Part shown: positions 1 to 64,000 of the stretch, one piece after another | Position numbering within the stretch: the stretch's first letter is position 1 | How the letters are laid out: each line of letters starts with the position of its first letter | From: Litchfieldia alkalitelluris | GTDB taxonomy: Bacteria > Bacillota > Bacilli > Bacillales > Bacillaceae_L | Direction: 5' to 3' | DNA: 64,000 bases | NCBI RefSeq assembly: GCF_002019645.1 | Contig: NZ_KV917374.1 | Location: forward strand, 5,292,369-5,356,368 | Made by a program: the position numbers and the translations under genes | The notes under the pieces: generated by a model | Told to the model about the DNA's origin: nothing | The model's input: the letters and a program-made list of their open reading frames with translations, nothing else | Databases searched by the model: none

Positions 1-2
1 AC

Positions 3-1682
3 ACGTTTATTGCCGAACGAGATGATCCCGATGATCAGTTTGCAGAAATCAATTTTACAGAAGACATTGGGGGGTGCAACGGTGGTGAGTTTGAGTTAGC
101 TCTCAACAGTCGTGTTCATCCATTTTTGCAATGGAATCCTCAGGTTCCCCCAGAAGCACCTGAAGGATATGTCGGTGACCCTAATATACTACATCCGATC
201 ATAGGAAGTATCCTTATTGACCCTACAGGACAACCACAAAATATTTTCCGAATTGAAGGTCCTGGGATTGGTATTGGTTCACCAGATCGTGCCACTACAC
301 CGGGTTTTAATCCGGATAACACCATTGAAACAAGGGAATTTTCACTTTTAGGTACCATTTCTACCATTTCTGGTGTTGAAGTAACTAGAGCAACATATTC
401 TCAAACAACAGCAACCGGTGGAGTCATCGATGTATTCGCCTGGACTGATGAAGATCTCCCTCAAACAATAGAAGTTTCAGGAACAGGAATCGACCCTACG
501 ATTTTGCAAGGAATAAATGGAAAATATATTGCTCGCGTTGCTTATATAGGCTCCACTCCTCCTAGTACCATTACAGTGACTAATGTAAGTGACAATAGCG
601 CTGAAAGTATAAAGGAAGTTGTCCCCGTCGATTTCATAACAGCTACTGCAATCTATGATACAACCACACAAACTCTAACAATTGAAGCGGAATCAAGTGA
701 TGAAGTTAGTACGCGTACGCTAACCATATTAGACTTCGGTAATGGTGAAGTAATCATTCCTCCTGAGGGCACCTATACTACAACATCTCCATTTTCCCCT
801 GACCAAGTTACAATCCTTTCAGATGTAGGGGGAGAAAGAACGATTCCAGTGACCGTGACCGGAAATCCGGATACACCTATCCCCGTAACAGCCGATGCAG
901 GAACAGACCAGACCGTCTTATTTGATGCAACAGTGACACTAAATGGAGCCAATTCAACTGGGCCAATCACTTCGTTTAATTGGGCGCAAATTGCTGGGGA
1001 CTCAGTTGTTATTTCAGATGCTAGTTCAGTCACACCTACATTCACAGCACCTAGTTCGATCCAAACTCTTTCTTTTGAATTAACTGTAGATGGTGATGGT
1101 GGACCATCCACTGACACTGTTAATATTAACGTAATCGAATCCGCATCAGCCCCGATCGTGAATGCAGGACCGAATCAAGTAGTACAACAAGGAACAGTCG
1201 TTACGTTAACTGGTACTGTATCTGGCGACGTAACTAGTCTTCAGTGGGAACAACTCACCGGCCCTACTGTTCAGATAAATAACGCTAATACAACAACAGC
1301 AACATTCACATTTCCATCTCAACCGGATCCAATCACCTTCAGATTAAGCGCAAGTGGACCTGGAGGAACATCGTTCGATGATACGGTCATATCAACGGTT
1401 CCAGATACCTTGACAGTTACAAGGGCACAGTTTCGAACAGATGATTTAGAATGGAGAATTTCAGGAAATTCAAGTGTAGTAGGACCTGGAAATACGATCA
1501 CAATTTATCTCGGAAATGTACTAGGTGGTACGATTCTAGCCGAGATTCCAGTAGATGCCCTTGGAGGATGGGAGTACCGCGTGGAGCCATCTAATGTTCA
1601 ACCTGATGCAACACGTTCCATTTCTATTCAATCAAGCTCTGGGGGAGTATTAGTCAATGTGCCAATTAATATTAGACAGTAG
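3..1682 (+). CDS. PKD-domain spore-surface-like protein, 5' end outside window
   Basis: The reading frame is open from the first bases of the window to the TAG at 1680-1682, so the true start lies upstream and at least 559 residues are present. A TTG at 126 could act as a start but has no convincing ribosome-binding site. Two PKD/REJ-like beta-sandwich repeats are visible, at about 892-1130 and 1150-1405. Each starts with an A/N-DAG-type motif and ends in a T-rich strand before a Val/Ile run. A further beta-rich region closes the protein. The composition is rich in Thr, Ser, Val and Gly and poor in Lys, as in exported or surface proteins. The next gene encodes a BclA-like collagen protein, so a role on the spore or cell surface is likely. 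That role is inferred from neighbourhood and composition, not from a catalytic motif. Confidence 0.75.
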   Translation, partial: TFIAERDDPDDQFAEINFTEDIGGCNGGEFELALNSRVHPFLQWNPQVPPEAPEGYVGDPNILHPIIGSILIDPTGQPQNIFRIEGPGIGIGSPDRATTPGFNPDNTIETREFSLLGTISTISGVEVTRATYSQTTATGGVIDVFAWTDEDLPQTIEVSGTGIDPTILQGINGKYIARVAYIGSTPPSTITVTNVSDNSAESIKEVVPVDFITATAIYDTTTQTLTIEAESSDEVSTRTLTILDFGNGEVIIPPEGTYTTTSPFSPDQVTILSDVGGERTIPVTVTGNPDTPIPVTADAGTDQTVLFDATVTLNGANSTGPITSFNWAQIAGDSVVISDASSVTPTFTAPSSIQTLSFELTVDGDGGPSTDTVNINVIESASAPIVNAGPNQVVQQGTVVTLTGTVSGDVTSLQWEQLTGPTVQINNANTTTATFTFPSQPDPITFRLSASGPGGTSFDDTVISTVPDTLTVTRAQFRTDDLEWRISGNSSVVGPGNTITIYLGNVLGGTILAEIPVDALGGWEYRVEPSNVQPDATRSISIQSSSGGVLVNVPINIRQ

Positions 1683-1727
1683 AGCAAAGTACGCAATTTT
1701 AGTGAGTGCCCCTGAACAGTTTAATAA

Positions 1728-2336
<609 letters not shown>

Positions 2337-2373
2337 AAGAACCCACTTATTTGGAACTTAACAAAAAAAATAG

Positions 2374-2406
2374 TAAAAGAGCCTTCCATTTTGGAAAGCT
2401 CTTTTT
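2374..2406. terminator. Bidirectional terminator
   Basis: A stem AGAGC-CTTCC pairs with GGAA-AGCTCT around a short AT loop. A-rich sequence lies on the left and T-rich on the right. It separates the convergent collagen gene (+) and rlmCD (-) and can serve both. Confidence 0.8.
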
Positions 2407-2411
2407 AGCGA

Positions 2412-3806
2412 TTAACTATCTTGAGTTTCTAGTAATGCAACACATTCAACATGGACTGTATGCGGAAATAAATCCACTGGTTGAACAACTTTTAATTGAT
2501 AACCAAAAGCTTCAAGTTCTTTAATATCTGTTGCAAATGTATCTGGATTACAGGAAACATAAACAACACGCTCTGGTTTGGAACGGCCAATTTTTCTCAT
2601 TACTTTTCCACCTGCACCTGATCGCGGAGGATCGAGAAGTAACAGTTCCGGGTTTCCAAAGCTCTCTAGCACTTGATCAATTCCTTTTCTCGCATCTTTT
2701 GCGAGAAAGGATGTATTAGAGATTCCATTATCTTCTGCATTTCGCTTAGCTGATTCAATCGAACTCTCAACAATCTCAATCCCAGCTAACTCTCCTACTC
2801 TACTAGCAAACGGAAGGGAAAATGTCCCAACACCACAGAATAGATCAATCATTTTTTCCGTCTCTTTCGGTTGGCCTAGTTCAATTGCTAGCTCAACTAG
2901 CTTTTGAGCTTGAGTCGGATTGGTTTGAAAAAAAGTATCAAACCACAGACGGAAACGATAGCCTGCCATTTCATCATAGATAAAATCACGTCCTGCTAAA
3001 ATATGATTTTTTTCCGATTGTGTACGGTCAGCCCAATCTGTATTCTCAAGCCATAATAAACTTTTTACTTGCGGGAACTTTTCCCCAATTCGTTTTACCA
3101 AATCTTTTGCAGCATCATTAAGAGGTCCCTCAGGTGCTTCCGTTGCAAAAAGAGCTAACATGATTTCACCGGTTACAAAAGACTGTCTAACCATTAAATG
3201 ACGAAGTAATCCTTCGTGTAAATCTTTGTTATACCCTCTTAGTTGGTGCGCTCTCACCCATTCCGCTACTTCCATGGCAGCTTCGACCATTTCTTCTCCT
3301 GCAATTAAACAGGTTTCTAATGAGATAATTTTCCTGAAGTTACCTTGCTCATGTAATCCAAGTGAACCGTCTTGCGCAAATGTGAACTCCATCTTGTTGC
3401 GATATCGCCAAGGTTGATTCATCCCAATTGTGTCTAATACTAAATCCGGATTAAAGCCTTGAGCTTCTACTGCATGTTTAACATGATTCGTTTTTTGTTT
3501 TAACTGTCCACTATATTCCCAGTGCTGCCAAACACACCCTCCACATTTTTCAAAATGCGGACATGGAGGCGCAGTTCTTTCTGAATTTGCCTCAAGTACC
3601 TCTTCTACCATCGCTTTCCTTCTTCTCCGTTCTGGCTGGTCGACATGGACACGAACTTTTTCACCAGGGAGAGTTTGCGGAATGGTTAACTTAAGCTTTT
3701 TGGGGTTCCCAAATTCATTTTCACGCCAGTTAATTGATTCTCCTGATCCTTTTTCATCTAAACGGTCTACGGTAACAACCATCGTCTCTCCTTTTGTAAT
3801 CGTCAA
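2412..3806 (-). CDS. rlmCD: 23S rRNA (uracil-5-)-methyltransferase RlmCD/RumA family
   Basis: The 464-residue protein has the order TRAM RNA-binding domain (about 10-72), iron-sulfur cluster Cys set (C82, C88, C91, C166), Rossmann SAM-binding domain with DLFCGVGTFS at 321-330, the DPPRSG motif near 392-397 and the nucleophile in VSCNP (C419). This is the full RumA family layout. The B. subtilis homologue RlmCD methylates U747 and U1939 of 23S rRNA. The TTG start at 3806 has AAGGAGG well placed. An in-frame ATG 24 bases downstream also has AAGGAG in front, so the first 8 residues are uncertain. It stands alone, with no operon partners. Confidence 0.93.
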   Translation of the reverse strand: MTITKGETMVVTVDRLDEKGSGESINWRENEFGNPKKLKLTIPQTLPGEKVRVHVDQPERRRRKAMVEEVLEANSERTAPPCPHFEKCGGCVWQHWEYSGQLKQKTNHVKHAVEAQGFNPDLVLDTIGMNQPWRYRNKMEFTFAQDGSLGLHEQGNFRKIISLETCLIAGEEMVEAAMEVAEWVRAHQLRGYNKDLHEGLLRHLMVRQSFVTGEIMLALFATEAPEGPLNDAAKDLVKRIGEKFPQVKSLLWLENTDWADRTQSEKNHILAGRDFIYDEMAGYRFRLWFDTFFQTNPTQAQKLVELAIELGQPKETEKMIDLFCGVGTFSLPFASRVGELAGIEIVESSIESAKRNAEDNGISNTSFLAKDARKGIDQVLESFGNPELLLLDPPRSGAGGKVMRKIGRSKPERVVYVSCNPDTFATDIKELEAFGYQLKVVQPVDLFPHTVHVECVALLETQDS

Positions 3807-4095
3807 TCTATGTTCCTCCTTTTAAACATCACTTTACTCTATTAAAAATTTTAGTAATTAAATAACCAGTAATGGACTAATACTCTCCTCTTGCATACTT
3901 ACATAGTATAATGGACGACTATCAAATATGGAATTAATAGATACCTAGTAGATATTAACAAAGTATCTCAACATAGTATTATGTATATTGGAAGGAATCT
4001 TCCATTAACTCTAAAATAATAATCTGTTAATATTAATAAGATGCGACCAAATACTACATTATTCGACAGTATCACAATTGAAAGGAAGTTTACCC

Positions 4096-5340
4096 TTGTT
4101 TGAAACATTATTATTGAATTTCTTGTTTTTACTGTTTCCAGTATTAATTTATCTTATATTTTTTGAAAATAGATCACGAGCATATAATAAAGCCGCACTT
4201 GTCCTATTATCTACAGTAACAATGTTTCTTTGTCTTTCCACACCAATCGAAATGAAGCTTGGTTTTAATTTTGATTTACGTTACATCCCCTTTATCATTG
4301 TAGCTTTATACGGAGGACACAAATATGTATTTCCACTATACATTGTCTTAAATCTATATCGATTTTATATAGGTGGAGAAGGAACTTTCAATTCTTTTCT
4401 AATGTCAACAGTGGTGTTTATTTTAGTACCCTTACTTCATAAAAAATTTATCCAATATAATACTAGAGAGCGAATTTCATGCGTAGTAATTATTAACTTT
4501 ATTAATATGGGTGTTTATATCATCCTTTTAAGTACCTATTTCGAAACATTGACTAGCGAATTTTGGCAAATCGCTTTTCATGCTATAACCACTCATATAG
4601 GAATGAGTATAATCCTCATGATCTTAATCGAACAAATTATTGCTAATTTAAAAAATCGCGAACGCTTTTTACAGTCTGAACGATTAAATGTAGTAAGTGA
4701 GTTATCGGCAAGTGTTTCACATGAAATTAGAAATCCATTAACCGTCACAAGTGGTTTTCTTCAGTTGTTAAATAAGTCAAAGACAATCACTTCGGATGAG
4801 AAAAGATATATTCAATTATCGCTACAAGAACTAAATCGAGCGGAACAAATTGTGAGCGATTATCTTTCATTTGCCAAGCCACAATCAGAAAATATGGTGT
4901 ATTCTAACTTTGAGACTGAAACGGAATACACTAAGAACCTCATCATTCCCTATGCCACCATGCATCAGGTTGATGTGCAATATAGTTTTAACAATCACTT
5001 AAATACGAGATATGATCGAAATCAACTCCAGCAATGCTTAATCAACCTATATAAAAACGGAATTGAAGCAATGAAAGAAAAAGGTGGAGGAACTTTAGTC
5101 ATTAACATCTCTGAAAAAAAGCAAAGTATCATCATTCAAATCAGAGACACTGGTATTGGTATGACGAAAGAAGAAATTGCACGCTTAGGTAAGCCATATT
5201 TTTCTACTAAAGAAGAAGGTACTGGTCTCGGGATGCTAATGGTTTACAGTACAATTAATAAGGTTAAAGGGAATATTGAGGTTGATAGTGAAAAGGGAAA
5301 AGGAACGACATTTAATATAACGATTCCAGTTACTCAGTGA
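4096..5340 (+). CDS. Orphan membrane sensor histidine kinase, KinB-like, no PAS
   Basis: The N-terminal half has five or more hydrophobic segments of the 5TM-LytS-like sensor type, with a conserved loop motif FDLRYIP. It is followed by HisKA (SHEIRNP, phospho-acceptor H209) and a HATPase domain with an N-box (NLYKNGIEAM), DTGIGM and GTGLGM. The TTG at 4096 is preferred because AAAGGAAG lies 7 bases upstream; an earlier in-frame TTG at 4078 has no such site. No response regulator is adjacent. Orphan kinases of this build in Bacillus, such as KinB, feed the sporulation phosphorelay through Spo0F, and that is the likely role here. A second kinase of the same design, but with a PAS domain, lies at 46697-48319. 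Confidence 0.9.
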   Translation: MFETLLLNFLFLLFPVLIYLIFFENRSRAYNKAALVLLSTVTMFLCLSTPIEMKLGFNFDLRYIPFIIVALYGGHKYVFPLYIVLNLYRFYIGGEGTFNSFLMSTVVFILVPLLHKKFIQYNTRERISCVVIINFINMGVYIILLSTYFETLTSEFWQIAFHAITTHIGMSIILMILIEQIIANLKNRERFLQSERLNVVSELSASVSHEIRNPLTVTSGFLQLLNKSKTITSDEKRYIQLSLQELNRAEQIVSDYLSFAKPQSENMVYSNFETETEYTKNLIIPYATMHQVDVQYSFNNHLNTRYDRNQLQQCLINLYKNGIEAMKEKGGGTLVINISEKKQSIIIQIRDTGIGMTKEEIARLGKPYFSTKEEGTGLGMLMVYSTINKVKGNIEVDSEKGKGTTFNITIPVTQ

Positions 5341-5345
5341 TTCCT

Positions 5346-5374
5346 AAAAGCATCTGTTGTCAGATGCTTTTTTT
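5346..5374 (+). terminator. Intrinsic terminator
   Basis: A 10-bp stem AAAGCATCTG / CAGATGCTTT with a TTGT loop is followed by a T run. It lies 6 bases after the kinase stop codon. Confidence 0.9.
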
Positions 5375-5472
5375 ATTCTCTATAGGGACTTTTCTATTGA
5401 GTTAGTCCTATAAATTGTATGTTTGATAGTTTAGTGGCTAAACTGGATGTATACCTGATAAGGAGTGAAAGT

Positions 5473-5895
5473 ATGTCTATTAATGTTTACCTTGTCTTTA
5501 ATCGGAATTGTCGAGAAGCAGTTGAGTTTTATGCTGAAGTCTTTGAAACAGAAAAACCAAATATTCAGAGTTTTGGAGAAATGCCACCAAATCCAGATTA
5601 TCCCCTCCCAGAAGGAGCGAAGAATCTAGTCTTACATACCCAGCTTAGCATTGACGGTAGTACAGTTATGTTTTCTGACAATTTCCCAGGTTCACCGTTC
5701 GTTCAGGGAAACAATTTTAATCTTACAGTTGTTAATAATGACATGGATCAAATTAGATCTTGGTTTAACAAATTAAAAGAAGGAGGTTCCGTTAAAATGG
5801 AACTTCAAGAAACATTTTGGAGCAAGCTCTATGGGCAATTAACAGATAAATTCGGGATTCAATGGCAGTTGAGTCATGGTAGTAATGAAAAGTAA
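5473..5895 (+). CDS. VOC family protein (PhnB/DUF-like glyoxalase fold)
   Basis: The 140-residue protein begins MSINVYLVFNRNCREAVEFY. It shows the paired beta-alpha-beta-beta-beta modules of the vicinal-oxygen-chelate fold in its PhnB-like branch (FYAEVF early, MFSDN mid-protein, WGS-type LYGQLTDKFGIQW near the end). The ATG at 5473 is chosen because AAGGAG precedes it at normal spacing; the upstream in-frame extension lacks one. Members of this branch bind metal or small ligands and are often of unknown substrate, so no reaction is assigned. It is a single gene, followed by a long repeat block. Confidence 0.85.
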   Translation: MSINVYLVFNRNCREAVEFYAEVFETEKPNIQSFGEMPPNPDYPLPEGAKNLVLHTQLSIDGSTVMFSDNFPGSPFVQGNNFNLTVVNNDMDQIRSWFNKLKEGGSVKMELQETFWSKLYGQLTDKFGIQWQLSHGSNEK

Positions 5896-6012
5896 TTTTA
5901 TTCGATTGAACAATATTCATTTACTTACGCACCATGGAGAATGAAAATGTTTTGTTCCCTCAGTGTGGAGGCAGAGCAACTAGACAACTACTGATTTTTC
6001 GATTTCGAATAT

Positions 6013-6211
6013 CTTTCATTCCCTTTCATTGGCTTTTGGCATGAGAAAGGAATCAAACAACTCTTTTCATTCCATTTGTTGGGCTTTGGGCATGGGAAAG
6101 GGAATGAAACAATGCTTTTCATTCCCTCCGTTGGGCTTTAGGCATGAGAAAAGGAATGAAACAATGCTTTTCATTCCCTTAGTTGGGCTTTAGGCATTAG
6201 TAAGGGAATTG
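6013..6211. repeat. Four tandem 52-bp dyad units
   Basis: Four imperfect direct repeats of about 52 bp each open with TTTCATTCC and close with GGAATGAAA or a variant, so each unit is itself an inverted repeat. The middle, TTGGGCTTTAGGCATGAG, is conserved. The third and fourth units are the most alike. No reading frame is conserved across units. Confidence 0.8.
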
Positions 6212-6300
6212 GAACTCTCCGACCTATGTATTTTCAGGGTAGACTTTCATGCGAATCAGTATTTGCACCATGGCGTATGAAAATAGTGTATTCACCTAGT

Positions 6301-6432
6301 GTGGAATGAGCGGAGAGCCACCTGACTCCTGCGGGATATGCGGTACACGTGAGACCCCGCAGGAGCCCTCCCCTGGCGACGAGGAGGCTCACGGACCGCC
6401 CCGCGGAAAGCAGGTGGATCGCAGCTCATGGA
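6301..6432 (+). repeat. Dispersed structured repeat A, copy 1
   Basis: The element runs from GTGGAATGAGCGGAGAGCC to GATCGCAGCTC. Visible pairings are an outer stem CCACCTG/CAGGTGG, an inner hairpin CTCCTGCGGG/CCCCGCAGGAG, and a cross-pairing of GCGGT...GTGAG in the inner loop with CTCAC...ACCGC downstream. GC content is far above the neighbouring DNA. Confidence 0.85.
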
Positions 6433-6518
6433 ATTTCGCTAACTAAGTTATTTTCAGGTAGACATCTATGCTAATTAAAATTAGCACCATGGAGTATGAA
6501 AAATTATACTTAGCTTGG

Positions 6519-6640
6519 TGCCTAGCTTCAGGCGCTATCGGCTCTGGGTCATAAGTCAATCCATCTAGAAGGTTAAAGAACAACCTTCTAGCCGGCTTGT
6601 CTTATGCCTGTCGCCGATGAACGAGCGCCTTCCGCTTTTC
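6519..6640 (+). repeat. Dispersed structured repeat B, copy 1
   Basis: A long imperfect hairpin. The base GGCGCT-ATCGGC pairs with GCCGAT and AGCGCC around a GAACG bulge. Next is CATAAG/CTTATG, and the tip is CTAGAAGGTT/AACCTTCTAG. Confidence 0.85.
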
Positions 6641-6710
6641 TTTTCAGGGTAGACTTTCATGCGAATCAATATTTGCACCATGGCGTATGAAAATAGTGCA
6701 TTCACCTAGT

Positions 6711-6842
6711 GTTTAATGAGCGGAGAGCCACCTGACTCCTGCGGGATATGCGGTACACGTGAGACCCCGCAGGAGCCCACCCCTGGCGACGAGGAGGCTC
6801 ACGGACCGCCCCGCGGAAAGCAGGTGGATCGCAGCTCATGGA
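6711..6842 (+). repeat. Dispersed structured repeat A, copy 2
   Basis: Nearly identical to copy 1, as expected from the 410-bp duplication. The outer stem is CCACCTG/CAGGTGG. Only a few substitutions distinguish it, for example GTTTAATGAG at the left edge. Confidence 0.85.
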
Positions 6843-6928
6843 ACTTCGCTAACTAAGTTATTTTCAATTAGACATCTATGCTAATTAAAATTAGCACCAT
6901 GGAGTATGAAAAATTATACTTAGCTTGG

Positions 6929-7052
6929 TGCCTAGCTTCAGGCGCTATCGGCTCTCAGGTCTAAGTCAATCCACCCTAGAAGGTTAAAAAGCAACCTTCT
7001 AGCCTGCTCGTCTTATGCCTATCGCCGATGAACGAGCGACTCCCGCATTTCT
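6929..7052 (+). repeat. Dispersed structured repeat B, copy 2
   Basis: Same base stem and CTAGAAGGTT tip as copy 1. A few changes fall in the middle, and the far edge is more degraded (GAGCGACTCCC). Confidence 0.8.
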
Positions 7053-7169
7053 TTTTTCAGCGTAGATACATAAAACAACTTGGGTTAAAGATTTACAAGA
7101 TTGAATCAAATCGATATGGTTGGCTACCCTAATTAATGGTTATTATTTCTATTTTGGGAGATGAAACAT

Positions 7170-8186
7170 ATGGATTTACAACTCATTGAAGCATATATCC
7201 CAGATAAACATTTCGTAAGAATAAACGAATCACTGCAAAAATACCCCCTTGTTTCACATTGGGTATCAAACGAATCAGAAGAGCAAATGCTAATCCGCAT
7301 TCTTGTAAACACAAGAGATACTGAGGAGATTTTAAACTATCTTGAAAATGTATCAAATCTAGTTGATGGTTTTGAAGTGCTTCTTTTTCCAGTTCAAACT
7401 TATATAAAAAGATTATCAGATGAGGATAAAGCGCAGCAATTAAAGGATAAAGAAGCTGATAAAAACAAGCTACAAAGAGCAAGTCGACATGAATTACTTG
7501 GGACAATTCAGAAATCAAGCAATATTACCCTAACCTATACATTGCTCGTAGTTTTGTCTGCGGTTGTTGTGACGATTGGTTTTATACAAAATAGTGTCGC
7601 TGTGATCATCGGTGCAATGGTTATTGCCCCAATGCTTGGACCTGTCATTTCCATTGCCTTTTCATCAATACTTGGTGATTTCCAACTTCTACGGAGTTCA
7701 ACAACTACATTATCATATGCCATTTTCATCGTGTTAGGTATATCAATATTATTTACATTCATTTTTCCAGTGCCTTATGAAAGTACCGAGTTCGCCTCAA
7801 GAACACATGTGAACCTCACGGATATTGTCCTTGCACTAGCATCAGGAACAGCTGGAGCACTCTCAATTCTCAATCGCCTCCCCGGCTCCCTTGTAGGAGT
7901 AATGGTCGCAGTTGCCTTGCTTCCACCAACTGTTGTTTTAGGTATGACTGTTGGATCAGCCATGTGGAAGGAAGCATATGGTGCCATGCTTTTATTAACT
8001 GGGAATATAAGTTCAGTTTTGCTAGCTGCGGTAATTGTATTTTCCTTAAGCGGCATCCGTCCAGTTAAATGGGATGAGGTACAAAAAGCAAATACATCAA
8101 GGAAACGGTCTATTCTTTATGTAAGTTTGATTATCTTACTACTGATTACAGCCATCCTGTTCAGTGATCGAATTGATTTAAGGTAA
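7170..8186 (+). CDS. DUF389 (TIGR00341-type) membrane protein
   Basis: The 338-residue protein has a soluble alpha/beta N-terminal part (about 1-110) and then six or so transmembrane helices. These include the conserved AMVIAPMLGPVIS stretch and the LNRLPGSLVGVMVAVALLPP stretch typical of DUF389. The family is of unknown function. The ATG at 7170 is preferred over the one at 7161 because GGGAG is 9 bases from it and would abut the earlier codon. It is monocistronic with its own terminator. Its promoter region lies just past the composite repeat block, so repeat turnover could affect its expression. Confidence 0.88.
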   Translation: MDLQLIEAYIPDKHFVRINESLQKYPLVSHWVSNESEEQMLIRILVNTRDTEEILNYLENVSNLVDGFEVLLFPVQTYIKRLSDEDKAQQLKDKEADKNKLQRASRHELLGTIQKSSNITLTYTLLVVLSAVVVTIGFIQNSVAVIIGAMVIAPMLGPVISIAFSSILGDFQLLRSSTTTLSYAIFIVLGISILFTFIFPVPYESTEFASRTHVNLTDIVLALASGTAGALSILNRLPGSLVGVMVAVALLPPTVVLGMTVGSAMWKEAYGAMLLLTGNISSVLLAAVIVFSLSGIRPVKWDEVQKANTSRKRSILYVSLIILLLITAILFSDRIDLR

Positions 8187-8243
8187 GAAGCGATCGACTT
8201 ATTGCCCGTCTATTGACGAAAGGGTGGATATTATAAGCTAAAT

Positions 8244-8277
8244 AAAATAGGGAGATGATGGTCATCCCCCCTATTTT
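8244..8277 (+). terminator. Intrinsic terminator of the DUF389 gene
   Basis: The stem AAAATAGGG-GATG pairs with CATC-CCCTATTTT. It lies about 60 bases after the stop codon. The A/T flanks make it usable on both strands. Confidence 0.8.
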
Positions 8278-8394
8278 ACCCTTAATGTATTAAATCCTTT
8301 TAAAAATCATCAAAATCTCTAACAGTTTCAAACCCCATAATTTATAGGTGCTTGCCCATTATTTAATTCTTTAGGAAATCGTCTTAAAGCAGTT

Positions 8395-9141
8395 TCATAA
8401 GGTCTTAAATTCAATTTTTTCCAGATATAGTCCCTCAGCATGAGCCATTAGACCTGTTTGAACTCTCTCTTTAGAAGCTAAAATGTCTGGTATACTGCTT
8501 GCTTCTTTTTCACCCAGTCCAACTTCTATCAACGTACCGACAATTTTTCTAACCATATTGTAAAGAAATCCATCTCCACGGACGCGGATGGAGATAAAGC
8601 CGCCCTCTTCCTCAAAGTCAATTGAAAAAATCTCGCGCACCATTGATTTTTTCTTCGATTTCGCATTTGAATATGATGTAAAATCATGCTTACCAATAAA
8701 ATACTGACTCGCTTTTTTCATTTCCGTAATGTTTAACTTCTTCTCAATATGCATGCTGTATTTTCGCATAAAGGGATTTGAATAGGATTCATTCCATATT
8801 TTATATAAATATGTCTTATCTTGAGCGTTATAACGAGCATGAAAGCGATCGGGAACTATTTCAACCTCGACAACACTAATATCTTGTGGCAAATATCGAT
8901 TTAGGTATTCCATTACTTCCACTTCGGTTAAATTCTTATTTGTTTTAAAATTGGCGATTTGCTCAATTGCATGTACTCCAGCATCGGTTCGGCTACATCC
9001 AACAATTTCAACCACTTCTCCTACTAATTCAGTTAAAACATTCTCAATTTTCCCTTGAATAGATTGATCTCCACTACCAAGTCGTTGCCAGCCTTTATAT
9101 CTTCCACCATCATATTGAATTTTCAATTTAAAATTATTCAT
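8395..9141 (-). CDS. truA: tRNA pseudouridine synthase A (TruA)
   Basis: The 248-residue protein carries the TruA signature GCSRTDAGVHA with catalytic D53, the RFHAR motif near 103-107 and the YMVRKIVGT stretch. TruA converts U38-U40 in the anticodon stem of many tRNAs to pseudouridine. The start has AAGGAG 7 bases upstream. The usual bacillar truA sits in the ribosomal protein/ecfA-ecfT operon. This copy stands alone, so it may be a second paralogue (truA2-type), as in some Bacillus genomes; the rest of the genome would have to be seen to tell. Confidence 0.93.
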   Translation of the reverse strand: MNNFKLKIQYDGGRYKGWQRLGSGDQSIQGKIENVLTELVGEVVEIVGCSRTDAGVHAIEQIANFKTNKNLTEVEVMEYLNRYLPQDISVVEVEIVPDRFHARYNAQDKTYLYKIWNESYSNPFMRKYSMHIEKKLNITEMKKASQYFIGKHDFTSYSNAKSKKKSMVREIFSIDFEEEGGFISIRVRGDGFLYNMVRKIVGTLIEVGLGEKEASSIPDILASKERVQTGLMAHAEGLYLEKIEFKTL

Positions 9142-9301
9142 AAGATATCTCCTTGTAAAGTTGTCATTTCACTTATTATCTCTTAAAATCCGCGATCAAA
9201 TTACGTCTCTTACTTTTTCAGAGAAAGTCACTATGTATTATAACTTAAATAAATGATTAAATTACAAAAGAATAAGTTTTAAAAAAGTAAGGAGAATTTT
9301 A

Positions 9302-9613
9302 TTGAGGTATATTATTTGGATCCTAATTCCACTAATTATGCTAACAGGCTGCGAACAAACACTCTTGGAAAAAATAAAAGAAGATGATATAAAAAGTGAC
9401 GGGCTCCACTATGAATTCGAGAAGCTATATCAGCTTGGAATTGAAGGAATTTCCAAGGATGAGAACAATCAGATTATTTTTTATGTTGCTAAACCCAATG
9501 ACACTACAAGAAGGAATATTGATCAAGGATTGATGGAGATATTCGGACAGACGATTGATTATATCCTGCGGGATAGCGAGGAGTTGAATGTAGAGATAGA
9601 GCCATCGGATTAA
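9302..9613 (+). CDS. Small lipoprotein of unknown function
   Basis: The 103-residue product starts at TTG 9302 with AAGGAG 8 bases upstream. It has a short signal peptide and a lipobox LTGC, giving a lipidated Cys16-17 after cleavage. The mature part is acidic and mostly alpha/beta, with no recognised domain. It would be anchored to the outer face of the membrane. It is flanked by the oppositely oriented truA and dehydrogenase genes, so it is its own transcription unit. Confidence 0.75.
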   Translation: MRYIIWILIPLIMLTGCEQTLLEKIKEDDIKSDGLHYEFEKLYQLGIEGISKDENNQIIFYVAKPNDTTRRNIDQGLMEIFGQTIDYILRDSEELNVEIEPSD

Positions 9614-9644
9614 CACATTTGGTACCTTTTAATTTCTAAATATC

Positions 9645-9680
9645 AAAAATAAAGGGGGTGTACTCCTAACACCTCCCTAC
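9645..9680 (-). terminator. Terminator between convergent genes
   Basis: The stem AGGGGGTGT / ACACCTCCCT has a T-rich tail on the minus strand. It closes the dehydrogenase gene and may also serve the lipoprotein gene. Confidence 0.75.
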
Positions 9681-9686
9681 AATATC

Positions 9687-10646
9687 TTATATTCTAACTT
9701 TCGGTAAAACAACATAATCCAATTCTTCACCATTTAACATTTTTTTAATATTAGAGATTGATACCTCACCGATTCTACCGATAGACTCATATGTCGCTCC
9801 ACCGATATGTGGTGTTGCAACAATGTTTTCTAATAGTGGTAAGTCATTAATAGGAGGCTCCATTTCAAATACATCTAATGCTGCTCCCATAATTTGTTTG
9901 TTCTTTAATGTATTAAATAAATCTTCTTCATTAATGAGTGACCCCCTTGAAACATTTATAATGTAGGCAGTTGGCTTCATCAAGCTCAAAGTACTTTTAT
10001 TAATTAGATGTCTATTCTTATCGTTTAACGATGTCGCGATTATAATATAGTCTGATTCCTGAAATAATTTTTCTTTCCCTACAAAAGTAACATTCAATCT
10101 TTCAGCGGCAATCTCATCTGGATAATTCGTATATACTATTGTCTCCATATCAAAACCTGTTGCACGTTTGGCAATCGCCTTAGCAATAGATCCAAATCCT
10201 ACAATTCCTAGTTTCTTTTGATAAATTTCATTTCCCATCGACAATTCCCAATATCCTGATTTGATTTCTTTATCTTTTTTAGGAATACTTCTTGCTACCG
10301 ATAGCATTAATCCGAAAGCATGATCGGCAGCCGACTGAGCATTCACTCCTGGTGCATTTGTGACAGGAATACCTTTAGAATAGGCGTATTCAACATCAAT
10401 ATTGTCGTACCCCGCTCCATATTTAAGGATATATTTTAGTCTCGGAGCAGCATCAATTACATCTTTATCAATTTTAACAACGGCCACAATAATAATATCT
10501 ACATCTTTCACTTCATTTTTTAATTCTTCCTTACTGATTCCATTATCAGTATATAAAATTCGTACTTCACCCATACTTTTGGCATCTTCTATCAGCTTTG
10601 GATTAGCTTGATAAAAAGCATCTCTTAGCATTAACAAAATCTTCAT
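9687..10646 (-). CDS. D-isomer-specific 2-hydroxyacid dehydrogenase
   Basis: The 319-residue enzyme has the two-domain formate/glycerate dehydrogenase fold. The NAD-binding Rossmann motif is GIVGFGSIAKAIAKR (about 147-161), and the catalytic set is Arg234 (NVSRGS), Glu263 in DVFEMEPP and His280 (TPHIGG). It lacks the ACT domain of SerA, which is encoded separately at 26155-27351. It starts one base after the stop codon of the aminotransferase gene, whose last codons contain its ribosome-binding site, so the two are translationally coupled. The pair may interconvert an amino acid, its 2-oxo acid and the D-2-hydroxy acid. The substrate cannot be told from sequence. Confidence 0.88.
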   Translation of the reverse strand: MKILLMLRDAFYQANPKLIEDAKSMGEVRILYTDNGISKEELKNEVKDVDIIIVAVVKIDKDVIDAAPRLKYILKYGAGYDNIDVEYAYSKGIPVTNAPGVNAQSAADHAFGLMLSVARSIPKKDKEIKSGYWELSMGNEIYQKKLGIVGFGSIAKAIAKRATGFDMETIVYTNYPDEIAAERLNVTFVGKEKLFQESDYIIIATSLNDKNRHLINKSTLSLMKPTAYIINVSRGSLINEEDLFNTLKNKQIMGAALDVFEMEPPINDLPLLENIVATPHIGGATYESIGRIGEVSISNIKKMLNGEELDYVVLPKVRI

Positions 10647-10647
10647 T

Positions 10648-11853
10648 TTAGACCTCCAAAATAGAATTTCCTTTTACTCTAAGTTGCTTTAGCGCTAAAT
10701 CTAATCGATCCATCGCTTGATTAATTTGCTCATAATCGGTTGAATAAGCCATCCTGATATAACCTTCTCCATACTGACCAAATGCCGAACCAGGAACACA
10801 GGCAATCTGAGCTTCTCTAAGTAAAAAAGTAGCTAACTCTTTTGACGACATTCCGACTTCTTTAAATGAAGGAAATACATAAAAAGCTCCTTCCGGGACC
10901 ACACAACTAACATTCTCCATTTCTAATAGTCTATTAATTAATAGTTGACGCCTGTTGTCAAACTCCTTTACCATTTCATAAACAGGTTCCTGAGAACCAA
11001 TATATGCCGCAACAGCTCCATATTGCGCAAAGGAAGTCGCACTTGATGTATTATATTGGTGAACCTTCAAAATAGGCTGAATCAACTCTTCAGGACCTGC
11101 TGCATACCCCAATCTCCACCCATCCATTGCGTACGCCTTCGAAAAACCGTTAATGATAACAGTCCTTTCAAACATCCCTGGTAAACTAGCAATACTCACA
11201 TGTTTCACTTCTCCATAAATTAGTTTTTCATATATTTCATCTGAAAGAACAAGTAAATTAGCTTCAATCGCTATTTCAGCGATTTCTTTTAATATTTTTT
11301 CTGGTAAAACAGATCCCGTGGGGTTGTGTGGGGAGTTTAAGATAATCATTTTTGTACGTTGATTTAATTTGTCTCTTACATCATTTGGACGAAGAATGAA
11401 TCCTTCTGTTTCATGAAGTGGGATAGATACAGGTATACCTCCAGCCAGTTCAACAATGTATTGATATTCAAGCCATGCAGGGTCAGGAATTAACACCTCA
11501 TCACCTGGATTAATGAAAGCAAAAATTGCACCTACTATCGCCTCTTTACAGCCAACAGATACAACAACCCCCTTATTCGGGTCAACAGTTACATTGTTTT
11601 CTAATTTCAATTTTTCTGCAATCACCTCTCTTAATTCAGGAATTCCCTGATTGGCTGTATAATGAACAAAACCCTTTTGTAATGCATCATTAGCAGCGGC
11701 TTTTATATGTAAAGGAGTATCAAAATCCGGTCTTCCAATTTCCATATGTGTGAGCTTTATACCACGCTTCTCCATTTCATTTGCTTCATTAAAAATTTCT
11801 CGAATACTGGAAAACGGGATTTTCGAAAGACGGGTTGCAGTGGATATAGTCAA
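10648..11853 (-). CDS. Class I/II PLP-dependent aminotransferase
   Basis: The 401-residue protein has fold-type I aminotransferase motifs: NSPHNPTGS, LSDEIYEKL and the PLP lysine in NGFSKAYAMDGWRLGY (K239), with the substrate-carboxylate Arg near the C terminus (YIRMAYS). The TTG at 11853 is preferred because GGAGG lies 7 bases upstream. A further ATG at 11874 has no such site. It is the first gene of a two-gene operon with the D-2-hydroxyacid dehydrogenase. The family resembles the aspartate/aromatic aminotransferase group (AspB/PatA-like), but specificity is not resolvable here. Confidence 0.88.
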   Translation of the reverse strand: MTISTATRLSKIPFSSIREIFNEANEMEKRGIKLTHMEIGRPDFDTPLHIKAAANDALQKGFVHYTANQGIPELREVIAEKLKLENNVTVDPNKGVVVSVGCKEAIVGAIFAFINPGDEVLIPDPAWLEYQYIVELAGGIPVSIPLHETEGFILRPNDVRDKLNQRTKMIILNSPHNPTGSVLPEKILKEIAEIAIEANLLVLSDEIYEKLIYGEVKHVSIASLPGMFERTVIINGFSKAYAMDGWRLGYAAGPEELIQPILKVHQYNTSSATSFAQYGAVAAYIGSQEPVYEMVKEFDNRRQLLINRLLEMENVSCVVPEGAFYVFPSFKEVGMSSKELATFLLREAQIACVPGSAFGQYGEGYIRMAYSTDYEQINQAMDRLDLALKQLRVKGNSILEV

Positions 11854-11884
11854 TTTAATTCCTCCAGATAACATATTTGATTAA

Positions 11885-12059
11885 TGTTTTTATGTTACAT
11901 TTTGTTACACGTTTTTTTAAGGAGCTGAATTTTCATAAGCCAAAAACATATAAAGAGGATTACAGGGTAGTAGGTTTTAGTTGTTTTAAATTTAATCACA
12001 TTTTATGTAACATATTATAACACGAAAAGACACTTGTAAATGATAATTTTCTGACTAAT
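11885..12059 (-). promoter_or_regulatory. Candidate operator region of the aminotransferase operon
   Basis: Two TGTTACA-type motifs in opposite orientation (around 11892-11910 and 12003-12023) flank about 90 bp of AT-rich DNA upstream of the operon. At 12045-12059 lies AATTTTCTGACTAAT, which matches the CodY box at 12 of 15 positions. Both are suggestive only. The stretch 11854-12226 holds no gene. Confidence 0.35.
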
Positions 12060-12082
12060 GAGAAAACAAAGGTATTATTAAC

Positions 12083-12120
12083 AAAAAAAGCTATCTCCCG
12101 AAATAGAGAGATAACTTTTT
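12083..12120 (-). terminator. Terminator of the 791-residue protein gene
   Basis: The stem AAG-TATCTC / GAGATA-CTTTTT has an AAATA-containing loop and a T run on the minus strand. It lies about 110 bases past the stop codon at 12227. Confidence 0.75.
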
Positions 12121-12226
12121 ATCAATTAATATGAAGTACTTTCTTTGAATTCAATTATCCATTTCTGTACTTTTCAATTTTAGTTTTAGGACAAGAGCGC
12201 CAATCTTACGAAAAATTATTCAAACT

Positions 12227-14602
12227 CTAATGATCGCGATTCACCATATAATTTAGTAAATGTTTTAAAAAGGTTGTATCACGAGGAATCTCTCCTAACA
12301 CTTCAGTTCCAATACAATAATGCTCCCACATTGCTTTTCTAGCAGCTTCTCGGCCTAAGACTGAGACAAATGTTGAATTGTTGTTATCAGCATCTATTCC
12401 AGCTGATTTTCCAAGGATGTCTGTATTACCTTCTACATCTAGAAGATCGTCCTTAATTTGAAAAGCAATGCCTGCATGTTTCGCATATTTTTTCAGTGCT
12501 TTCACTTCGGCATTCTTTGCCTTAGCCAGAATCGCCGGCATGACAAGAGAAGCTTCAAAGGCTTTTCCGGTTTTATAGAAACTTAGGATATTCAATTGTT
12601 CCAAAGTTAATGGTTTCCCTTTTGAATTCAGATCCATCGCCTGTCCATTGCACATATCCTCTGTTAACCTAGCAGAGTATTGAATTAATGAAAGCACCGT
12701 TTTTGCATCAAACTGATCAAGAGTAGTTTGTTCCTCAATTGCCTTTTGAGTTAAAAAAAGGCCAGTTAATTCTGCAATCGCAGCATTATATACTTGATGT
12801 AAAGTTGCCCGTCCTCTTCGAGTGGACGCATTATCCTGAGCTGGCAAATCATCAAAAATCAGTGAAGCTGTATGCATATATTCTAGGGATTTTAACAGTG
12901 GTAGAATGGCTGATTTCGTTAATCCATATTGGTATATGCCCATAACCCAGGTTACAATAGGTCTCAGTCGCTTTCCATCTGCTTCAAGACTAAAATTTGC
13001 TGCCTCAACAATAGACTCACTCATCAAAGGTGATGTTTCTTTCTTAGAAATTGGAAGGATCGCATTAATCTCATTGCGAATCGTTTTAATCGTATTTAAG
13101 AAGTCTTCCCGCTCTTTTCGTTCATTTCTTAGGTTGGATATCATATGATCTCGAAGGAGCTTATCAAAGAAATCCACGTCATCTGCTTTTCTCACCATTC
13201 TTTGAATAAGGCTATTAAAGTCAGGATGACCTGAAGCAAACAGATCCATTACTTCTTGGTACTTTTCAAGACCCATTTTTTCTTTATACCGCTTTAATCC
13301 ATTTATTGCTCGATTTAAGATGATATCACTTGTTTTTGGATCAGACTTATACACATTATGAATTAAATTAGAAATAACCGTCCAATACAGTTCAAAGGGA
13401 TTAATAAGGTCTGAGCGCTGTTTATGATATTTCAAATAATACGTATAAGGTGTGACCGCACCATTCCTTAAATCCTCATACATATCGGCAAAATCATCTG
13501 CTAGTTGGTTGTAAATACCATATAAGAAAGTCCGCTCATCAAACCCCTCATCCTCAGGTACACTTATAACCGACCGAGCAATTAATCGTGAAAAGGCGGA
13601 TTTTAAAATAACCGATACATATAGTTCCTCATTAGTATAGGTTGAAATATATAACTCTTTCTCTCGGTCAACTTCCTGTGAGTGAAAGAACACATATGAT
13701 TGCTCAAAAAACATTGTAATCGTTTCTTCTTGCTGATGTTCCTTAATGTACTCAAACGCTTCTTTTAACTCTGAATGAATAAAGGTAATTAAATCCTTAT
13801 TCTTTCCTGTCCATTTACCCAAAGTTGGAACATTACCTGTAATAAGTGCCGTCCGAATCATACTTGCATACTGCTTACTTTCTTCCAGAGATAAAATGTT
13901 AGCATCCAACAAATCATCGATAAAGGGGTAAGTAAGACCATAGGAATAGCCTAATCGTATGGCTTCATCCAGTCTCCGTCTACGTTCATTAGGCGATACG
14001 TTGTCACCCATTTCTTCGATAACGTGCATGAGTACCCCGGCTATAATTTTCATCAGCTTTCTTTGTGCATTCTCAGCATCCATTCCATCTGGGATATTAT
14101 CTGAAACCGTCTTTATTTTATTTAACACCCAAATCATGGCCGATTCGATGTTTTCCTTCTGAGCTTTCCTGTATAACCCAGCCATAGTAAATGGTTCATC
14201 CCTGGTAGTAGTGGAGTGTAATAATTGAGTTTTTAAATTCTCAACGGTATTTCGGATTTTCACCTGCGTATCAGCTGAGTCCAATGTTTTTCCTAAATCT
14301 CGTAAAAAAAGATAAGAAATGCTTCGATCCAAGTAATCATCTAGTTTACCTGTATATTTGAGATACTGAATATAGTTGTGGTAATCCTTTTGACTGGGTT
14401 TTTTCTTTATGCGTGAAAACATGGAGAGAAATGTTGGATGGTGAATATGCTTTTGTTTCCATGATTGAAAATCCTCCGTTAAGATAGGGACATATGCCTT
14501 TTCCTTAACTTGTTCATTAAGTAGTGTGAAATACTGAGCGGCTTTCCTCTCAGCTATGTGATAGCATTCATCGGCGGCGGTACTTCTTAACTCTGCATTC
14601 AT
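12227..14602 (-). CDS. Two-domain isoprenoid synthase-like protein (polyprenyl synthetase fusion)
   Basis: The 791-residue protein has a C-terminal half (about 500-790) that is a complete trans-polyprenyl diphosphate synthase. It carries GKRLRP at 543-548, a first Asp-rich motif DDLPAQD at 584-590, RRGRAT at 595-600, GQAMDL near 653-658 and a second Asp-rich motif QIKDDLLD at 715-722. The N-terminal half (about 1-480) is all-helical and unusual. It has its own DDLLD at 229-233 and, 135 residues later, ADDFADMYED at 368-377. That spacing is expected for the two metal-binding motifs of a class I isoprenoid synthase fold. The protein may therefore make a prenyl diphosphate and use it in the same polypeptide. 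No terpene or quinone genes are adjacent. It is monocistronic, with AGAGGTAA upstream of the start and its own terminator. That the C-terminal domain is a prenyltransferase is firm; the N-terminal assignment is inferred from motifs. Confidence 0.8.
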   Translation of the reverse strand: MNAELRSTAADECYHIAERKAAQYFTLLNEQVKEKAYVPILTEDFQSWKQKHIHHPTFLSMFSRIKKKPSQKDYHNYIQYLKYTGKLDDYLDRSISYLFLRDLGKTLDSADTQVKIRNTVENLKTQLLHSTTTRDEPFTMAGLYRKAQKENIESAMIWVLNKIKTVSDNIPDGMDAENAQRKLMKIIAGVLMHVIEEMGDNVSPNERRRRLDEAIRLGYSYGLTYPFIDDLLDANILSLEESKQYASMIRTALITGNVPTLGKWTGKNKDLITFIHSELKEAFEYIKEHQQEETITMFFEQSYVFFHSQEVDREKELYISTYTNEELYVSVILKSAFSRLIARSVISVPEDEGFDERTFLYGIYNQLADDFADMYEDLRNGAVTPYTYYLKYHKQRSDLINPFELYWTVISNLIHNVYKSDPKTSDIILNRAINGLKRYKEKMGLEKYQEVMDLFASGHPDFNSLIQRMVRKADDVDFFDKLLRDHMISNLRNERKEREDFLNTIKTIRNEINAILPISKKETSPLMSESIVEAANFSLEADGKRLRPIVTWVMGIYQYGLTKSAILPLLKSLEYMHTASLIFDDLPAQDNASTRRGRATLHQVYNAAIAELTGLFLTQKAIEEQTTLDQFDAKTVLSLIQYSARLTEDMCNGQAMDLNSKGKPLTLEQLNILSFYKTGKAFEASLVMPAILAKAKNAEVKALKKYAKHAGIAFQIKDDLLDVEGNTDILGKSAGIDADNNNSTFVSVLGREAARKAMWEHYCIGTEVLGEIPRDTTFLKHLLNYMVNRDH

Positions 14603-14769
14603 AAGATAGATTACCTCTTTTTAACTCTTTTTTAAGTCTAATAGATATATTATACTATTCCACATTTTATTAATCTATAAGACTATACATTCCTAAAAGA
14701 AGTCGTAGGCGATTGAAAAATCTCTTCTCATTATTTTTTTGAAGTTACCCTGAAAATAATTGGGATGGA

Positions 14770-14907
14770 GAGTTCCATTCGCTGCGATCCACTCGCGGGA
14801 TACCGCGGGGCGGTTCGTGGGCCTCCTCGTCGCTTTTGGCTCCTGCGGGGTCTCACGCTGACCGCATATCCCACAGGAGTCGAGTGGCTCTTCGCTCATT
14901 CCACACT
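14770..14907 (-). repeat. Dispersed structured repeat A, copy 3
   Basis: Full-length copy on the minus strand. The outer stem here is CCACTCG/CGAGTGG, changed on both sides relative to copies 1 and 2. The inner stem is CTCCTGTGGG/CCCCGCAGGAG with one wobble. It lies in the 510-bp gap between the 791-residue protein gene and tagH, which holds no supported gene. Confidence 0.85.
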
Positions 14908-15048
14908 ATGGAAAGACATTTTTCATACTTAATGGTGGGAGTGAATTCAGCATGCAGTCACATTGAATATGGTCATGTTCATGTGATGAACGAAATTAAC
15001 ATGGAGCATTTCAAAAAGGCTTATTGGAAGAATACATATTTACAAAAC

Positions 15049-15083
15049 AAAAACACTTAGATTTACATTATCCAAGTGTTTTT
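15049..15083 (-). terminator. Terminator of tagGH
   Basis: The stem AAACACTT-GA / TC-AAGTGTTT has T-rich sequence after it on the minus strand. It lies about 30 bases past the tagH stop. Confidence 0.75.
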
Positions 15084-15113
15084 CCTATAAAAAAAGCTCC
15101 GATTTTTTTATAT

Positions 15114-15917
15114 TCACTTTGCTGTTGCTAAACCACTTTGCTTCTTCATTACTTCTTCGCGGAATTTTTTCTGTTCCTCGGCAGACATTGCTTTATGGTG
15201 CTTCAGAAATTTTTCATATTCAGGGATAATTTCTTCTACCGGGCCATAGTCTTTTATTTCACCATACTCAAGCCAAATCGCTTTTTGACAGAATTCTTTA
15301 ATTTGCCCCATTGAATGGCTAACGAAGAAAATGGTTTTACCTTTTTCTCTAAACTCAAACATTTTATTTTTGGACTTTTGTGCAAATACTTGATCTCCTA
15401 CAGAAAGTGCCTCATCTATAATTAGAATATCAGGATTAACGGTAACTGAAATTGCATAACCAAGACGTGACCTCATCCCGCTAGAGTACTTTTTAACAGG
15501 TTGATCAATAAATTTACCAATATCAGCAAACTCAATGATATCAGCTTCCATCTCCTTAATTCCTCTCTTTTTAAACCCAAGCATCAAGCACTTTAATTCA
15601 ATATTTTCCCTACCAGTTAATTGATTATTAAGACCAGATGAGATGGCGATAATAGATGTTTGTCCAATGGTCTCCACTGTACCAGATGTTGGAGGAATTA
15701 CGCCTCCAATAATATTTGAAAGTGTAGATTTTCCTGATCCATTCACACCAACAAGTCCGATTACGTCGCCTTTTCTTGCAGTAAACGATATATCTTGAAG
15801 AGCATAAAAATCCTCCCCATATCCTCCTGGTAAAATTACATCCAATAGCTTTTCTTTTGATGATTTATGCATCTTATATTTCTTATAGACATTTTTAACG
15901 ATAACCGTTTCACTCAT
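15114..15917 (-). CDS. tagH: Teichoic acid ABC exporter, ATP-binding subunit TagH
   Basis: The 267-residue ATPase has Walker A GVNGSGKST (57-65), signature SSGMR (145-149) and Walker B DILIIDEALSVGD (163-175). Its length and the conserved IGGVIPPTSG and GLNNQLTGREN stretches match TagH/RfbE-type polysaccharide exporters. It lacks the long C-terminal extension of B. subtilis TagH. With TagG it moves completed wall teichoic acid across the membrane. The ATG at 15917 is favoured over a TTG at 15932 because GGATGG lies 7 bases upstream. The tagG stop codon lies only 16 bases before it, so the pair is one operon. Confidence 0.92.
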   Translation of the reverse strand: MSETVIVKNVYKKYKMHKSSKEKLLDVILPGGYGEDFYALQDISFTARKGDVIGLVGVNGSGKSTLSNIIGGVIPPTSGTVETIGQTSIIAISSGLNNQLTGRENIELKCLMLGFKKRGIKEMEADIIEFADIGKFIDQPVKKYSSGMRSRLGYAISVTVNPDILIIDEALSVGDQVFAQKSKNKMFEFREKGKTIFFVSHSMGQIKEFCQKAIWLEYGEIKDYGPVEEIIPEYEKFLKHHKAMSAEEQKKFREEVMKKQSGLATAK

Positions 15918-15932
15918 GTGCTCACCATCCAA

Positions 15933-16763
15933 TCATAAATAATCAACAAAACGGTTTCTAAACTTCAAATGCAAAGTTGAACCAAGTAAAAATAAAAATA
16001 ACATCATTACCCAAAAATAAAGGGTATATTCTGCGTGTTCAACAAAATACCAGTTTGTCCCTAACAATGAGGCTCTATATCCTTCTACAAGATAATAAAG
16101 GGGATTCAACTTTAATAAGATTGTTAAATTCATACCATTAAGTTCTAATTTTTCAGTATGCCAAATAAGCGGAGTTAAATATAAAAGCAATCTTAAAACA
16201 GAGTGTATGATTTGTTGCACATCACGGATAATTGTAGAAATAGTTGATGTAATAAGTGCAAGAGCAAACAAAAAGATTAACGTTGACACCATGAAATAAG
16301 GTAACTGGATATAATAAATGGAAATCTTAAATTGAGTAAACTGCAAGTAAAGCATCACAACCCCTATTAGCATTAAATGCGTATAGAAATTGGCCATAAT
16401 AACAAATGACGGAATCGCACTCATCGGAAAACTCATTTTAGCAATTAAATTAAGTCTTGAATAAATTGATTTTGACGACTTTGAAATGGCTGGATTAACA
16501 AAAAACCAAACAACCATCCCCGTTACCATCCATGTGAAAAAAGGAACATCTACACCGTTTTCCATCGTTATATTTCGACCACCGCGCACTCCAACTCCGA
16601 ACACCAACCAATAAATTGAAAGTTGAATAATCGGGTTTAGGATTTCCCAAAGTCGGCCCAAGTAATTATTCGTATTGGCACTTTTCATCTCAAAAGCGGA
16701 GAGTCTAAGGATTAGATAAAAGGAACTAATTTGCTCCCTTATAATTGTAACCATTGACTTCAT
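15933..16763 (-). CDS. tagG: Teichoic acid ABC exporter, permease TagG
   Basis: The 276-residue protein has six hydrophobic segments in the ABC-2 export permease arrangement. It includes the GRLWEILNPIIQ motif near the N terminus and NPLYYLVEGYR before the last helices. It is the membrane partner of TagH and is encoded immediately upstream of it. GGAAGG precedes the ATG. The genes share the teichoic acid neighbourhood with tagD and tagF but are separated from them by about 1 kb of dispersed repeats. Confidence 0.92.
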   Translation of the reverse strand: MKSMVTIIREQISSFYLILRLSAFEMKSANTNNYLGRLWEILNPIIQLSIYWLVFGVGVRGGRNITMENGVDVPFFTWMVTGMVVWFFVNPAISKSSKSIYSRLNLIAKMSFPMSAIPSFVIMANFYTHLMLIGVVMLYLQFTQFKISIYYIQLPYFMVSTLIFLFALALITSTISTIIRDVQQIIHSVLRLLLYLTPLIWHTEKLELNGMNLTILLKLNPLYYLVEGYRASLLGTNWYFVEHAEYTLYFWVMMLFLFLLGSTLHLKFRNRFVDYL

Positions 16764-16959
16764 AATAAAAGATTGTCCTTCCTATAAACATAAATTCCTC
16801 TATCATTATTCATTATGACCAAAAATAAACTTTATAAAAATAAAGCCTCAAGATTTATGCATCTTATGAATAAAACACAATGCAGTTTTCCTGAAATTGA
16901 TACTATAAAAAACTAGTTAGGAAATTCTAACTAGTTCAGTGGGGAGTAAAAATAAAGGC

Positions 16960-17088
16960 GTGGAATGAGCGGAGAGCCATTCGACTCCTGCGGGATATGC
17001 GGTCAGCGTGAGACCCCGCAGGAGCCAAAAAGCGACGAGGAGGCTCACGAACCGCCCCGCGGAAAGCGAGTGGATCGCAGCGAATACA
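16960..17088 (+). repeat. Dispersed structured repeat A, copy 4
   Basis: First member of the block 16960-17760, which reads A-C-A-C-B-C-A-C in the gap between tagG and tagD. The outer stem is CCATTCG/CGAGTGG with one T-G wobble. The cross-pair is GCGGT/ACCGC. No gene is present from 16764 to 17794. Confidence 0.85.
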
Positions 17089-17178
17089 ACTCACTAACCT
17101 TGGTTATTTTCAAGGTAGACATCTATGCTAAATAAGTATTTCGCACCATGGTGTATGAAAAAATGTTTCCTCCTCAAT

Positions 17179-17312
17179 GTGGAATGAGCGGAGAGCCACT
17201 TGACTCCTGCGGGATCCAGTGGTCTCGTGAGACCCCGCAGGAGCTGAGCCCTTGGCGACGAGGAGGCTCACGGACCACCCCGCGGTAAGCAAGTGGATCG
17301 CAGCTCATGGAA
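17179..17312 (+). repeat. Dispersed structured repeat A, copy 5
   Basis: The outer stem is CCACTTG/CAAGTGG. The loop motif is GTGGT and its downstream partner ACCAC, a matched change from the GCGGT/ACCGC of copies 1-4. Confidence 0.85.
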
Positions 17313-17397
17313 CTCCACTACCTAGGTTGTTTTCAGGGTAGACATCTATGCAATTAAAATTAGCACCATGGAGTATGAAAAATTATACTTAGCTTAG

Positions 17398-17522
17398 TGT
17401 CTAGCTCCAGGCGCTATCGGCTCTCAGGTCTAAGTCACTCCGGCAAGAAGGTTAAAAAGCAACCTTCCAGCCGGCTTGCCTTATGCCTGTCGCCGATGAA
17501 CGAGCGCCTTCCGCTTTTCTTT
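17398..17522 (+). repeat. Dispersed structured repeat B, copy 3
   Basis: The base stem GGCGCT-ATCGGC/GCCGAT-AGCGCC is intact. The tip is AAGAAGGTT/AACCTTCCAG. C linkers lie on both sides. Confidence 0.8.
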
Positions 17523-17591
17523 TTTCAGGGTAGACTTTCATGCTAAATAAGTATTTCGCACCATGGTATATGAAAAAATGTTTCCTCTCAG

Positions 17592-17725
17592 TGTGGAATG
17601 AGCGGAGAGCCACTTGACTCCTGCGGGATCTAGTGGTCTCGTGAGACCCCACAGGAGCTGAGCCCCTGGCGACGAGGAGGCTCACGGACCACCCCGCGGA
17701 AAGCAAGTGGATCGCAGCTCATGGA
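17592..17725 (+). repeat. Dispersed structured repeat A, copy 6
   Basis: Close sister of copy 5. The outer stem is CCACTTG/CAAGTGG with GTGGT/ACCAC. A partial C linker follows, up to about 17760. Confidence 0.85.
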
Positions 17726-17794
17726 ACTCCACAACCAAAGTTATTTTCAGGTTCATGCTAATTGAAAGTGAAAAACAAAAAAATGGCTAGTTCC

Positions 17795-18193
17795 CTAACC
17801 ATTCTCTACAATCTTCAAGTCCTTTTTAATTTTCGATGTAGAAATCCCAATCGTTCTCGGCAAATAAATCACTTCACAATATTCTTTAAGGAAGTCAAAC
17901 CGACCTTCCCAATCATTTCCCATCACAAATACATCAACTTCATGTTTAATAACATCTTTAACTTTTTGATCCCAGGTGTTTTCAGGAATTACCTCATCAA
18001 CAAAGCTAATCGACTCTAAAATCATTTTTCTATTATCAAAGCTATGATAGGCTTGTTTATTTTTTCCATCATTAAATTCATCCGTAGAAAGGCCGACGAT
18101 TAAGTAATCCCCCAACGCTTTCGCACGTTTTAATAAATTCACGTGCCCGAAATGGAGTAAATCAAAAGTACCATAAGTTAATACTTTTTTCAT
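17795..18193 (-). CDS. tagD: Glycerol-3-phosphate cytidylyltransferase TagD
   Basis: The 132-residue enzyme has the nucleotidyltransferase motif HFGH (residues 14-17), the GLSTDEFN stretch and the RTIGISTSKIK motif near the C terminus. It makes CDP-glycerol from CTP and sn-glycerol 3-phosphate, the precursor of poly(glycerol-phosphate) wall teichoic acid. Its length matches the family. AAAGGAGG precedes the ATG. It is divergent from tagF across a 236-bp gap, so one intergenic region controls precursor supply and polymerisation. Confidence 0.95.
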   Translation of the reverse strand: MKKVLTYGTFDLLHFGHVNLLKRAKALGDYLIVGLSTDEFNDGKNKQAYHSFDNRKMILESISFVDEVIPENTWDQKVKDVIKHEVDVFVMGNDWEGRFDFLKEYCEVIYLPRTIGISTSKIKKDLKIVENG

Positions 18194-18429
18194 TCAAATG
18201 TCCTCCTTTAAAATCGAAAAAGGTTCCTTTTATCATTATAGAGGTGGATATCAAATTTATGCCATAATGTCAAAAATTGACTTATCTACACTAAAATTAG
18301 TACGAGTGGTGAAAGCGCGTTTGATATACACATGATTTATCCACTGAAAATGTTGGTTTTGTGTATAGATTTATATCACAGGTAAATACTAGGAGGTATG
18401 AAATTTTTTTATAATAGGGGAAGAATACA
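18194..18429. promoter_or_regulatory. Divergent tagD/tagF control region
   Basis: The region carries promoters for both genes. It is AT-rich, with a stretch of TTGATATACACATG-like sequence near 18320-18335 and AGGAGG at 18391-18396. I could not settle individual promoter boxes. Confidence 0.4.
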
Positions 18430-20529
18430 TTGAACAGAAAAAAACGAGATAAAAATTGTTATTTGGATTTATTATATTTTCAAGATCATAACTTATACAT
18501 TCAAATTGTTTGTTCAAAATTAATCAGTGATGGCCATTTGAAATTACTTTTTGTTGAACGATATACAACTAAAAAGAGAGAGTTTATCTTAACGGGCATA
18601 AATGATATTGAACATAAATATGAAGTTAGCCTACAAGAAACAGACTTACAACATTTAATGAGTGAGGGAAAAGACTGGGATGTTTATGTCACTAATGAAT
18701 CTAATACGAGAATCAGATTAAGCAGCAATGATTTAGAATTAGAGCTTCTTTTCTATCTCAATGAAGGTCAAATGCTGACACCCTTCACAACAAATAATGG
18801 TAATGTATCCTTCAAATCGCAGCTACCACAATTGATTTCGAAAGTAGATCAGATAGATTTTATCAATAAAGATCGCATTGCTATCAAAGGTTATGTAGTT
18901 AATCCTTTATGGAAAGAGCAGCCTGTTGAGTTAAAAAGGACTTTAATCCTACGAACAAATGATGATGAATTTTCTTATAAAATCCCCTTAAAAATCGTCG
19001 AACTTAATAAAATTGCCAAACAATATAACCACGGGGGATATAACTTTCTTCCAATTGGCTTTGAAGCTGTCTTTTCTATCACAGATTTAGTATCAAAAGT
19101 AAAAAACGATTCAGTTACGTTAAAGGCACGAATTGAACTTAACTATTACGAAGAAAATAAAACTAAAACAACTGAGACCCCTCCGATCAAACTAAAATCT
19201 CCTAGTTTCAAGAAAAAATCTCTGGTTAAGAAGGTAGATGCTAATAAGAAGCTAATCTCTATATCCAGAACAAAAAAGGCGCGACAATTAAATATTAGCA
19301 TGAATGAATATAATTTTAAAAATCACATCAAGGCTCGTGTCAAGAAGCGATTCCTCTCAATTAAAGGGCATTCTCTTGTTAAAAATATCTACAAAAAAGC
19401 TTTTCATTACATTGGTTTGATGCCGACAAAAACGAAAAAAATTGTTGTCTTTGAGAGCTTTCTTGGAAAGCAGTTTAGCGATAACCCTCGGGCCATCTAT
19501 GAGTATTTAAAAGAAATTAACTATCCCTATAAATTATATTGGAGTGTTGATAAAAAATTTCTTCATAACTTTCAAGATAAAGATCTTAATATTATCCGCC
19601 GATTTTCAGTAAAGTGGCTTTTAATTATGCCACGTGCACGTTTTTGGGTAACAAACTGTAGGCTCCCTTTATGGCTACCTAAACCTAAGAACACCATATA
19701 TTTTCAAACATGGCATGGCACTCCGCTTAAACGACTTGCTGCAGATATGGATGAGGTCTATATGCCCGGAACAACGGCTGAGAGTTACAAAAAAAACTTC
19801 GTCAAGGAAGCACAGAATTGGGATTATTTAATTTCTCCAAATGCTTACTCAACTGAAATTTTTCAAAGAGCCTTTCAGTTTGAAAAAGAAGTGTTAGAAA
19901 CTGGTTATCCACGAAATGACTTTATCTGTAATAACGATAATATGGATACGATTAATAAATTGCGAGCAAGCTATGGAATTCCTTCGGCTAAGAAGGTCAT
20001 TTTATATGCTCCAACATGGAGAGATAACCAATTTTATGCAAAAGGGAAATATCGGTTTGATATTAATTTAGATTTAGATTTATTACAGGAGAAATTGGGA
20101 AAAGATTATGTAATACTTTTTCGATTACATTATTTAATTTCAGAGAACCTTGATTTATCACCATATGAGGGCTTTGCCTATGATTTTTCAAATCACGAAG
20201 ACATCCGTGAGCTTTATTTAATGGCAGATGTTTTGATGACTGATTACTCTTCGGTATTTTTCGACTACGGAAATTTAAAGCGCCCGATGATCTTTTATGT
20301 TTATGATATTGAACAATATCGCGATAATCTTCGTGGATTTTATTTTGACTTTGAACAGGAAGCGCCAGGTCCATTGGTAAAGACGACAGAGGAAGTAATT
20401 CAAACGGTTAAAGAAATGGAAGCGAATGATTTTCAGATGTCTCAAAAGTTTGATGCATTTTATGAGAAATTTTGTTATTTGGAGTGTGGGGATTCGACTC
20501 GGAAAGTGGTAGAGAAGGTATTTTTATAA
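18430..20529 (+). CDS. tagF: CDP-glycerol glycerophosphotransferase, TagF family
   Basis: The 699-residue protein has a C-terminal Glyphos_transf domain (about 330-695). Its motifs are QTWHGTPLKRL, ETGYPRND, LYAPTWRD, LFRLHY and TDYSSVFFDYGNLKRP, in family order. The N-terminal 300 residues form an extra beta-rich region followed by a basic stretch (KKARQ... ARVKKRF) that could bind the membrane or polymer. It polymerises glycerol phosphate from CDP-glycerol onto the linkage unit. The TTG start has AGGGGAAG upstream. Priming enzymes TagA and TagB are not in the window, so the linkage-unit genes must lie elsewhere. Confidence 0.9.
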   Translation: MNRKKRDKNCYLDLLYFQDHNLYIQIVCSKLISDGHLKLLFVERYTTKKREFILTGINDIEHKYEVSLQETDLQHLMSEGKDWDVYVTNESNTRIRLSSNDLELELLFYLNEGQMLTPFTTNNGNVSFKSQLPQLISKVDQIDFINKDRIAIKGYVVNPLWKEQPVELKRTLILRTNDDEFSYKIPLKIVELNKIAKQYNHGGYNFLPIGFEAVFSITDLVSKVKNDSVTLKARIELNYYEENKTKTTETPPIKLKSPSFKKKSLVKKVDANKKLISISRTKKARQLNISMNEYNFKNHIKARVKKRFLSIKGHSLVKNIYKKAFHYIGLMPTKTKKIVVFESFLGKQFSDNPRAIYEYLKEINYPYKLYWSVDKKFLHNFQDKDLNIIRRFSVKWLLIMPRARFWVTNCRLPLWLPKPKNTIYFQTWHGTPLKRLAADMDEVYMPGTTAESYKKNFVKEAQNWDYLISPNAYSTEIFQRAFQFEKEVLETGYPRNDFICNNDNMDTINKLRASYGIPSAKKVILYAPTWRDNQFYAKGKYRFDINLDLDLLQEKLGKDYVILFRLHYLISENLDLSPYEGFAYDFSNHEDIRELYLMADVLMTDYSSVFFDYGNLKRPMIFYVYDIEQYRDNLRGFYFDFEQEAPGPLVKTTEEVIQTVKEMEANDFQMSQKFDAFYEKFCYLECGDSTRKVVEKVFL

Positions 20530-20599
20530 GTTTACCTTGAAATTAAATTAGGTTGAAGAGTTCCACTTACTGCAATCCACTCGCTGGATACCGCGGTAC

Positions 20600-20743
20600 C
20601 CTGAATACCGGTGGGATTTAAACAACAAACCGGCCAACACTTCGAAATCGTGGAGATCATGAACAAAAATCTGGCGAGAATAGCGGAAAATACGGCGGGT
20701 TTGAGCCTGAATACGGCGGAATCTGAAGATAATCCGGCCAATG
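20600..20743 (+). repeat. 104-bp satellite E, left part (IS3-interrupted)
   Basis: One full 104-bp unit starts at 20640 (CTTCGAAATCGTGGAG) and is preceded by a degraded partial unit. The IS3 element begins exactly at the unit's end, after AATG. Just left of it, about 20550-20600, is a truncated minus-strand edge of repeat A. Confidence 0.8.
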
Positions 20744-20873
20744 TGGACTTCTGTCAATAAAAGAGACACAATAATGCCTTGGATTGGCGTATTTTATTTC
20801 TTCCGCGCTACGTGTTCCCACTTCGCTTGGATGCCTCCACATAAAGGAAACAATCAAAAATCTATTGTTTCCT

Positions 20874-21785
20874 TTATGCAGAGGTTAATTGGTCAAGAGT
20901 GGCGTCCCGTATTTGTGCCTTAAAATACGCCAATTCATACTCATTTGGCGTGGCGTAGTTCAGGGTTGAATGCATTCTCTTTCTGTTGTAGAACTCTACA
21001 TAAAATTTTACAGCTTCCATCGCTTCTGCTTTAGTTTTGAATCTGAATTTGTTTAGATATTCTTTTTTCATTGATGCAAAAAATGATTCTGCACAGGCAT
21101 TGTCATATGGTGTAGCCTTACGGCTCATGCTTATCTTTGCTTTTGCTTCTTTTAATACGTCAATGTAGTCTTTTGAACAATATTGTGAACCTCTATCCGA
21201 ATGATGAATCCAACCTTTTTTTGGCTCTCTCAGCTTGATTGCTTCCTTTAACGCTCGTAATGGTAGAGTTCGATCCATTTTATCGCTAAGGGCATAGCTA
21301 ATAACTTTCCGACCATATAAATCAAGTATAGGATTAAAATATATAAACCCTTCCATCGTAGGAATATACGTGATATCCGTAACCCATACCATATTTGGTT
21401 CCTCTGGGTAAAAGTTTCGTTTCAGATTATTATTATACGTTTGATTAGAATGGTCCGAATCAGTAGTGGCAATATACTTTTTCGGAGGGGTGGCATATAA
21501 CCCTAGCTCCCTCATTCGATTGGCCACCGTTTTGGGTGATACGCTAATTTTATCCTCATCTACTAATCTTCGATGAATCCTCACACTTCCATAAGCTTCG
21601 ATATTATCCAAAAAATGAAAGCGGATACGTTCATCCAGGTACCGTCTCCATTTTTCTCTATCCGTTTCTTCTCGATCTAGTCGTTTTACATATGAATAAT
21701 ATCCAGAGGGTGACACTTTAAGTACTTTGCACATCAACACAACAGTATGTTCATTCCGAAGTGAATGAATAAATTCAAATATCAC
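20874..21785 (-). CDS. IS3-family transposase OrfB (DDE integrase)
   Basis: The 303-residue product has an HTH_21-like N-terminal region and an rve integrase core. Acidic residues lie in WVTDITYI, HHSDRGSQY and ACAESFFASMKKE, the DD(35)E set. The C-terminal region YNRKRMHSTLNYATPNEYE is typical of the family. The gene overlaps orfA by 4 bases (ATGA). Active transposase is normally the OrfAB fusion made by -1 frameshifting. The frame looks intact. Confidence 0.93.
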   Translation of the reverse strand: MIFEFIHSLRNEHTVVLMCKVLKVSPSGYYSYVKRLDREETDREKWRRYLDERIRFHFLDNIEAYGSVRIHRRLVDEDKISVSPKTVANRMRELGLYATPPKKYIATTDSDHSNQTYNNNLKRNFYPEEPNMVWVTDITYIPTMEGFIYFNPILDLYGRKVISYALSDKMDRTLPLRALKEAIKLREPKKGWIHHSDRGSQYCSKDYIDVLKEAKAKISMSRKATPYDNACAESFFASMKKEYLNKFRFKTKAEAMEAVKFYVEFYNRKRMHSTLNYATPNEYELAYFKAQIRDATLDQLTSA

Positions 21786-22087
21786 TTCTTTTCTTGCGTG
21801 AAGATGTGCATGGCCTTTTTTAATATTTCTACCTCCTCTTTTAGCTCAAGTTTTTCTCTTTTTTCTGCTTCGTACATCTCTTTATACTCTGAAGCTGTCA
21901 ATAATTGACTCTGTTCATGCTGTTCTGCTTCTTTCTTCTTTTTTCGCATCCTTGAAACCCACTTCTGCAGCGTATCATAAGGAATATCTAACTTTCGGCT
22001 TACGTCAACTATTTTATGGCCGTCCAATAAAATCTGTTTAACCACATACTCTCGAAACTCAGGGGAATAAGTCTTATTTTTCGTCAT
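21782..22087 (-). CDS. IS3-family OrfA (HTH DNA-binding subunit)
   Basis: The 101-residue product has a helix-turn-helix (YSPEFREYVVKQ... VSRKLDIPYDTLQKWV) and a C-terminal coiled coil of KREKLELKEEVEILKK type. It supplies DNA-end recognition. The A-rich CAAGAAAAGAAG near its end is a candidate slippery region for the frameshift into orfB. Confidence 0.92.
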   Translation of the reverse strand: MTKNKTYSPEFREYVVKQILLDGHKIVDVSRKLDIPYDTLQKWVSRMRKKKKEAEQHEQSQLLTASEYKEMYEAEKREKLELKEEVEILKKAMHIFTQEKK

Positions 22088-22166
22088 GCTTCACACGTCC
22101 TTTTTTATGTTAATTATGATTAAAACATGACGCCAACCCCTATGTCCACTTTTTATACTACATCCA

Positions 22167-22536
22167 AATGCTTCGAATTCGTGGAGATCATGAACAAAAA
22201 TCCGGCGAGAATAGCGGAAAATACGGCGGGTTTGCCCCCGAATACGGCGGAATCTGAAGATAATCCGGCCAACGCTTCGAATTCGTGGAGATCATGAACA
22301 AAAATCCGGCGAGAATAGCGGAAAATACGGCGGGTTTGAGCCTGAATACGGCGGAATCTGAAGATAATCCGGCCAGTGCTTCGAAATCGTGGAGATTATG
22401 AACAAAAATCCGGCGAGAATAGCGGAAAATACGGCGGGTTTGAGCCCGAATACGGCGGAATCCGAGGATAAAACGGCCAGTGCTTCGAAATCGTGGAGAT
22501 TATGAACAAAAATCCGGCGAGAATAGCGGAAAATAC
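22167..22536 (+). repeat. 104-bp satellite E, central array
   Basis: Units begin at 22171, 22275, 22379 and 22483, an exact 104-bp period. Each has the order CTTCGAA-TCGTGGAG, ATGAACAAAAATCCGGCG, GAATAGCGGAAAATACGG, CGGGTTTGAGCC and GAATACGGCGGAATC. The fourth unit is cut after 54 bases by the IS256 element. Stops occur in all frames, so it is not coding. Confidence 0.9.
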
Positions 22537-22638
22537 GATTAAGTCCGTATAATTGTGTAAAAAGAAAAAGGGTTCATTTTATTCACTCTTGGCTACAATG
22601 TTTTCAACGACGATAAACATTAGAAAAGAGGAATAATA

Positions 22639-23799
22639 ATGACCCAATTACAGTTTACCCTAGATTTGGAAAATTTAAAAGAATCCGTTATAAATTCTGA
22701 TATTGAAGCAGTTATCAAATCTGCGATTGTTTTGGTATTAAATAATGTCATGGAAAAAGAGAGAGATGACTATTTAAACGTAGCTGCCTATGAGCGGTCC
22801 GCTGATCGACGTGATTATCGTAATGGTTATTATGAACGTGAGTTACTCTTGAATGTTGGTAAAGTCACGCTTAAGGTACCAAGAACTCGTAATGGTGAAT
22901 TTTCAACCTCAGTATTTGAGAAATACGCCCGTTGTGATCAAGCTCTAGTAATCTCTATGTTGGAGATGGTTATTAATGGTGTATCAACTCGCAAGGTCAC
23001 TCAAATTGTAGAACAACTTTGTGGCGAAACTGTCTCAAAGTCATTTGTTTCGTCACTTACTCAAAAACTTGATCCAATTGTTAATGATTGGGCTAAACGA
23101 CCTTTAAACACTAGATATTTCCCTTATCTTTTTGTTGATGCAATGTATATAAAAGTTCGGGAACATCATAAAATCGTCTCCAAAGCAGTTTATATTGCTA
23201 CAGCGATTACGGATAAAAACAAGCGTGAAGTTTTAGGTTTAAGTGTGGATCATGTTGAAGATTTTGAGAGTTGGAGTCGCTTTATTCAACAGCTGAAATC
23301 GCGTGGGCTTCAATCCCCAAAACTTGTTATTTCAGATGCACATAAAGGGTTACAGAAGGCAATACAACGTGAATTTATAGGTACTAGCTGGCAAAGGTGT
23401 TATGTACATTTTAAACGAAATATTATTAACAAGCTGCCAAAGAAAGACTCTGCTGATATTCGTAAGATGATAAAACGAGTGTTTGAAGCAATTACGATCG
23501 AGGATATTCGTACTTTTAAAAATGAACTAATGAGTCAATATGGAGATATCCCAAAGTATGAGAAGGCTCTTCAAATTTTTGAAGAAGGTTTCGAAGATAC
23601 CATTCAGTATATGAATCATCCCGAAGGTATGCGATGTTATCTGAGAAGTACCAATTCTCTTGAACGTTTAAATCAAGAAGTACGAAGAAGAGAAAGAGTC
23701 ATTAGGATATTTCCGAATACACAGTCTGCTTTTCGTTTAGTAGGTGCAGTCTTAATGGAATATCAAGAGAATGCATACTCCCGGAAGAAGTCCCTATAG
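22639..23799 (+). CDS. IS256-family (mutator) transposase
   Basis: The 386-residue protein has the family layout: N-terminal helical DNA-binding region, RDYRNGYYER motif, and a DDE core with Asp in LFVDAMYIKV, Asp in LVISDAHKGL and Glu in STNSLERLN. The Cys/His pair in WQRCYVHFKRN is also present. The frame is uninterrupted and of usual length, so the enzyme may be active. GAGG precedes the ATG. Confidence 0.95.
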   Translation: MTQLQFTLDLENLKESVINSDIEAVIKSAIVLVLNNVMEKERDDYLNVAAYERSADRRDYRNGYYERELLLNVGKVTLKVPRTRNGEFSTSVFEKYARCDQALVISMLEMVINGVSTRKVTQIVEQLCGETVSKSFVSSLTQKLDPIVNDWAKRPLNTRYFPYLFVDAMYIKVREHHKIVSKAVYIATAITDKNKREVLGLSVDHVEDFESWSRFIQQLKSRGLQSPKLVISDAHKGLQKAIQREFIGTSWQRCYVHFKRNIINKLPKKDSADIRKMIKRVFEAITIEDIRTFKNELMSQYGDIPKYEKALQIFEEGFEDTIQYMNHPEGMRCYLRSTNSLERLNQEVRRRERVIRIFPNTQSAFRLVGAVLMEYQENAYSRKKSL

Positions 23800-23833
23800 T
23801 ATTTTTCCCGAAACTTCCAATTATGGTATTATG

Positions 23834-23891
23834 GCATATCCAGGAGAGGCTATCAAAGTGAAAGGCCTTTGACAGCCTCTCCTGGATATGC
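23834..23891 (+). terminator. Long perfect hairpin at the 3' end of IS256
   Basis: GCATATCCAGGAGAGGCT pairs perfectly with its complement 18 bases long, then TCAAAG pairs with CTTTGA. The T run is weak, so it may block read-through or protect the transcript rather than act as a classical terminator. Confidence 0.6.
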
Positions 23892-24008
23892 AAAAGAAAA
23901 ACCATGGAAGCTTTCGCAAAAAAAAATGTAAGGGGAGACCTAACCCCATACCTTGAAAACAGTTGAAAACATTGTATTAGTATTTTACACAATATTATGG
24001 ACTTGACT

Positions 24009-24115
24009 GAAAATACGGCGGGTTTGAGCCTGAATACGGCGGGTTTGAGCCTGAATACGGCGGGTTTGAGCCCGAATACGGCGGAATCTGAAGATAAACC
24101 GGCGAGGGCTTCGAA
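24009..24115 (+). repeat. 104-bp satellite E, right end with 21-bp expansion
   Basis: The satellite resumes right after the IS256 duplication. Here the sub-unit GGCGGGTTTGAGCC-GAATAC is present three times in a row. The array fades after AAACCGGCGAGGGCTTCG. Confidence 0.85.
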
Positions 24116-24244
24116 AACGTCCCTACTATTAAGCTCTCACTGTGCATTTTTTTCTCGCAAGACTCGAGGCTATCTCCACTCATTCCACACATGGGTAGAT
24201 TAAAACGGTTTATCTTCCTTCATACTTTAGTTTCTCATAACAGC

Positions 24245-24283
24245 TAAAAAAGCGAACTGGATTGTATCCTAGTTCGCTTTTTT
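24245..24283 (-). terminator. Terminator of the glycosyltransferase gene
   Basis: The stem AAAGCGAACTAGGAT / ATCC-AGTTCGCTTT is followed by T-rich sequence on the minus strand, directly after the stop codon at 24288. Confidence 0.85.
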
Positions 24284-24287
24284 ATGG

Positions 24288-25832
24288 TTATTTCACCTTT
24301 AACCCAATATTCGAATGAATGGTTGTGTAGAATTTAAACTCGCGGTTTTCATATCGGATATTGTTTTCGTTTATTTTTCTGATATTGATCTTGTTGTAGT
24401 CATTATATCTTAGAAACATGGCATAGCTGGAGGATGGTAGTTGGTTGAGGATGCTCAAATCCACTTCTAACCTTCCATGGCCATCCTGATCGACCTTAAC
24501 CGGAATCGAATACTCCAAATTCACATCGTCCCGATCCCTGATAATCACATCTGTAATATTATCAACACAATCACCATATACCATGAAATCAAGATAATAC
24601 TTTTGATCATCAAACCGATCTTCTTTAAAAATGGCAATCATCGGTACACGAATGTTTCGGTATTTCTCTTCAAGAAATGGAGCCACGTAGTAAGGCAAAT
24701 TGTCCTTAATTAAGACATTCTTTACCTTCTCTTTTTTCTCCCAAGCAAAGAGCTTTTCAAGGTCCTTTGTTTTCCCTTCTTGATATAACTGAAAGGCCAC
24801 TTTATTTAACGGGTTATGAAAATTCTCGGTGAAATCATAGCGTAATCCATTTGTCGTCTTCAATATCTCATTAAATTTATTATAATATAGCTGTTTTAGC
24901 TTCGTTTTTTGGAAATGGCCGGTATTGAATAATCTCGTAATTGAATCAAATTCATATAATCGGTTCAAGATCATTTTTTCTTTTTCCGGCTCTAAATTCT
25001 TATTAAGGATATAGTGAATTACTTTTATATTGCTATCTGTTTTTTGCATAATATTCGTCTGCTTTGTTAGTGATGTGTCATTATCATCCAGCCGGTTTAA
25101 ATAATAGATAGGCGCTTTCGTTGTTGATATTTTATTACAGTTAATTAATACATCCATAAAAAATTGCTTATCCTCGGCAAACTTCATTTCTGGAAATACA
25201 ATTCCATTATCTTTGACAACACTAGCCCTTATCATCCTCGCGCGCGGTCCTAAATGCTGAAAGATATGAGGAATTGAGTAGGGTGAGATATTTCTGCGCT
25301 CTTTACAGGATTCATGTTCCCCTACAATTTTGGATCCATCTGATTTAAGTTGAATCGTTTTTCCAACAACATAATCATCACCTGTTTGTTCTAGTATGTC
25401 ATGAAGTTTTTCTAGACCAGTAGGTTCAAGCCAATCGTCCGCATCTAGAAAAGTGATGTATTTAGAAGTAGATAACTTTACCCCAAGATTACGTGGTTGT
25501 CCTGGTGTGCCTGTATTGCATTCTAAAAATACGGCAATAATATTTTCGTATCTCGAAGAATATTCTAATAAAATATCACGTGATGAATCAGTAGAACAAT
25601 CATCAACTAAAAGATACTCAATATTCTCAAATCCGATCGTTTGATTAATAACAGAGTCTATTGTTTTTCTTAAGTATTTTTCCGCATTATATACGGGCGT
25701 CACCACAGATACCTTCGTTTTGTTCACTTTATTTTCTAACTTGTTATCAACTACATAATATCCGTCTTTGTTATAGTCATATGTTTTATCTTTAAACTTC
25801 ATTGATTTAAATATCCACGCTACATTCACCAT
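24288..25832 (-). CDS. Family 2 glycosyltransferase, TarS/TarP-like
   Basis: The 514-residue protein has a GT-A domain (about 40-290) with VVTPVYNAEKYL, DDCSTDSS, the metal-binding FLDADDWLEP and the catalytic FAEDKQFFMDV region. The C-terminal 200 residues are beta-rich and resemble the trimerisation part of wall teichoic acid glycosyltransferases TarS and TarP. Next to tagF it probably decorates the glycerol-phosphate chain with a sugar. The sugar is unknown. The ribosome-binding site for the ATG at 25832 is weak, and an internal ATG ten codons on is possible. The two insertion sequences separate it from tagF. Confidence 0.8.
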   Translation of the reverse strand: MVNVAWIFKSMKFKDKTYDYNKDGYYVVDNKLENKVNKTKVSVVTPVYNAEKYLRKTIDSVINQTIGFENIEYLLVDDCSTDSSRDILLEYSSRYENIIAVFLECNTGTPGQPRNLGVKLSTSKYITFLDADDWLEPTGLEKLHDILEQTGDDYVVGKTIQLKSDGSKIVGEHESCKERRNISPYSIPHIFQHLGPRARMIRASVVKDNGIVFPEMKFAEDKQFFMDVLINCNKISTTKAPIYYLNRLDDNDTSLTKQTNIMQKTDSNIKVIHYILNKNLEPEKEKMILNRLYEFDSITRLFNTGHFQKTKLKQLYYNKFNEILKTTNGLRYDFTENFHNPLNKVAFQLYQEGKTKDLEKLFAWEKKEKVKNVLIKDNLPYYVAPFLEEKYRNIRVPMIAIFKEDRFDDQKYYLDFMVYGDCVDNITDVIIRDRDDVNLEYSIPVKVDQDGHGRLEVDLSILNQLPSSSYAMFLRYNDYNKINIRKINENNIRYENREFKFYTTIHSNIGLKVK

Positions 25833-25950
25833 TAAAGCTTTCCCAACCTTCTACTTAAATTTGGCATTATTTCTTTTATCGACAAAAAAATGCTAATTTA
25901 TTCAAATAATCAGGGAATAAAGGCTGGGGAATGACAAGGCGTAAAATTAA

Positions 25951-26001
25951 CCAAAAAAAACCTAGTATACAAGGCCATATTCTTGTATACTAGGTTTTTT
26001 A
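25951..26001 (-). terminator. Terminator downstream of serA
   Basis: A 16-bp stem AAACCTAGTATACAAG pairs with its complement around a GCCATATT loop. T runs lie on both sides. Confidence 0.85.
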
Positions 26002-26039
26002 ATTTGGGCTACTTTTAAAAAATAGAGTAGTAGTACCGT

Positions 26040-26118
26040 CGCTCCCCAATACATATCTTTCCAAGGACGGTGTAGGGAACCTCGATGCTGTTTAGCTCCT
26101 GCTGGGTCACCCATCTTT
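26040..26118 (-). repeat. Degraded fragment of repeat A
   Basis: CGATGCTGTTTAGCTCCTGC followed by GGGTCAC resembles the minus-strand core of repeat A (CGTCGC..GGCTCCTGCGGGGTCTCAC). The outer stem is lost. The gap 25833-26154 otherwise holds only the terminator. Confidence 0.4.
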
Positions 26119-26154
26119 ATTAGTTTGGATAACACTAAACGAAAGTAATTCAAA

Positions 26155-27351
26155 TTAAATAATACGAGTGGTAACGATACCTTTAATTTGATTAATTTTC
26201 TCTTCTAATAAAGGAGTAACATCTCCATTGATTTTATTTTCGATATCAATCATTGTATATGCATATTCTCCTCGGCTTCTGTTTACCATATCAGCGATGT
26301 TTAAATCGAAGCTTGAGATCGCTACTGTAATCTGTCCCACCATGTTCGGAACATTTTGGTGAAAAACTGCCACACGCCTTTTACCTGTATAAGGAAGGGC
26401 TGCGTTTGGAAAATTCACTGAGTTTCTGATGTTTCCAGTTTCTAAAAATTCCTTTATTTGGCGTGCTGCCATAATTGCACAGTTTTCCTCAGATTCTTGC
26501 GTAGAAGCACCAAGGTGGGGAATCGGCACTGCATTTTTCATCTTTAGGACATTTTCATTCGGGAAATCTGTAATATACTTACCTACAATTCCATCCTCAA
26601 GTGCTACTGCCATATCCTCTTCATTTACCAACTCTCCACGTGAGAAATTCATAATATGAACACCTGGTTTCATGATGCTAAATGTTTCTTTATTAAACAT
26701 GCCCCCAGTATCCTTTGTGAATGGAACATGTACTGTGATGTAATCAGAGTTCGCAAAGAGTTGTTCTAGTGAAGCAGCACGTTGAACATTACGTGATAGA
26801 TTCCAGGCGGTGTCAACTGAAATGAATGGATCAAACCCAATTACATCCATGTCTAAGTCCAGTGCATCATTTGCAACAAGTGCTCCAATTGCACCTAACC
26901 CGATTACACCTAGCGTTTTACCCTTAATTTCTTTCCCAACAAATTGCTTTTTGCCTGCTTCAACAAGCTTTGGGATTTGATCGCCTTCATTCTCTAACGT
27001 TTTTGCCCACGCAACACCTGCAAACAAGTTACGAGAGGAAGCCATTAATGTAGTTAATACAAGCTCTTTTACAGCATTGGCATTTGCTCCAGGTGTATTA
27101 AATACTACAATCCCTTGCTCTGTACATTTTTCAACCGGAATATTGTTGACACCCGCTCCAGCACGGGCAATCGCCTTTAAATTAGGATTGAAATCCAATG
27201 AATGCATGTTAAAGCTACGCACAACAATCGCATCCGGATTCTCACTTTGATCATCAAGGATATAGTTTTCCTTGAATACATTTAATCCTTTTTCTGAAAT
27301 ATGATTTAATGTTTTAATCGTTTGTAATGTCTCTAGAGTTTTTGTGCTCAT
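26155..27351 (-). CDS. serA: D-3-phosphoglycerate dehydrogenase SerA
   Basis: The 398-residue enzyme has a substrate-binding half, a NAD-binding Rossmann domain (LGVIGLGAIGALVAND), catalytic Arg in MNFSRGELV, Glu in TDFPNEN and His in PHLGASTQESEEN, and a C-terminal ACT domain (about 325-398). It is the first enzyme of serine synthesis, and the ACT domain usually mediates serine feedback. The length fits the short, single-ACT SerA type. The upstream leader carries a ZTP riboswitch, which ties serine, and so one-carbon supply, to folate/purine status. AGGGGAA precedes the ATG. Confidence 0.95.
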   Translation of the reverse strand: MSTKTLETLQTIKTLNHISEKGLNVFKENYILDDQSENPDAIVVRSFNMHSLDFNPNLKAIARAGAGVNNIPVEKCTEQGIVVFNTPGANANAVKELVLTTLMASSRNLFAGVAWAKTLENEGDQIPKLVEAGKKQFVGKEIKGKTLGVIGLGAIGALVANDALDLDMDVIGFDPFISVDTAWNLSRNVQRAASLEQLFANSDYITVHVPFTKDTGGMFNKETFSIMKPGVHIMNFSRGELVNEEDMAVALEDGIVGKYITDFPNENVLKMKNAVPIPHLGASTQESEENCAIMAARQIKEFLETGNIRNSVNFPNAALPYTGKRRVAVFHQNVPNMVGQITVAISSFDLNIADMVNRSRGEYAYTMIDIENKINGDVTPLLEEKINQIKGIVTTRII

Positions 27352-27466
27352 GAAAGTATTCCCCTTTTTCTGGTCTTTTGATAAGTCACTAAGCAGAAGT
27401 TATTTTCAACAAAATAGCATCATGGATATTTTATAAGTAGGACATCTATCCCCTCCAGATATACAG

Positions 27467-27572
27467 AAAGAGGTAAGGGAACCATAATCCCCTTACCTCT
27501 GCCCAGGCGAACGGCTAACGACACTATGTGCTCCCTTACGGTTATCCGTCTTCGCCAGTCACACACAGCCTT
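27467..27572 (-). ncRNA. ZTP (pfl) riboswitch with terminator hairpin
   Basis: On the minus strand the aptamer core reads GTGACTGGCG, then a short stem GACGG/CCGT, GGGAGC, and then CCGTTCGCCTGGGCA. These are the conserved blocks of the pfl/ZTP riboswitch, in order. Right after it, AGAGGTAAGGG pairs with CCCTTACCTCT (27467-27500) as the expression-platform hairpin, followed by TTTCTGTAT. ZTP or ZMP signals 10-formyl-tetrahydrofolate shortage and would turn serA on. The leader continues about 115 bases to the serA start. Confidence 0.85.
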
Positions 27573-27643
27573 TTGATTTGTTTCATTTTATCAAATTTTC
27601 TGTAAACATACAACACCAATTTGATATATTTATCGGTTGTTTC

Positions 27644-28702
27644 TCACTTTAAGGAAAGCTTGAATAATTTATCATCACCTTCTCGAGGAGTCCCTCTTCC
27701 ATCCCGATTATTCGTAATCGTATATAAAGTATCATTTTCTATGAATACATCACGTAATCTTCCTAAGTTTTCAAATGCAAGATCTACTTTCATCGTATCC
27801 AAGTTCACAACCCGAATACTTTCACCTCTTAAGGTGGCTACAAACATTTTTCTATCTTGTATTGCTATTCCCGATGGCGCCCATGTGTCTGTTCCAGTTT
27901 GGTATAGTGGAGAAATCATTTCTGCACCTTGCTCCTCACCTTCAATCAGTGGCCAGCCATAATTTTTTCCAGGCTCAATTAAATTAATTTCATCGTGTGC
28001 TGACTGACCATGCTCTGAGCTATATAGCTTTCCATCATGATCCCATGCTAAGCCTTGAGGATTACGATGACCATACGAATATATATAAGAATCAGGATAA
28101 GGATTGTCCTCTGGCACAGAGCCATCTAACTCCATACGCAATATTTTCCCAGCTAGATTATCCAGATTTTGAGCATATTCAGGATTTCCTGCATCACCAG
28201 TTGTTGCATATAATTTCCCATCTATTCCAATTTTGATACGTCCACCATTATGAATTCTCCCTCCAGGAATTCCTTCCAGGATCACCTCTTGTTCCTGCCA
28301 TGAATTCTGAGTGAACTTGAGAAGAATGATTCGGTTGTATACTTGTCCATTAGCTTCATATGTGTGGTAGCCATAAGCTTCCCCCGAACTCTCAAAATCA
28401 GGTGCGAGAATAAAACCTAAAAATCCTCCCTCGCTTTCATGCAAGATTTGCTTTGTAACCTCTACATTCTGGATTTCCTTTGAACCGTCAGCTTCATTAA
28501 CTTTAATGATCTTTCCAGCTCGTTGACTCAAATAGAAAGAGTCACCTTGTTTTGTAATATTCCAGGGAATGTCTAATTCTGCAGTAACAATCTCAGCTTG
28601 TCTAGCAAAAGCTTCATTCACTTCGTCCTCATTAGTTGGCTCATCTTCAAATGAACAGCCAGAGATAAATAGAACAAATATAAGTGCTAAAATAATTCTC
28701 AA
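27644..28702 (-). CDS. PQQ-dependent sugar dehydrogenase-like lipoprotein
   Basis: The 352-residue protein is of the glucose/sorbosone dehydrogenase (GSDH) beta-propeller family. Motifs seen are LDIPWNI, GGRIHNGGRIKIG, LYATTGDAG, YGHRNPQGLAWD, SSEHGQSAHDEIN and GKNYGWP. The TTG at 28702 is preferred because GGAGAGG lies 8 bases upstream and it opens a clean signal peptide ending in the lipobox FISGC. An upstream GTG would abut the Shine-Dalgarno. The protein would sit outside the membrane. Whether it uses PQQ is unknown, since no pqq genes are visible. Confidence 0.88.
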   Translation of the reverse strand: MRIILALIFVLFISGCSFEDEPTNEDEVNEAFARQAEIVTAELDIPWNITKQGDSFYLSQRAGKIIKVNEADGSKEIQNVEVTKQILHESEGGFLGFILAPDFESSGEAYGYHTYEANGQVYNRIILLKFTQNSWQEQEVILEGIPGGRIHNGGRIKIGIDGKLYATTGDAGNPEYAQNLDNLAGKILRMELDGSVPEDNPYPDSYIYSYGHRNPQGLAWDHDGKLYSSEHGQSAHDEINLIEPGKNYGWPLIEGEEQGAEMISPLYQTGTDTWAPSGIAIQDRKMFVATLRGESIRVVNLDTMKVDLAFENLGRLRDVFIENDTLYTITNNRDGRGTPREGDDKLFKLSLK

Positions 28703-28863
28703 TGATAACACCTCTCCTCAATTTATAATTCTACATGAAGTATATCCATTTTTTTATATGAATAAAATGATATTAAAGCAACGAAACTGTTCTCAAGATT
28801 GCATTGACCAAACACTTGATGGCCTATCTGTAAAAGCTTTCTTTTTAAATGGCAGTGACCTAT

Positions 28864-29092
28864 CATGTTAGGTTCACAGTGGTTGAATTTAGTCGGAAAA
28901 ATTCCCCTTAAATCTGGAAATATCAATATTCCCCTAAAAATAACGGTAGATTTTCCACTTATATGAACCTAACCTTTAGATTTAGTCATATTTTAGAGAA
29001 GTTAACCGGAATACCTCCGCTTATATCTGCTTCTTAAGCCCCTACTAGATACAATAGCCGGAATTTTTCCGCCTATGAGTTCCTATACCTAC
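28864..29092. repeat. Dispersed repeat D, copy 1
   Basis: About 230 bp holding four spaced short dyads of the type CGGAA-TTTCCG, each followed by CTTATAT or CTATGAG. Examples are CCGGAATACCTCCGCTTATA and GCCGGAATTTTTCCGCCTAT. No reading frame is conserved with other copies. Confidence 0.8.
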
Positions 29093-29127
29093 GTGAATTA
29101 ATTATATTTTGCTTATCTAATAAAAAA

Positions 29128-29164
29128 CGGACGGAGTTTTCTCCTTAAGAGAAACTTCGTCCCT
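29128..29164 (-). terminator. Terminator of the MATE transporter gene
   Basis: The stem GGACGAAGTTTCTC pairs with GAGAAAACTCCGTCC with one mismatch. It is followed by TTTTTTA on the minus strand. Confidence 0.8.
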
Positions 29165-29187
29165 AATTGCATGTGTGTTTCTTAACC

Positions 29188-30561
29188 TTATGCTGATTCA
29201 GTAGTTTCAGATTTTATATGCTTAACAAGAGCCTTCTTTTCCCACTTCCTACTTTTCCATCTAGACCATAATATCACTCCACGAACCCACTCATCTGCTA
29301 TAAAAGCTAGCCATATTCCAATTAAGCCCCAACCAAAATGAATTCCTAAGAGGTAGTAAAGAGGAACACTAAGACCCCAGATAACCGCAACGGACACAAT
29401 CATCATAAACCGGGCATCACCAGCTGCTTGGAGGGTAGCACCATAAACAAGATTTAAACATCTGCCCGGCTCTAATAAAAACCCCATTATTAATAAAATA
29501 GCACCCATTTGAATAATCTCTGGGTCATTTGTAAATAAACCAAGGAGAGGTTCTCTTACTAAAACAATAATTGCCGTCATAACGATTGCCATAACTATGC
29601 TCCAGCGAACGTTACGCACCCCTTGTCTATAAGCCTCCTCCATTTTACCTGCTCCAATCAAATGGCCAACAATGATTTGCGATCCTCTTCCAAGTGATAC
29701 TCCTAACACCATTACAAAAAAGAGAATATTTAAAGTATAGATTCTGGTTGTAAGCATCTGCGTCCCCAGTAAGGTTATAAACGCTGTTGTAACAATTTGA
29801 CTACTAGAATAAGAGATAATTGTCATTGAAGATGGTATACCTATACCAAGTACCTTTTTTAGACGTTCTTTCTGAATATCAACAAAATCATTCCAGGTCA
29901 ATTTTAGATTTACACGGTAATAAAGAACCCAGGCAAAAGCAATGAGGGCTAAAAACTGACTAAAAGCAGTAGATATAGCTACACCTGTAACCCCTAATTG
30001 AGGGAAACCCAATGCACCATAAATAAAAAGATAATTTCCAATAATGTTTATAATATTCATCCCACCACTTACAAACATCGTTTCCTTTGTAAATCCATGT
30101 GTTTGTATGATTACTGACATTGTTATGCTCATCGCTTGAAAAACAAGTGCTCCTCCGACAATCAATAGAAATATCCTTGCCTGTTCTAATAGTTGTGGCT
30201 CTAATTGAAATAATCCTAATAACTGCCTGCTAAAAATCATCAGGGTGGTTGCTACGAAAAGTCCAAAAATAAAATTTATTAAAATACCATTTCCTGTGTA
30301 TTTTTTAATCTCATCAAACTTTTTGGCACCTAGATATTGGGCTATTACAACTGAGGTCCCTGTGGCAACAAATTGAAAGAGAAAAAACATAAACATAATC
30401 AACTGATTGGCCACTCCCACTGATGCGACGGCCTCATCAGACACTTTACTTAACATAAAGACATCAGCAGTTCTTAAGGAAAAATGCAAAAGTGATTCAA
30501 TAAAAATCGGCCATGTAACCGCAATAATAGACATCTTTCTTAGATTAGGAGAATTAGACAT
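29188..30561 (-). CDS. MATE family efflux transporter
   Basis: The 457-residue protein has twelve hydrophobic helices in two similar halves, as in the NorM/DinF-type MATE fold. VTWPIFIESLLHF is in helix 1, VANQLIMF early on, and ISTAFSQFLA and IVGHLIGAGKMEEA occupy the matching positions. These are Na+- or H+-driven exporters of cationic or metabolic compounds. The substrate cannot be told. AAAGGGA precedes the ATG. It is monocistronic. Confidence 0.9.
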   Translation of the reverse strand: MSNSPNLRKMSIIAVTWPIFIESLLHFSLRTADVFMLSKVSDEAVASVGVANQLIMFMFFLFQFVATGTSVVIAQYLGAKKFDEIKKYTGNGILINFIFGLFVATTLMIFSRQLLGLFQLEPQLLEQARIFLLIVGGALVFQAMSITMSVIIQTHGFTKETMFVSGGMNIINIIGNYLFIYGALGFPQLGVTGVAISTAFSQFLALIAFAWVLYYRVNLKLTWNDFVDIQKERLKKVLGIGIPSSMTIISYSSSQIVTTAFITLLGTQMLTTRIYTLNILFFVMVLGVSLGRGSQIIVGHLIGAGKMEEAYRQGVRNVRWSIVMAIVMTAIIVLVREPLLGLFTNDPEIIQMGAILLIMGFLLEPGRCLNLVYGATLQAAGDARFMMIVSVAVIWGLSVPLYYLLGIHFGWGLIGIWLAFIADEWVRGVILWSRWKSRKWEKKALVKHIKSETTESA

Positions 30562-30597
30562 AAAAAATCCCTTTCAGACTATAGTTTTGTAATAAAA

Positions 30598-30632
30598 GAA
30601 AGAGAGACCTCAGGAAGACCCTCTCTTTTAAT
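30598..30632. terminator. Hairpin upstream of the MATE gene
   Basis: AAAGAGAG pairs with CTCTCTTT around a CC/GG-containing loop, with TTTA after it on the plus strand. On the minus strand it would lie in the MATE leader, so attenuation is possible but unproven. The gap 30562-30889 is otherwise AT-rich and featureless. Confidence 0.5.
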
Positions 30633-30852
30633 CATTTATTTTCAAATAAGGATAATTAATATATAAATTAACTAATTAATAAAAATAAATACCTTATCTT
30701 ATATTACTAAACTAAAACTCATAAAGAAAGTCAAAAAATATGTAATTGTTGGGAAACTTGGTTTAAAGGATAAACTCCAGCAACTAACTTTCAGCTTGTC
30801 TGATAATTGAATAAGAGGCCCCTCTCATTACGCTGTTCTACAAAAGAAACCA

Positions 30853-30879
30853 CAAAAGCTACCCCAAAAAGGTAGCTTC
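30853..30879 (-). terminator. Terminator of selO
   Basis: GAAGCTACC pairs with GGTAGCTT around a TTTTTGG loop, 11 bases past the selO stop codon. The T run is short. Confidence 0.65.
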
Positions 30880-30889
30880 AGCTTCAATA

Positions 30890-32347
30890 TTAAGTCCCAC
30901 AAAACGTTTGATATGGTATGTTCGTTGATTCAGGCAATTTACAATATTCTTCTTGAATATTATCATGGTCGAAGGGATTTGAAAGAACTTGAACCAAGCG
31001 CTCTAATACAGTATAGTCCCCTTTACCTGCAGCTTCTAAGGCTTCCTCCACCCGATGATTTCGAGGAATCACTGCTGGATTACTGTCTTTCATCAACTGT
31101 TGTGAATCATCATTTGATTGATTCTGTCTTTTACGTCTTGCTTTCCACTTGTCTGACCACTCACTAAATTCCGTACTGTTAAATAGAGCGTGCTCACCAT
31201 ATTCTTCATAAGTCAACGACCTGAAGGTATTCGTAAAGTCTCCTCGGTGCTTCTGCATCATATTAAGCAAGTCTTCAACGAGGGATTTATCCTCTTCCTC
31301 CGCGTTGAAGATTCCAAGCTTTGCTCTCATTCCTTCAATCCAATTGCGTTGATATTGATTGATATAATTTGTGATCTCATCCTGAGCCATCTTGACAGCT
31401 TCGTCCTGATTATCATGTATTAAAGGTAATAAAGTTTCCGCAAATCGTGCCAAATTCCATCCACCAATGTTCGGCTGATTACCATATGCATAACGGCCCT
31501 GTCGATCAATTGAACTAAATACAGTTGACGGGTCATACTCATTCATAAATGCACAAGGACCATAATCGATTGTTTCACCGCTGATTGTCATATTGTCAGT
31601 GTTCATCACCCCATGGATAAAGCCAACTAACTGCCATTGTGAAATTAACTTAGCTTGTCGCATGGCCACTTCCTTAAGCAATAATAGATACGGTTTTTCA
31701 ACACCTTCTATATGTGGATAATGGCGCTTTATTGTATAGTCGGCTAAAGCTTTAAGTTCCTCTTTTTCGGTATATCTTGCAGCATATTCAAATGTACCAA
31801 CCCGCAAATGACTGGCGGCAACCCTTGTGAGAATTGCACCCGGTAATGCTGTTTCACGTTGGATTAACTCACCTGTCGATACAACAGCTAAGCTACGGGT
31901 AGTTGGTATGCGAAGTGCATGCATTGCTTCACTGATTATATATTCTCTAAGCATCGGTCCTAGAGCAGCTCGACCGTCGCCACCACGTGAATATGGAGTT
32001 CTTCCAGACCCTTTAAGCTGAATATCAAAACGTTCATCATTAGGTGCGAGTTGCTCACCTAACAAAACAGCTCGACCATCACCAAGCATATTAGGATGAC
32101 CGAATTGATGCCCTGCGTATGCTTGAGCGAGAGGCGAGGCACCTTTTGGAATATCGTTTCCTGCAAATACTGATACCATATCTTCGCTCTTCAGTGACTC
32201 TGGATTTAATCCTAAAGATGTAGCTAACGATTCATTGAGCTTGATTAACTTCGGTGATTGTACAGGAGTCGGATTTGTTCTCGTATAAAACGTTTCTGGT
32301 AGACGGGTATAACTATAATCTAAGTTCCATCCTGTTTCTTTTAGCAT
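30890..32347 (-). CDS. selO: SelO family protein adenylyltransferase (YdiU/UPF0061)
   Basis: The 485-residue protein is a full-length SelO pseudokinase. It has [32 protein letters not shown] and [22 protein letters not shown], with active-site Asp residues at about 251 and 261. SelO transfers AMP to Ser/Thr/Tyr of target proteins and is linked to redox stress. The C terminus ends CGT with a normal Cys where eukaryotic and some bacterial forms carry selenocysteine. AAAGGGGA precedes the ATG. It is monocistronic. Confidence 0.94.
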
Positions 32348-32517
32348 AAGATCTCCCCTTTATATTATCTGAAAGAGCAACTTATTGATTTATAAAATTA
32401 AATCACAACCCAGTAAAGAGCTCTTGATTATGTACATTAGCCTTCTTAATTTCTTCTTGTTCACAATTATTATTCCTATTACAACATACTTAACCTATAC
32501 AAAGGAAGAGGAGAAGC

Positions 32518-33715
32518 TCATCTTTGTGAATTCTCCAATAGTATCAGATGCCACATCTTTCTTTTAGCATAAATGTAATAACCTATTTGAATGAAGAAGT
32601 AAATTCCAGAAATGACTGCAAAGTTTATGAGTAAGTCGGGATTTACCATTATTCCTCCAACATCGGTTATATATAGGTACGCTAAGATCGTTCCAATAAT
32701 CGTCGGGACAAAAAATAGAACCTTTAGCTCACTCGCGATCATCTTTTTAATTTCCTCACCCGTAATTCCAATTTTATAAAGCTTTTTATCCTTTGCCCTT
32801 TCTTTGTCAATATCAGAAAACAAATTCAAATATAACAAGATAAACGTTCCAAAGAAAAAGACAATACTTAAAAAAGTAATAACAAAGAATAACAACCCAC
32901 TAGAATTCCTATGGAAATGATATTCTTTTACCTTTGAAGCAACCTGTAAGAAATGCTCCTCTGAGGAATTTTTAATGAATACTCCAGGAATAGCTGTGGT
33001 AGATTGATTGTAGATTTTAAGCAGGATGTTTCCTTCCAATTTGTCACATTTAATAATTGAACCCTTGCTTCTACACCTTCTAGATTTCCCTTGATTCGAT
33101 CGTATTGAGTATTACTTAATACGATAAATTCATGCAGATTACTAAGGTTGTTAATCTCTTTTTGAGCAAATGATTCCTTCATTGTATAAGTTACCATTTC
33201 ACCACCAATCGGAAATGTGAGTTCTTCAACATAATCATTATGCGCATATTCAGGCTGGGTATTTAAATAATAAAGAAATTCTTGATCCTTTAATTGCATG
33301 TGACTTGATGTTAACTCATTAAATTCCTCAAGAGACATAAAGGTATAAATCGTTTGCCAATCTCCATAGGTATGTTTTTGAGCATAATAAAATAAAGGAA
33401 TTTCTCGATGTTCTTTTAAAGGATTGGTTTTATGATTAACAACTGAGTATAGCTCATCCTTCGAAATGAGATTTTTTGAATTTGTTTGGACAAAGGCGAT
33501 ATCATAAGGATGATTTGAAACGGCCTGATGTTCAGCATCATTATACATATATAACATCAAGCTACTATAAAATATAGTGATCATAATCATGACGGTAATA
33601 AGCATTAATAATGATGTTAATTGTTTAAACTTATAATCTAGGTTTGTTAGAACGATTAATGTGCGATAATAAAACCGCTTTTTCTTTTTAGCAAGCTCGA
33701 TAAATAAACTAGTAA
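32518..33715 (-). pseudogene. Truncated, frameshifted BceB-type ABC permease
   Basis: Two overlapping minus-strand frames together encode the C-terminal two thirds of a bacitracin-type (BceB/YtsD, FtsX-fold) permease. The first begins in the cytoplasmic loop (LFIELAKKKKRFYYR) and passes one helix and the large external domain to GVEARVQLLNV. The second continues NILLKIYNQSTTAIPG through three terminal helices. A one-base indel near 33020-33040 separates them. About 220 N-terminal residues are missing; instead the sequence joins a response-regulator fragment. The gene cannot make a working transporter. Confidence 0.82.
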
Positions 33716-33941
33716 ATGATGGGGACAGTAGATACTTTCCGAAAACTTCGACATAAGAAATAGCCATCATAATATGGCAAATTTATATCAAGTAAAACAA
33801 GATCAGGCTGTGATTCACAAACTCATCTATAATATTAGTAAAATCAGTTGGCTGCATAACTTTATAACCATAACGATCTAAATTCTCTTGAATGAGCTCA
33901 CTTAACTGTAAATCATCCTCAATAAGCATGATTTTGTACAT
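33700..33941 (-). pseudogene. Truncated BceR-type response regulator
   Basis: The ATG at 33941 has AAAGGAGA upstream and opens a receiver domain: YKIMLIEDDLQLSELIQ, then a frameshift near 33805, then PDLVLLDINLPYYDGY with the phospho-acceptor Asp in LLDINLP, and RKVSTVPII. There the homology stops and permease sequence begins. The rest of the receiver, the output domain, the kinase and the ATPase of a BceRSAB-type module are gone. Confidence 0.8.
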
Positions 33942-34074
33942 ACTATAATCTCCTTTATACTGGAAATCCTTCACATTTCATCATAACACCTTAATTATCG
34001 TCTTTTCACTTTTTTATTACAGCTTTACGGAAGAACTGGAACATACCAATCTAAAAGGTTATAAAAACTGCAAA

Positions 34075-34112
34075 TAAAAAAATCGGTACCCTAATGGTAA
34101 CCGAGTTTTTTG
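34075..34112 (-). terminator. Terminator of the sucrose operon
   Basis: The stem CGGT-ACC / GGTACCG is followed by ATTTTTTTATTT on the minus strand, about 65 bases past the scrK stop. Confidence 0.8.
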
Positions 34113-34177
34113 GATTTTAAATCTCCCATTCGCTTTCTGTAAGCGGCGGTATTTAATGTATTGATGTATTGTAGTTT

Positions 34178-35128
34178 TTATAATACGTCCTCAAGCTTAG
34201 GTAATGCCTTGATTGCTCCAACCTTTGTACACACATTAGCACCCACTCGATTACTGAATTCAATCATTTCTTTTAACTGTTTTGGATCCTGTAACGCGTG
34301 TATTGGATCGTTTAGCTTTGCTAACTGATATAATGTTGCACCAACAAATGCATCACCAGCACCAGTTGAATCTATTGAATTTACCTTAATACTAGGAATA
34401 ATTTCTTCATACTGACCATTTGAAATAAGCGTTCCATCTTTGCCTAATGTAACAGCTACAACCTTCGCTCCAAGTTGGTGAAAGAATGTAGTGGCTTGTT
34501 TTCGATCTTTTACTCCTGAGATGATTTCGAGTTCTTCATCGCTAACCTTTACAAAGTCAGAAAGTCCGATGCATTCCCTTGAAAGCTGAATAAACGCTTC
34601 CACATTTCCTTCCCAAAGGTTCAAACGATAATTAGGATCAAACGAAATAAACTGACCTTGCTGTTGGGCTTTGTTCATCATTTTAATATAGGTGGACTGA
34701 AACGGATCTTCAAGCAAGGCCGTTGCAGACCCAAAATGAAGAATCTTACCTTCATTTAACTTATCTTGGTTGATTTCTGCTTCAGTTATAAATCCATCTG
34801 CTCCTCGATTAAAGACAAAATCCCTTTCTCCATTAGCTTTTAATGAGACAAATGCTAATGTTGTTGGGTGAGAAGGATCGAACATCAGCATGGAGGTATC
34901 TACATTTTCATCTTCTAGCGTTTTCTTTAAAAAATGTCCAAACGGATCATTCCCAACCTTGCCACAAAAAACGGCATGCCCACCAAATTTGGAGATTGCT
35001 GCACAAACATTTGCAGGCGCTCCCCCAGCTTGTTTTTGAAAGTTCTGTCCATCCACTAGACTAACATCAACGTCTACACAGAAAAAATCGATTAATAGTT
35101 CACCAATACAAACAACTGTATGATTCAT
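34178..35128 (-). CDS. scrK: Fructokinase (PfkB family)
   Basis: The 316-residue sugar kinase has the PfkB motifs [11 protein letters not shown] near the N terminus and [12 protein letters not shown] near residue 250, which holds the catalytic Asp and anion hole. In the sucrose operon it phosphorylates the fructose released by ScrB to fructose 6-phosphate. AAGAGG precedes the ATG. It is the last gene of the operon, 28 bases after scrB. Confidence 0.92.
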
Positions 35129-35156
35129 TGTACGAGAAACACCTCTTCTTTATAAT

Positions 35157-36599
35157 CTAACAAATCTTTTTTAATCGCCATTTATAGAGTTCTAGCTTAA
35201 CATCGGAACCTCCGACTGTAATTTCATTATGTGTTGGATAAAACCTTGATGAAAAACATTCTTCACCTTTATTCAAAAAGACTTCAACTGAGGATGTATC
35301 AATAAAAATTCTGATCGCTTTTAATTCACGGAGTTTGCACTGCCTTCTTTCAATTTCCCCATCCACATAGCTCTTTCTTTCAAGGGTAAAAACACCTTCA
35401 TCTGCTGAAAACACTAATTTCGCAGCGTCTCCGATTGCCATATAAAAGAACCCTTTTTTAATCATAATGTCTTCCAATATTAACTCTATGGAATTACCCT
35501 TCATATTTTCTAATTGGATTTCCTCATTTTGAATCATTAATGTATGTTGAATAGCTTCTCCTTCTCGTAGTGTTTCTATCTCTTTTACAGGAAATTGCTG
35601 TACTTTCCCGTCAACTAGTTTTAATTCACGTGGGATGGTCATATTGTGTAACCACTTATACTGAATGGTAGGATGCTGTTGTTCATTTTGTTCAGGCACA
35701 CTCATCCATGCCATCAATATTCTTCTTCCTTCCTGATCCAACGTGGTCTGTGGGGCATAAAAGTCAAAACCTCGATCTAGCTCCTCAAATTCACCATGTT
35801 GATAATCACCTGTCATGGGATCAAACTGACCGCAAACATACCCTGCTTGGTAGACATTATGATATTTCATCCCCTCTGGTGTCAACCCTTGTGGCGAGAA
35901 AATGAGAATACTTTTTCCGCCTAATTCAAACATGTCAGGACACTCAAACATATACCCAAACTCACCTAATTGTCCGTTTCCACCACCGGTTAAGATTCCT
36001 ACATGGTCCCAATCTGTTAAATTTTTCGAGGTAAATAGCGCTACCGCTCCTTTAAGATCATTTGTCTGTGCTCCGATCACCATAAAAAACTGTCCATCCT
36101 GTTCCCACACCTTAGGGTCTCTAAAATGTGGTGTATAACCTTCAGGCACTTCAATGACAGGCCCCTTTTTATCAAAGTGAATGCCATCATGTGAGACAGC
36201 TAAACATTGGTAAGAATCTCTTTTCCCAGTGTCATCTTTCACATTTCCTGTATAAAAGACGTACATTTTCCCGTCATGTTCAATTGCGCTCCCTGAATAA
36301 CAGCCATTTTTTTCAAACCACTCAGACGGGGTTAAGGCAACTTCTTCATGTTTCCAATGAACTAAATCCTTTGAGGTATAATGCCCCCAGAACTTCGCGC
36401 CATGATCTGTCTTAAATGGCATCCATTGATAAAATAAATGATAAGAATCTTTCCATTGAATAAACCCATTTGGATCATTTAAAAGACCTACCGGTGGCAT
36501 GATATGGTAATTAAGTCGGTAGGGATCCTGGTTAACAGTTTCTTTATACTTGGCTACTTCAGCCATTACATCTTGTCTTAATGTTGTATCACTAACCAT
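35157..36599 (-). CDS. scrB: Sucrose-6-phosphate hydrolase (GH32)
   Basis: The 480-residue enzyme is a GH32 beta-fructosidase. The nucleophile Asp42 is in LNDPNGF, the transition-state Asp in FRDPKVW and the acid/base Glu in FECPDMF, followed by a C-terminal beta-sandwich. It has no signal peptide, so it acts inside the cell on sucrose 6-phosphate delivered by the PTS, giving glucose 6-phosphate and fructose. Its place between scrA and scrK agrees. B. subtilis calls the homologue sacA. Confidence 0.94.
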   Translation of the reverse strand: MVSDTTLRQDVMAEVAKYKETVNQDPYRLNYHIMPPVGLLNDPNGFIQWKDSYHLFYQWMPFKTDHGAKFWGHYTSKDLVHWKHEEVALTPSEWFEKNGCYSGSAIEHDGKMYVFYTGNVKDDTGKRDSYQCLAVSHDGIHFDKKGPVIEVPEGYTPHFRDPKVWEQDGQFFMVIGAQTNDLKGAVALFTSKNLTDWDHVGILTGGGNGQLGEFGYMFECPDMFELGGKSILIFSPQGLTPEGMKYHNVYQAGYVCGQFDPMTGDYQHGEFEELDRGFDFYAPQTTLDQEGRRILMAWMSVPEQNEQQHPTIQYKWLHNMTIPRELKLVDGKVQQFPVKEIETLREGEAIQHTLMIQNEEIQLENMKGNSIELILEDIMIKKGFFYMAIGDAAKLVFSADEGVFTLERKSYVDGEIERRQCKLRELKAIRIFIDTSSVEVFLNKGEECFSSRFYPTHNEITVGGSDVKLELYKWRLKKIC

Positions 36600-36734
36600 T
36601 ATTCTTCACCCTTTTTTAGAAATCATTTATTGATATTAAAGAATTGCATTCTTTCCTCCTAAACTAAAAACAGAATCTGAAAAAACACCGTATTTCACTT
36701 TAAAAGAGGTCAATTAGAGTCGTATTTATAATAA

Positions 36735-36782
36735 AAGGGGGCCCCATGAATAAATAACACTCCATGAGACACCCCCTTACTA
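36735..36782 (-). terminator. Terminator or processing hairpin between scrA and scrB
   Basis: AAGGGGG and CTCATGG pair with CATGGGG and CCCCCTT across an AT loop, with TTTTATT on the minus strand. Read-through would allow scrBK expression. The 190-bp gap may also hold a second promoter, which I could not identify. Confidence 0.65.
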
Positions 36783-36787
36783 AACAA

Positions 36788-38161
36788 TTATTTTGCTTCT
36801 TCCTTCCATCCTAGTAAAAGAGTGGCAACAAAAGCACCTACTACCGCTATCAAAAACCCAATACCATAATTTATTGGATCCTGTGCGATCGCAAACATCG
36901 GAATCCCTGTTAAGCCAATTCCATTAGCCATTACTTGAGTGAACACAACATAAGCTCCTCCTAATCCTCCTCCAATTGCTGCAGCAATAAATGGACGACG
37001 GTACTTTAAGTTGACACCAAATATAGCTGGTTCAGTAATTCCAAGGAAGGCAGAAACTGCTGCTGGAATGGCAATTTCTTTTGTTTTCTTGTTTTTTGTT
37101 CGGAAAAAGACAGCAAGAGTCGCTCCACCTTGTGCAACGTTTGCCATAGCCCAAATCGGTAGCAAGTAGTTTCCACCAATTTTCGCCAACAACTCTGCTT
37201 CAATTGCATGGAAACTATGATGAACACCTGTTAACACGATTGTTGAGTAGAGTCCACCAAAAATTAAACCTGCGATTGGACCTGCAGTTCCATAGATCAC
37301 GTCTAATGTCCAAGTAATACCATTTCCAAGTACACGCCCTAATGGACCAACAACTAATAAAGCAATAAATCCTGTAAGAATTACCGTTAAGAAAGGTGTT
37401 AAAAGTAAGTCAACGACATTCGGAATAATCTTACGTAAGCCTTTTTCAAGCTTTGACATAATATAAACTGTTAATAAGACAGGGATAACTGTTCCTTGAT
37501 ATCCGAGCATCTCAACTCCAACACCAAAAAAGTCTAGAGTCTCAGGCGCTGCGTTCGAAAGACCCCATGGATTCAGCAAAGCCGGATGGGTCATTATTCC
37601 ACCAATAACAGCACCTAAATATCCATTCGCGCCAAATTCTTTGGCTGCACTAAATCCTAATAAAATTGGTAAAATGATAAATGCTGCAGATGAGAACATA
37701 TCTAGCATTACATATAAGGCACTTTGAGGATCTACCCAATTGTACGTTTTCATCATTCCAAGTAATCCCATTAACATACCAGCAGCAACAATAGCCGGGA
37801 TAATCGGAACAAAGATATTTGAGAGTGTTCGAGCAAATCGAGCAAATGGATTCATCTTATTCTTTGCAGCGTCACTATGTGACATGCTTTTTGGTTCGTT
37901 ATCTTCTGAATTTGCACCTACAAGCGGACCGAAAGTTTCAAACACTTTATTTACAGATCCTGTACCAAAGATTATTTGAAACTGCCCTGAGCTTGAGAAT
38001 GCGCCCTTTACCCCATCCAATTCCTCAATAGCTTCTTTATCAATTTGAGTTTCGTCATCAATGACTAAACGAAGGCGGGTCGCGCAATGCGTCGCACTAA
38101 TGACATTATTTTTTCCACCTAAAAGAGGGACAAGTTGTTCTGCTACTTCACGATGATTCAT
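36788..38161 (-). CDS. scrA: PTS sucrose transporter, EIIBC subunit
   Basis: The 457-residue protein has an N-terminal EIIB domain with phospho-cysteine in SATHCATRLR (about C26) and a C-terminal EIIC domain with about ten membrane segments (ITEPAIFGVNLKYRRPF motif). EIIA is absent, so a glucose-type EIIA encoded elsewhere must supply the phosphate. It imports sucrose as sucrose 6-phosphate. The ATG at 38161 has AGGAGG 8 bases upstream; the ATG two codons earlier is too close to it. A RAT/terminator leader lies upstream. Confidence 0.93.
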   Translation of the reverse strand: MNHREVAEQLVPLLGGKNNVISATHCATRLRLVIDDETQIDKEAIEELDGVKGAFSSSGQFQIIFGTGSVNKVFETFGPLVGANSEDNEPKSMSHSDAAKNKMNPFARFARTLSNIFVPIIPAIVAAGMLMGLLGMMKTYNWVDPQSALYVMLDMFSSAAFIILPILLGFSAAKEFGANGYLGAVIGGIMTHPALLNPWGLSNAAPETLDFFGVGVEMLGYQGTVIPVLLTVYIMSKLEKGLRKIIPNVVDLLLTPFLTVILTGFIALLVVGPLGRVLGNGITWTLDVIYGTAGPIAGLIFGGLYSTIVLTGVHHSFHAIEAELLAKIGGNYLLPIWAMANVAQGGATLAVFFRTKNKKTKEIAIPAAVSAFLGITEPAIFGVNLKYRRPFIAAAIGGGLGGAYVVFTQVMANGIGLTGIPMFAIAQDPINYGIGFLIAVVGAFVATLLLGWKEEAK

Positions 38162-38192
38162 TTTCATTTCCTCCTAAACATGTTTTTAAACA

Positions 38193-38300
38193 CAAAAAAG
38201 ACCTAAAAGATATAAGGAAGTAAACATAAGTAGTCCGAAGAAACGATACCTATGTCGCCTTATAAATTTTAGGTCTTGCCTGCATGATCAGTCACAATCC
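38193..38300 (-). promoter_or_regulatory. RAT antiterminator site overlapping a terminator (scrA leader)
   Basis: At 38267-38300 (minus) the sequence GGATTGTGACTG, ATCAT, GCAGGCAAGACC matches the RAT consensus bound by BglG-family antiterminators, closest to the SacT/SacY type. Its 3' end AAGACCTAAAA is also the left arm of a terminator whose right arm TTTTAGGTCTTTTTT lies at 38193-38208. Binding of SacT to RAT would block the terminator and let scrABK be read when sucrose is present. Confidence 0.92.
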
Positions 38301-38326
38301 TACAATATGAAATTCAACTTATCCCC

Positions 38327-38355
38327 ATGATACTGCAAGAAAACGTTTGCGTCAA
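38327..38355 (-). promoter_or_regulatory. Sigma-A promoter with embedded cre site
   Basis: TTGACG (38350-38355) and TATCAT (38327-38332) are 17 bases apart on the minus strand. The spacer contains CGCAAACGTTTTCT (38338-38351), a strong CcpA cre match. CcpA bound here would block polymerase, giving carbon catabolite repression on top of antitermination. Confidence 0.82.
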
Positions 38356-38374
38356 CAAGAATACTTTTACCTAA

Positions 38375-39205
38375 TTATTCATTATTTATCAATCTCTGGA
38401 TATGCAAAGCAATGTAAGCAACCTCTGAATCAGGAAGCTTCACACTATATTCTTTCTCCAAGGAATTTGTTGCTAACTCAGAACATTCGAATGCTTTTGG
38501 ATACTTTGTTTTGATCACTTCCACCATACTATCATCAATCGGATCTGAATGTCCTTCTTCCTCCATTCGTTTTAACGCAAACCGTAAATGTGTAATAATC
38601 CTTTGGTAATTAATACTAGACTCCTCAATTTCAATATCCAAATAAGCTTCAATTTTCCTCACAAAATCATGAAGAATTGTTGCTTGCTTTAAGGATTCAC
38701 TCATTGCTGGCGAATCAAGCTTTGCCGTATGAATATGAAGAGCGATATGAGCAACTTCATCGATTGGAATATCAATATTTAACTCTTTCTTGATTTCTTC
38801 CTTTGCCCAAATGCCAATTTCAAACTCTTTTTGATAGAGCAATTTAATTTCATTTACTAATTTATTGTGAATAGTTAACCCCTGCTCGATTCTTTGTAAA
38901 GCAAAGGACAAATGATCTGTTAAAGCTATATGAATATGGTCATGTAAAGGAGCTTGTAAATAACCTTCCGCATAACTAATAATTCTTTCAGCTAGCTCTA
39001 TATGTTGTTCAGGCAACGCCATTAGTAGCTGCTGGAATTTTTCTGAAGATTGATCATGTAAAATAAAGATTTTTTCAATTTTATCTTTAGGTATGATATC
39101 ATTTCTTTTCTTTTGAAAGGCGATTCCAGGACCCATGACAATTTTCTCTTGGTATCCATCAATTGCCACCACAGCATTGTTATTTAAAATTTTAAAGATA
39201 CGCAT
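38375..39205 (-). CDS. sacT: BglG-family transcription antiterminator SacT
   Basis: The 276-residue protein has an RNA-binding CAT domain (1-55, MRIFKILNNNAVVAI and EKIVMGPGIAFQKK) and two PRD domains with His residues at IHIALTDHLSF, IALHIHTAKL, and YIALHIQRL. PRD phosphorylation by EII/HPr sets its activity. The ATG at 39205 has GGAGG upstream and matches family starts; a longer frame to 39277 runs into a repeat. It should act on the RAT site in front of scrA, 75 bases downstream of its stop. Confidence 0.93.
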   Translation of the reverse strand: MRIFKILNNNAVVAIDGYQEKIVMGPGIAFQKKRNDIIPKDKIEKIFILHDQSSEKFQQLLMALPEQHIELAERIISYAEGYLQAPLHDHIHIALTDHLSFALQRIEQGLTIHNKLVNEIKLLYQKEFEIGIWAKEEIKKELNIDIPIDEVAHIALHIHTAKLDSPAMSESLKQATILHDFVRKIEAYLDIEIEESSINYQRIITHLRFALKRMEEEGHSDPIDDSMVEVIKTKYPKAFECSELATNSLEKEYSVKLPDSEVAYIALHIQRLINNE

Positions 39206-39229
39206 AACTACTATCCTCCGATTATGAGA

Positions 39230-39345
39230 AAAGCTCTGTGACGCCCGCTTTTCAGCAACAGGCATAAGACGAGACACTTCCGAAGTGTTTGCTTATGACC
39301 CCGAAATGGCGCATGGAGCTAGACACTAAAACTAGGTTTAAATCT
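39230..39345 (-). repeat. Dispersed structured repeat B, copy 4 (diverged)
   Basis: The TGTCTAGCTCCA edge and CATAAG/CTTATG stem are kept. The tip is replaced by a different hairpin, ACACTTC/GAAGTGT, and the base stem is eroded. It abuts the sacT promoter region. Confidence 0.7.
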
Positions 39346-39468
39346 TTAACTTTTTAAAGCAAAGGAATCGGTTATTCTTCCCCTATTAGGGCTTTACCCC
39401 AATGAAAATCCCTAAGTATTTATATATTCTACCATCTTTTTCTGCTAATACAATGATGTACAATTTCC

Positions 39469-39630
39469 TTAGAAAAGCGCTCGGCCCCTTCGACCAGCGA
39501 AGGACTTAAGATATGCAGTAAACTCGGTTTTTCCCTTGTTTAAGATAAACCTGGCAAAACTCGTTCCTTTTTTGTTATCAGACCATTTGTAATCTATGCC
39601 ATGTACATCTTTATAATACAAACGGTACAT
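39469..39630 (-). CDS. Small hypothetical ORF, 53 residues
   Basis: A minus-strand frame from ATG 39630 to TAA encodes a basic, aromatic-rich peptide beginning MYRLYYKDVHGIDYKWSD. GGAGG lies very close to the ATG, so translation there is doubtful. The frame is open further upstream, so this could be the end of a decayed gene. No family was recognised. Confidence 0.35.
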   Translation of the reverse strand: MYRLYYKDVHGIDYKWSDNKKGTSFARFILNKGKTEFTAYLKSFAGRRGRALF

Positions 39631-39740
39631 TCCCTCCAAAGTTCTTATACGAAAACATAGTTGGAGTGATAGGATCCTACAACCAAAGGTATGTAAACCA
39701 GCTATTTCTCTAGGAGGTAACTTTGCTATTTTTTTAATTG

Positions 39741-39970
39741 GCTGTGTCCTATTATGTTGATTTCACTTTGGTAGAATTTAAACGGAAAAATTCCACTTAA
39801 TTCGGGAAATATTAACATTTCCTCAAAAATAACGGGAGTTTTTCCACCTATATGAACCTAATCTTTAGTATTAGTCATATGTTAGTGAAGTTAACAGGAA
39901 TTTCTCCCCTTATATCTGCTTTTAAGCCCCCACTAGATACATTAACGGGAATTTCTCCGCCTACGATGAC
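39741..39970. repeat. Dispersed repeat D, copy 2
   Basis: Same layout as copy 1 with four GGAA/TTCC dyads, including AACGGAAAAATTCCACTTA, and TTAACGGGAATTTCTCCGCC at the end. It fills most of the gene-free part of 39646-40072. Confidence 0.8.
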
Positions 39971-40072
39971 AAAGATGTATAACAAATTTTGTACTTTCCT
40001 ATCTTATAAAAAATTAAAAGAATGGCTTTCTCACTCCGGTCTCGAAGCAATAAACCATTCCTAACGCTTTAG

Positions 40073-40633
40073 TTATTCTTTTAAAAACCTCTTCTTCACC
40101 GGTTCGTACTCAAATAATTTACCTTCGTATATTTGATGAAATCTTTGATTGCTACGGAAATCATCAGGAGTCACAAGCGCCGGAAGTTTGTCCCATAGTC
40201 GAATTCCTGACCGATGCAATATTTCGGCAACGAATTGTGAGCAGAAATACGAATTGCTAAATTCAACGGGTTCATTTAATGAAACGCCTACTACACCTAA
40301 TAGGTTATATAAAAATTTACGTTGATTCTTCTTGAAAACATTTAATACACGTTTCATTTTTTCTACATCTCTATCGGTTACTTCTAATTTATAAATGACA
40401 CATGTTGTTTCTGGGTATTTACTATATGTCCCCTCAAAAATATCCTCCTTCACAAAGCCACCGTTGATGGGATTGCTGGGATTTTTCCGGCCAAAACTGT
40501 ATAACTCTTGTAAGTCTGGGTCGAAGGATATGGAGGCATGATTATAAGGAGCCTTTGTATATTTCTTAATCGATTTTGTAAACAAGGTTCCTGTATCAGT
40601 AAGCATGATATATACACTTTGGTTCAACACCAT
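40073..40633 (-). CDS. Papain-like (YiiX/NlpC-P60 type) hydrolase
   Basis: The 186-residue protein has the circularly permuted papain-like fold signature. A catalytic His lies early in APYNHASISFD and a catalytic Cys late in SYFCSQFVAEIL. The family includes amidases and lipid or peptide hydrolases (YiiX, YebB). The ATG at 40633 has GAGGGA upstream and is chosen over two upstream starts that lack one. No signal peptide is seen, so it is cytoplasmic. It is divergent from the CdsA-like gene with a 93-bp gap, which suggests shared control and perhaps a lipid-linked job. Confidence 0.75.
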   Translation of the reverse strand: MVLNQSVYIMLTDTGTLFTKSIKKYTKAPYNHASISFDPDLQELYSFGRKNPSNPINGGFVKEDIFEGTYSKYPETTCVIYKLEVTDRDVEKMKRVLNVFKKNQRKFLYNLLGVVGVSLNEPVEFSNSYFCSQFVAEILHRSGIRLWDKLPALVTPDDFRSNQRFHQIYEGKLFEYEPVKKRFLKE

Positions 40634-40726
40634 CTGTATTCCCTCTTTTAAAAATGACATTTTTATCCTATATTTATTATACATGACTACTTCTCTAAAA
40701 ATATAGATTAAAAAGGTGGTAAAAGA

Positions 40727-41644
40727 TTGAATAGTGCACTTTGGACACAGCTTGTAATTTTTCTCGGTTTACTTGTTGTCAGTATTTTATTTAGTATCAT
40801 AAAAAAAAGCCAGCCTAATAAAGACTTTTCTTCACTATCATTACGTGTAAAGACATGGTGGGGAATGTTTGTGATTTTTGTTTTTGCGACGCTTTTTAAT
40901 CCTCTCGTTTCATTAATATCTTTAATGGTGCTTTGTTTTTTTGCTCTTAAAGAGTATTTTTCTATGATGAAAACGAGAAAAGTTGATCGAAGGGCATTTT
41001 TGTGGGCGTACCTATCAATCCCTGTCCAATTTTACTGGATTTACATCGAATGGTATGGAATGTTTATTGTCTTTATTCCGATTTATGTTTTTTTATTCTT
41101 ACCATTACCACGTATTCTTGGGAGAAAAGGGACAGTTGGATTTTTAAGATCCGTAAGCTCCACTCAATGGGGATTAATGCTCATGGTCTTTGGTTTAAGC
41201 CATCTAGCATTCTTCCAATTCGCCTCACCAGAATATGGTGCAAATCTCGTATTGTTCTTAGTTTTACTCACACAGCTAAATGATGTTATTCACTTTTTAA
41301 TTTCTCTTTATTTTGGAAAGAGAAAAGTAGTTCCAACCGCGAATCCCAATATCTCGTGGGAGGGATTCGTGGGTGCAACCATTGTTACAACCACAGTTGC
41401 GTACTTTATATATCCCTACTTAACACCATTTGATGTCACTTTTGGAGTAATTTCAGGCTTACTAATAGCCTTTGGCGGATTCTTTGGAGCACTTACGATA
41501 TCTGTCTTAAAACGTGATTTACTAATCGGGGATGATGAAAAAGCGACAACACTCAAAGAAAGCTACCTTAGTCGTGTAGATAGCCTAACCTACACGGCAC
41601 CAATCTTTTTTCACGTCATCCGCTACTTCTATGACTTTATGTGA
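40727..41644 (+). CDS. CdsA-like phosphatidate cytidylyltransferase family protein
   Basis: The 305-residue protein has eight or so membrane helices and the CdsA C-terminal region in altered form: SVLKRDLLIGDD, then SYLSRVDSLTY. Canonical CdsA has KRxxxxKDxG and HGGxxDR; here Lys-Asp-Gly and His-Gly-Gly are replaced. This matches the YnbB-type branch, so it is likely a paralogue with a distinct role rather than the housekeeping CDP-diacylglycerol synthase. Start is TTG 40727 with AAGGTGGT upstream. Confidence 0.82.
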   Translation: MNSALWTQLVIFLGLLVVSILFSIIKKSQPNKDFSSLSLRVKTWWGMFVIFVFATLFNPLVSLISLMVLCFFALKEYFSMMKTRKVDRRAFLWAYLSIPVQFYWIYIEWYGMFIVFIPIYVFLFLPLPRILGRKGTVGFLRSVSSTQWGLMLMVFGLSHLAFFQFASPEYGANLVLFLVLLTQLNDVIHFLISLYFGKRKVVPTANPNISWEGFVGATIVTTTVAYFIYPYLTPFDVTFGVISGLLIAFGGFFGALTISVLKRDLLIGDDEKATTLKESYLSRVDSLTYTAPIFFHVIRYFYDFM

Positions 41645-41764
41645 GGAAGCAGGGGGACGGTTCTCATGCTTCCTTTAAATAGCATTTTGATGAACCTTCC
41701 CCTATCTTTTTTCTTGCTGCCCTATTGGTTAACATAATAGTGTAAGTTACCATAACCAAAGTAA

Positions 41765-41786
41765 AGTGGTATAGACCACTATACCA
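41765..41786 (+). promoter_or_regulatory. NagR (dre-type) operator of nagA
   Basis: AGTGGTATAGACCACT is a perfect 16-bp match to the symmetric DasR/NagR operator. It overlaps a second palindrome TGGTATAG-ACCA-CTATACCA. It lies 46 bases before the nagA start. NagR, encoded two genes on, should bind here and release with GlcN-6-P or GlcNAc-6-P. Confidence 0.9.
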
Positions 41787-41831
41787 TAATTTGCTATACT
41801 CAAAAAAAAGGGTTATTGGAGGAATGAATTC

Positions 41832-43019
41832 ATGGCCGGGCACGAACCTTTTATCTTAAAAAACATTACCGTATTTGCTGAAAATCAAACATATAAAGAG
41901 GGCTTTATTAAAGTGGCAGATGGGAAGATTTCAAAAGTAGGATCAATCTCTGAGCTTACTAACGATGATGAATTAAACGCAGAAGTATTCATAGGATCTG
42001 AAAATCAATTTCTCATCCCTGGGATGATTGATCTGCATATCCACGGGGCTGCTGGTGCAGATACAATGGATGCTAACACGCAAGCACTCGAAACAATGGC
42101 AAAATCCTTGCCAAAAGAAGGAACCACTAGTTTCTTAGCTACTACGATAACACAATCTCAACCAGCCATCGAAAGTGCATTGGCGAATGCAGGACAATTC
42201 ATAACCGGTGAGCAGAAAAGCGGTCAAGCAGAAGTGCTCGGTGTCCATCTCGAAGGTCCATTTATCTCACCCAAAAGGGCTGGTGCACAACCTTTAGAAC
42301 ATATCACAGATCCTGATGTAACCATATTTAAGAAATGGCAAAAGTTAGCTATGGGAACCATCAAGCTTGTCACTACGGCTCCAGAACAGAGCAATGGGCT
42401 TAATTTTGTTCAGCTATTAAAAGAAAACGGTATAGTTGCTTCCATTGGTCACTCTGATGCAACCTATGAAATTGTGAATAAAGCAATCAGTGCTGGTGCC
42501 TCTCACATAACCCATCTTTATAATGGAATGAGGGGATTACATCATCGAGAACCTGGGGTCGCCGGTGCAGCATTATTAAAAGATGAGCTTTGTGTTGAGA
42601 TTATCAGTGATGGAATCCATATACGTCCAGAAATGATTCTTCTTACATATAAACAAAAACCAAAAGATAAAATCATTTTGATAACGGACAGTATTCGTGC
42701 AAAAGGATTAAAACCAGGAACCTATGATTTGGGAGGACAAAGTGTTGTAGTCTCTCACGATCGGGCTATCCTACAAGACGGGACACTTGCAGGAAGTATT
42801 TTAAAAATGAATGATGCTTTAAAGAACTTTCAAAGTTACACCCAATGTACGATTGAAGAACTTATCCAATTCTCGTCGGCGAACCCTGCAAAACAGTTGG
42901 GGATTTTTGAGCGTAAGGGCAGTATTGCCGTTGGGAAAGATGCGGACCTTGTCTTACTAAACGAAGACTTCGAAGTAGTGATGACGTTTTGTCGAGGACA
43001 ACTAGCATTCAAAAACTAG
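41832..43019 (+). CDS. nagA: N-acetylglucosamine-6-phosphate deacetylase
   Basis: The 395-residue amidohydrolase has metal and substrate motifs IDLHIHGAAGADTMD, LGVHLEGPFISP, SIGHSDATYE, HLYNGMRGLHHREPG and the catalytic Asp in ITDSIRAKG. It converts GlcNAc-6-phosphate to glucosamine 6-phosphate and acetate, in amino sugar use and cell-wall recycling. GGAGG is well placed. nagR follows 31 bases later. The usual next gene, nagB, is absent. Confidence 0.94.
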   Translation: MAGHEPFILKNITVFAENQTYKEGFIKVADGKISKVGSISELTNDDELNAEVFIGSENQFLIPGMIDLHIHGAAGADTMDANTQALETMAKSLPKEGTTSFLATTITQSQPAIESALANAGQFITGEQKSGQAEVLGVHLEGPFISPKRAGAQPLEHITDPDVTIFKKWQKLAMGTIKLVTTAPEQSNGLNFVQLLKENGIVASIGHSDATYEIVNKAISAGASHITHLYNGMRGLHHREPGVAGAALLKDELCVEIISDGIHIRPEMILLTYKQKPKDKIILITDSIRAKGLKPGTYDLGGQSVVVSHDRAILQDGTLAGSILKMNDALKNFQSYTQCTIEELIQFSSANPAKQLGIFERKGSIAVGKDADLVLLNEDFEVVMTFCRGQLAFKN

Positions 43020-43050
43020 TTAACATTTGCAATAAAAAAGGAGCTTATAC

Positions 43051-43782
43051 ATGATTGACAAATCCTCCCCGATTCCTATTTATTATCAAATTGAAGAGCA
43101 GATAAAAGCCCTCATCGAATCTGGCAAGCTTAAATCTGGTGATTGTTTACCTTCGGAAAGGGAGTATGCAGAAAAATTCAAAGTGAGTCGGATGACCGTA
43201 AGGCAAGCCATTAATAACCTAGTAAATGATGGATTTTTATATAGAGAAAAAGGGAAAGGCACTTTTGTAGCCCAGAAAAAATTCGAACAAGTCCTACATG
43301 GTTTAACTAGTTTTACAGAGGATATGAAGGCTAGAGGCTTGACCCCTGGCAACCGAATATTTAGCTTTGAACTACTCTTTGCAAATGAACTGATCGCAAA
43401 ACAACTCGATATGACTGTTCGTGATCCAGTTTATCAAATTGAACGAATCCGTTTAGCAGATAACGAGCCTATTGCGCTCGAAACGTCCTTTATATCTGCC
43501 AATCTCATAAAAGACCTCACTAAAGAGGCTATGCACCAATCCTTATACAACTATATCGAAGAAGAATTAAATCTTAGAATTGATTACTCAACTCAAGAGA
43601 TTGAAGCTGCTCCTGCGGGAGATAAGGAAGCTGAGGCTTTGGGCATTAAGAAAGGCACACCTATTCTTAAAATCCTCCGAAAAAGCTACCTAGAAGACGG
43701 GAAACCCTTTGAGATGGTTAAATCCGCCTACCTTGCTGATCGTTATAAATTCATCGCAACCATGAAACGTTCAACTAAGTGA
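43051..43782 (+). CDS. nagR: GntR/HutC-family regulator NagR (YvoA)
   Basis: The 243-residue protein has an N-terminal winged helix (LPSEREYAEKFKVSRMTVRQAI) and a C-terminal UTRA effector domain (about 90-235). It represses GlcNAc-use genes and responds to GlcN-6-P or GlcNAc-6-P. AAAGGAG precedes the ATG. The operator upstream of nagA makes this operon autoregulated. Confidence 0.92.
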   Translation: MIDKSSPIPIYYQIEEQIKALIESGKLKSGDCLPSEREYAEKFKVSRMTVRQAINNLVNDGFLYREKGKGTFVAQKKFEQVLHGLTSFTEDMKARGLTPGNRIFSFELLFANELIAKQLDMTVRDPVYQIERIRLADNEPIALETSFISANLIKDLTKEAMHQSLYNYIEEELNLRIDYSTQEIEAAPAGDKEAEALGIKKGTPILKILRKSYLEDGKPFEMVKSAYLADRYKFIATMKRSTK

Positions 43783-43796
43783 TCATTATAGAATCA

Positions 43797-43832
43797 AGGG
43801 GCCTTGTGCAACTTAAGATACACAAGGCCCCT
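43797..43832 (+). terminator. Terminator of nagA-nagR
   Basis: A 12-bp perfect stem AGGGGCCTTGTG pairs with its complement around an AACTTAAGATA loop. The T run afterwards is weak. Confidence 0.75.
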
Positions 43833-43840
43833 ACTTATAT

Positions 43841-43932
43841 TTAGTTCACCTTATTTTCATACAAGCCTTCGCTCTTGCAAACTAATTTAAGCGCAGCTTC
43901 ATCGACGACAAAGTGAAGTTCTTCAAACATTC
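43841..43932 (-). pseudogene. C-terminal remnant of an unidentified gene downstream of nagZ
   Basis: A minus-strand frame ending at TAA 43841 encodes FEELHFVVDEAALKLVC followed by a short acidic tail. This is amphipathic and gene-like, but it has no start codon or ribosome-binding site. It lies just downstream of nagZ in the same direction, so it may be what is left of an operon partner. Confidence 0.35.
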
Positions 43933-43998
43933 AGAAATGATGACTAATCCCCAGTAGTAGTTGTAGACATTTTCATCCACACCCTTAAAATTAAAATC

Positions 43999-45606
43999 CT
44001 AATTGATTGTAATTGGTAATTGGCCTTTTATCTCTTCTAACCCATAAATCGCTTTTGCTGCCATCCGTAATGCAGGAGTTGTAAACTCATATGTAGCGAT
44101 ATATACATCAATTTGTTTTGGTAGATAGGATAAATCATATGGACTTCTCATCGCAATTACGACAATATTTTTCCCTAAGCTGACTAATTCTTTAATAAAA
44201 CGAATGTGATCCTTTGAATTTGAAGCAGTTAGGGTTCCAATAATAATTGTCTCATATTGCTTCGCTTTTTCAATCATAGATTTGTTCATCTCTTCTGAAA
44301 ACTGATTTGGGACCAATTCAATATCGGCAGTGGGATGAACTTCTTGAATAACTGCCCCTAAAGCATTGCTGGAATATCGTTTGTCTTCCACTTCCGTTAA
44401 ATAGGAGTTATTCGTATAGATAACGAGTACTTTATGATTAACATGAGTCGATAATGGAAGAACATTATTATTATTCACCAATGTAATACCATGTCTAAAG
44501 GCGTCTTCAGCCTTTACCCGGTGTTCTTCACACCCAACAACGTCTGGAACTGTTACATGATCTACACTTTCAACAATCTCATTCCAAGATAAATAGCGAC
44601 TTTTCAATTGTCGAACACGGTCCAATGCCGCATCTATTTGTTCGACTGATAATTCATTGTTTTCAACCGCAGTCGCAATCGCTTCAATTGCATCTTTTTG
44701 AAGAGAAGGGAGATGAGAAATCATGACAAGATCAATACCTGCTTTAATCGCTTCTACTGCTCCCTGTGCTGTACCTATCGTGTCAGCAATAGCCTTCATC
44801 TCCATACAGTCAGTAGTAACTACTCCTTGAAACCCTAACTTTTCTCTTAATAACCCAGTAATGACTGATCTTGACATGGTTGCAGGTACACCTTGCTTCT
44901 TTTCAATCGCAGGAAAATAGACGTGAGCAGACATGACCGTATCTGCACCTTCTTTAATACAATCTTTAAATGGTAAAAGTTCTACCTCTTCTAATCGTTC
45001 CATCGAATGATTAATTGTCGGTAGCTCCAAATGAGAGTCAAGATTTGTGTCACCGTGTCCTGGAAAGTGTTTGAGCGATGTAATGATTCCTGCAGCTTGC
45101 ATTCCCTTCATCGCAGCCTTTCCAAATTCAGCAACTTGAAACGGATGTTCACCAAACGAGCGGACTCCTATAACTGGGTTGTTAGGATTATTATTCACAT
45201 CCACCACCGGTGCTAAATTCCAATTTATCCCTAGTGCCTTCAGTTCTTTTCCCGTGGCCAAGCCCATATCATACGCAAATTCTGGATTCCCTGTTGCTCC
45301 TAAAAGCATCGCTCCAGGAAAAACCGTTGTACCTTCACCAAGTCTTCTAACAACCCCGTTTTCTTGATCGATACAAATCAATAGTGGTTGATCATGACCA
45401 GCAAGTTTAGCTTCTAATTGCAAGCGAGTATTTAGTTTTAAAATGTCTTCAGGTGTTCCAATATTACGACCAAATAAGATAATTCCACCAACATGATAAT
45501 CTCGAATGAGTTCCACTATTTCATCTGATACATCTGCTGGATTGTTTGCTTTAAATCCACAAACCATTAACTGTCCTATTTTTTGTCTTAATGTAAGTTG
45601 TTTCAT
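43999..45606 (-). CDS. nagZ: GH3 beta-N-acetylhexosaminidase NagZ
   Basis: The 535-residue enzyme has a GH3 TIM barrel with substrate and catalytic motifs KHFPGHGDTNLDSH and VMSAHVYFPAIE, the nucleophile Asp in VVTTDCMEMKAIAD, and a C-terminal alpha/beta domain. It has no signal peptide, so it acts inside the cell, releasing GlcNAc from muropeptides or chitobiose-like sugars. Its ATG overlaps the stop of the preceding permease pseudogene (TAATG), so it was made by coupled translation in a transporter operon that has now decayed. Confidence 0.9.
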   Translation of the reverse strand: MKQLTLRQKIGQLMVCGFKANNPADVSDEIVELIRDYHVGGIILFGRNIGTPEDILKLNTRLQLEAKLAGHDQPLLICIDQENGVVRRLGEGTTVFPGAMLLGATGNPEFAYDMGLATGKELKALGINWNLAPVVDVNNNPNNPVIGVRSFGEHPFQVAEFGKAAMKGMQAAGIITSLKHFPGHGDTNLDSHLELPTINHSMERLEEVELLPFKDCIKEGADTVMSAHVYFPAIEKKQGVPATMSRSVITGLLREKLGFQGVVTTDCMEMKAIADTIGTAQGAVEAIKAGIDLVMISHLPSLQKDAIEAIATAVENNELSVEQIDAALDRVRQLKSRYLSWNEIVESVDHVTVPDVVGCEEHRVKAEDAFRHGITLVNNNNVLPLSTHVNHKVLVIYTNNSYLTEVEDKRYSSNALGAVIQEVHPTADIELVPNQFSEEMNKSMIEKAKQYETIIIGTLTASNSKDHIRFIKELVSLGKNIVVIAMRSPYDLSYLPKQIDVYIATYEFTTPALRMAAKAIYGLEEIKGQLPITIN

Positions 45607-46221
45607 TATTCTTTTACCCCACCCATCGCTAAGCCTTTTACGAAGTATCGTTGGAACAATAAGAAGAAGATAATCATCGGAATAGACGCCACGCTTGCAC
45701 CAGCCATCAATAGTTTAAAGTCTGCAAGGTTCGCATTTTGTAATGTTTTTAGACCTACCGGAAGTCTAAATAAGTCTTTATCATTTAATACGAAAACTGG
45801 CCATAAGAAGGAGTTCCACATTAACACAAATTTAAAATGCCAAGAACCCCCATTGCAGGCTTTGCTAACGGAACAATAATTTTCCAAAAGATTCCCCACT
45901 CAGAGGCGCCATTAATTTTAGCAGCTTCAATCCGTTCATCTGGAACTGTAAGTAAGAATTGTCTCATGAGGAAGACTTCGAACGCCAAAGAGATACTTGG
46001 TAATATTAATGCCCAATGTGTATCAAATAGTTGTAATTTTTGAACCATAATAAATGTTGGTATTAGAGTTACTTGTTCTGGGATCATCATCGTAAAGATA
46101 ATCATCCAAAAGATAATCATTTTCCCAGGAAAATTCTATTTAGCTAATACATACCCAGACATAGTATCAAATATTACCATTAGTGCCGTTCCTAGGATTG
46201 CAATATATAAGCTGTTAAACA
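45606..46221 (-). pseudogene. Decayed sugar ABC transporter permease (MalG/LacG type)
   Basis: Three pieces of one binding-protein-dependent permease are readable on the minus strand. First is LFNSLYIAILGTALMVIFD to SGYVLAK, then an in-frame TAG near 46139. Next is NFPGK to the EAAKINGASEWGIFWKIIVPLAKPA motif, then a frameshift near 45835. Last is FKFVLMWNSFLWP to the end. About the first 80 residues are missing at a junction with repeat A. GlcNAc or chitin-oligosaccharide import is likely from the nagZ context. Confidence 0.85.
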
Positions 46222-46234
46222 GCCATTTTAAGGG

Positions 46235-46318
46235 GGAATAGGCGGAGAGTCACTCGACTCCTGCGGGATGTGCGGTCAGCGTGAGCCTCCCCGCGGAAAG
46301 TGAGTGAATCGCAGTCAA
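46235..46318 (+). repeat. Dispersed structured repeat A, copy 7 (internally deleted)
   Basis: Only about 84 bp remain: the left arm to GTGCGGTCAGCGTGAG joins directly to CCTCCCCGCGG and the right arm. The outer stem TCACTCG/TGAGTGA still pairs with one wobble. It sits exactly between two gene fragments. Confidence 0.8.
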
Positions 46319-46579
46319 CCCAAGCAGTACAAGATACAAAAGGAATTGTTGCTACGTATGGGCGGACAAAGTGTCTTACTAAGCACCTTGTTCTATATTG
46401 AGCCTGAAGTCGACAATAAAACAAAAGAAGTGGTTGGGTTCAAGGCATATGGCGGTGGCTGGGGCCATGGTGTCGGCCTTTCACAAACTGGTGCCATGGG
46501 CATGGCAGTAAAAGGATATACGTATGAAGAGATTTTAAAACACTATTATCAAGGAATTGAATTAGAAAAGAAATATTAA
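46319..46579 (+). pseudogene. C-terminal fragment of a SpoIID/LytB-domain protein
   Basis: The plus-strand frame carries the SpoIID family end GGGWGHGVGLSQTGAMGMA and YTYEEILKHYYQGIEL. Upstream, in another frame, DTKGIVATYG matches an earlier part of the same domain, so there is an internal deletion and a frameshift too. The start used would lie inside repeat A. It is non-functional as it stands. The parent was a sporulation or germination cell-wall protein, or a LytB-type amidase enhancer. Confidence 0.82.
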
Positions 46580-46587
46580 ACATATAA

Positions 46588-46622
46588 CGAAAGGGTGTCC
46601 TTAATCAATAGGACACCCTTTC
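46588..46622 (+). terminator. Terminator of the SpoIID remnant
   Basis: The stem AAAGGGTGTCCT / AGGACACCCTTT is perfect over 12 bp with a TAATCAAT loop. Confidence 0.8.
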
Positions 46623-46696
46623 GCAATTAATAGTCCCCACATCTTTTTTAAGTCCAGCATTAGGGGGAACTTTCAACTATATCAAGCTTTTTTCTT

Positions 46697-48319
46697 TTAT
46701 CCCGCTAAAGGTAATCTGATCTCAATCAAAGTCCCTTCGTTTACTTTACTTTTAAAACTAATTGTCCCATGATGCTGTTTGATTATTTTATTACAGATCA
46801 TTAGGCCAAGACCGGTTCCCTTTTCTTTCATTGTATAAAAAGGTTCTCCTAGCCGTGGAAGAAGTTCCTCAGGAATACCACAACCCTGGTCTTGAAATAA
46901 GATGACACATTGATTTTTTTTATCTTTACGGAGTGTGATATCTATGTCTCCTCCCCCATTCATGGCCTCCATCGCATTTTTAAGAATATTTAACAATACC
47001 TGTTTTAGTTGATTTTTTTCACAGGTAATACAGATGTCGTCATCTTCAATCCATAAATTGAATTGAATATTTTTCAAAAGGGCTTGAGGAGAGAGCAATT
47101 CCAACGTATATTCAATTAACTCAATTACATTCGTTTTATCCAACTGAACTGCTTGTGGCTTTCCTAAAGTAAGCAACTCACTCGTTATGTTTTCTATCCT
47201 TGCGAGTTCACTTAAAAGTAGCTCATTATTAAGCGAATGATGATCATTTTTATATAACTGGATAAACCCTTTTATTGTTGTTAAAGGATTCCTTATCTCA
47301 TGAGCAACGCCTGCAGCTAATTCACCCACAATTGATAACTTCTCAGATTGCAAAAGAATCGTCTCTGCTTTTTTCCGTTCAGAGATATCACGACTAATGA
47401 GGACGATATGCTCAATAACATCTCCCTCTCCTTTTACAGGCATACACCGGGACTCAAACTCAATCCAATTTCCGTCTTTATGCCTTAAGCGGAATTCCAT
47501 TGAATGTAATTTTTCATTTTCAAACATTTTTATAATATTTTCCTTAAACAGTTCTAAATCATCCGGATGAGTAATCTTACATAACTCCATCTTCTCTAAT
47601 TCAGATGTTGCATATCCAAGAATGTGTTCATGAGATGGGGAAAAGTAGCTACCTTCGTGTTTTTTATTCATTACCAAGATAAGATCTGATGTATTTTCAG
47701 CTATAAGTCGGTATTTAGATTCACTCTCTGCTAGTATTCGTGCCATTCGTTTATTTTCAGAAATAATTCGATATAATTTTAAGTAAGATTCAATTAGTAA
47801 GGTACCAATAATCACACCTAATACTATAAATAGAAGATATTGAGAGTGAAATGCTAGACTATCTCTAAAAATATTAAAAATAATTGGTACTGTGATCACA
47901 TAAATTAAAATATAAGAGCTTACTAAAATAATAAGTTTTTTGACCGCTGAAAAACGGGTTATGTATATATGTACGACTGAAAAAACAACCATGATCGTTG
48001 TCCAACCGATAATTGCTACAGTCCAGTTACCGCTAACAAACAATCTCATGATTAATGAAAAGATAGCAGTAATCACTCCTGCTAGGGGTCCCAGATATGC
48101 AAAAACGAGAATAATAGGTGCATATCGTAAATCATATGAGTATCCCTGTTGCTGAAATGATAGCATAACGAGAATAACCGAAACAATTCCACCATAAACA
48201 CTTACCCAAAACCATGTATGCTTAAGTGGTTTAAACTTTAGCAAGGAACCGATAACTAGCGGTGTACTTACCATTAGAGAAAAAATTGAGAGATTAATAA
48301 TATAGTCTATAATAAGCAA
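46697..48319 (-). CDS. Orphan PAS-containing sensor histidine kinase, KinB-like
   Basis: The 540-residue protein has about six membrane helices of the 5TM-LytS-like type (1-185, with YDLRYAPIILVF). A PAS-PAC domain follows (about 200-315, SRDISERKKAE), then HisKA (VAHEIRNPLTTIKGF, H340) and HATPase_c (NILKNAMEAM, DQGCGIP, GTGLGLMIC). The TTG start has GGTGGGG upstream. No response regulator is adjacent. As with the kinase at 4096-5340, whose membrane part it resembles, a sporulation phosphorelay input is the likely role. Confidence 0.9.
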   Translation of the reverse strand: MLIIDYIINLSIFSLMVSTPLVIGSLLKFKPLKHTWFWVSVYGGIVSVILVMLSFQQQGYSYDLRYAPIILVFAYLGPLAGVITAIFSLIMRLFVSGNWTVAIIGWTTIMVVFSVVHIYITRFSAVKKLIILVSSYILIYVITVPIIFNIFRDSLAFHSQYLLFIVLGVIIGTLLIESYLKLYRIISENKRMARILAESESKYRLIAENTSDLILVMNKKHEGSYFSPSHEHILGYATSELEKMELCKITHPDDLELFKENIIKMFENEKLHSMEFRLRHKDGNWIEFESRCMPVKGEGDVIEHIVLISRDISERKKAETILLQSEKLSIVGELAAGVAHEIRNPLTTIKGFIQLYKNDHHSLNNELLLSELARIENITSELLTLGKPQAVQLDKTNVIELIEYTLELLSPQALLKNIQFNLWIEDDDICITCEKNQLKQVLLNILKNAMEAMNGGGDIDITLRKDKKNQCVILFQDQGCGIPEELLPRLGEPFYTMKEKGTGLGLMICNKIIKQHHGTISFKSKVNEGTLIEIRLPLAG

Positions 48320-48479
48320 TTTCCCCCCACCTATCTAGTCGATTTCATTCTTAATCCTTACTATATACTAGGGTTATTACTATTACCATATGTTATATGT
48401 AAATTTTTGGCGAAAAAAGGCGGTTCTTTTGTTTCCACTTTGGAACCTTAAAAAACCACCTCAGTTTTACCATTCAACA

Positions 48480-49257
48480 TTAATTATTTAAATCCATCCA
48501 CTTTTCCATAACAGTCTCTACTTCTTTATTTAACTCTATCTTTCTACAGTAGAGCTTGTTGAGATCTGTATATTCCAACTGCTCTGAAACCATGGCTTTG
48601 TCTAACTCTTGTATTTCTACCTCTAGCTTTTCAATTCTACTTAATGCCTTTGCTTCTTCCTTCTCCATATCAGCTGACTGACACTTTTGCTTTTTTATCT
48701 TCTCCGTTTTTACAGGTTCTTCATTGACTTTGAGTAAACGTACCTTTTCTTTTTCACTGTTGTAATCATCATAGTTACCGGGGTAGCTTTTTAAGGAATG
48801 ATTCTCTAATGCAATGATTCTTTCACCAATTTTATTAATAAAGTACCGATCATGGGAAATGAAGAAAATCGTTCCTTTGAAATCTTCCAGAGCCTCTTCA
48901 AGGGTTTCAATTGAATCAATATCAAGATGATTAGTTGGTTCATCAAGTATTAATAAGTTGATATCTTGAAATAGCATTATAGCCAGTTTTAATCTAATTT
49001 TCTCTCCTCCAGACAGATGCTTCACTTTTTTGAAGTCGCTTCTTTTCATCATAACCATAACTCGATGTTTGCGGATATCCAGGATAGTAATTCATTGGCT
49101 CAATTCCAGCAATCAACTTAAGAACTGTACTCTTTCCACTACCGTTCGCACCTACGATTCCAATCCTATCTCCTTCATAAGCTTCAAAGCTGATATTATT
49201 AACGACAAGTGTAGCTTCCATATATTTTTTTATGCCATTTAGCTTCATTTCTAACAT
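48480..49257 (-). pseudogene. ABC-F ATPase with large internal deletion
   Basis: The ATG at 49257 has AAGGA upstream and opens the first ABC domain ([20 protein letters not shown], Walker A). After SSYGYDE the sequence jumps, out of frame, to [17 protein letters not shown], the signature of the second ABC domain, then LLILDEPTNHLD and FFISHDRYFI and a C-terminal coiled coil. The first signature, the interdomain linker and the second Walker A are missing, about 250 residues. The parent belonged to the ribosome-protecting or EttA-like ABC-F group. Confidence 0.87.
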
Positions 49258-49341
49258 ATCATTTCCTTCTTTCATCCATAATTTTAGTTACGCATTTATG
49301 GACAGCATAAGGAAAACTTCATTACTATTTAATTTTAAATA

Positions 49342-49505
49342 AGAAAAGCGTAAGGCGCCGCCTATCGGCGACAGGCATAAGACGAGCGCTGACTAGGATG
49401 AATTCTTTGAATTCATCTTAGAAGGCACTTTTTGCTTATCCGTTGCGATTGGCTTATGACCCCGAGCCGATGGCGCCTGGAGCTAGACATCAAAACTAGG
49501 TTGAA
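49342..49505 (-). repeat. Dispersed structured repeat B, copy 5 (long form)
   Basis: The base stem GGCGCC-ATCGGC/GCCGAT-GGCGCC and CATAAG/CTTATG are kept. The tip is a different hairpin, GATGAATTC/GAATTCATC, with an extra segment GCTTATCCGTTGCGATTGGC. It lies between the ABC-F pseudogene and its probable leader. Confidence 0.75.
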
Positions 49506-49526
49506 TTTAATACATTCTTATCTAGT

Positions 49527-49566
49527 AAAAAAGACTGTAAGAAGATGGTGTCTTCTTACAGTCTTA
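49527..49566 (-). terminator. Strong hairpin, possible attenuator of the ABC-F gene
   Basis: A 15-bp perfect stem AAGACTGTAAGAAGA has an ACACCA-type loop and is followed by TTTTTTACT on the minus strand. It faces the ABC-F pseudogene, about 270 bases upstream of its start. ABC-F resistance genes often carry such attenuators. The rest of 49567-49928 is AT-rich with small GCACAT repeats and no gene. Confidence 0.6.
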
Positions 49567-49928
49567 AATACTTAAAGAATATAAGTGCTTAGAGCGATTT
49601 ATACATAAATGTGCACATTAAAAAAGCACATCATTTTATGCATAAACTCTCTCACCAGTAAATCTGGTGGGATACTTCAAGAACATGAAATATCCTACTG
49701 TTATATTCCAAAAAGTAGTAAAGTAAGTTAACCTTCTAATTGCCTTCATTCCATAAAGAGCATAACAAATAAGCCTATTTTTTATAGGTAATTATCCTCA
49801 TTACAAAATTCATATTAATTAGTTGGTTCCATAAACTTACTTTCCCCCTTCAAACTTTTCTATATTATCTCATTTTTCTTTTTTTTGTAAATAACATTAG
49901 GTTAAATTGGATTATAACCCGTACCCAT

Positions 49929-50636
49929 TTAAACAGTCATTTTCCAGTTCGATAAAGCTAACCACTGTTCTTGGTTCTTATAATCCGGCATTATTTTTCC
50001 AACAAGGCGCCAGAAGGACCTGTCATGGTTTAAATGAACCATGTGACACATTTCATGGACAACTACATAATCAATGACTTGTTGTGGAGCCATCGCCAAT
50101 CTCCAATTAAATGTTAACTGCAAGTTAGAGTCACAGGTTCCCCAGTTTCTACTATTATCAGTGATTTTAATCGAACGTGGTTTAATTTTAAAATGGATTT
50201 GATATGATCTAGCGCTTTTCTCCACCAATACCTTACATTGCTGATAGTAAAATCGCTTTAATGCTTGTTTGATTTTTTCTTCTTCTAGTTGTTTCACATG
50301 TATATGCAACACATCACCTTCAAACAAAACATGGTCATGTTGGATATGTTGGTCTTGATATATCTTAATGGGATAAGAATTTCCTAAATAAAGAAAACTC
50401 TCACCATGATCATAGACCTTCTTCTGTGGCCCATTCAGCCGATCTTTCATTTCTTTTAAGGTTCCTTGGAGCCATTCCCATTTTTCCTCTAAGACTTTAA
50501 TCACACTTTCATCTGCTGTACCTTTTGGAGCCCTAACCTCGATGTTTCCATAACCATCAACATAGATCCCTATCGATTTCCGGTTTTTATAGTTGATTTC
50601 AAAACGGATCGTTTCACCTGCATAAGTATGTATCAT
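49929..50636 (-). CDS. YgjP-like zinc metalloprotease family protein
   Basis: The 235-residue protein has the DUF45/YgjP layout: an N-terminal beta domain, then a gluzincin-like core with HEMCH at 194-198 and a third His in LNHDRSFW. NWGTCDSNLQLTFNWRL is the family's conserved strand pair. Substrates are unknown. AGGTGA precedes the ATG. It is 20 bases downstream of the DUF1456 gene and likely co-transcribed with it. Confidence 0.88.
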   Translation of the reverse strand: MIHTYAGETIRFEINYKNRKSIGIYVDGYGNIEVRAPKGTADESVIKVLEEKWEWLQGTLKEMKDRLNGPQKKVYDHGESFLYLGNSYPIKIYQDQHIQHDHVLFEGDVLHIHVKQLEEEKIKQALKRFYYQQCKVLVEKSARSYQIHFKIKPRSIKITDNSRNWGTCDSNLQLTFNWRLAMAPQQVIDYVVVHEMCHMVHLNHDRSFWRLVGKIMPDYKNQEQWLALSNWKMTV

Positions 50637-50656
50637 TTTATCACCTGAAGTATCTG

Positions 50657-51172
50657 TTACCCTCTATATTTAAGAGCTAGTCCTTTTAAGAAATTTCGCG
50701 CATAACGATCGCCGCACACTTTATAATTTTTGTGTCCCTTTTTCCTTAAGATTGCACTTAATTCACCTTTAGTAACACTAACCCCTGCTTTTTCTAGGAT
50801 TTCCAGCATATCCTCACTTGTTAGTGTTAAAGCGATTTTTAGCTTCTTTAATAGAAGATTATTAGCATTCTCATTAGAAAACGCAGGTGTTTGAGGCTGT
50901 CCTGGTTTTGGATCTTGCTTTCCTCTTTTAAAGGTAATAAAACCATTCAAAAAAGACTCAAACTTTTCATTATTGACTTTAATATGATTTTCATCTTCCT
51001 CGATTTCATCAAAGTCTGCTTCTTCATCGTAATCTTCTTTTGGTTTTGTAAGTATCTTTAAAATTTCGTCCTTTGTTACCTCGACGCCACCAAGTTTAAA
51101 TATTTCTACCATATCAATATTTTTAATATCTAGAGCATATCTTAATCGAATTAATATATCGTTATTAGTCAT
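50657..51172 (-). CDS. DUF1456 family protein (YehS-like)
   Basis: The 171-residue protein has two copies of a helical module. The first starts NNDILIRLRYALDIKNIDMVEI and the second LLLKKLKIALTLTSEDMLEI; each is followed by a GV-V-T-E turn. This tandem build is the DUF1456 signature. The linker between them is acidic. The function is unknown. GGAGG precedes the ATG. It is first gene of a pair with the YgjP-like protein. Confidence 0.88.
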   Translation of the reverse strand: MTNNDILIRLRYALDIKNIDMVEIFKLGGVEVTKDEILKILTKPKEDYDEEADFDEIEEDENHIKVNNEKFESFLNGFITFKRGKQDPKPGQPQTPAFSNENANNLLLKKLKIALTLTSEDMLEILEKAGVSVTKGELSAILRKKGHKNYKVCGDRYARNFLKGLALKYRG

Positions 51173-51524
51173 TTTATAATCCTCCTATTATCCCTATACT
51201 ATCAGCTTGACCATTTAGCGTTGGAGAAATTCTTCAAAATCATACTATAATTAATCAAAAAACTTTAACTCTTCTATACGCAGCAATAGTGAGTATACCA
51301 TAACGACTGTGTGATAGAATATGTTACTGATTTTAAGAGTCTTATACGGCCTCAAATAGTAATTGACCATGAGTAAATCAAGAAGGGACAATTATCAACT
51401 TAACCACACGACAGTCAACCTAACGGGCTTTGTTTTGTAGTATAAGATATGATACAACATTGGCTTTTCGTATAGAAATTCGCAAAAAAATTAAAAAGCA
51501 ATTTGGAAGTAACTCAGAAAAGAA

Positions 51525-51560
51525 AAATCCTTAGAGATATATATGCTCTAAGAATTTTTC
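51525..51560. terminator. Hairpin in a gene-free region
   Basis: AAAAATCCTTAGAG pairs with CTCTAAGAATTTTT around an AT loop. No gene ends nearby, so its role is unclear. The gap 51173-52062 holds this, repeat D copy 3 and otherwise nothing I can support. Confidence 0.5.
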
Positions 51561-51609
51561 ACCCGAAAATAAGCACCGGTTAGCGATTTCCAACTCTTCA
51601 ACAAGAGTC

Positions 51610-51840
51610 AGCAAATAAGCTACTAAAATAAGTGGAGAAATTTCCCTTATTAAGGAAATAGCACGAAAAACAGACTAGATAGAGGGAAAAATTCCACCTA
51701 TTTAATCGAAAAACATGTAACTGGACCACTTTACTCTGCCTTTACGGGAAAAACTCCCCTTATATCCACAATTGGAGCTCAATTATGCAGGTTAACGGGA
51801 ATAACTCCCCTAATATAAACAATCAGAGGTTACTAAATTA
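51610..51840. repeat. Dispersed repeat D, copy 3 (diverged)
   Basis: Four spaced dyads are still readable: GGAGAAATTTCCCTTATT, GGGAAAAATTCCACCTATT, CGGGAAAAACTCCCCTTATA and ACGGGAATAACTCCCCTAAT. The sequence between them no longer matches the other copies. Confidence 0.7.
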
Positions 51841-52022
51841 AGGATATGAAGACTATCTGAATCATCTTTCTGCCCTTTTTAGAAATGCACCCCAGCTTGA
51901 TAAAAAGCATTTGCAGTACCAATTGGTAAATATCAGCTTACAATTTCATGCCGCCAAAACCTTATAAAACTTTACAACATTATTTTTAATAGTTTAAAAA
52001 AATAAATTACTGAACAAAAGAA

Positions 52023-52055
52023 GAGCAGTGTTCCATTATTGATAAACACTGCTTT
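52023..52055 (-). terminator. Terminator of the acetyltransferase gene
   Basis: AGCAGTGTT pairs with AACACTGCT, with a CTTCTTTT tail on the minus strand, 8 bases past the stop codon. Confidence 0.75.
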
Positions 52056-52062
52056 TACCAAA

Positions 52063-52860
52063 TTATCTTGTTAACCATTCACGACCAAAATCAATAAGCT
52101 TCCGTTGACTCATAAGCTTGCATTCTGCTTTACCAATGATAACACTCTTAAATGAGTGTACCTTTTCAAATTCGCTTCCTAATTCCGCAAACACATCCGC
52201 ATTATACTCAATCTCCTCATACGTTTTCCAAACTCGTTGCCCATCTTCCAGAATTGCGGCACCTTTTTGCACCTTCCTTCTATCCCTTACAGCATGTTCC
52301 GCAAAATGAAGAGATGTATTGCTATCGTGATCTACACCTATCAGCAAAACGTGCCCATCTAACTCATAGATTTTTGCAAGCGGTGATTGATGACCAAACC
52401 CAGCTTCAAGTGGTTGTTCAGAAAGAATATAGTCTGAATGTGCTCCCCACGCAGCAAAAGAATAGGCTGGATGGAGACTTCTTTTCACATTTGGATGTGT
52501 TCGAAATGTCTCTACGATTCTTCCCATCTCTCTTGTAGGTGTTACATCCGGATCAAATGGAGGCATTTCTTCTCGAATGGTTGGCCACCATTCCTCTGGT
52601 ACAGGAGGGTTCCCCCAGACAGAAGGATCAGAGTTTTCTCCAGTTTGGGTTGGCATCACAATGGTACCCTCTTCTCCAACCACATCTTTTAATGCTTGTA
52701 TGACAGCAACCGGTCCTCCGCATACCCATCCTAGTGAATTCAATGAAGAATGAACAATAACTACCATTCCTTTTTTTAATCCTATATTTTTAAAATCGGT
52801 GCTTAAGCTGGATCTTGTATTTGGGGTTTTTAAGCCCTCAATTGCATTCTTTTCACTCAT
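52063..52860 (-). CDS. AAC(3)-family N-acetyltransferase (YokD-like)
   Basis: The 265-residue protein belongs to the Antibiotic_NAT family. VIVHSSLNSLGWVCGG, GTIVMPTQTG, VKRSLHPAYSFAAWG and GVDHDSNTSLHFAEH are its conserved stretches, including the active-site His region. The fold transfers acetyl from acetyl-CoA to the 3-amino group of aminoglycosides in resistance enzymes, but many chromosomal Bacillus members have unknown substrates and no resistance is implied here. The ATG at 52860 has AGGGGA upstream and fits family starts. Confidence 0.87.
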   Translation of the reverse strand: MSEKNAIEGLKTPNTRSSLSTDFKNIGLKKGMVVIVHSSLNSLGWVCGGPVAVIQALKDVVGEEGTIVMPTQTGENSDPSVWGNPPVPEEWWPTIREEMPPFDPDVTPTREMGRIVETFRTHPNVKRSLHPAYSFAAWGAHSDYILSEQPLEAGFGHQSPLAKIYELDGHVLLIGVDHDSNTSLHFAEHAVRDRRKVQKGAAILEDGQRVWKTYEEIEYNADVFAELGSEFEKVHSFKSVIIGKAECKLMSQRKLIDFGREWLTR

Positions 52861-53119
52861 ATCTATTCCCCTCATCATATTTATCATTTGGTTTATTAAC
52901 ATTTGCCTATGTTGTATGATGAAACTACCTCCCTACTCAAAATAGTGATGATTAGTAACGTATTTTCGCTTATTTTTCTAAATATATGATACCAACTAAT
53001 TCATAGAGGTTAAACTGAATCTTAAGTAAGAGTCTGGAATCATCTAAACTCCGGCTGATTATAAGCATTATTAAGCAAACCCTTTCACATTTCCATGGAG
53101 GATTTATATTAAATTAGAA

Positions 53120-53180
53120 GTTACCCCTGAAAATACTTAGGGTTGAGATCCAATTACTGCGATTTATTTGCTTTTGCGGA
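53120..53180 (-). repeat. Degraded edge of repeat A/C
   Basis: CCTGAAAATACTTAGGGTTG and the following AATTACTGCGATTTATTTGC resemble the minus-strand A edge (CCTGAAAATAATTGGG ... TCGCTGCGATCCACTCG). Only one arm is left. The gap 52861-53249 shows nothing else. Confidence 0.4.
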
Positions 53181-53249
53181 GTAAAACAGCTTAATAAACA
53201 TGACTATACTTAACTGGATATCAAATAACTAAAAACAGGAGCGAAAGTG

Positions 53250-53969
53250 ATGTTCTATTTTAAACATTATGAACAAGCCCTATTGCAGCTTCCTTTCAAA
53301 GAAACCTATGAAAAAGAAGAATTAATGACGACTGATTTTTTATTCGTAAAAGACGATAAGCTAGAAATATACTGGGCACCTTTTGAGTTTATTAACAGAA
53401 ATGCAAAAGTGATTATACTCGGTATTACTCCTGGTTGGACACAGATGCAATTAGCGTATCGTTATGTCCGGAAAAATATTGAGACAGAAGACCGACAGCA
53501 AATGCTATGTAATGCTAAAAAACAAGCAAGCTTTGGAGGTAGAGGGATTAGAAAAAACTTAATCGAAATGCTAGATGGAATTGAACTGAACAAACATTTA
53601 AATATTGGGAGCTGTGCAGAGCTGTATGAGGATAAAAATTATCTCCTACATTCCTCTTCGACACTAAGATATCCTGTATTTATCCAAAAGAAAAATTATA
53701 CGGGCACCAATCCCTCTATGTTGAAGCACCCATTACTTATACGAATGATTGATGAGATTTTAGTACCGGAGTTAAATGTGGTCAAAGACGCCATAATCAT
53801 ACCTGCAGGCAAATCTGTTTCCGAGGTTTTACGCTGCTTAACTTCAGAGGGTAGAATTCACCATCAAAAGATATTATTTGATTTTCCACATCCATCTGGA
53901 GCTAACGGGCATCGAAAAAAGCAATTTGAGGAAAAGAAAGAATGCTTTAAGGAGATGTTAAGGATATAA
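53250..53969 (+). CDS. Uracil-DNA glycosylase-superfamily-like protein
   Basis: The 239-residue protein has VIILGITPGWTQ at 54-65 and FDFPHPSGANGHR at 210-222. These resemble, in position and form, the two active-site motifs of the UDG superfamily: the GxxPG water-activating loop and the HPS minor-groove loop. The middle of the protein (about 85-160) is a poorly conserved basic insert. I know of no assigned function. It may be a divergent DNA-repair glycosylase or a non-catalytic relative. The ATG at 53250 has AGGAG 8 bases upstream; a GTG one codon earlier is possible. Confidence 0.7.
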   Translation: MFYFKHYEQALLQLPFKETYEKEELMTTDFLFVKDDKLEIYWAPFEFINRNAKVIILGITPGWTQMQLAYRYVRKNIETEDRQQMLCNAKKQASFGGRGIRKNLIEMLDGIELNKHLNIGSCAELYEDKNYLLHSSSTLRYPVFIQKKNYTGTNPSMLKHPLLIRMIDEILVPELNVVKDAIIIPAGKSVSEVLRCLTSEGRIHHQKILFDFPHPSGANGHRKKQFEEKKECFKEMLRI

Positions 53970-53973
53970 AAGT

Positions 53974-54016
53974 GGGACGGTTCACTTCCTTCAAAGAGGC
54001 GGAATCGTCCCTTTTT
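53974..54016. terminator. Bidirectional terminator
   Basis: GGGACGGTTC pairs with GAATCGTCCC, with CTTTTT after it on the plus strand, between the convergent UDG-like and MFS genes. Confidence 0.8.
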
Positions 54017-54023
54017 AGTTTTC

Positions 54024-55205
54024 TTATACTGTTTTTCTCTGCTTAAACAATAAAATGATATAAAGAATGATTGCTATGCAAACAGAAACAGCTGAGGTTT
54101 GATAGATTGTGTGATACCCGAATAAATGACCAATCTGCCCAAACAATAGAGCTCCAATTCCAACACCAAGGTCAAAGGAGGAGAAAAAGGTTGCAGTTGC
54201 CATTCCACGTCGATGCTTTGGGGATTTTTCAATTGCCCATGCTTGAAGTGCAGGCTGAACAGACCCAAATCCTATGCCATATAGGATTGCCGCTGAAATT
54301 AAAATGGTCATGTTCGGAAGCCATGCTAATAATACCATAGCAACCATAATACACACTGCACCAGGAATGAAAACCGCGCGATGGCCTTTTCTGTCATAAA
54401 TTTTACCTGCAAATGTTCTTGATGCCATTAACGCTAGGGCAAATACTAGAAAATACAATTGTATTCCCTCTATCCCTTTTTGCGCAGTATATAAAGGTAA
54501 AAAGGAGGCAATCCCTCCAAACGTTACCGTTATAAAGAATAAAAGCATGGCAGGCTCTAGTGCACTTTTTTCATAAATATCCCATTTACTCTTAGTCGTT
54601 GTTTGTTGTGTTAGATAAACTTGCTTATAATTGATTCGTGAAGATAGAAAAAATGCAGCAAGACCTAAAATTGCACAAATCATAAACAACTGTGAAAAAG
54701 ATATTATCCCTACTAGGATTAAACCTAGTGATGGACCAAAAGCTAATGCAATGTTTCCAGACAATCCATAGTAACCCATTCCTTCTCCACGTCGTTTTGG
54801 AGGAATAATATCACTAGCAATCGTGCCCGAGGCAGTGGTTGAAAACCCCCAACCGACTCCCTGGATTACTCTCATAAAAAACAAAAAGGCTATGGTAGGG
54901 AGAAAGCCAAAAGACCCCACAGCAATAACAAAAATAACTAAGCCCGTTAGATACACAAACCTTCTGCCCTTTGATTCTAAGGCGTGACCAGCATATGGAC
55001 GTACTAATAAAGCAGAAAAAGTAAATATCCCAACAACTGCACCAATTAGCTGATCATTTCCGCCCAGTTTCTCAACAAAAAGCGGTATCGTTGGTAAGGT
55101 CATCTGAAAACCTAGAAATATGAAGAAATTCGAAATGCAAATCAGCACAAAATCCCTGGTCCAAATCTTTTCTTTATGTAATGGTATCCCAGCTTGTGAA
55201 TCCAA
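54024..55205 (-). CDS. MFS transporter
   Basis: The 393-residue protein has twelve hydrophobic helices and major-facilitator motifs: RPYAGHALESKGRR (motif A) and GVGWGFSTTASGTIASD (motif C-like, found in drug exporters), with a second motif A-like loop FAGKIYDRKGHR. This suggests an efflux carrier of the DHA1 type. The TTG at 55205 is preferred because AGGAGGG lies just upstream; an earlier GTG lacks a site. It is monocistronic. The 55206-55444 gap behind it holds nothing I can support. Confidence 0.88.
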   Translation of the reverse strand: MDSQAGIPLHKEKIWTRDFVLICISNFFIFLGFQMTLPTIPLFVEKLGGNDQLIGAVVGIFTFSALLVRPYAGHALESKGRRFVYLTGLVIFVIAVGSFGFLPTIAFLFFMRVIQGVGWGFSTTASGTIASDIIPPKRRGEGMGYYGLSGNIALAFGPSLGLILVGIISFSQLFMICAILGLAAFFLSSRINYKQVYLTQQTTTKSKWDIYEKSALEPAMLLFFITVTFGGIASFLPLYTAQKGIEGIQLYFLVFALALMASRTFAGKIYDRKGHRAVFIPGAVCIMVAMVLLAWLPNMTILISAAILYGIGFGSVQPALQAWAIEKSPKHRRGMATATFFSSFDLGVGIGALLFGQIGHLFGYHTIYQTSAVSVCIAIILYIILLFKQRKTV

Positions 55206-55444
55206 AAAAGCCCTCCTATTCTTTATCACATAGATGTATTGTCATGTTCAAAAAAGGAATAATAAAGAACTTCCAATTTTAAGGGTATAACTAAACATCA
55301 TGAAATTCAAGCAAAAGGCAAGGCAGACAAGCAATTGCCAACTTATTTTGTTAACAGTAAGCTGGAGTTCAGATAAAAATCAGCTCTAATTAACAAACCA
55401 GCAAGCGGTAAAGTTGTGACATTTAATCCTACAACTCACAAAAA

Positions 55445-56898
55445 TCAACTTAATACAAACGACTTAAAGTCCAACTTCCCAGAACCTTTATAAGTAAAAT
55501 AGAGCGCCTGTCTCCCATTTTTTATATTTATCCCTGAATTAATACACGTAAATACTTTACTTGGCTCAATTCTAACTTTTGCAATTGGCTCTGAATATAG
55601 GCCTGTAGATACTAACATATATCCAGATGCGTTACCACGAACACATACAGAAATTCCCTGAAGATCTGATATCATGAAATACTTAAACCCTGCAATTGAT
55701 CCATCTCTCATATTTGCAATGTATTGGGTTGGATTATTTTCTCTATCTTTTCCACTTTGCGTAAAGTATGGGTGATTTTTAAAAGTGATGTTTCCAAAAT
55801 AGACACCATACCTACCTGCACCATTAGCCGACATAAGATGACAAGCAATACGAGCTTCATACTCTCCTGTCCCTTTTAATGGCCCGTTGTTTAATCCAGA
55901 GCTTGTTAGTTCTACCTGTGGAATACTTCCATCCTCTTTTATCTCAATGGGTTCCGCAAGAGCTTGTCTGGAATAATGATGCCTGTTTGTTTGTCTATGA
56001 TAGAATACATACCATTTACCTTCAACTTCAACAATACTTCCGTGGTTGTTACCGATGTAATTATAAGCATCTCGATCTGAGCTACAGCCATTTATGTATA
56101 AGTCTCCATTGCTTATGATGGTGCCACCATAAACAAACCCACCAGTGGGACTTTTACTTGTTGCATAACAAAGCTCATGACCGTTTATAGAAGAATAGAT
56201 AAAGTAATAGGTATCGTTAATTTTTCTAATCGAGCTTGCTTCAAAGAACTCATGTCCTTCAAAGCCAGTCCCCTCTGCTTTCCCAACTTTTTGAAAAATC
56301 AGCTTAGGCTCACCAACAACCGTCTTCATATCAGGCTTTAATTCAATCACATATCCGCCTTCAAATGTCCGTTTCTTCCATCCTTCAGAAACCTTGGCAC
56401 CCCTTTTCTAGGTGCGAATCCTGAATAAAGATACACGCTTCCATCATCATCAACGAGGACTCCTGGATCAAATAAAAACGGATCACCACTACTATTCGAT
56501 AATTTACGGCCGTCCGGATAACCTACATAGCCATAAAACTCATATGTTCCGGCAGGTGTATCACAAACTGCCACCGATATCACACTTTGAAACATAACCG
56601 TATAATACAAGTAATATCGTCCATCTTTCCCCTTAGCAACATCAGGCGCATACATTTGATATAATCCTAGCTTATTCATCGGATCTTGATTTTTCTTATA
56701 GATAACTCCTTCATATCTCCAATCACTAAGGTCATTAACAGGAGCAGACCAGCAAACATAATTGTTCATGCAAAAAAGCTTTCCATTAAATCTATCATGC
56801 GAACCATATACATATAACCTATCTCCAAATACGTAAGGCTCTCCATCTGGAATATATTCATAACTTGGTAGATATGGATTAAAACATTGATTTTTCAT
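55445..56898 (-). pseudogene. GH43 glycoside hydrolase, frameshifted
   Basis: Two minus-strand frames join to one GH43 enzyme of about 480 residues. The first has the general-base Asp region (YIPDGEPYVFGDRLYVYGSH) and MYAPDVAKG. The second has the acid Glu in HEFFEASSIRKI, NHGSIVEVEGKWYVFYHR and a C-terminal beta-sandwich. The frame is lost at an AAAAGGGG run (56400-56408, read on the minus strand); one base fewer restores APRKGAKVSEGWKKRTFEGG. There is no signal peptide, so it would act inside the cell on arabino- or xylo-oligosaccharides. It may be a real mutation, a phase-variable tract or a sequencing error. Confidence 0.85.
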
Positions 56899-56960
56899 AA
56901 GTCTTTAAAACCAGCTTCCCATATAAGATTTTCCTCTTGGTATTTTATTCAAAACCCCTC

Positions 56961-56973
56961 TTAAACGCTTACA
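56961..56973 (-). promoter_or_regulatory. Candidate cre site of the GH43 gene
   Basis: TGTAAGCGTTTAA on the minus strand matches the CcpA consensus at all but the last base. It lies about 65 bases upstream of the GH43 start. Catabolite repression would fit a sugar-chain hydrolase. The rest of 56899-57210 is AT-rich promoter DNA. Confidence 0.6.
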
Positions 56974-57210
56974 GCTAAAATATTCAAAGCGCTATCCTAT
57001 AACCTAAGCTTAACCTAATTAATCATCAAAGGACTATCAACCAAAAGTTATAAGGCGTAAACGATTAGTTGTAACTTGATTAGAAATGGTGGTTAAATAT
57101 ATAAAACAATAACTTTTCTTTCAATTGCGAAAATACCGATATAATTTTATTTTATTTCGACTTCCGAACTGTTAAGATAGAGTTATAGTTTTAATATTGG
57201 AGGGATTAAT

Positions 57211-59211
57211 ATGACTAAACGTCCTATTACAGCAGAAGATTTATGTAAATTTAAGTTTGTAGGAGACCCTAAGGTATCTCCTAACAAAGACAAAGCTGCT
57301 TATGTATTAACACATGTTGATCAAGAAAAAGATGGCTACTATTCTTATATTTATTTAACTGATTTAAAAGGTGAAGGTAGACAATATACCTCTCATTATT
57401 CAAAAGATAGCTTAGTAAAAGATACTGCGCCAAAATGGTCACCAGATGGAAGTACACTTGCTTTCCGTTCTAACCGTTCAGGCAAAAATCAAGTTTGGCT
57501 CTTACATACTAATGGTGGTGAAGCTGTTCAATTAACAGACGTAAAACAAGGAATTGGTGATTTTGTTTGGTCTCCAGACGGAAAACAGCTTGCTCTTACA
57601 ATAACTGGAGAATTAAAGCTTAGCTCTGATAAAGACGATGAGAAAAAAGAAGAAAAAAGTGATGTAAAGGTCATTACAAGACTTCGTTATAAAGGTGATG
57701 GAGTTGGTATTTATAACGATGACCGTAAGCACGTGTATTTATTGGACATTGAAGCAAAGTCATATACAAAGATAACTGAAGGAGAGCATGATTTCTCTCA
57801 GCCTCGTTTCACTCCAGACGGCAAAAGCTTGTTCTATATTGGCACAAAAGCAGAAGATAAAGAGTGGGGCTACCTCCCTGCTATTTGGAAATACGATATC
57901 TCGTCTAAAGAAGAGAGCCTTTTTTATCAAGGTAACGGATATCTGATGTCACCTTCTATTTCACCAGACGGTAAGTGGCTAGCAGTTGCAGGTCATACAC
58001 GTGGTGAAAGAAGTCAAGGAAATTCAAATGTTCTGTTATTTTCTTTAGAAACTGCTAAATTAACAAATTTAACTGACAGCTTTGACTATACTGTTGGAAA
58101 CCTTGTCGGTGTTGATGCAAAGTATGACACAGCTGAATTTCAATTAATCTGGGATTCTACTAGTACTAACATTTTCTTCAGTGCAACAGTTGGCGGAGAT
58201 TGCCAGTTATTTAAAGTAGATATAGACGGTAAAGTTTCAGCTGCTCTATCTCCTTCTGTCGCATCAGTTACATCTTATGATTTAGTAAGTGATGATCAAG
58301 CTGTCCTTGTTCTTGCAACACCACTTTCTACTGGAGACCTAGTCACTCAAGACTTATCGAATGTAGAAAATGTTGTTCAGCTAACTGATTGGAATCAAGA
58401 ACTATATAACGAGGTTCACTTAAGTACTCCTGAGAATTTCAATTACAAAAGTACAGATGGCTGGGAAATTGAAGGATGGGTTATGAAGCCTTATGGATTT
58501 GAAGAAGGTAAAAAATATCCAATGATCCTTGAAATTCACGGTGGACCAGCAACAGCTTACGGAAATGGGTTACACCATGAAATGCAATTAATGGCTTCAA
58601 AAGGGTATGTTGTTCTTTACACAAATCCACGAGGAAGCCATGGCTATGGTCATGAATTTGTAAATGCAGTAATTGGTGATTATGGTGGAATGGATTATGA
58701 AGATATTATGGCAGGTGTAGATTATGCCCTAGAAAACTATAACTACATCGACACTGACCAATTATTCGTAACTGGTGGTAGCTATGGTGGATATATGACA
58801 AACGTTATTGTTACTCGTACAGAGCGTTTCAAAGCTGCAGTTACTCAACGTAGTATTTGTAACTGGCATAGCTTCTACGGGACTAGTGACATTGGTTTCT
58901 TCTTCACTGAATGGCAGCACGGACATGCAGACCTTTGGGACGATGTTGAAAAGTTATTAAAGATCTCACCATTGACTTATGCTCGTGATGTAAAAACACC
59001 AACACTTATCCTACACAGCGAACAAGACTTACGTTGTCCAATGGAGCAAGCAGAGCAATGGTATATCGCCCTGAAACGTCTAGGTGTAGAAACAAAACTA
59101 GTCCGCTTCCCAGACGAAAACCATGACCTTTCTCGCTCTGGTAAACCAAAGCACCGCTTGGAGCGTCTACAACACCTTATTGGCTGGTTTGATGATCGCT
59201 TAGAAGCATAG
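57211..59211 (+). CDS. S9 family prolyl oligopeptidase-like peptidase
   Basis: The 666-residue protein has a beta-propeller N-terminal half with WSPDG/TPDG/SPDG repeats (about 65-380). The C-terminal alpha/beta hydrolase domain carries the triad Ser524 (GGSYGGYM), Asp606 (SEQDLRCP) and His638 (DENHDLS). This is the acylaminoacyl peptidase/YuxL type of the S9 family, which trims small peptides in the cytoplasm. There is no signal peptide. GGAGGG precedes the ATG. It is monocistronic with a terminator. Confidence 0.94.
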   Translation: MTKRPITAEDLCKFKFVGDPKVSPNKDKAAYVLTHVDQEKDGYYSYIYLTDLKGEGRQYTSHYSKDSLVKDTAPKWSPDGSTLAFRSNRSGKNQVWLLHTNGGEAVQLTDVKQGIGDFVWSPDGKQLALTITGELKLSSDKDDEKKEEKSDVKVITRLRYKGDGVGIYNDDRKHVYLLDIEAKSYTKITEGEHDFSQPRFTPDGKSLFYIGTKAEDKEWGYLPAIWKYDISSKEESLFYQGNGYLMSPSISPDGKWLAVAGHTRGERSQGNSNVLLFSLETAKLTNLTDSFDYTVGNLVGVDAKYDTAEFQLIWDSTSTNIFFSATVGGDCQLFKVDIDGKVSAALSPSVASVTSYDLVSDDQAVLVLATPLSTGDLVTQDLSNVENVVQLTDWNQELYNEVHLSTPENFNYKSTDGWEIEGWVMKPYGFEEGKKYPMILEIHGGPATAYGNGLHHEMQLMASKGYVVLYTNPRGSHGYGHEFVNAVIGDYGGMDYEDIMAGVDYALENYNYIDTDQLFVTGGSYGGYMTNVIVTRTERFKAAVTQRSICNWHSFYGTSDIGFFFTEWQHGHADLWDDVEKLLKISPLTYARDVKTPTLILHSEQDLRCPMEQAEQWYIALKRLGVETKLVRFPDENHDLSRSGKPKHRLERLQHLIGWFDDRLEA

Positions 59212-59286
59212 GGACGGTTCTAGCGCTTCCCTCAAGTTTTTAAAATTGGGGAAGGTTCTTCTAGAAAAAAATCGGAAATCTCCGCC

Positions 59287-59326
59287 AAAAGGGCACAACT
59301 AGTGATCTAGTCGTGCCCTTTTCTTG
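59287..59326 (+). terminator. Terminator of the S9 peptidase gene
   Basis: AAGGGCAC-ACTAG pairs with CTAGT-GTGCCCTT around TGAT, followed by TTCTTG. Confidence 0.85.
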
Positions 59327-59387
59327 TTAAGCAATCTAATAGAATATAGATCTTATGAGGTAAGGACAACTAAAGATCTAAAGAAAC

Positions 59388-59459
59388 AAAAAAAGTATTC
59401 TTTCTAGAATTGTTTGGTTTGAAGAGTAAACCAAACACTAAAGAATACTTTTTATTTTT
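59388..59459. repeat. Large two-part inverted repeat
   Basis: AAAAAGTATTCTTT pairs with AAAGAATACTTTTT, and inside it GTTTGGTTT pairs with AAACCAAAC, giving a 72-bp cruciform-capable hairpin with T-rich ends. It may be a second terminator or a small remnant of a mobile inverted-repeat element. Confidence 0.7.
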
Positions 59460-59505
59460 AGAAGCCTTATAAATAGCCACCACGTTGCGTTCTCACTCTT
59501 CTTAT

Positions 59506-59536
59506 GTTTTGACTATAATTTAAACGGGAATATAAA
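59506..59536 (+). promoter_or_regulatory. Promoter of the GlsB-type gene
   Basis: TTGACT (59509-59514) and TATAAA (59531-59536) are 16 bases apart, a fair sigma-A promoter. Overlapping it, GTTTTG and GGGAAT 14 bases apart resemble a sigma-B promoter. The latter would suit a general stress gene but is a weak match. Confidence 0.45.
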
Positions 59537-59634
59537 TAAACAAGTAACCATGCACTAAATAGAATAAAGTCAATGAATACAACGACTTCATGACTTTATG
59601 GAATTACATATCTAACATAAGGGAGTGGTGAGAA

Positions 59635-59883
59635 GTGGAATTGATATTATATTTAATCATGGGAGGAATTATTGGATGGTTCGCTGGGTTACTACTTCGC
59701 AAGGATGTCCCAGGTGGAATACTTGGTAATGTAATTGCTGGGATTTTAGGTTCTTGGATTGGTGGGCAATTATTAGGTCATTTTGGACCAACAATTTTTG
59801 ATATTGCTTTTTTCCCTGCTCTCATTGGAGCTGTTATCTTTGTTTTCCTTCTAGGTTTAATGACTAAAGTAATGAAAAAATAA
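59635..59883 (+). CDS. GlsB/YeaQ/YmgE family stress-response membrane protein
   Basis: The 82-residue protein has three membrane helices with the family's glycine pattern: MGGIIGWFAGLL, GNVIAGILGSWIGG and PALIGAVIFVFLLGL. It starts at GTG 59635 with GGGAG upstream. Members are induced by general stress in several bacteria; the function is unknown. It is monocistronic. Confidence 0.9.
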   Translation: MELILYLIMGGIIGWFAGLLLRKDVPGGILGNVIAGILGSWIGGQLLGHFGPTIFDIAFFPALIGAVIFVFLLGLMTKVMKK

Positions 59884-60155
59884 GAATTCATAGAGACAAT
59901 TATTCAAGACTTCCAAACAACACAGGCAAAATCGTCCCTTTTTAAACTAAGAATATACAAAGAGGAAACTTTTACAAAGGTTTAATTAGCTGATACTCCT
60001 GTATGCAAAAACAAGATAATATGGACAAAACCCTGATGACACAGGACTTATTATGGATGATTTTCCATACAAAACAGGCTATTAATCTATAATCTAGTCG
60101 AATTTTGTCATTTTTTTTATTTTACTATTGATATTTTTAGAATAAGTTGTTACTC

Positions 60156-60325
60156 TTAAGAAGCATTATTTTTGGAAAGCAAATATTCAATTATTTCTAT
60201 CAGGTCTTTCCAAGCAGATAATTTTGACCACTTCCTAACCGGAGTAAAGGCCATACGGACAGCCGGGTCAAATGCCGATTGGCAACCTTTCGTTGCCTTA
60301 TTGATTGAGTTTGAAGCTCAAATTT
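60156..60325 (-). pseudogene. Short coding remnant, unidentified
   Basis: A minus-strand frame open from about 60322 to TAA 60156 encodes INKATKGCQSAFDPAVRM, continuing to a helical end. It has no start codon with a ribosome-binding site. The region is richer in GC than its surroundings and contains a GGCAAC/GTTGCC hairpin. It may be the end of a decayed gene or a structured RNA. The rest of 59884-60400 shows nothing I can support. Confidence 0.3.
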
Positions 60326-60429
60326 TATAAGTTGGTTACTTTACAACCAGTGCATAATTGCACATCAACTTGTGAAACGGTCAATAAGAGTAGTAAAAGT
60401 AATTATTTGCTATATAGACTCTGATCCTA

Positions 60430-60597
60430 TTAAGATATAATTCGAATATTTAAGACTTTCTATAAACATGTCCACGCCTAATCGCTAGGACATATAGAAT
60501 ATGACCTTAATCGTCATACATAAGGTCCTTAATATTGATAAATTATATCTCCAGCAAGTGTTGTGCGCTACTATGCGTTTACACTTGCTTTTTTATT
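60430..60597 (+). promoter_or_regulatory. Structured leader with terminator upstream of the norspermidine genes
   Basis: GACCTTA pairs with TAAGGTC (about 60501-60530) inside a GGAC/GTCC pair. 30 bases on, AGCAAGTGT pairs with ACACTTGCT and runs into TTTTTTATTT (60552-60597), a strong terminator. No gene ends within 650 bases upstream, so the terminator most likely lies in the leader of the next operon, 114 bases before its start. That is the form of an attenuator. No known riboswitch was recognised. Confidence 0.5.
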
Positions 60598-60710
60598 TGA
60601 AATTTCTTTTGGGTTCAGAGTATTTTATTTCTTCCTATAAACAACAAAACGGTTGATACACCTCGCAAGGTTGTTTAGGAAAATCTATTTAGAGTTAGGA
60701 GATAAGGGAA

Positions 60711-61949
60711 ATGGGAAAAGCACTTATTATCGGTTGTGGTGGAGTAGCTTCAGTAGCTATCCACAAATGTGTTCAAAATAGTGATGTATTTGAGGAAATT
60801 TGTATTGCAAGTCGTACGAAGTCAAAATGTGATGACTTGAAAGCTAAGTTAGACGGTGGAAAAACAAAAATTACAACTGCACAAGTTGATGCAAATAATG
60901 TTGATGAATTGATTGCTCTAATTGAAGAGGTAAAACCAGACATCGTAATGAACCTTGCGTTACCATATCAAGACTTAACAATCATGGATGCTTGTCTTGC
61001 TACAAAAACGCATTACATGGACACTGCAAACTATGAGCCAGAAGATACAGCAAAATTTGAATATAAATGGCAGTGGGATTACCGTGAGCGTTTCGAAAAA
61101 GCTGGAATTACAGCTCTATTAGGAAGCGGATTTGACCCAGGTGTAACAGGTGTTTTCTCTGCACATGCACTTAAGCATCACTTTGATGAAATTGAATATA
61201 TTGATATTCTTGACTGTAATGGTGGGGATCATGGTTATCCATTTGCAACGAACTTTAATCCTGAGATTAACATTCGTGAGGTTTCTGCGAACGGAAGATA
61301 CTGGGAAAATGGCGAGTGGATTGAAACTGCACCAATGGAAATCAAGCGAGAATATAATTTCGCTGAAGTTGGTATGAAGGATATGTACTTACTGTACCAT
61401 GAAGAACTAGAATCTCTTGCAGTAAACATTCCAGGACTTAAGCGTATCCGTTTCTTTATGACATTTGGTCAAAGCTATTTAACACACCTTAAAGCTCTTG
61501 AAAATGTTGGAATGACTTCTATTGAGCCGATTGAATTCGAAGGAAAACAAATCATTCCTCTTCAATTCTTAAAGGCTGTATTACCAGACCCAGCATCACT
61601 TGGGCCACGTACAGTTGGTAAAACAAATATCGGTTGTATCTTCCAAGGTAAAAAAGATGGAAAAGATAAAACATATTATGTTTACAATGTATGCGATCAT
61701 CAAGAGTGTTACAAAGAAGTTGGTTCTCAAGCTATTTCTTATACAACTGGTGTACCAGCAATGATTGGTGCAATGATGATTATGACTGGAAAGTGGAATA
61801 AACCAGGCGTATTTAATATTGAGGAATTTGATCCAGATCCATTCATGGAAGAATTAAACAAATGGGGACTTCCATGGCAGGAAGATCATAATCCAGTTCT
61901 TGTAGACGGAAAGCCTGAAACAGCAAAAGAACCGGAGCTAGTTCGATAA
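60711..61949 (+). CDS. Carboxynorspermidine synthase (saccharopine dehydrogenase family)
   Basis: The 412-residue protein has an N-terminal Rossmann motif LIIGCGGVASVAIHK and the carboxynorspermidine dehydrogenase pattern NLALPYQDLTIMDACL, YMDTANYEP and GSGFDPGVTGVFSAHAL. It joins L-aspartate semialdehyde to diaminopropane or putrescine with NADPH, giving carboxynorspermidine or carboxyspermidine. The decarboxylase follows after one base, which confirms the assignment. AGGAGA precedes the ATG. Confidence 0.93.
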   Translation: MGKALIIGCGGVASVAIHKCVQNSDVFEEICIASRTKSKCDDLKAKLDGGKTKITTAQVDANNVDELIALIEEVKPDIVMNLALPYQDLTIMDACLATKTHYMDTANYEPEDTAKFEYKWQWDYRERFEKAGITALLGSGFDPGVTGVFSAHALKHHFDEIEYIDILDCNGGDHGYPFATNFNPEINIREVSANGRYWENGEWIETAPMEIKREYNFAEVGMKDMYLLYHEELESLAVNIPGLKRIRFFMTFGQSYLTHLKALENVGMTSIEPIEFEGKQIIPLQFLKAVLPDPASLGPRTVGKTNIGCIFQGKKDGKDKTYYVYNVCDHQECYKEVGSQAISYTTGVPAMIGAMMIMTGKWNKPGVFNIEEFDPDPFMEELNKWGLPWQEDHNPVLVDGKPETAKEPELVR

Positions 61950-61950
61950 A

Positions 61951-63078
61951 ATGAGGTTCGAAGAATTACCAACACCATGTTATGTAATTGACGAAGGACT
62001 TTTAGAAAAAAACTTAAAAATCCTTAACGGCGTTAGAAACCGTACAGGATGTAAGATTATCTTGGCACAAAAAGCATTTTCAATGTATAAGCTGTATCCT
62101 CTTATTGGTGAATATTTAGATGGTACGACTGCAAGTGGCTTATACGAAGCTCTTCTTGGTCATGAAGAAATGGGCAAAGAAAACCATGTCTTTGCCCCAG
62201 CATTCCGGGATGATGAAATCGATGAAGTGATTTCAATTTGTGACCATATCATTTTTAATTCCTTCTCGCAGCTGGAAAGATATAAGGATAAAGTGCTTAA
62301 AGCCGGCAAAAAAGTTGGTTTGCGCATAAATCCTGAACGTTCCACGCAAGATGGACATGATATCTATGATCCATGTGCTCCTGGTTCTCGTTTTGGGGTA
62401 ACTAAATCTCAGTTCCGTCCCGATTTGCTCGAAGGCGTTTCTGGCCTGCATTTTCACACACTTTGTCAACAAAACTCTGACGATTTAGCTAAGACACTTG
62501 AAGCTGTAATTGAAAAGTTTGGTGAGTATCTTCCACAGATGGAATGGATTAACTTCGGCGGCGGTCACCATATTACAAGAGTAGACTATGATATTCCATT
62601 ACTAGAAGAGTGTATCAAGAAAATGCAAGATAACTATGGATTAGAAGTATATCTAGAGCCAGGTGAAGCAGTTGCGCTGAATGCAGGTTACTTAATCACA
62701 ACGGTCCTTGATACGATTAAAAACGGAATGGATATCGCTATTCTTGATACGTCTGCATCATGCCACATGCCTGACGTATTGGAAATGCCTTATCGCCCAC
62801 CTCTTTTTGGGTCAGGTGAAACAGGGGAAAAACCATTTACGTATCGCCTTGGTGGACAAACATGTATGGCTGGAGATGTGATTGGAGATTATTCCTTTGA
62901 TCAGCCATTACAGCTTGGAGATCGTTTAGTATTTGGTGATATGGCCATTTATTCAATGGTTAAAAACACTACGTTTAACGGAATGGCACTTCCAGCAATC
63001 GCTGTTCAAGATAAAGATGGTAACTGTCGTGTCGAGCACCAATTTGGTTATCAAGATTTTAAGATGAGACTAGCATAA
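61951..63078 (+). CDS. nspC: Carboxynorspermidine decarboxylase NspC
   Basis: The 375-residue PLP enzyme is a fold-type III (alanine racemase-like) decarboxylase. The PLP lysine K41 lies in LAQKAFSM, the phosphate-binding NFGGGHH and LEPGEAV motifs follow, and the catalytic Cys271 is in SASCHMPD. It turns carboxynorspermidine/carboxyspermidine into norspermidine/spermidine. Its ATG is one base after the synthase stop and has only GGAGC in front, so translation is coupled. A terminator follows. Confidence 0.94.
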   Translation: MRFEELPTPCYVIDEGLLEKNLKILNGVRNRTGCKIILAQKAFSMYKLYPLIGEYLDGTTASGLYEALLGHEEMGKENHVFAPAFRDDEIDEVISICDHIIFNSFSQLERYKDKVLKAGKKVGLRINPERSTQDGHDIYDPCAPGSRFGVTKSQFRPDLLEGVSGLHFHTLCQQNSDDLAKTLEAVIEKFGEYLPQMEWINFGGGHHITRVDYDIPLLEECIKKMQDNYGLEVYLEPGEAVALNAGYLITTVLDTIKNGMDIAILDTSASCHMPDVLEMPYRPPLFGSGETGEKPFTYRLGGQTCMAGDVIGDYSFDQPLQLGDRLVFGDMAIYSMVKNTTFNGMALPAIAVQDKDGNCRVEHQFGYQDFKMRLA

Positions 63079-63083
63079 ATAGT

Positions 63084-63123
63084 TTAAACCAGATTTCTAT
63101 TTGTAGAAATCTGGTTTTTTATT
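63084..63123 (+). terminator. Terminator of the norspermidine operon
   Basis: A perfect stem AAACCAGATTTCTA pairs with its complement around TTTG, followed by TTTTTTATTTTTT. Confidence 0.92.
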
Positions 63124-63239
63124 TTTTTAAGCAAAGGGAATTAAAAATTCAAAATATTCATCATTACTTCATATTTATACACTTCTGTTCAGCAAATTCG
63201 TGTATAATATACAAAAACGGGTAAAAGAGAGATGATATT

Positions 63240-63491
63240 TTGTTGTACAAAAGTCTAGAATTTAAAAATGCAGCTGGTCAAAAAGTAAAAATCATTGAAA
63301 TTCCTGTGGTAGGAAACACTAATCATTATTACTTTATGATCCAAGCACGTTTACAACATTTCATTTCAAAGCTTTATAATAGGCCACAAGAAAAAACATG
63401 CTATTCATTTCGTGAATATATGAAATTGAAAATGAATTGGACTGATTTTAACAATTTATTTAGTATGGAGGAGTTAAGAAATAACTCTTAA
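63240..63491 (+). CDS. Small hypothetical protein, 83 residues
   Basis: A TTG start at 63240 (or the TTG one codon before) with AGAGAGA upstream opens a basic protein beginning MLYKSLEFKNAAGQKVKIIE. It is rich in Tyr, Phe, Asn and Lys, with predicted beta then alpha structure and no membrane segment. I do not recognise the family. It has its own terminator, which supports a real gene. Confidence 0.6.
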   Translation: MLYKSLEFKNAAGQKVKIIEIPVVGNTNHYYFMIQARLQHFISKLYNRPQEKTCYSFREYMKLKMNWTDFNNLFSMEELRNNS

Positions 63492-63508
63492 TATAATGAT
63501 TTAAATGA

Positions 63509-63543
63509 TAAAACACTCTATCTTCTTAAGATGGAGTGTTTTC
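63509..63543 (+). terminator. Terminator of the small hypothetical gene
   Basis: AAAACACTC-ATCTT pairs with AAGAT-GAGTGTTTT around CTT, 18 bases past the stop. Confidence 0.85.
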
Positions 63544-63587
63544 CATTTCACAGTTGTACTCTTCACAACTATAATGTTGGTTATTTC

Positions 63588-63805
63588 ACTGTGGGTGTAT
63601 ATTAAACGGAAAAATTCCGCTTAAATCGGTAAATATTAACATTTTTCCAAAAATAACGGGGATTTTTCCGCTTATATGAACCTAATCTTTAGATTTAGAC
63701 ATATATTAGAGAAGTTAACCGGAATTTCTCCGTCTATATTGCTTCTTAAGTCCCTACTGGAAACATTAGCCGGAATTTCTCCGTCTATGAGTTCCTATAC
63801 CCAAG
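63588..63805. repeat. Dispersed repeat D, copy 4
   Basis: Closest to copies 1 and 2, with the four dyads CGGAAAAATTCCGCTTA, CGGGGATTTTTCCGCTTATA, CCGGAATTTCTCCGTCTATA and CCGGAATTTCTCCGTCTATG. After it, 63806-64000 holds only short unsupported frames. Confidence 0.82.
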
Positions 63806-64000
63806 CGAAAAACCAACTTTTCTAATATCCCCCACAGTCCCTAAACTTTTCAACCCCTTAATGACGATAGGACGTATTTTGAACCAAACTTTTTCTTAAA
63901 TGCATCCCATTGTTGATTTTTATAAAAAAATATTCGGTTTAAGTTATTAGTCTCCATACACGACAGTATCAACGACTGTAGTATTCCAAAATTTTATACA

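What the first reader, a model, noticed from the sequence alone, without database searches (positions are those of the whole stretch)
12227..14602. Tandem isoprenoid-synthase fusion: possible one-protein prenyl chain maker and user
Seen: a complete polyprenyl diphosphate synthase (DDLPAQD 584-590, QIKDDLLD 715-722) fused behind a 480-residue all-helical half with its own DDLLD (229-233) and ADDFADMYED (368-377), 135 residues apart. Known: class I isoprenoid synthases place their two metal-binding motifs at about this spacing, and bifunctional terpene synthase/prenyltransferase fusions are known mainly from fungi. Inference: the N-terminal half could be a terpene synthase, a second prenyltransferase or a regulatory pseudo-domain, so this could be a bacterial chimeric terpene synthase.
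Basis: partly seen in the sequence, partly recalled or inferred. Interest (0 to 1): 0.78.

Follow-up and report, generated by a model that had tools for sequence, protein, structure and literature searches.

The report
Candidate bacterial two-in-one terpene synthase
A bacterium of the Bacillus group carries one long enzyme in which a complete prenyl-chain builder is fused to a second, unclassified enzyme domain that probably uses the chain, an arrangement described for fungi; it matters because it points to undiscovered terpenes in many related bacteria.

Summary
In detail: one intact 791-residue ORF, on the minus strand (14602 to 12227). The C-half is a complete all-trans prenyl diphosphate synthase whose chain-length position (Ala at -5) is that of GGPP, not FPP, synthases. 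The N-half (1-490) has no significant Pfam or NCBIfam match; AlphaFold models it confidently as all-helical (pLDDT 85.5) and Foldseek's listed hits are nearly all class I isoprenoid synthases, though at E 0.004 or worse and mostly poorly superposed. Its two Asp motifs are invariant in 46 of 46 rows. It keeps prenyl-synthase-like Q309, K334, Q366 but lacks the IPP-binding GKRxRP (0 of 96). So it probably ionises a prenyl diphosphate without adding IPP: a cyclase-like step. The gene stands alone, patchily spread over Bacilli and some Clostridia, always fused among full-length hits; distant unfused relatives exist. Fungal PT-TS chimeras share the domain order and are called unique to fungi (PMC8307374); here no long linker is predicted and the canonical NSE/DTE motif is absent (0 of 96). 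Best reading: a bacterial assembly-line diterpene/sesterterpene synthase with a non-canonical class I domain. Activity and product are untested.

The parts
12227..14602 (-). Whole gene, 791 aa, ATG start, stop at 12227-12229
13163..14602 (-). N-terminal half (residues 1-480): helical lead domain (about 1-180) plus class I isoprenoid-synthase-like domain (about 180-480); the boundary at 180 is an estimate
   Evidence: AlphaFold pLDDT 85.5, pTM 0.87 for 1-490; Foldseek hits; 20 of 46 members weakly match PF00348 at E up to 1, best 3.2e-4
13904..13918 (-). DDLLD, residues 229-233, first metal-binding motif of the N-half
   Evidence: D229, D230, D233 invariant in 46 of 46 and 63 of 63 rows
13667..13678 (-). 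QEVD, residues 309-312, equivalent of the GQxxD element of prenyl synthases
   Evidence: Q309 invariant; [SA]QExDR pattern in 84 of 96; equivalence inferred from spacing
13601..13603 (-). Lys334, equivalent of the KT lysine of prenyl synthases
   Evidence: invariant in 46 of 46 and 63 of 63; equivalence inferred from spacing (25 residues after Q309; 23 in the C-half)
13472..13501 (-). ADDFADMYED, residues 368-377, second metal-binding motif of the N-half (Q..DD..D...D)
   Evidence: D369, D370, D373, D377 and Q366 invariant; NQxxDDxxDxxx[DE] in 96 of 96
13058..13168 (-). Helix 479-515 that joins the two halves; no disordered linker predicted
   Evidence: full-length model, helix 479-515, pLDDT of the blocks 471-520 between 73 and 91
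12230..13105 (-). C-terminal half (residues 500-791): complete all-trans prenyl diphosphate synthase
   Evidence: PF00348 E 2.3e-46; FPP/GGPP synthase structures, e.g. 5ayp E 9.9e-41; Foldseek E 1.1e-12
12959..12976 (-). GKRLRP, residues 543-548, IPP-binding element, present in the C-half only
   Evidence: C-half 91 of 96, N-half 0 of 96
12833..12853 (-). DDLPAQD, residues 584-590, first Asp-rich motif of the C-half
   Evidence: DDLPxxD in 95 of 96; L119 lacks the last Asp
12866..12868 (-). Ala579, fifth residue before that motif (chain-length position; Tyr in this genome's separate IspA-like enzyme)
   Evidence: Ala in 96 of 96 once a pattern mis-hit in L055 is put right; IspA-like sequence
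12437..12460 (-). QIKDDLLD, residues 715-722, second Asp-rich motif of the C-half
   Evidence: Q..DD..D in 96 of 96
12085..12120 (-). terminator-like hairpin just after the gene
   Evidence: consensus scan only; 3 found in the region, shuffle mean 2.1
15049..15083 (-). terminator-like hairpin between the upstream ABC-transporter-like genes and this gene
   Evidence: consensus scan only

Best explanation
It is a bacterial assembly-line terpene synthase. The C-terminal half condenses DMAPP and IPP into a C20 (possibly C25) all-trans prenyl diphosphate. The N-terminal half, a non-canonical class I domain, binds that diphosphate through metal ions held by DDLLD and DDFADMYED, expels the pyrophosphate, and turns the cation into a hydrocarbon or alcohol, probably cyclic. 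Shown here: the fusion, its conservation, the fold class of the C-half, a confident all-helical model of the N-half, invariant Asp motifs in both halves, absence of IPP-binding motifs in the N-half. Inferred: activity, metal binding, chain length, cyclisation, transfer between the halves.
For: C-half: PF00348 E 2.3e-46, catalytic elements kept, Foldseek E 1.1e-12 to FPP synthase. Chain length: Ala at -5, Ser at -4 and a Pro-containing DDLPxxD, as PMC9385802 (passages read) gives for type-II GGPP synthases; the genome's own IspA-like enzyme has Tyr at -5. N-half: model pLDDT 85.5, pTM 0.87; of the 50 Foldseek rows shown (of 553), 48 are prenyl or terpene synthases by title or by the name, and the best-superposed of the 50 is BjKS (TM 0.63 by target, rmsd 6.2; a bacterial diterpene synthase, recalled); 20 of 46 members weakly match PF00348; all motif Asp invariant; Q309, K334, Q366 kept at prenyl-synthase-like spacing; GKRxRP in 0 of 96 N-halves. 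The order (class I domain first, prenyltransferase last) is that of fungal PTTSs (PMC8307374, passages read). The genome has separate IspA-like and HepT-like genes, so this third synthase looks specialised.
Against: No activity data. The canonical (N/H)DXX(S/T)XXXE motif is in 0 of 96 N-halves, and the weak sequence signal is to prenyl synthases, not terpene synthases; even that is absent for the window's own N-half and for six members looked at singly. No Foldseek match of the N-half reaches E 0.001, and the listed prenyl-synthase superpositions are poor (TM 0.22-0.47, rmsd about 14-19). A profile search of PDB sequences gave nothing related (7 matches, best E 0.041). N-half and C-half profiles do not align significantly (hhalign E 0.11). 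No tailoring gene or other partner is conserved next to it, so there is no pathway context.
Confidence: 0.62

Rival explanations
1. The N-half transfers the prenyl group made by the C-half to an acceptor other than IPP, such as a peptide tryptophan (as ComQ does, recalled, and PalQ) or a small aromatic or polar molecule.
For: Motif Asp kept and IPP motifs lost fit any non-IPP acceptor. PalQ, a Paenibacillus peptide prenyltransferase, was seen in a search listing and the start of its abstract.
Against: No neighbouring gene family is conserved: the commonest is in 25 of 98 loci at scattered positions; only 14 of 94 loci have a same-strand gene (80 aa or more) within 100 bp downstream and 6 of 94 upstream. 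Precursor genes under 35 aa or without BLAST similarity would have been missed.
Confidence: 0.18
2. The N-half is a second chain-elongating prenyl synthase, so that the protein makes a longer chain in two stages or as an internal heterodimer.
For: Weak PF00348 similarity in 20 of 46 members and Q309, K334, Q366 at prenyl-synthase-like spacing.
Against: GKRxRP is found in 0 of 96 N-halves and RRG in 1 of 96; no His 7 residues before the first Asp (invariant Gly222 instead; His577 in the C-half).
Confidence: 0.1
3. The N-half is an inactive scaffold or regulatory domain.
For: No function shown; no canonical terpene synthase motif.
Against: All seven motif Asp invariant against 13 of 73 acidic residues in general; N-half nearly as conserved as the C-half; the two unfused relatives aligned keep a DNxxDD and a Q..DD..D...D motif.
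Confidence: 0.07

Closest known systems
Fungal chimeric terpene synthases (PTTS), e.g. fusicoccadiene synthase PaFS
   Same: One chain; class I domain at the N-terminus, all-trans prenyl synthase at the C-terminus; predicted C20 product of the prenyl synthase; similar length (about 700 aa for PTTS candidates, PMC8307374 passages; 791 here).
   Different: Bacterial; the N-half has no NSE/DTE motif (0 of 96) and no terpene synthase family match; halves joined by a predicted helix rather than by the roughly 70-residue flexible linker of PaFS (PMC8190136, passages read). Probably an independent fusion (inference).
Bacterial fusions of a class II diterpene cyclase with a class I synthase (PMC11469919) and bacterial HAD-type bifunctional drimenol synthases (PMC9128629)
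   Same: Bacterial two-domain terpene enzymes.
   Different: Seen only as search listings with abstract starts; the partner there is a class II cyclase or a HAD domain, not a prenyl diphosphate synthase.
All-trans prenyl diphosphate synthases (IspA, CrtE type)
   Same: C-half is one; N-half keeps two Asp motifs and Q, K positions.
   Different: N-half lacks the IPP-binding motifs and has about 180 extra N-terminal residues.
Class IB terpene synthases (YtpB, BalTS)
   Same: Non-canonical class I proteins of Bacilli with two Asp-rich motifs.
   Different: Class IB motifs DYLDNLXD and DY(F,L,W)IDXXED (PMC11234867) occur in 0 of 96 N-halves; profile against this genome's own YtpB: E 0.23; the genome has a separate YtpB.
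Non-canonical terpene synthase classes ID, IE, IF (PMC11234867)
   Same: Class I-like terpene synthases not recognisable by sequence; at least one (PeuTPS) not in a terpene gene cluster.
   Different: No fusion to a prenyl synthase is mentioned in the parts read. Of the class ID motifs, D(N/D) fits trivially, RXXKD occurs in 1 of 96 N-halves and ND in 42 of 96. Class IE (823 homologues) and IF could not be compared: no sequence at hand.
Unfused 397-411 aa proteins of other Bacillota (L178, L179)
   Same: Similar to N-half residues about 174-388 (profile E 1.3e-8; reciprocal 4.2e-7 and 7.2e-7); same kind of second motif.
   Different: No prenyl synthase half; first motif reads DNxxDD; no Pfam or NCBIfam match up to E 5.

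Membership tests
All-trans prenyl diphosphate synthase (C-half) | PF00348 match with both Asp-rich motifs and IPP-binding GKRxRP and RRG | tested here: met
Type-II GGPP synthase (C-half) | small residues at -4/-5 before the first motif and two-residue insertion with Pro | tested here: met
   Ala at -5 in 96 of 96, DDLP; rule from PMC9385802 (passages). FPP synthases aligned share the insertion, so -5 is the discriminating point
Type-II GGPP synthase (C-half) | GGPP as product | not testable with these tools
   needs an assay; all NCBIfam scores are below their curated cut-offs (FPPsyn 213.4 of 275, CrtE 168.3 of 460)
Chimeric terpene synthase (PTTS) | N-terminal class I domain fused to C-terminal prenyl synthase in one chain | tested here: met
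   the class I nature of the N-half rests on a model and weak matches
Chimeric terpene synthase (PTTS) | DDXXD/E plus NSE/DTE motif in the TS domain (PMC8307374) | tested here: not met
   DDLLD present, but the second motif is DDFADMYED; (N/H)DXX(S/T)XXXE in 0 of 96 N-halves
Chimeric terpene synthase (PTTS) | makes terpenes from IPP and DMAPP | not testable with these tools
   needs an assay
Canonical class I terpene synthase (N-half) | sequence match to PF19086 or related families | tested here: not met
   no PF19086 match at E 0.01 in the whole genome (the 14 controls rang in one, below cut-off, so the control is weak); no terpene synthase among the 25 of 52 families shown for 46 N-halves
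Canonical class I terpene synthase (N-half) | effector triad (Arg, Asp, Gly) in the active site | not tested
Prenyl diphosphate synthase (N-half) | IPP-binding GKRxRP and RRG | tested here: not met
   0 of 96 and 1 of 96
Class IB terpene synthase (YtpB/BalTS) | DYLDNLXD and DY(F,L,W)IDXXED motifs; PF10776 | tested here: not met
   0 of 96 for both motifs; no PF10776 match of the window protein; hhalign E 0.23
Non-canonical class IE terpene synthase | sequence similarity to SalTPS | not tested
   no SalTPS sequence on hand; known only from PMC11234867
ComQ/PalQ-like peptide prenyltransferase | linked precursor peptide gene | tested here: inconclusive
   no conserved neighbour in 98 loci at BLAST E 1e-6 and 35 aa minimum

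The most novel reading that the evidence does not exclude
A new, independently evolved bacterial class of assembly-line terpene synthases: a non-canonical class I cyclase, of a family without a Pfam or NCBIfam model, rigidly fused to its own GGPP/GFPP synthase, spread as a single-gene terpene pathway among Bacilli and Clostridia and making C20-C25 terpenes not yet known.
Probability: 0.5. Interest if true: 0.8.

Novelty: new variant of a known kind. Interest (0 to 1): 0.66.

Why it matters
Class I terpene synthase/prenyltransferase chimeras are stated to be unique to fungi (PMC8307374, 2021). A bacterial counterpart, with a different cyclase type and no flexible linker predicted, would suggest that the design arose more than once and would offer a compact scaffold for testing whether fusion channels the prenyl diphosphate. 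It would also predict a terpene in many Bacilli whose gene carries a family match only on its prenyl synthase half: one scan of species genomes gave 456 stretches that encode a relative, of which 80 were looked at. The test is simple: one gene, expressed in a laboratory strain.

Tried and rejected
Rejected: regulatory pseudo-domain (motif Asp invariant); YtpB-type class IB; a gene cluster or precursor peptide (no support); a recent internal duplication of the C-half (hhalign N against C E 0.11). Sporulation control was considered because the host genera are mostly spore-formers (recalled); crude promoter patterns in 77 upstream regions gave no excess over shuffle means for sigma F/G (1 against 1.5), sigma E (2 against 3.15), sigma K (1 against 1.5) or sigma H (1 against 1.15); a stricter sigma G pattern gave 1 against 0.45, sigma A 0 against 0.25, and the sigma-B-like pattern 7 against 2.5, not followed. 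Unfused N-half relatives were checked by eye for a nearby prenyl synthase gene: none seen among the ORFs listed (L178 3500-15000; L179 1-6000). Further unfused relatives were few: 1 of 13 genomes of the class of G849, the query's own source; 2 of 3 of the order of G1098. Two weak hits (G500, G719; E 8.8e-4 and 7.9e-4, 59 and 68 residues) and a weak hit in the own genome (L004, E 0.005; an arabinofuranosidase-like ORF by eye) were treated as chance. Plasmid records: 344 matched, none over 80% of the query; the 20 rows shown all match the C-half only.

Not done: second-look structural alignment (library absent); effector-triad check and placing of the halves (no coordinates in the Python box); Foldseek against the viral library; scans of viral or metagenome contigs.
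Full report
OBSERVATION. The stretch 12227-14602 is one ORF of 791 codons on the minus strand. The C-half matches PF00348 (531-755, E 2.3e-46) and solved FPP/GGPP synthases. The N-half of the window protein has no Pfam or NCBIfam match better than E 0.02. The gene lies between a terminator-like hairpin behind the upstream ABC-transporter-like genes (15083-15049) and another behind its own stop (12120-12085), both on its strand (consensus scan, 3 found against a shuffle mean of 2.1), so it may be transcribed alone.

DISTRIBUTION. Searched with the N-half alone: 15 of 17 genomes of the family, 45 of 396 of the order, 45 of 398 of the class, two of these being weak short hits, and, with a profile, 9 of 398 of the phylum, one of these a distant unfused relative. 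These samples overlap and include the own genome. All other hits lie in open frames of 775-859 codons, that is, by length, in the fused form; one carries a stop codon (G350). A scan of one genome for each of 84,980 species gave 456 stretches that encode a relative; the best 80, 64-72% identical to the query, were kept. Named hosts include Neobacillus, Bacillus, Paenibacillus, Sporosarcina, Psychrobacillus, Lysinibacillus, Cytobacillus, Virgibacillus and Clostridium, and one record titled Arthrobacter, possibly mislabelled. On a quick tree of 86 proteins, two Clostridium rows and a Clostridia bin sit inside Bacillaceae rows (SH-aLRT 84, 87 and 95 at the forks concerned), which suggests transfer but does not prove it.

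Neighbourhood: in 98 loci with flanks the commonest neighbouring gene family occurs in 25, at scattered positions. Same-strand genes of 80 aa or more within 100 bp: downstream 14 of 94, upstream 6 of 94. It is an orphan gene.

C-HALF. In 96 of the 98 family members (L132 and L149, read as 695 and 650 aa by my crude start choice, were dropped) the second motif, GQxxD and RRG occur in 96, KTG in 95, GKRxRP in 91, DDLPxxD in 95; L119 lacks the last Asp. One search gave 94 for DDLPxxD and 95 for Ala at -5 because the pattern hit an earlier DDLP in L055; its true motif is normal. The fifth residue before the first motif is thus Ala in 96 of 96. This genome's IspA-like enzyme has Tyr there; S. aureus FPP synthase reads HTYSLIHDDLP and the GGPP synthase Sy-CrtE HTMSLIHDDLP. 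PMC9385802 (passages) lists small residues at -4/-5 plus a Pro-containing insertion for type-II GGPP synthases. C20 is therefore the likeliest product; C25 is not excluded. This is inference.

N-HALF. The AlphaFold model from 63 rows is confident (pLDDT 85.5, pTM 0.87). DDLLD sits at the end of a kinked helix (204-222 and 226-233) and DDFA at the end of helix 352-372, as expected for helices D and H of class I enzymes (recalled). Foldseek against the PDB gave 553 matches up to E 10, none at or below 0.001; of the 50 shown, 48 are prenyl or terpene synthases by title or by the name; the others are 7buv (TPT3, a trans-prenyltransferase as recalled) and 9a4c (title unclear). The prenyl synthase matches superpose badly (rmsd about 14-19); BjKS superposes best among the 50 (TM by target 0.63, rmsd 6.2). 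By sequence, 20 of 46 members match PF00348 at E up to 1 (best 3.2e-4); the window's own N-half is not among them, nor are six members scanned singly. A profile search of PDB sequences found nothing of this kind (7 matches, best E 0.041). So the fold assignment is likely but not certain.

Catalytic residues: D229, D230, D233, D369, D370, D373, D377 are invariant in 46 of 46 and 63 of 63 rows. D369/D373/D377 have the 4-plus-4 spacing of the metal-binding triad of terpene synthases, but the canonical motif is in 0 of 96, and an Asp at +8 is also common in prenyl synthases (recalled), so this does not separate the two. Q309, K334 and Q366 match the Q, K and Q of prenyl synthases by order and spacing: Q309 to K334 is 25 residues, Q654 to K677 is 23; Q is 3 before the second DD in both halves. 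GKRxRP occurs in 0 of 96 N-halves and RRG in 1. A domain that keeps the diphosphate-ionising site and loses the IPP site should ionise a prenyl diphosphate and finish without IPP. Cyclisation is the simplest such outcome.

Wider family: a profile search found a 397-aa unfused protein (G1098; E 1.3e-8 over N-half residues 227-388). With it as query, 4 of 101 genomes matched: its own, a second unfused protein of 411 aa (G849; E 3.8e-47) and, reciprocally, the fused proteins of G422 and G399 (E 4.2e-7 and 7.2e-7). A further relative lies in G1057; none in the other 12 genomes of the class of G849. The two unfused proteins match no Pfam or NCBIfam model. hhalign of the N-half against one of them aligns the second motif and runs over 181 columns, but at low probability (17.6%, E 0.0014).

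FULL LENGTH. The model of the whole chain (pLDDT 83.8, pTM 0.78) has a continuous helix 479-515 across the join. PaFS instead has a flexible linker of about 70 residues (PMC8190136, passages). A stiff join is thus predicted, which bears on how the intermediate might pass; the relative placement of the halves was not examined, as no coordinates were available.

HOST CONTEXT. The genome (5.43 Mb) has separate IspA-like and HepT-like genes and a YtpB, but no PF19086 and no squalene/phytoene synthase match at E 0.01.

LITERATURE. PMC8307374 (2021; passages) calls N-terminal class I TS plus C-terminal PT chimeras unique to fungi. PMC11234867 (2024; parts 1 and 2 of 3 read, and passages) describes non-canonical classes IB to IF; the parts read mention no such fusion. 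Passages of PMC10563020 (2023) mention chimeras from fungi only; passages of PMC7192455 (2020) mention none. Nine full-text searches of the held library (a tenth was on chain length) listed no bacterial class I TS/PT fusion, judged from titles and abstract starts of the rows shown, which were capped (for instance 15 of 188); two searches returned nothing. Bacterial class II/class I fusions are in the listing (PMC11469919) but are another kind. Most subscription journals and all bioRxiv preprints are missing, so this is not proof of novelty.

VERDICT. The case that this is a bacterial two-step terpene synthase of a new variety is good but rests on sequence and models.

Noticed in passing
window 60225-60278 (+): Rfam match to SpF59_sRNA (ldcC RNA, a Streptococcus family), 68.9 bits, about 430 bases before two ORFs that look by eye like carboxynorspermidine synthase and decarboxylase (60711-61949, 61951-63078); perhaps a polyamine-gene leader rather than a free sRNA.
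   Followed up: partly
window 27494-27572 (-): ZMP/ZTP riboswitch match, 59.3 bits.
   Followed up: no
window 15114-16763 (-) and 17795-20529: By eye, TagGH-like ABC transporter genes, a glycerol-3-phosphate cytidylyltransferase-like ORF and a teichoic-acid-polymerase-like ORF lie next to the gene; no neighbour family is widely conserved beside it in relatives.
   Followed up: partly
L178:8212-9447 (-), L179:3-1193 (-): Unfused 397-411 aa class I-like proteins (DNxxDD and Q..DDLQDVxxD motifs) in other Bacillota, without Pfam or NCBIfam match; the one in L178 lies beside transposase-like ORFs by eye.
   Followed up: partly
L117: A record titled Arthrobacter beigongshangensis carries the fused gene and groups with Sporosarcina on the tree; possibly a mislabelled or mixed assembly.
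   Followed up: no
upstream regions of 77 relatives: A sigma-B-like pattern occurs in 7 of 77 upstream regions against a shuffle mean of 2.5 (maximum 6 in 20 shuffles).
   Followed up: no
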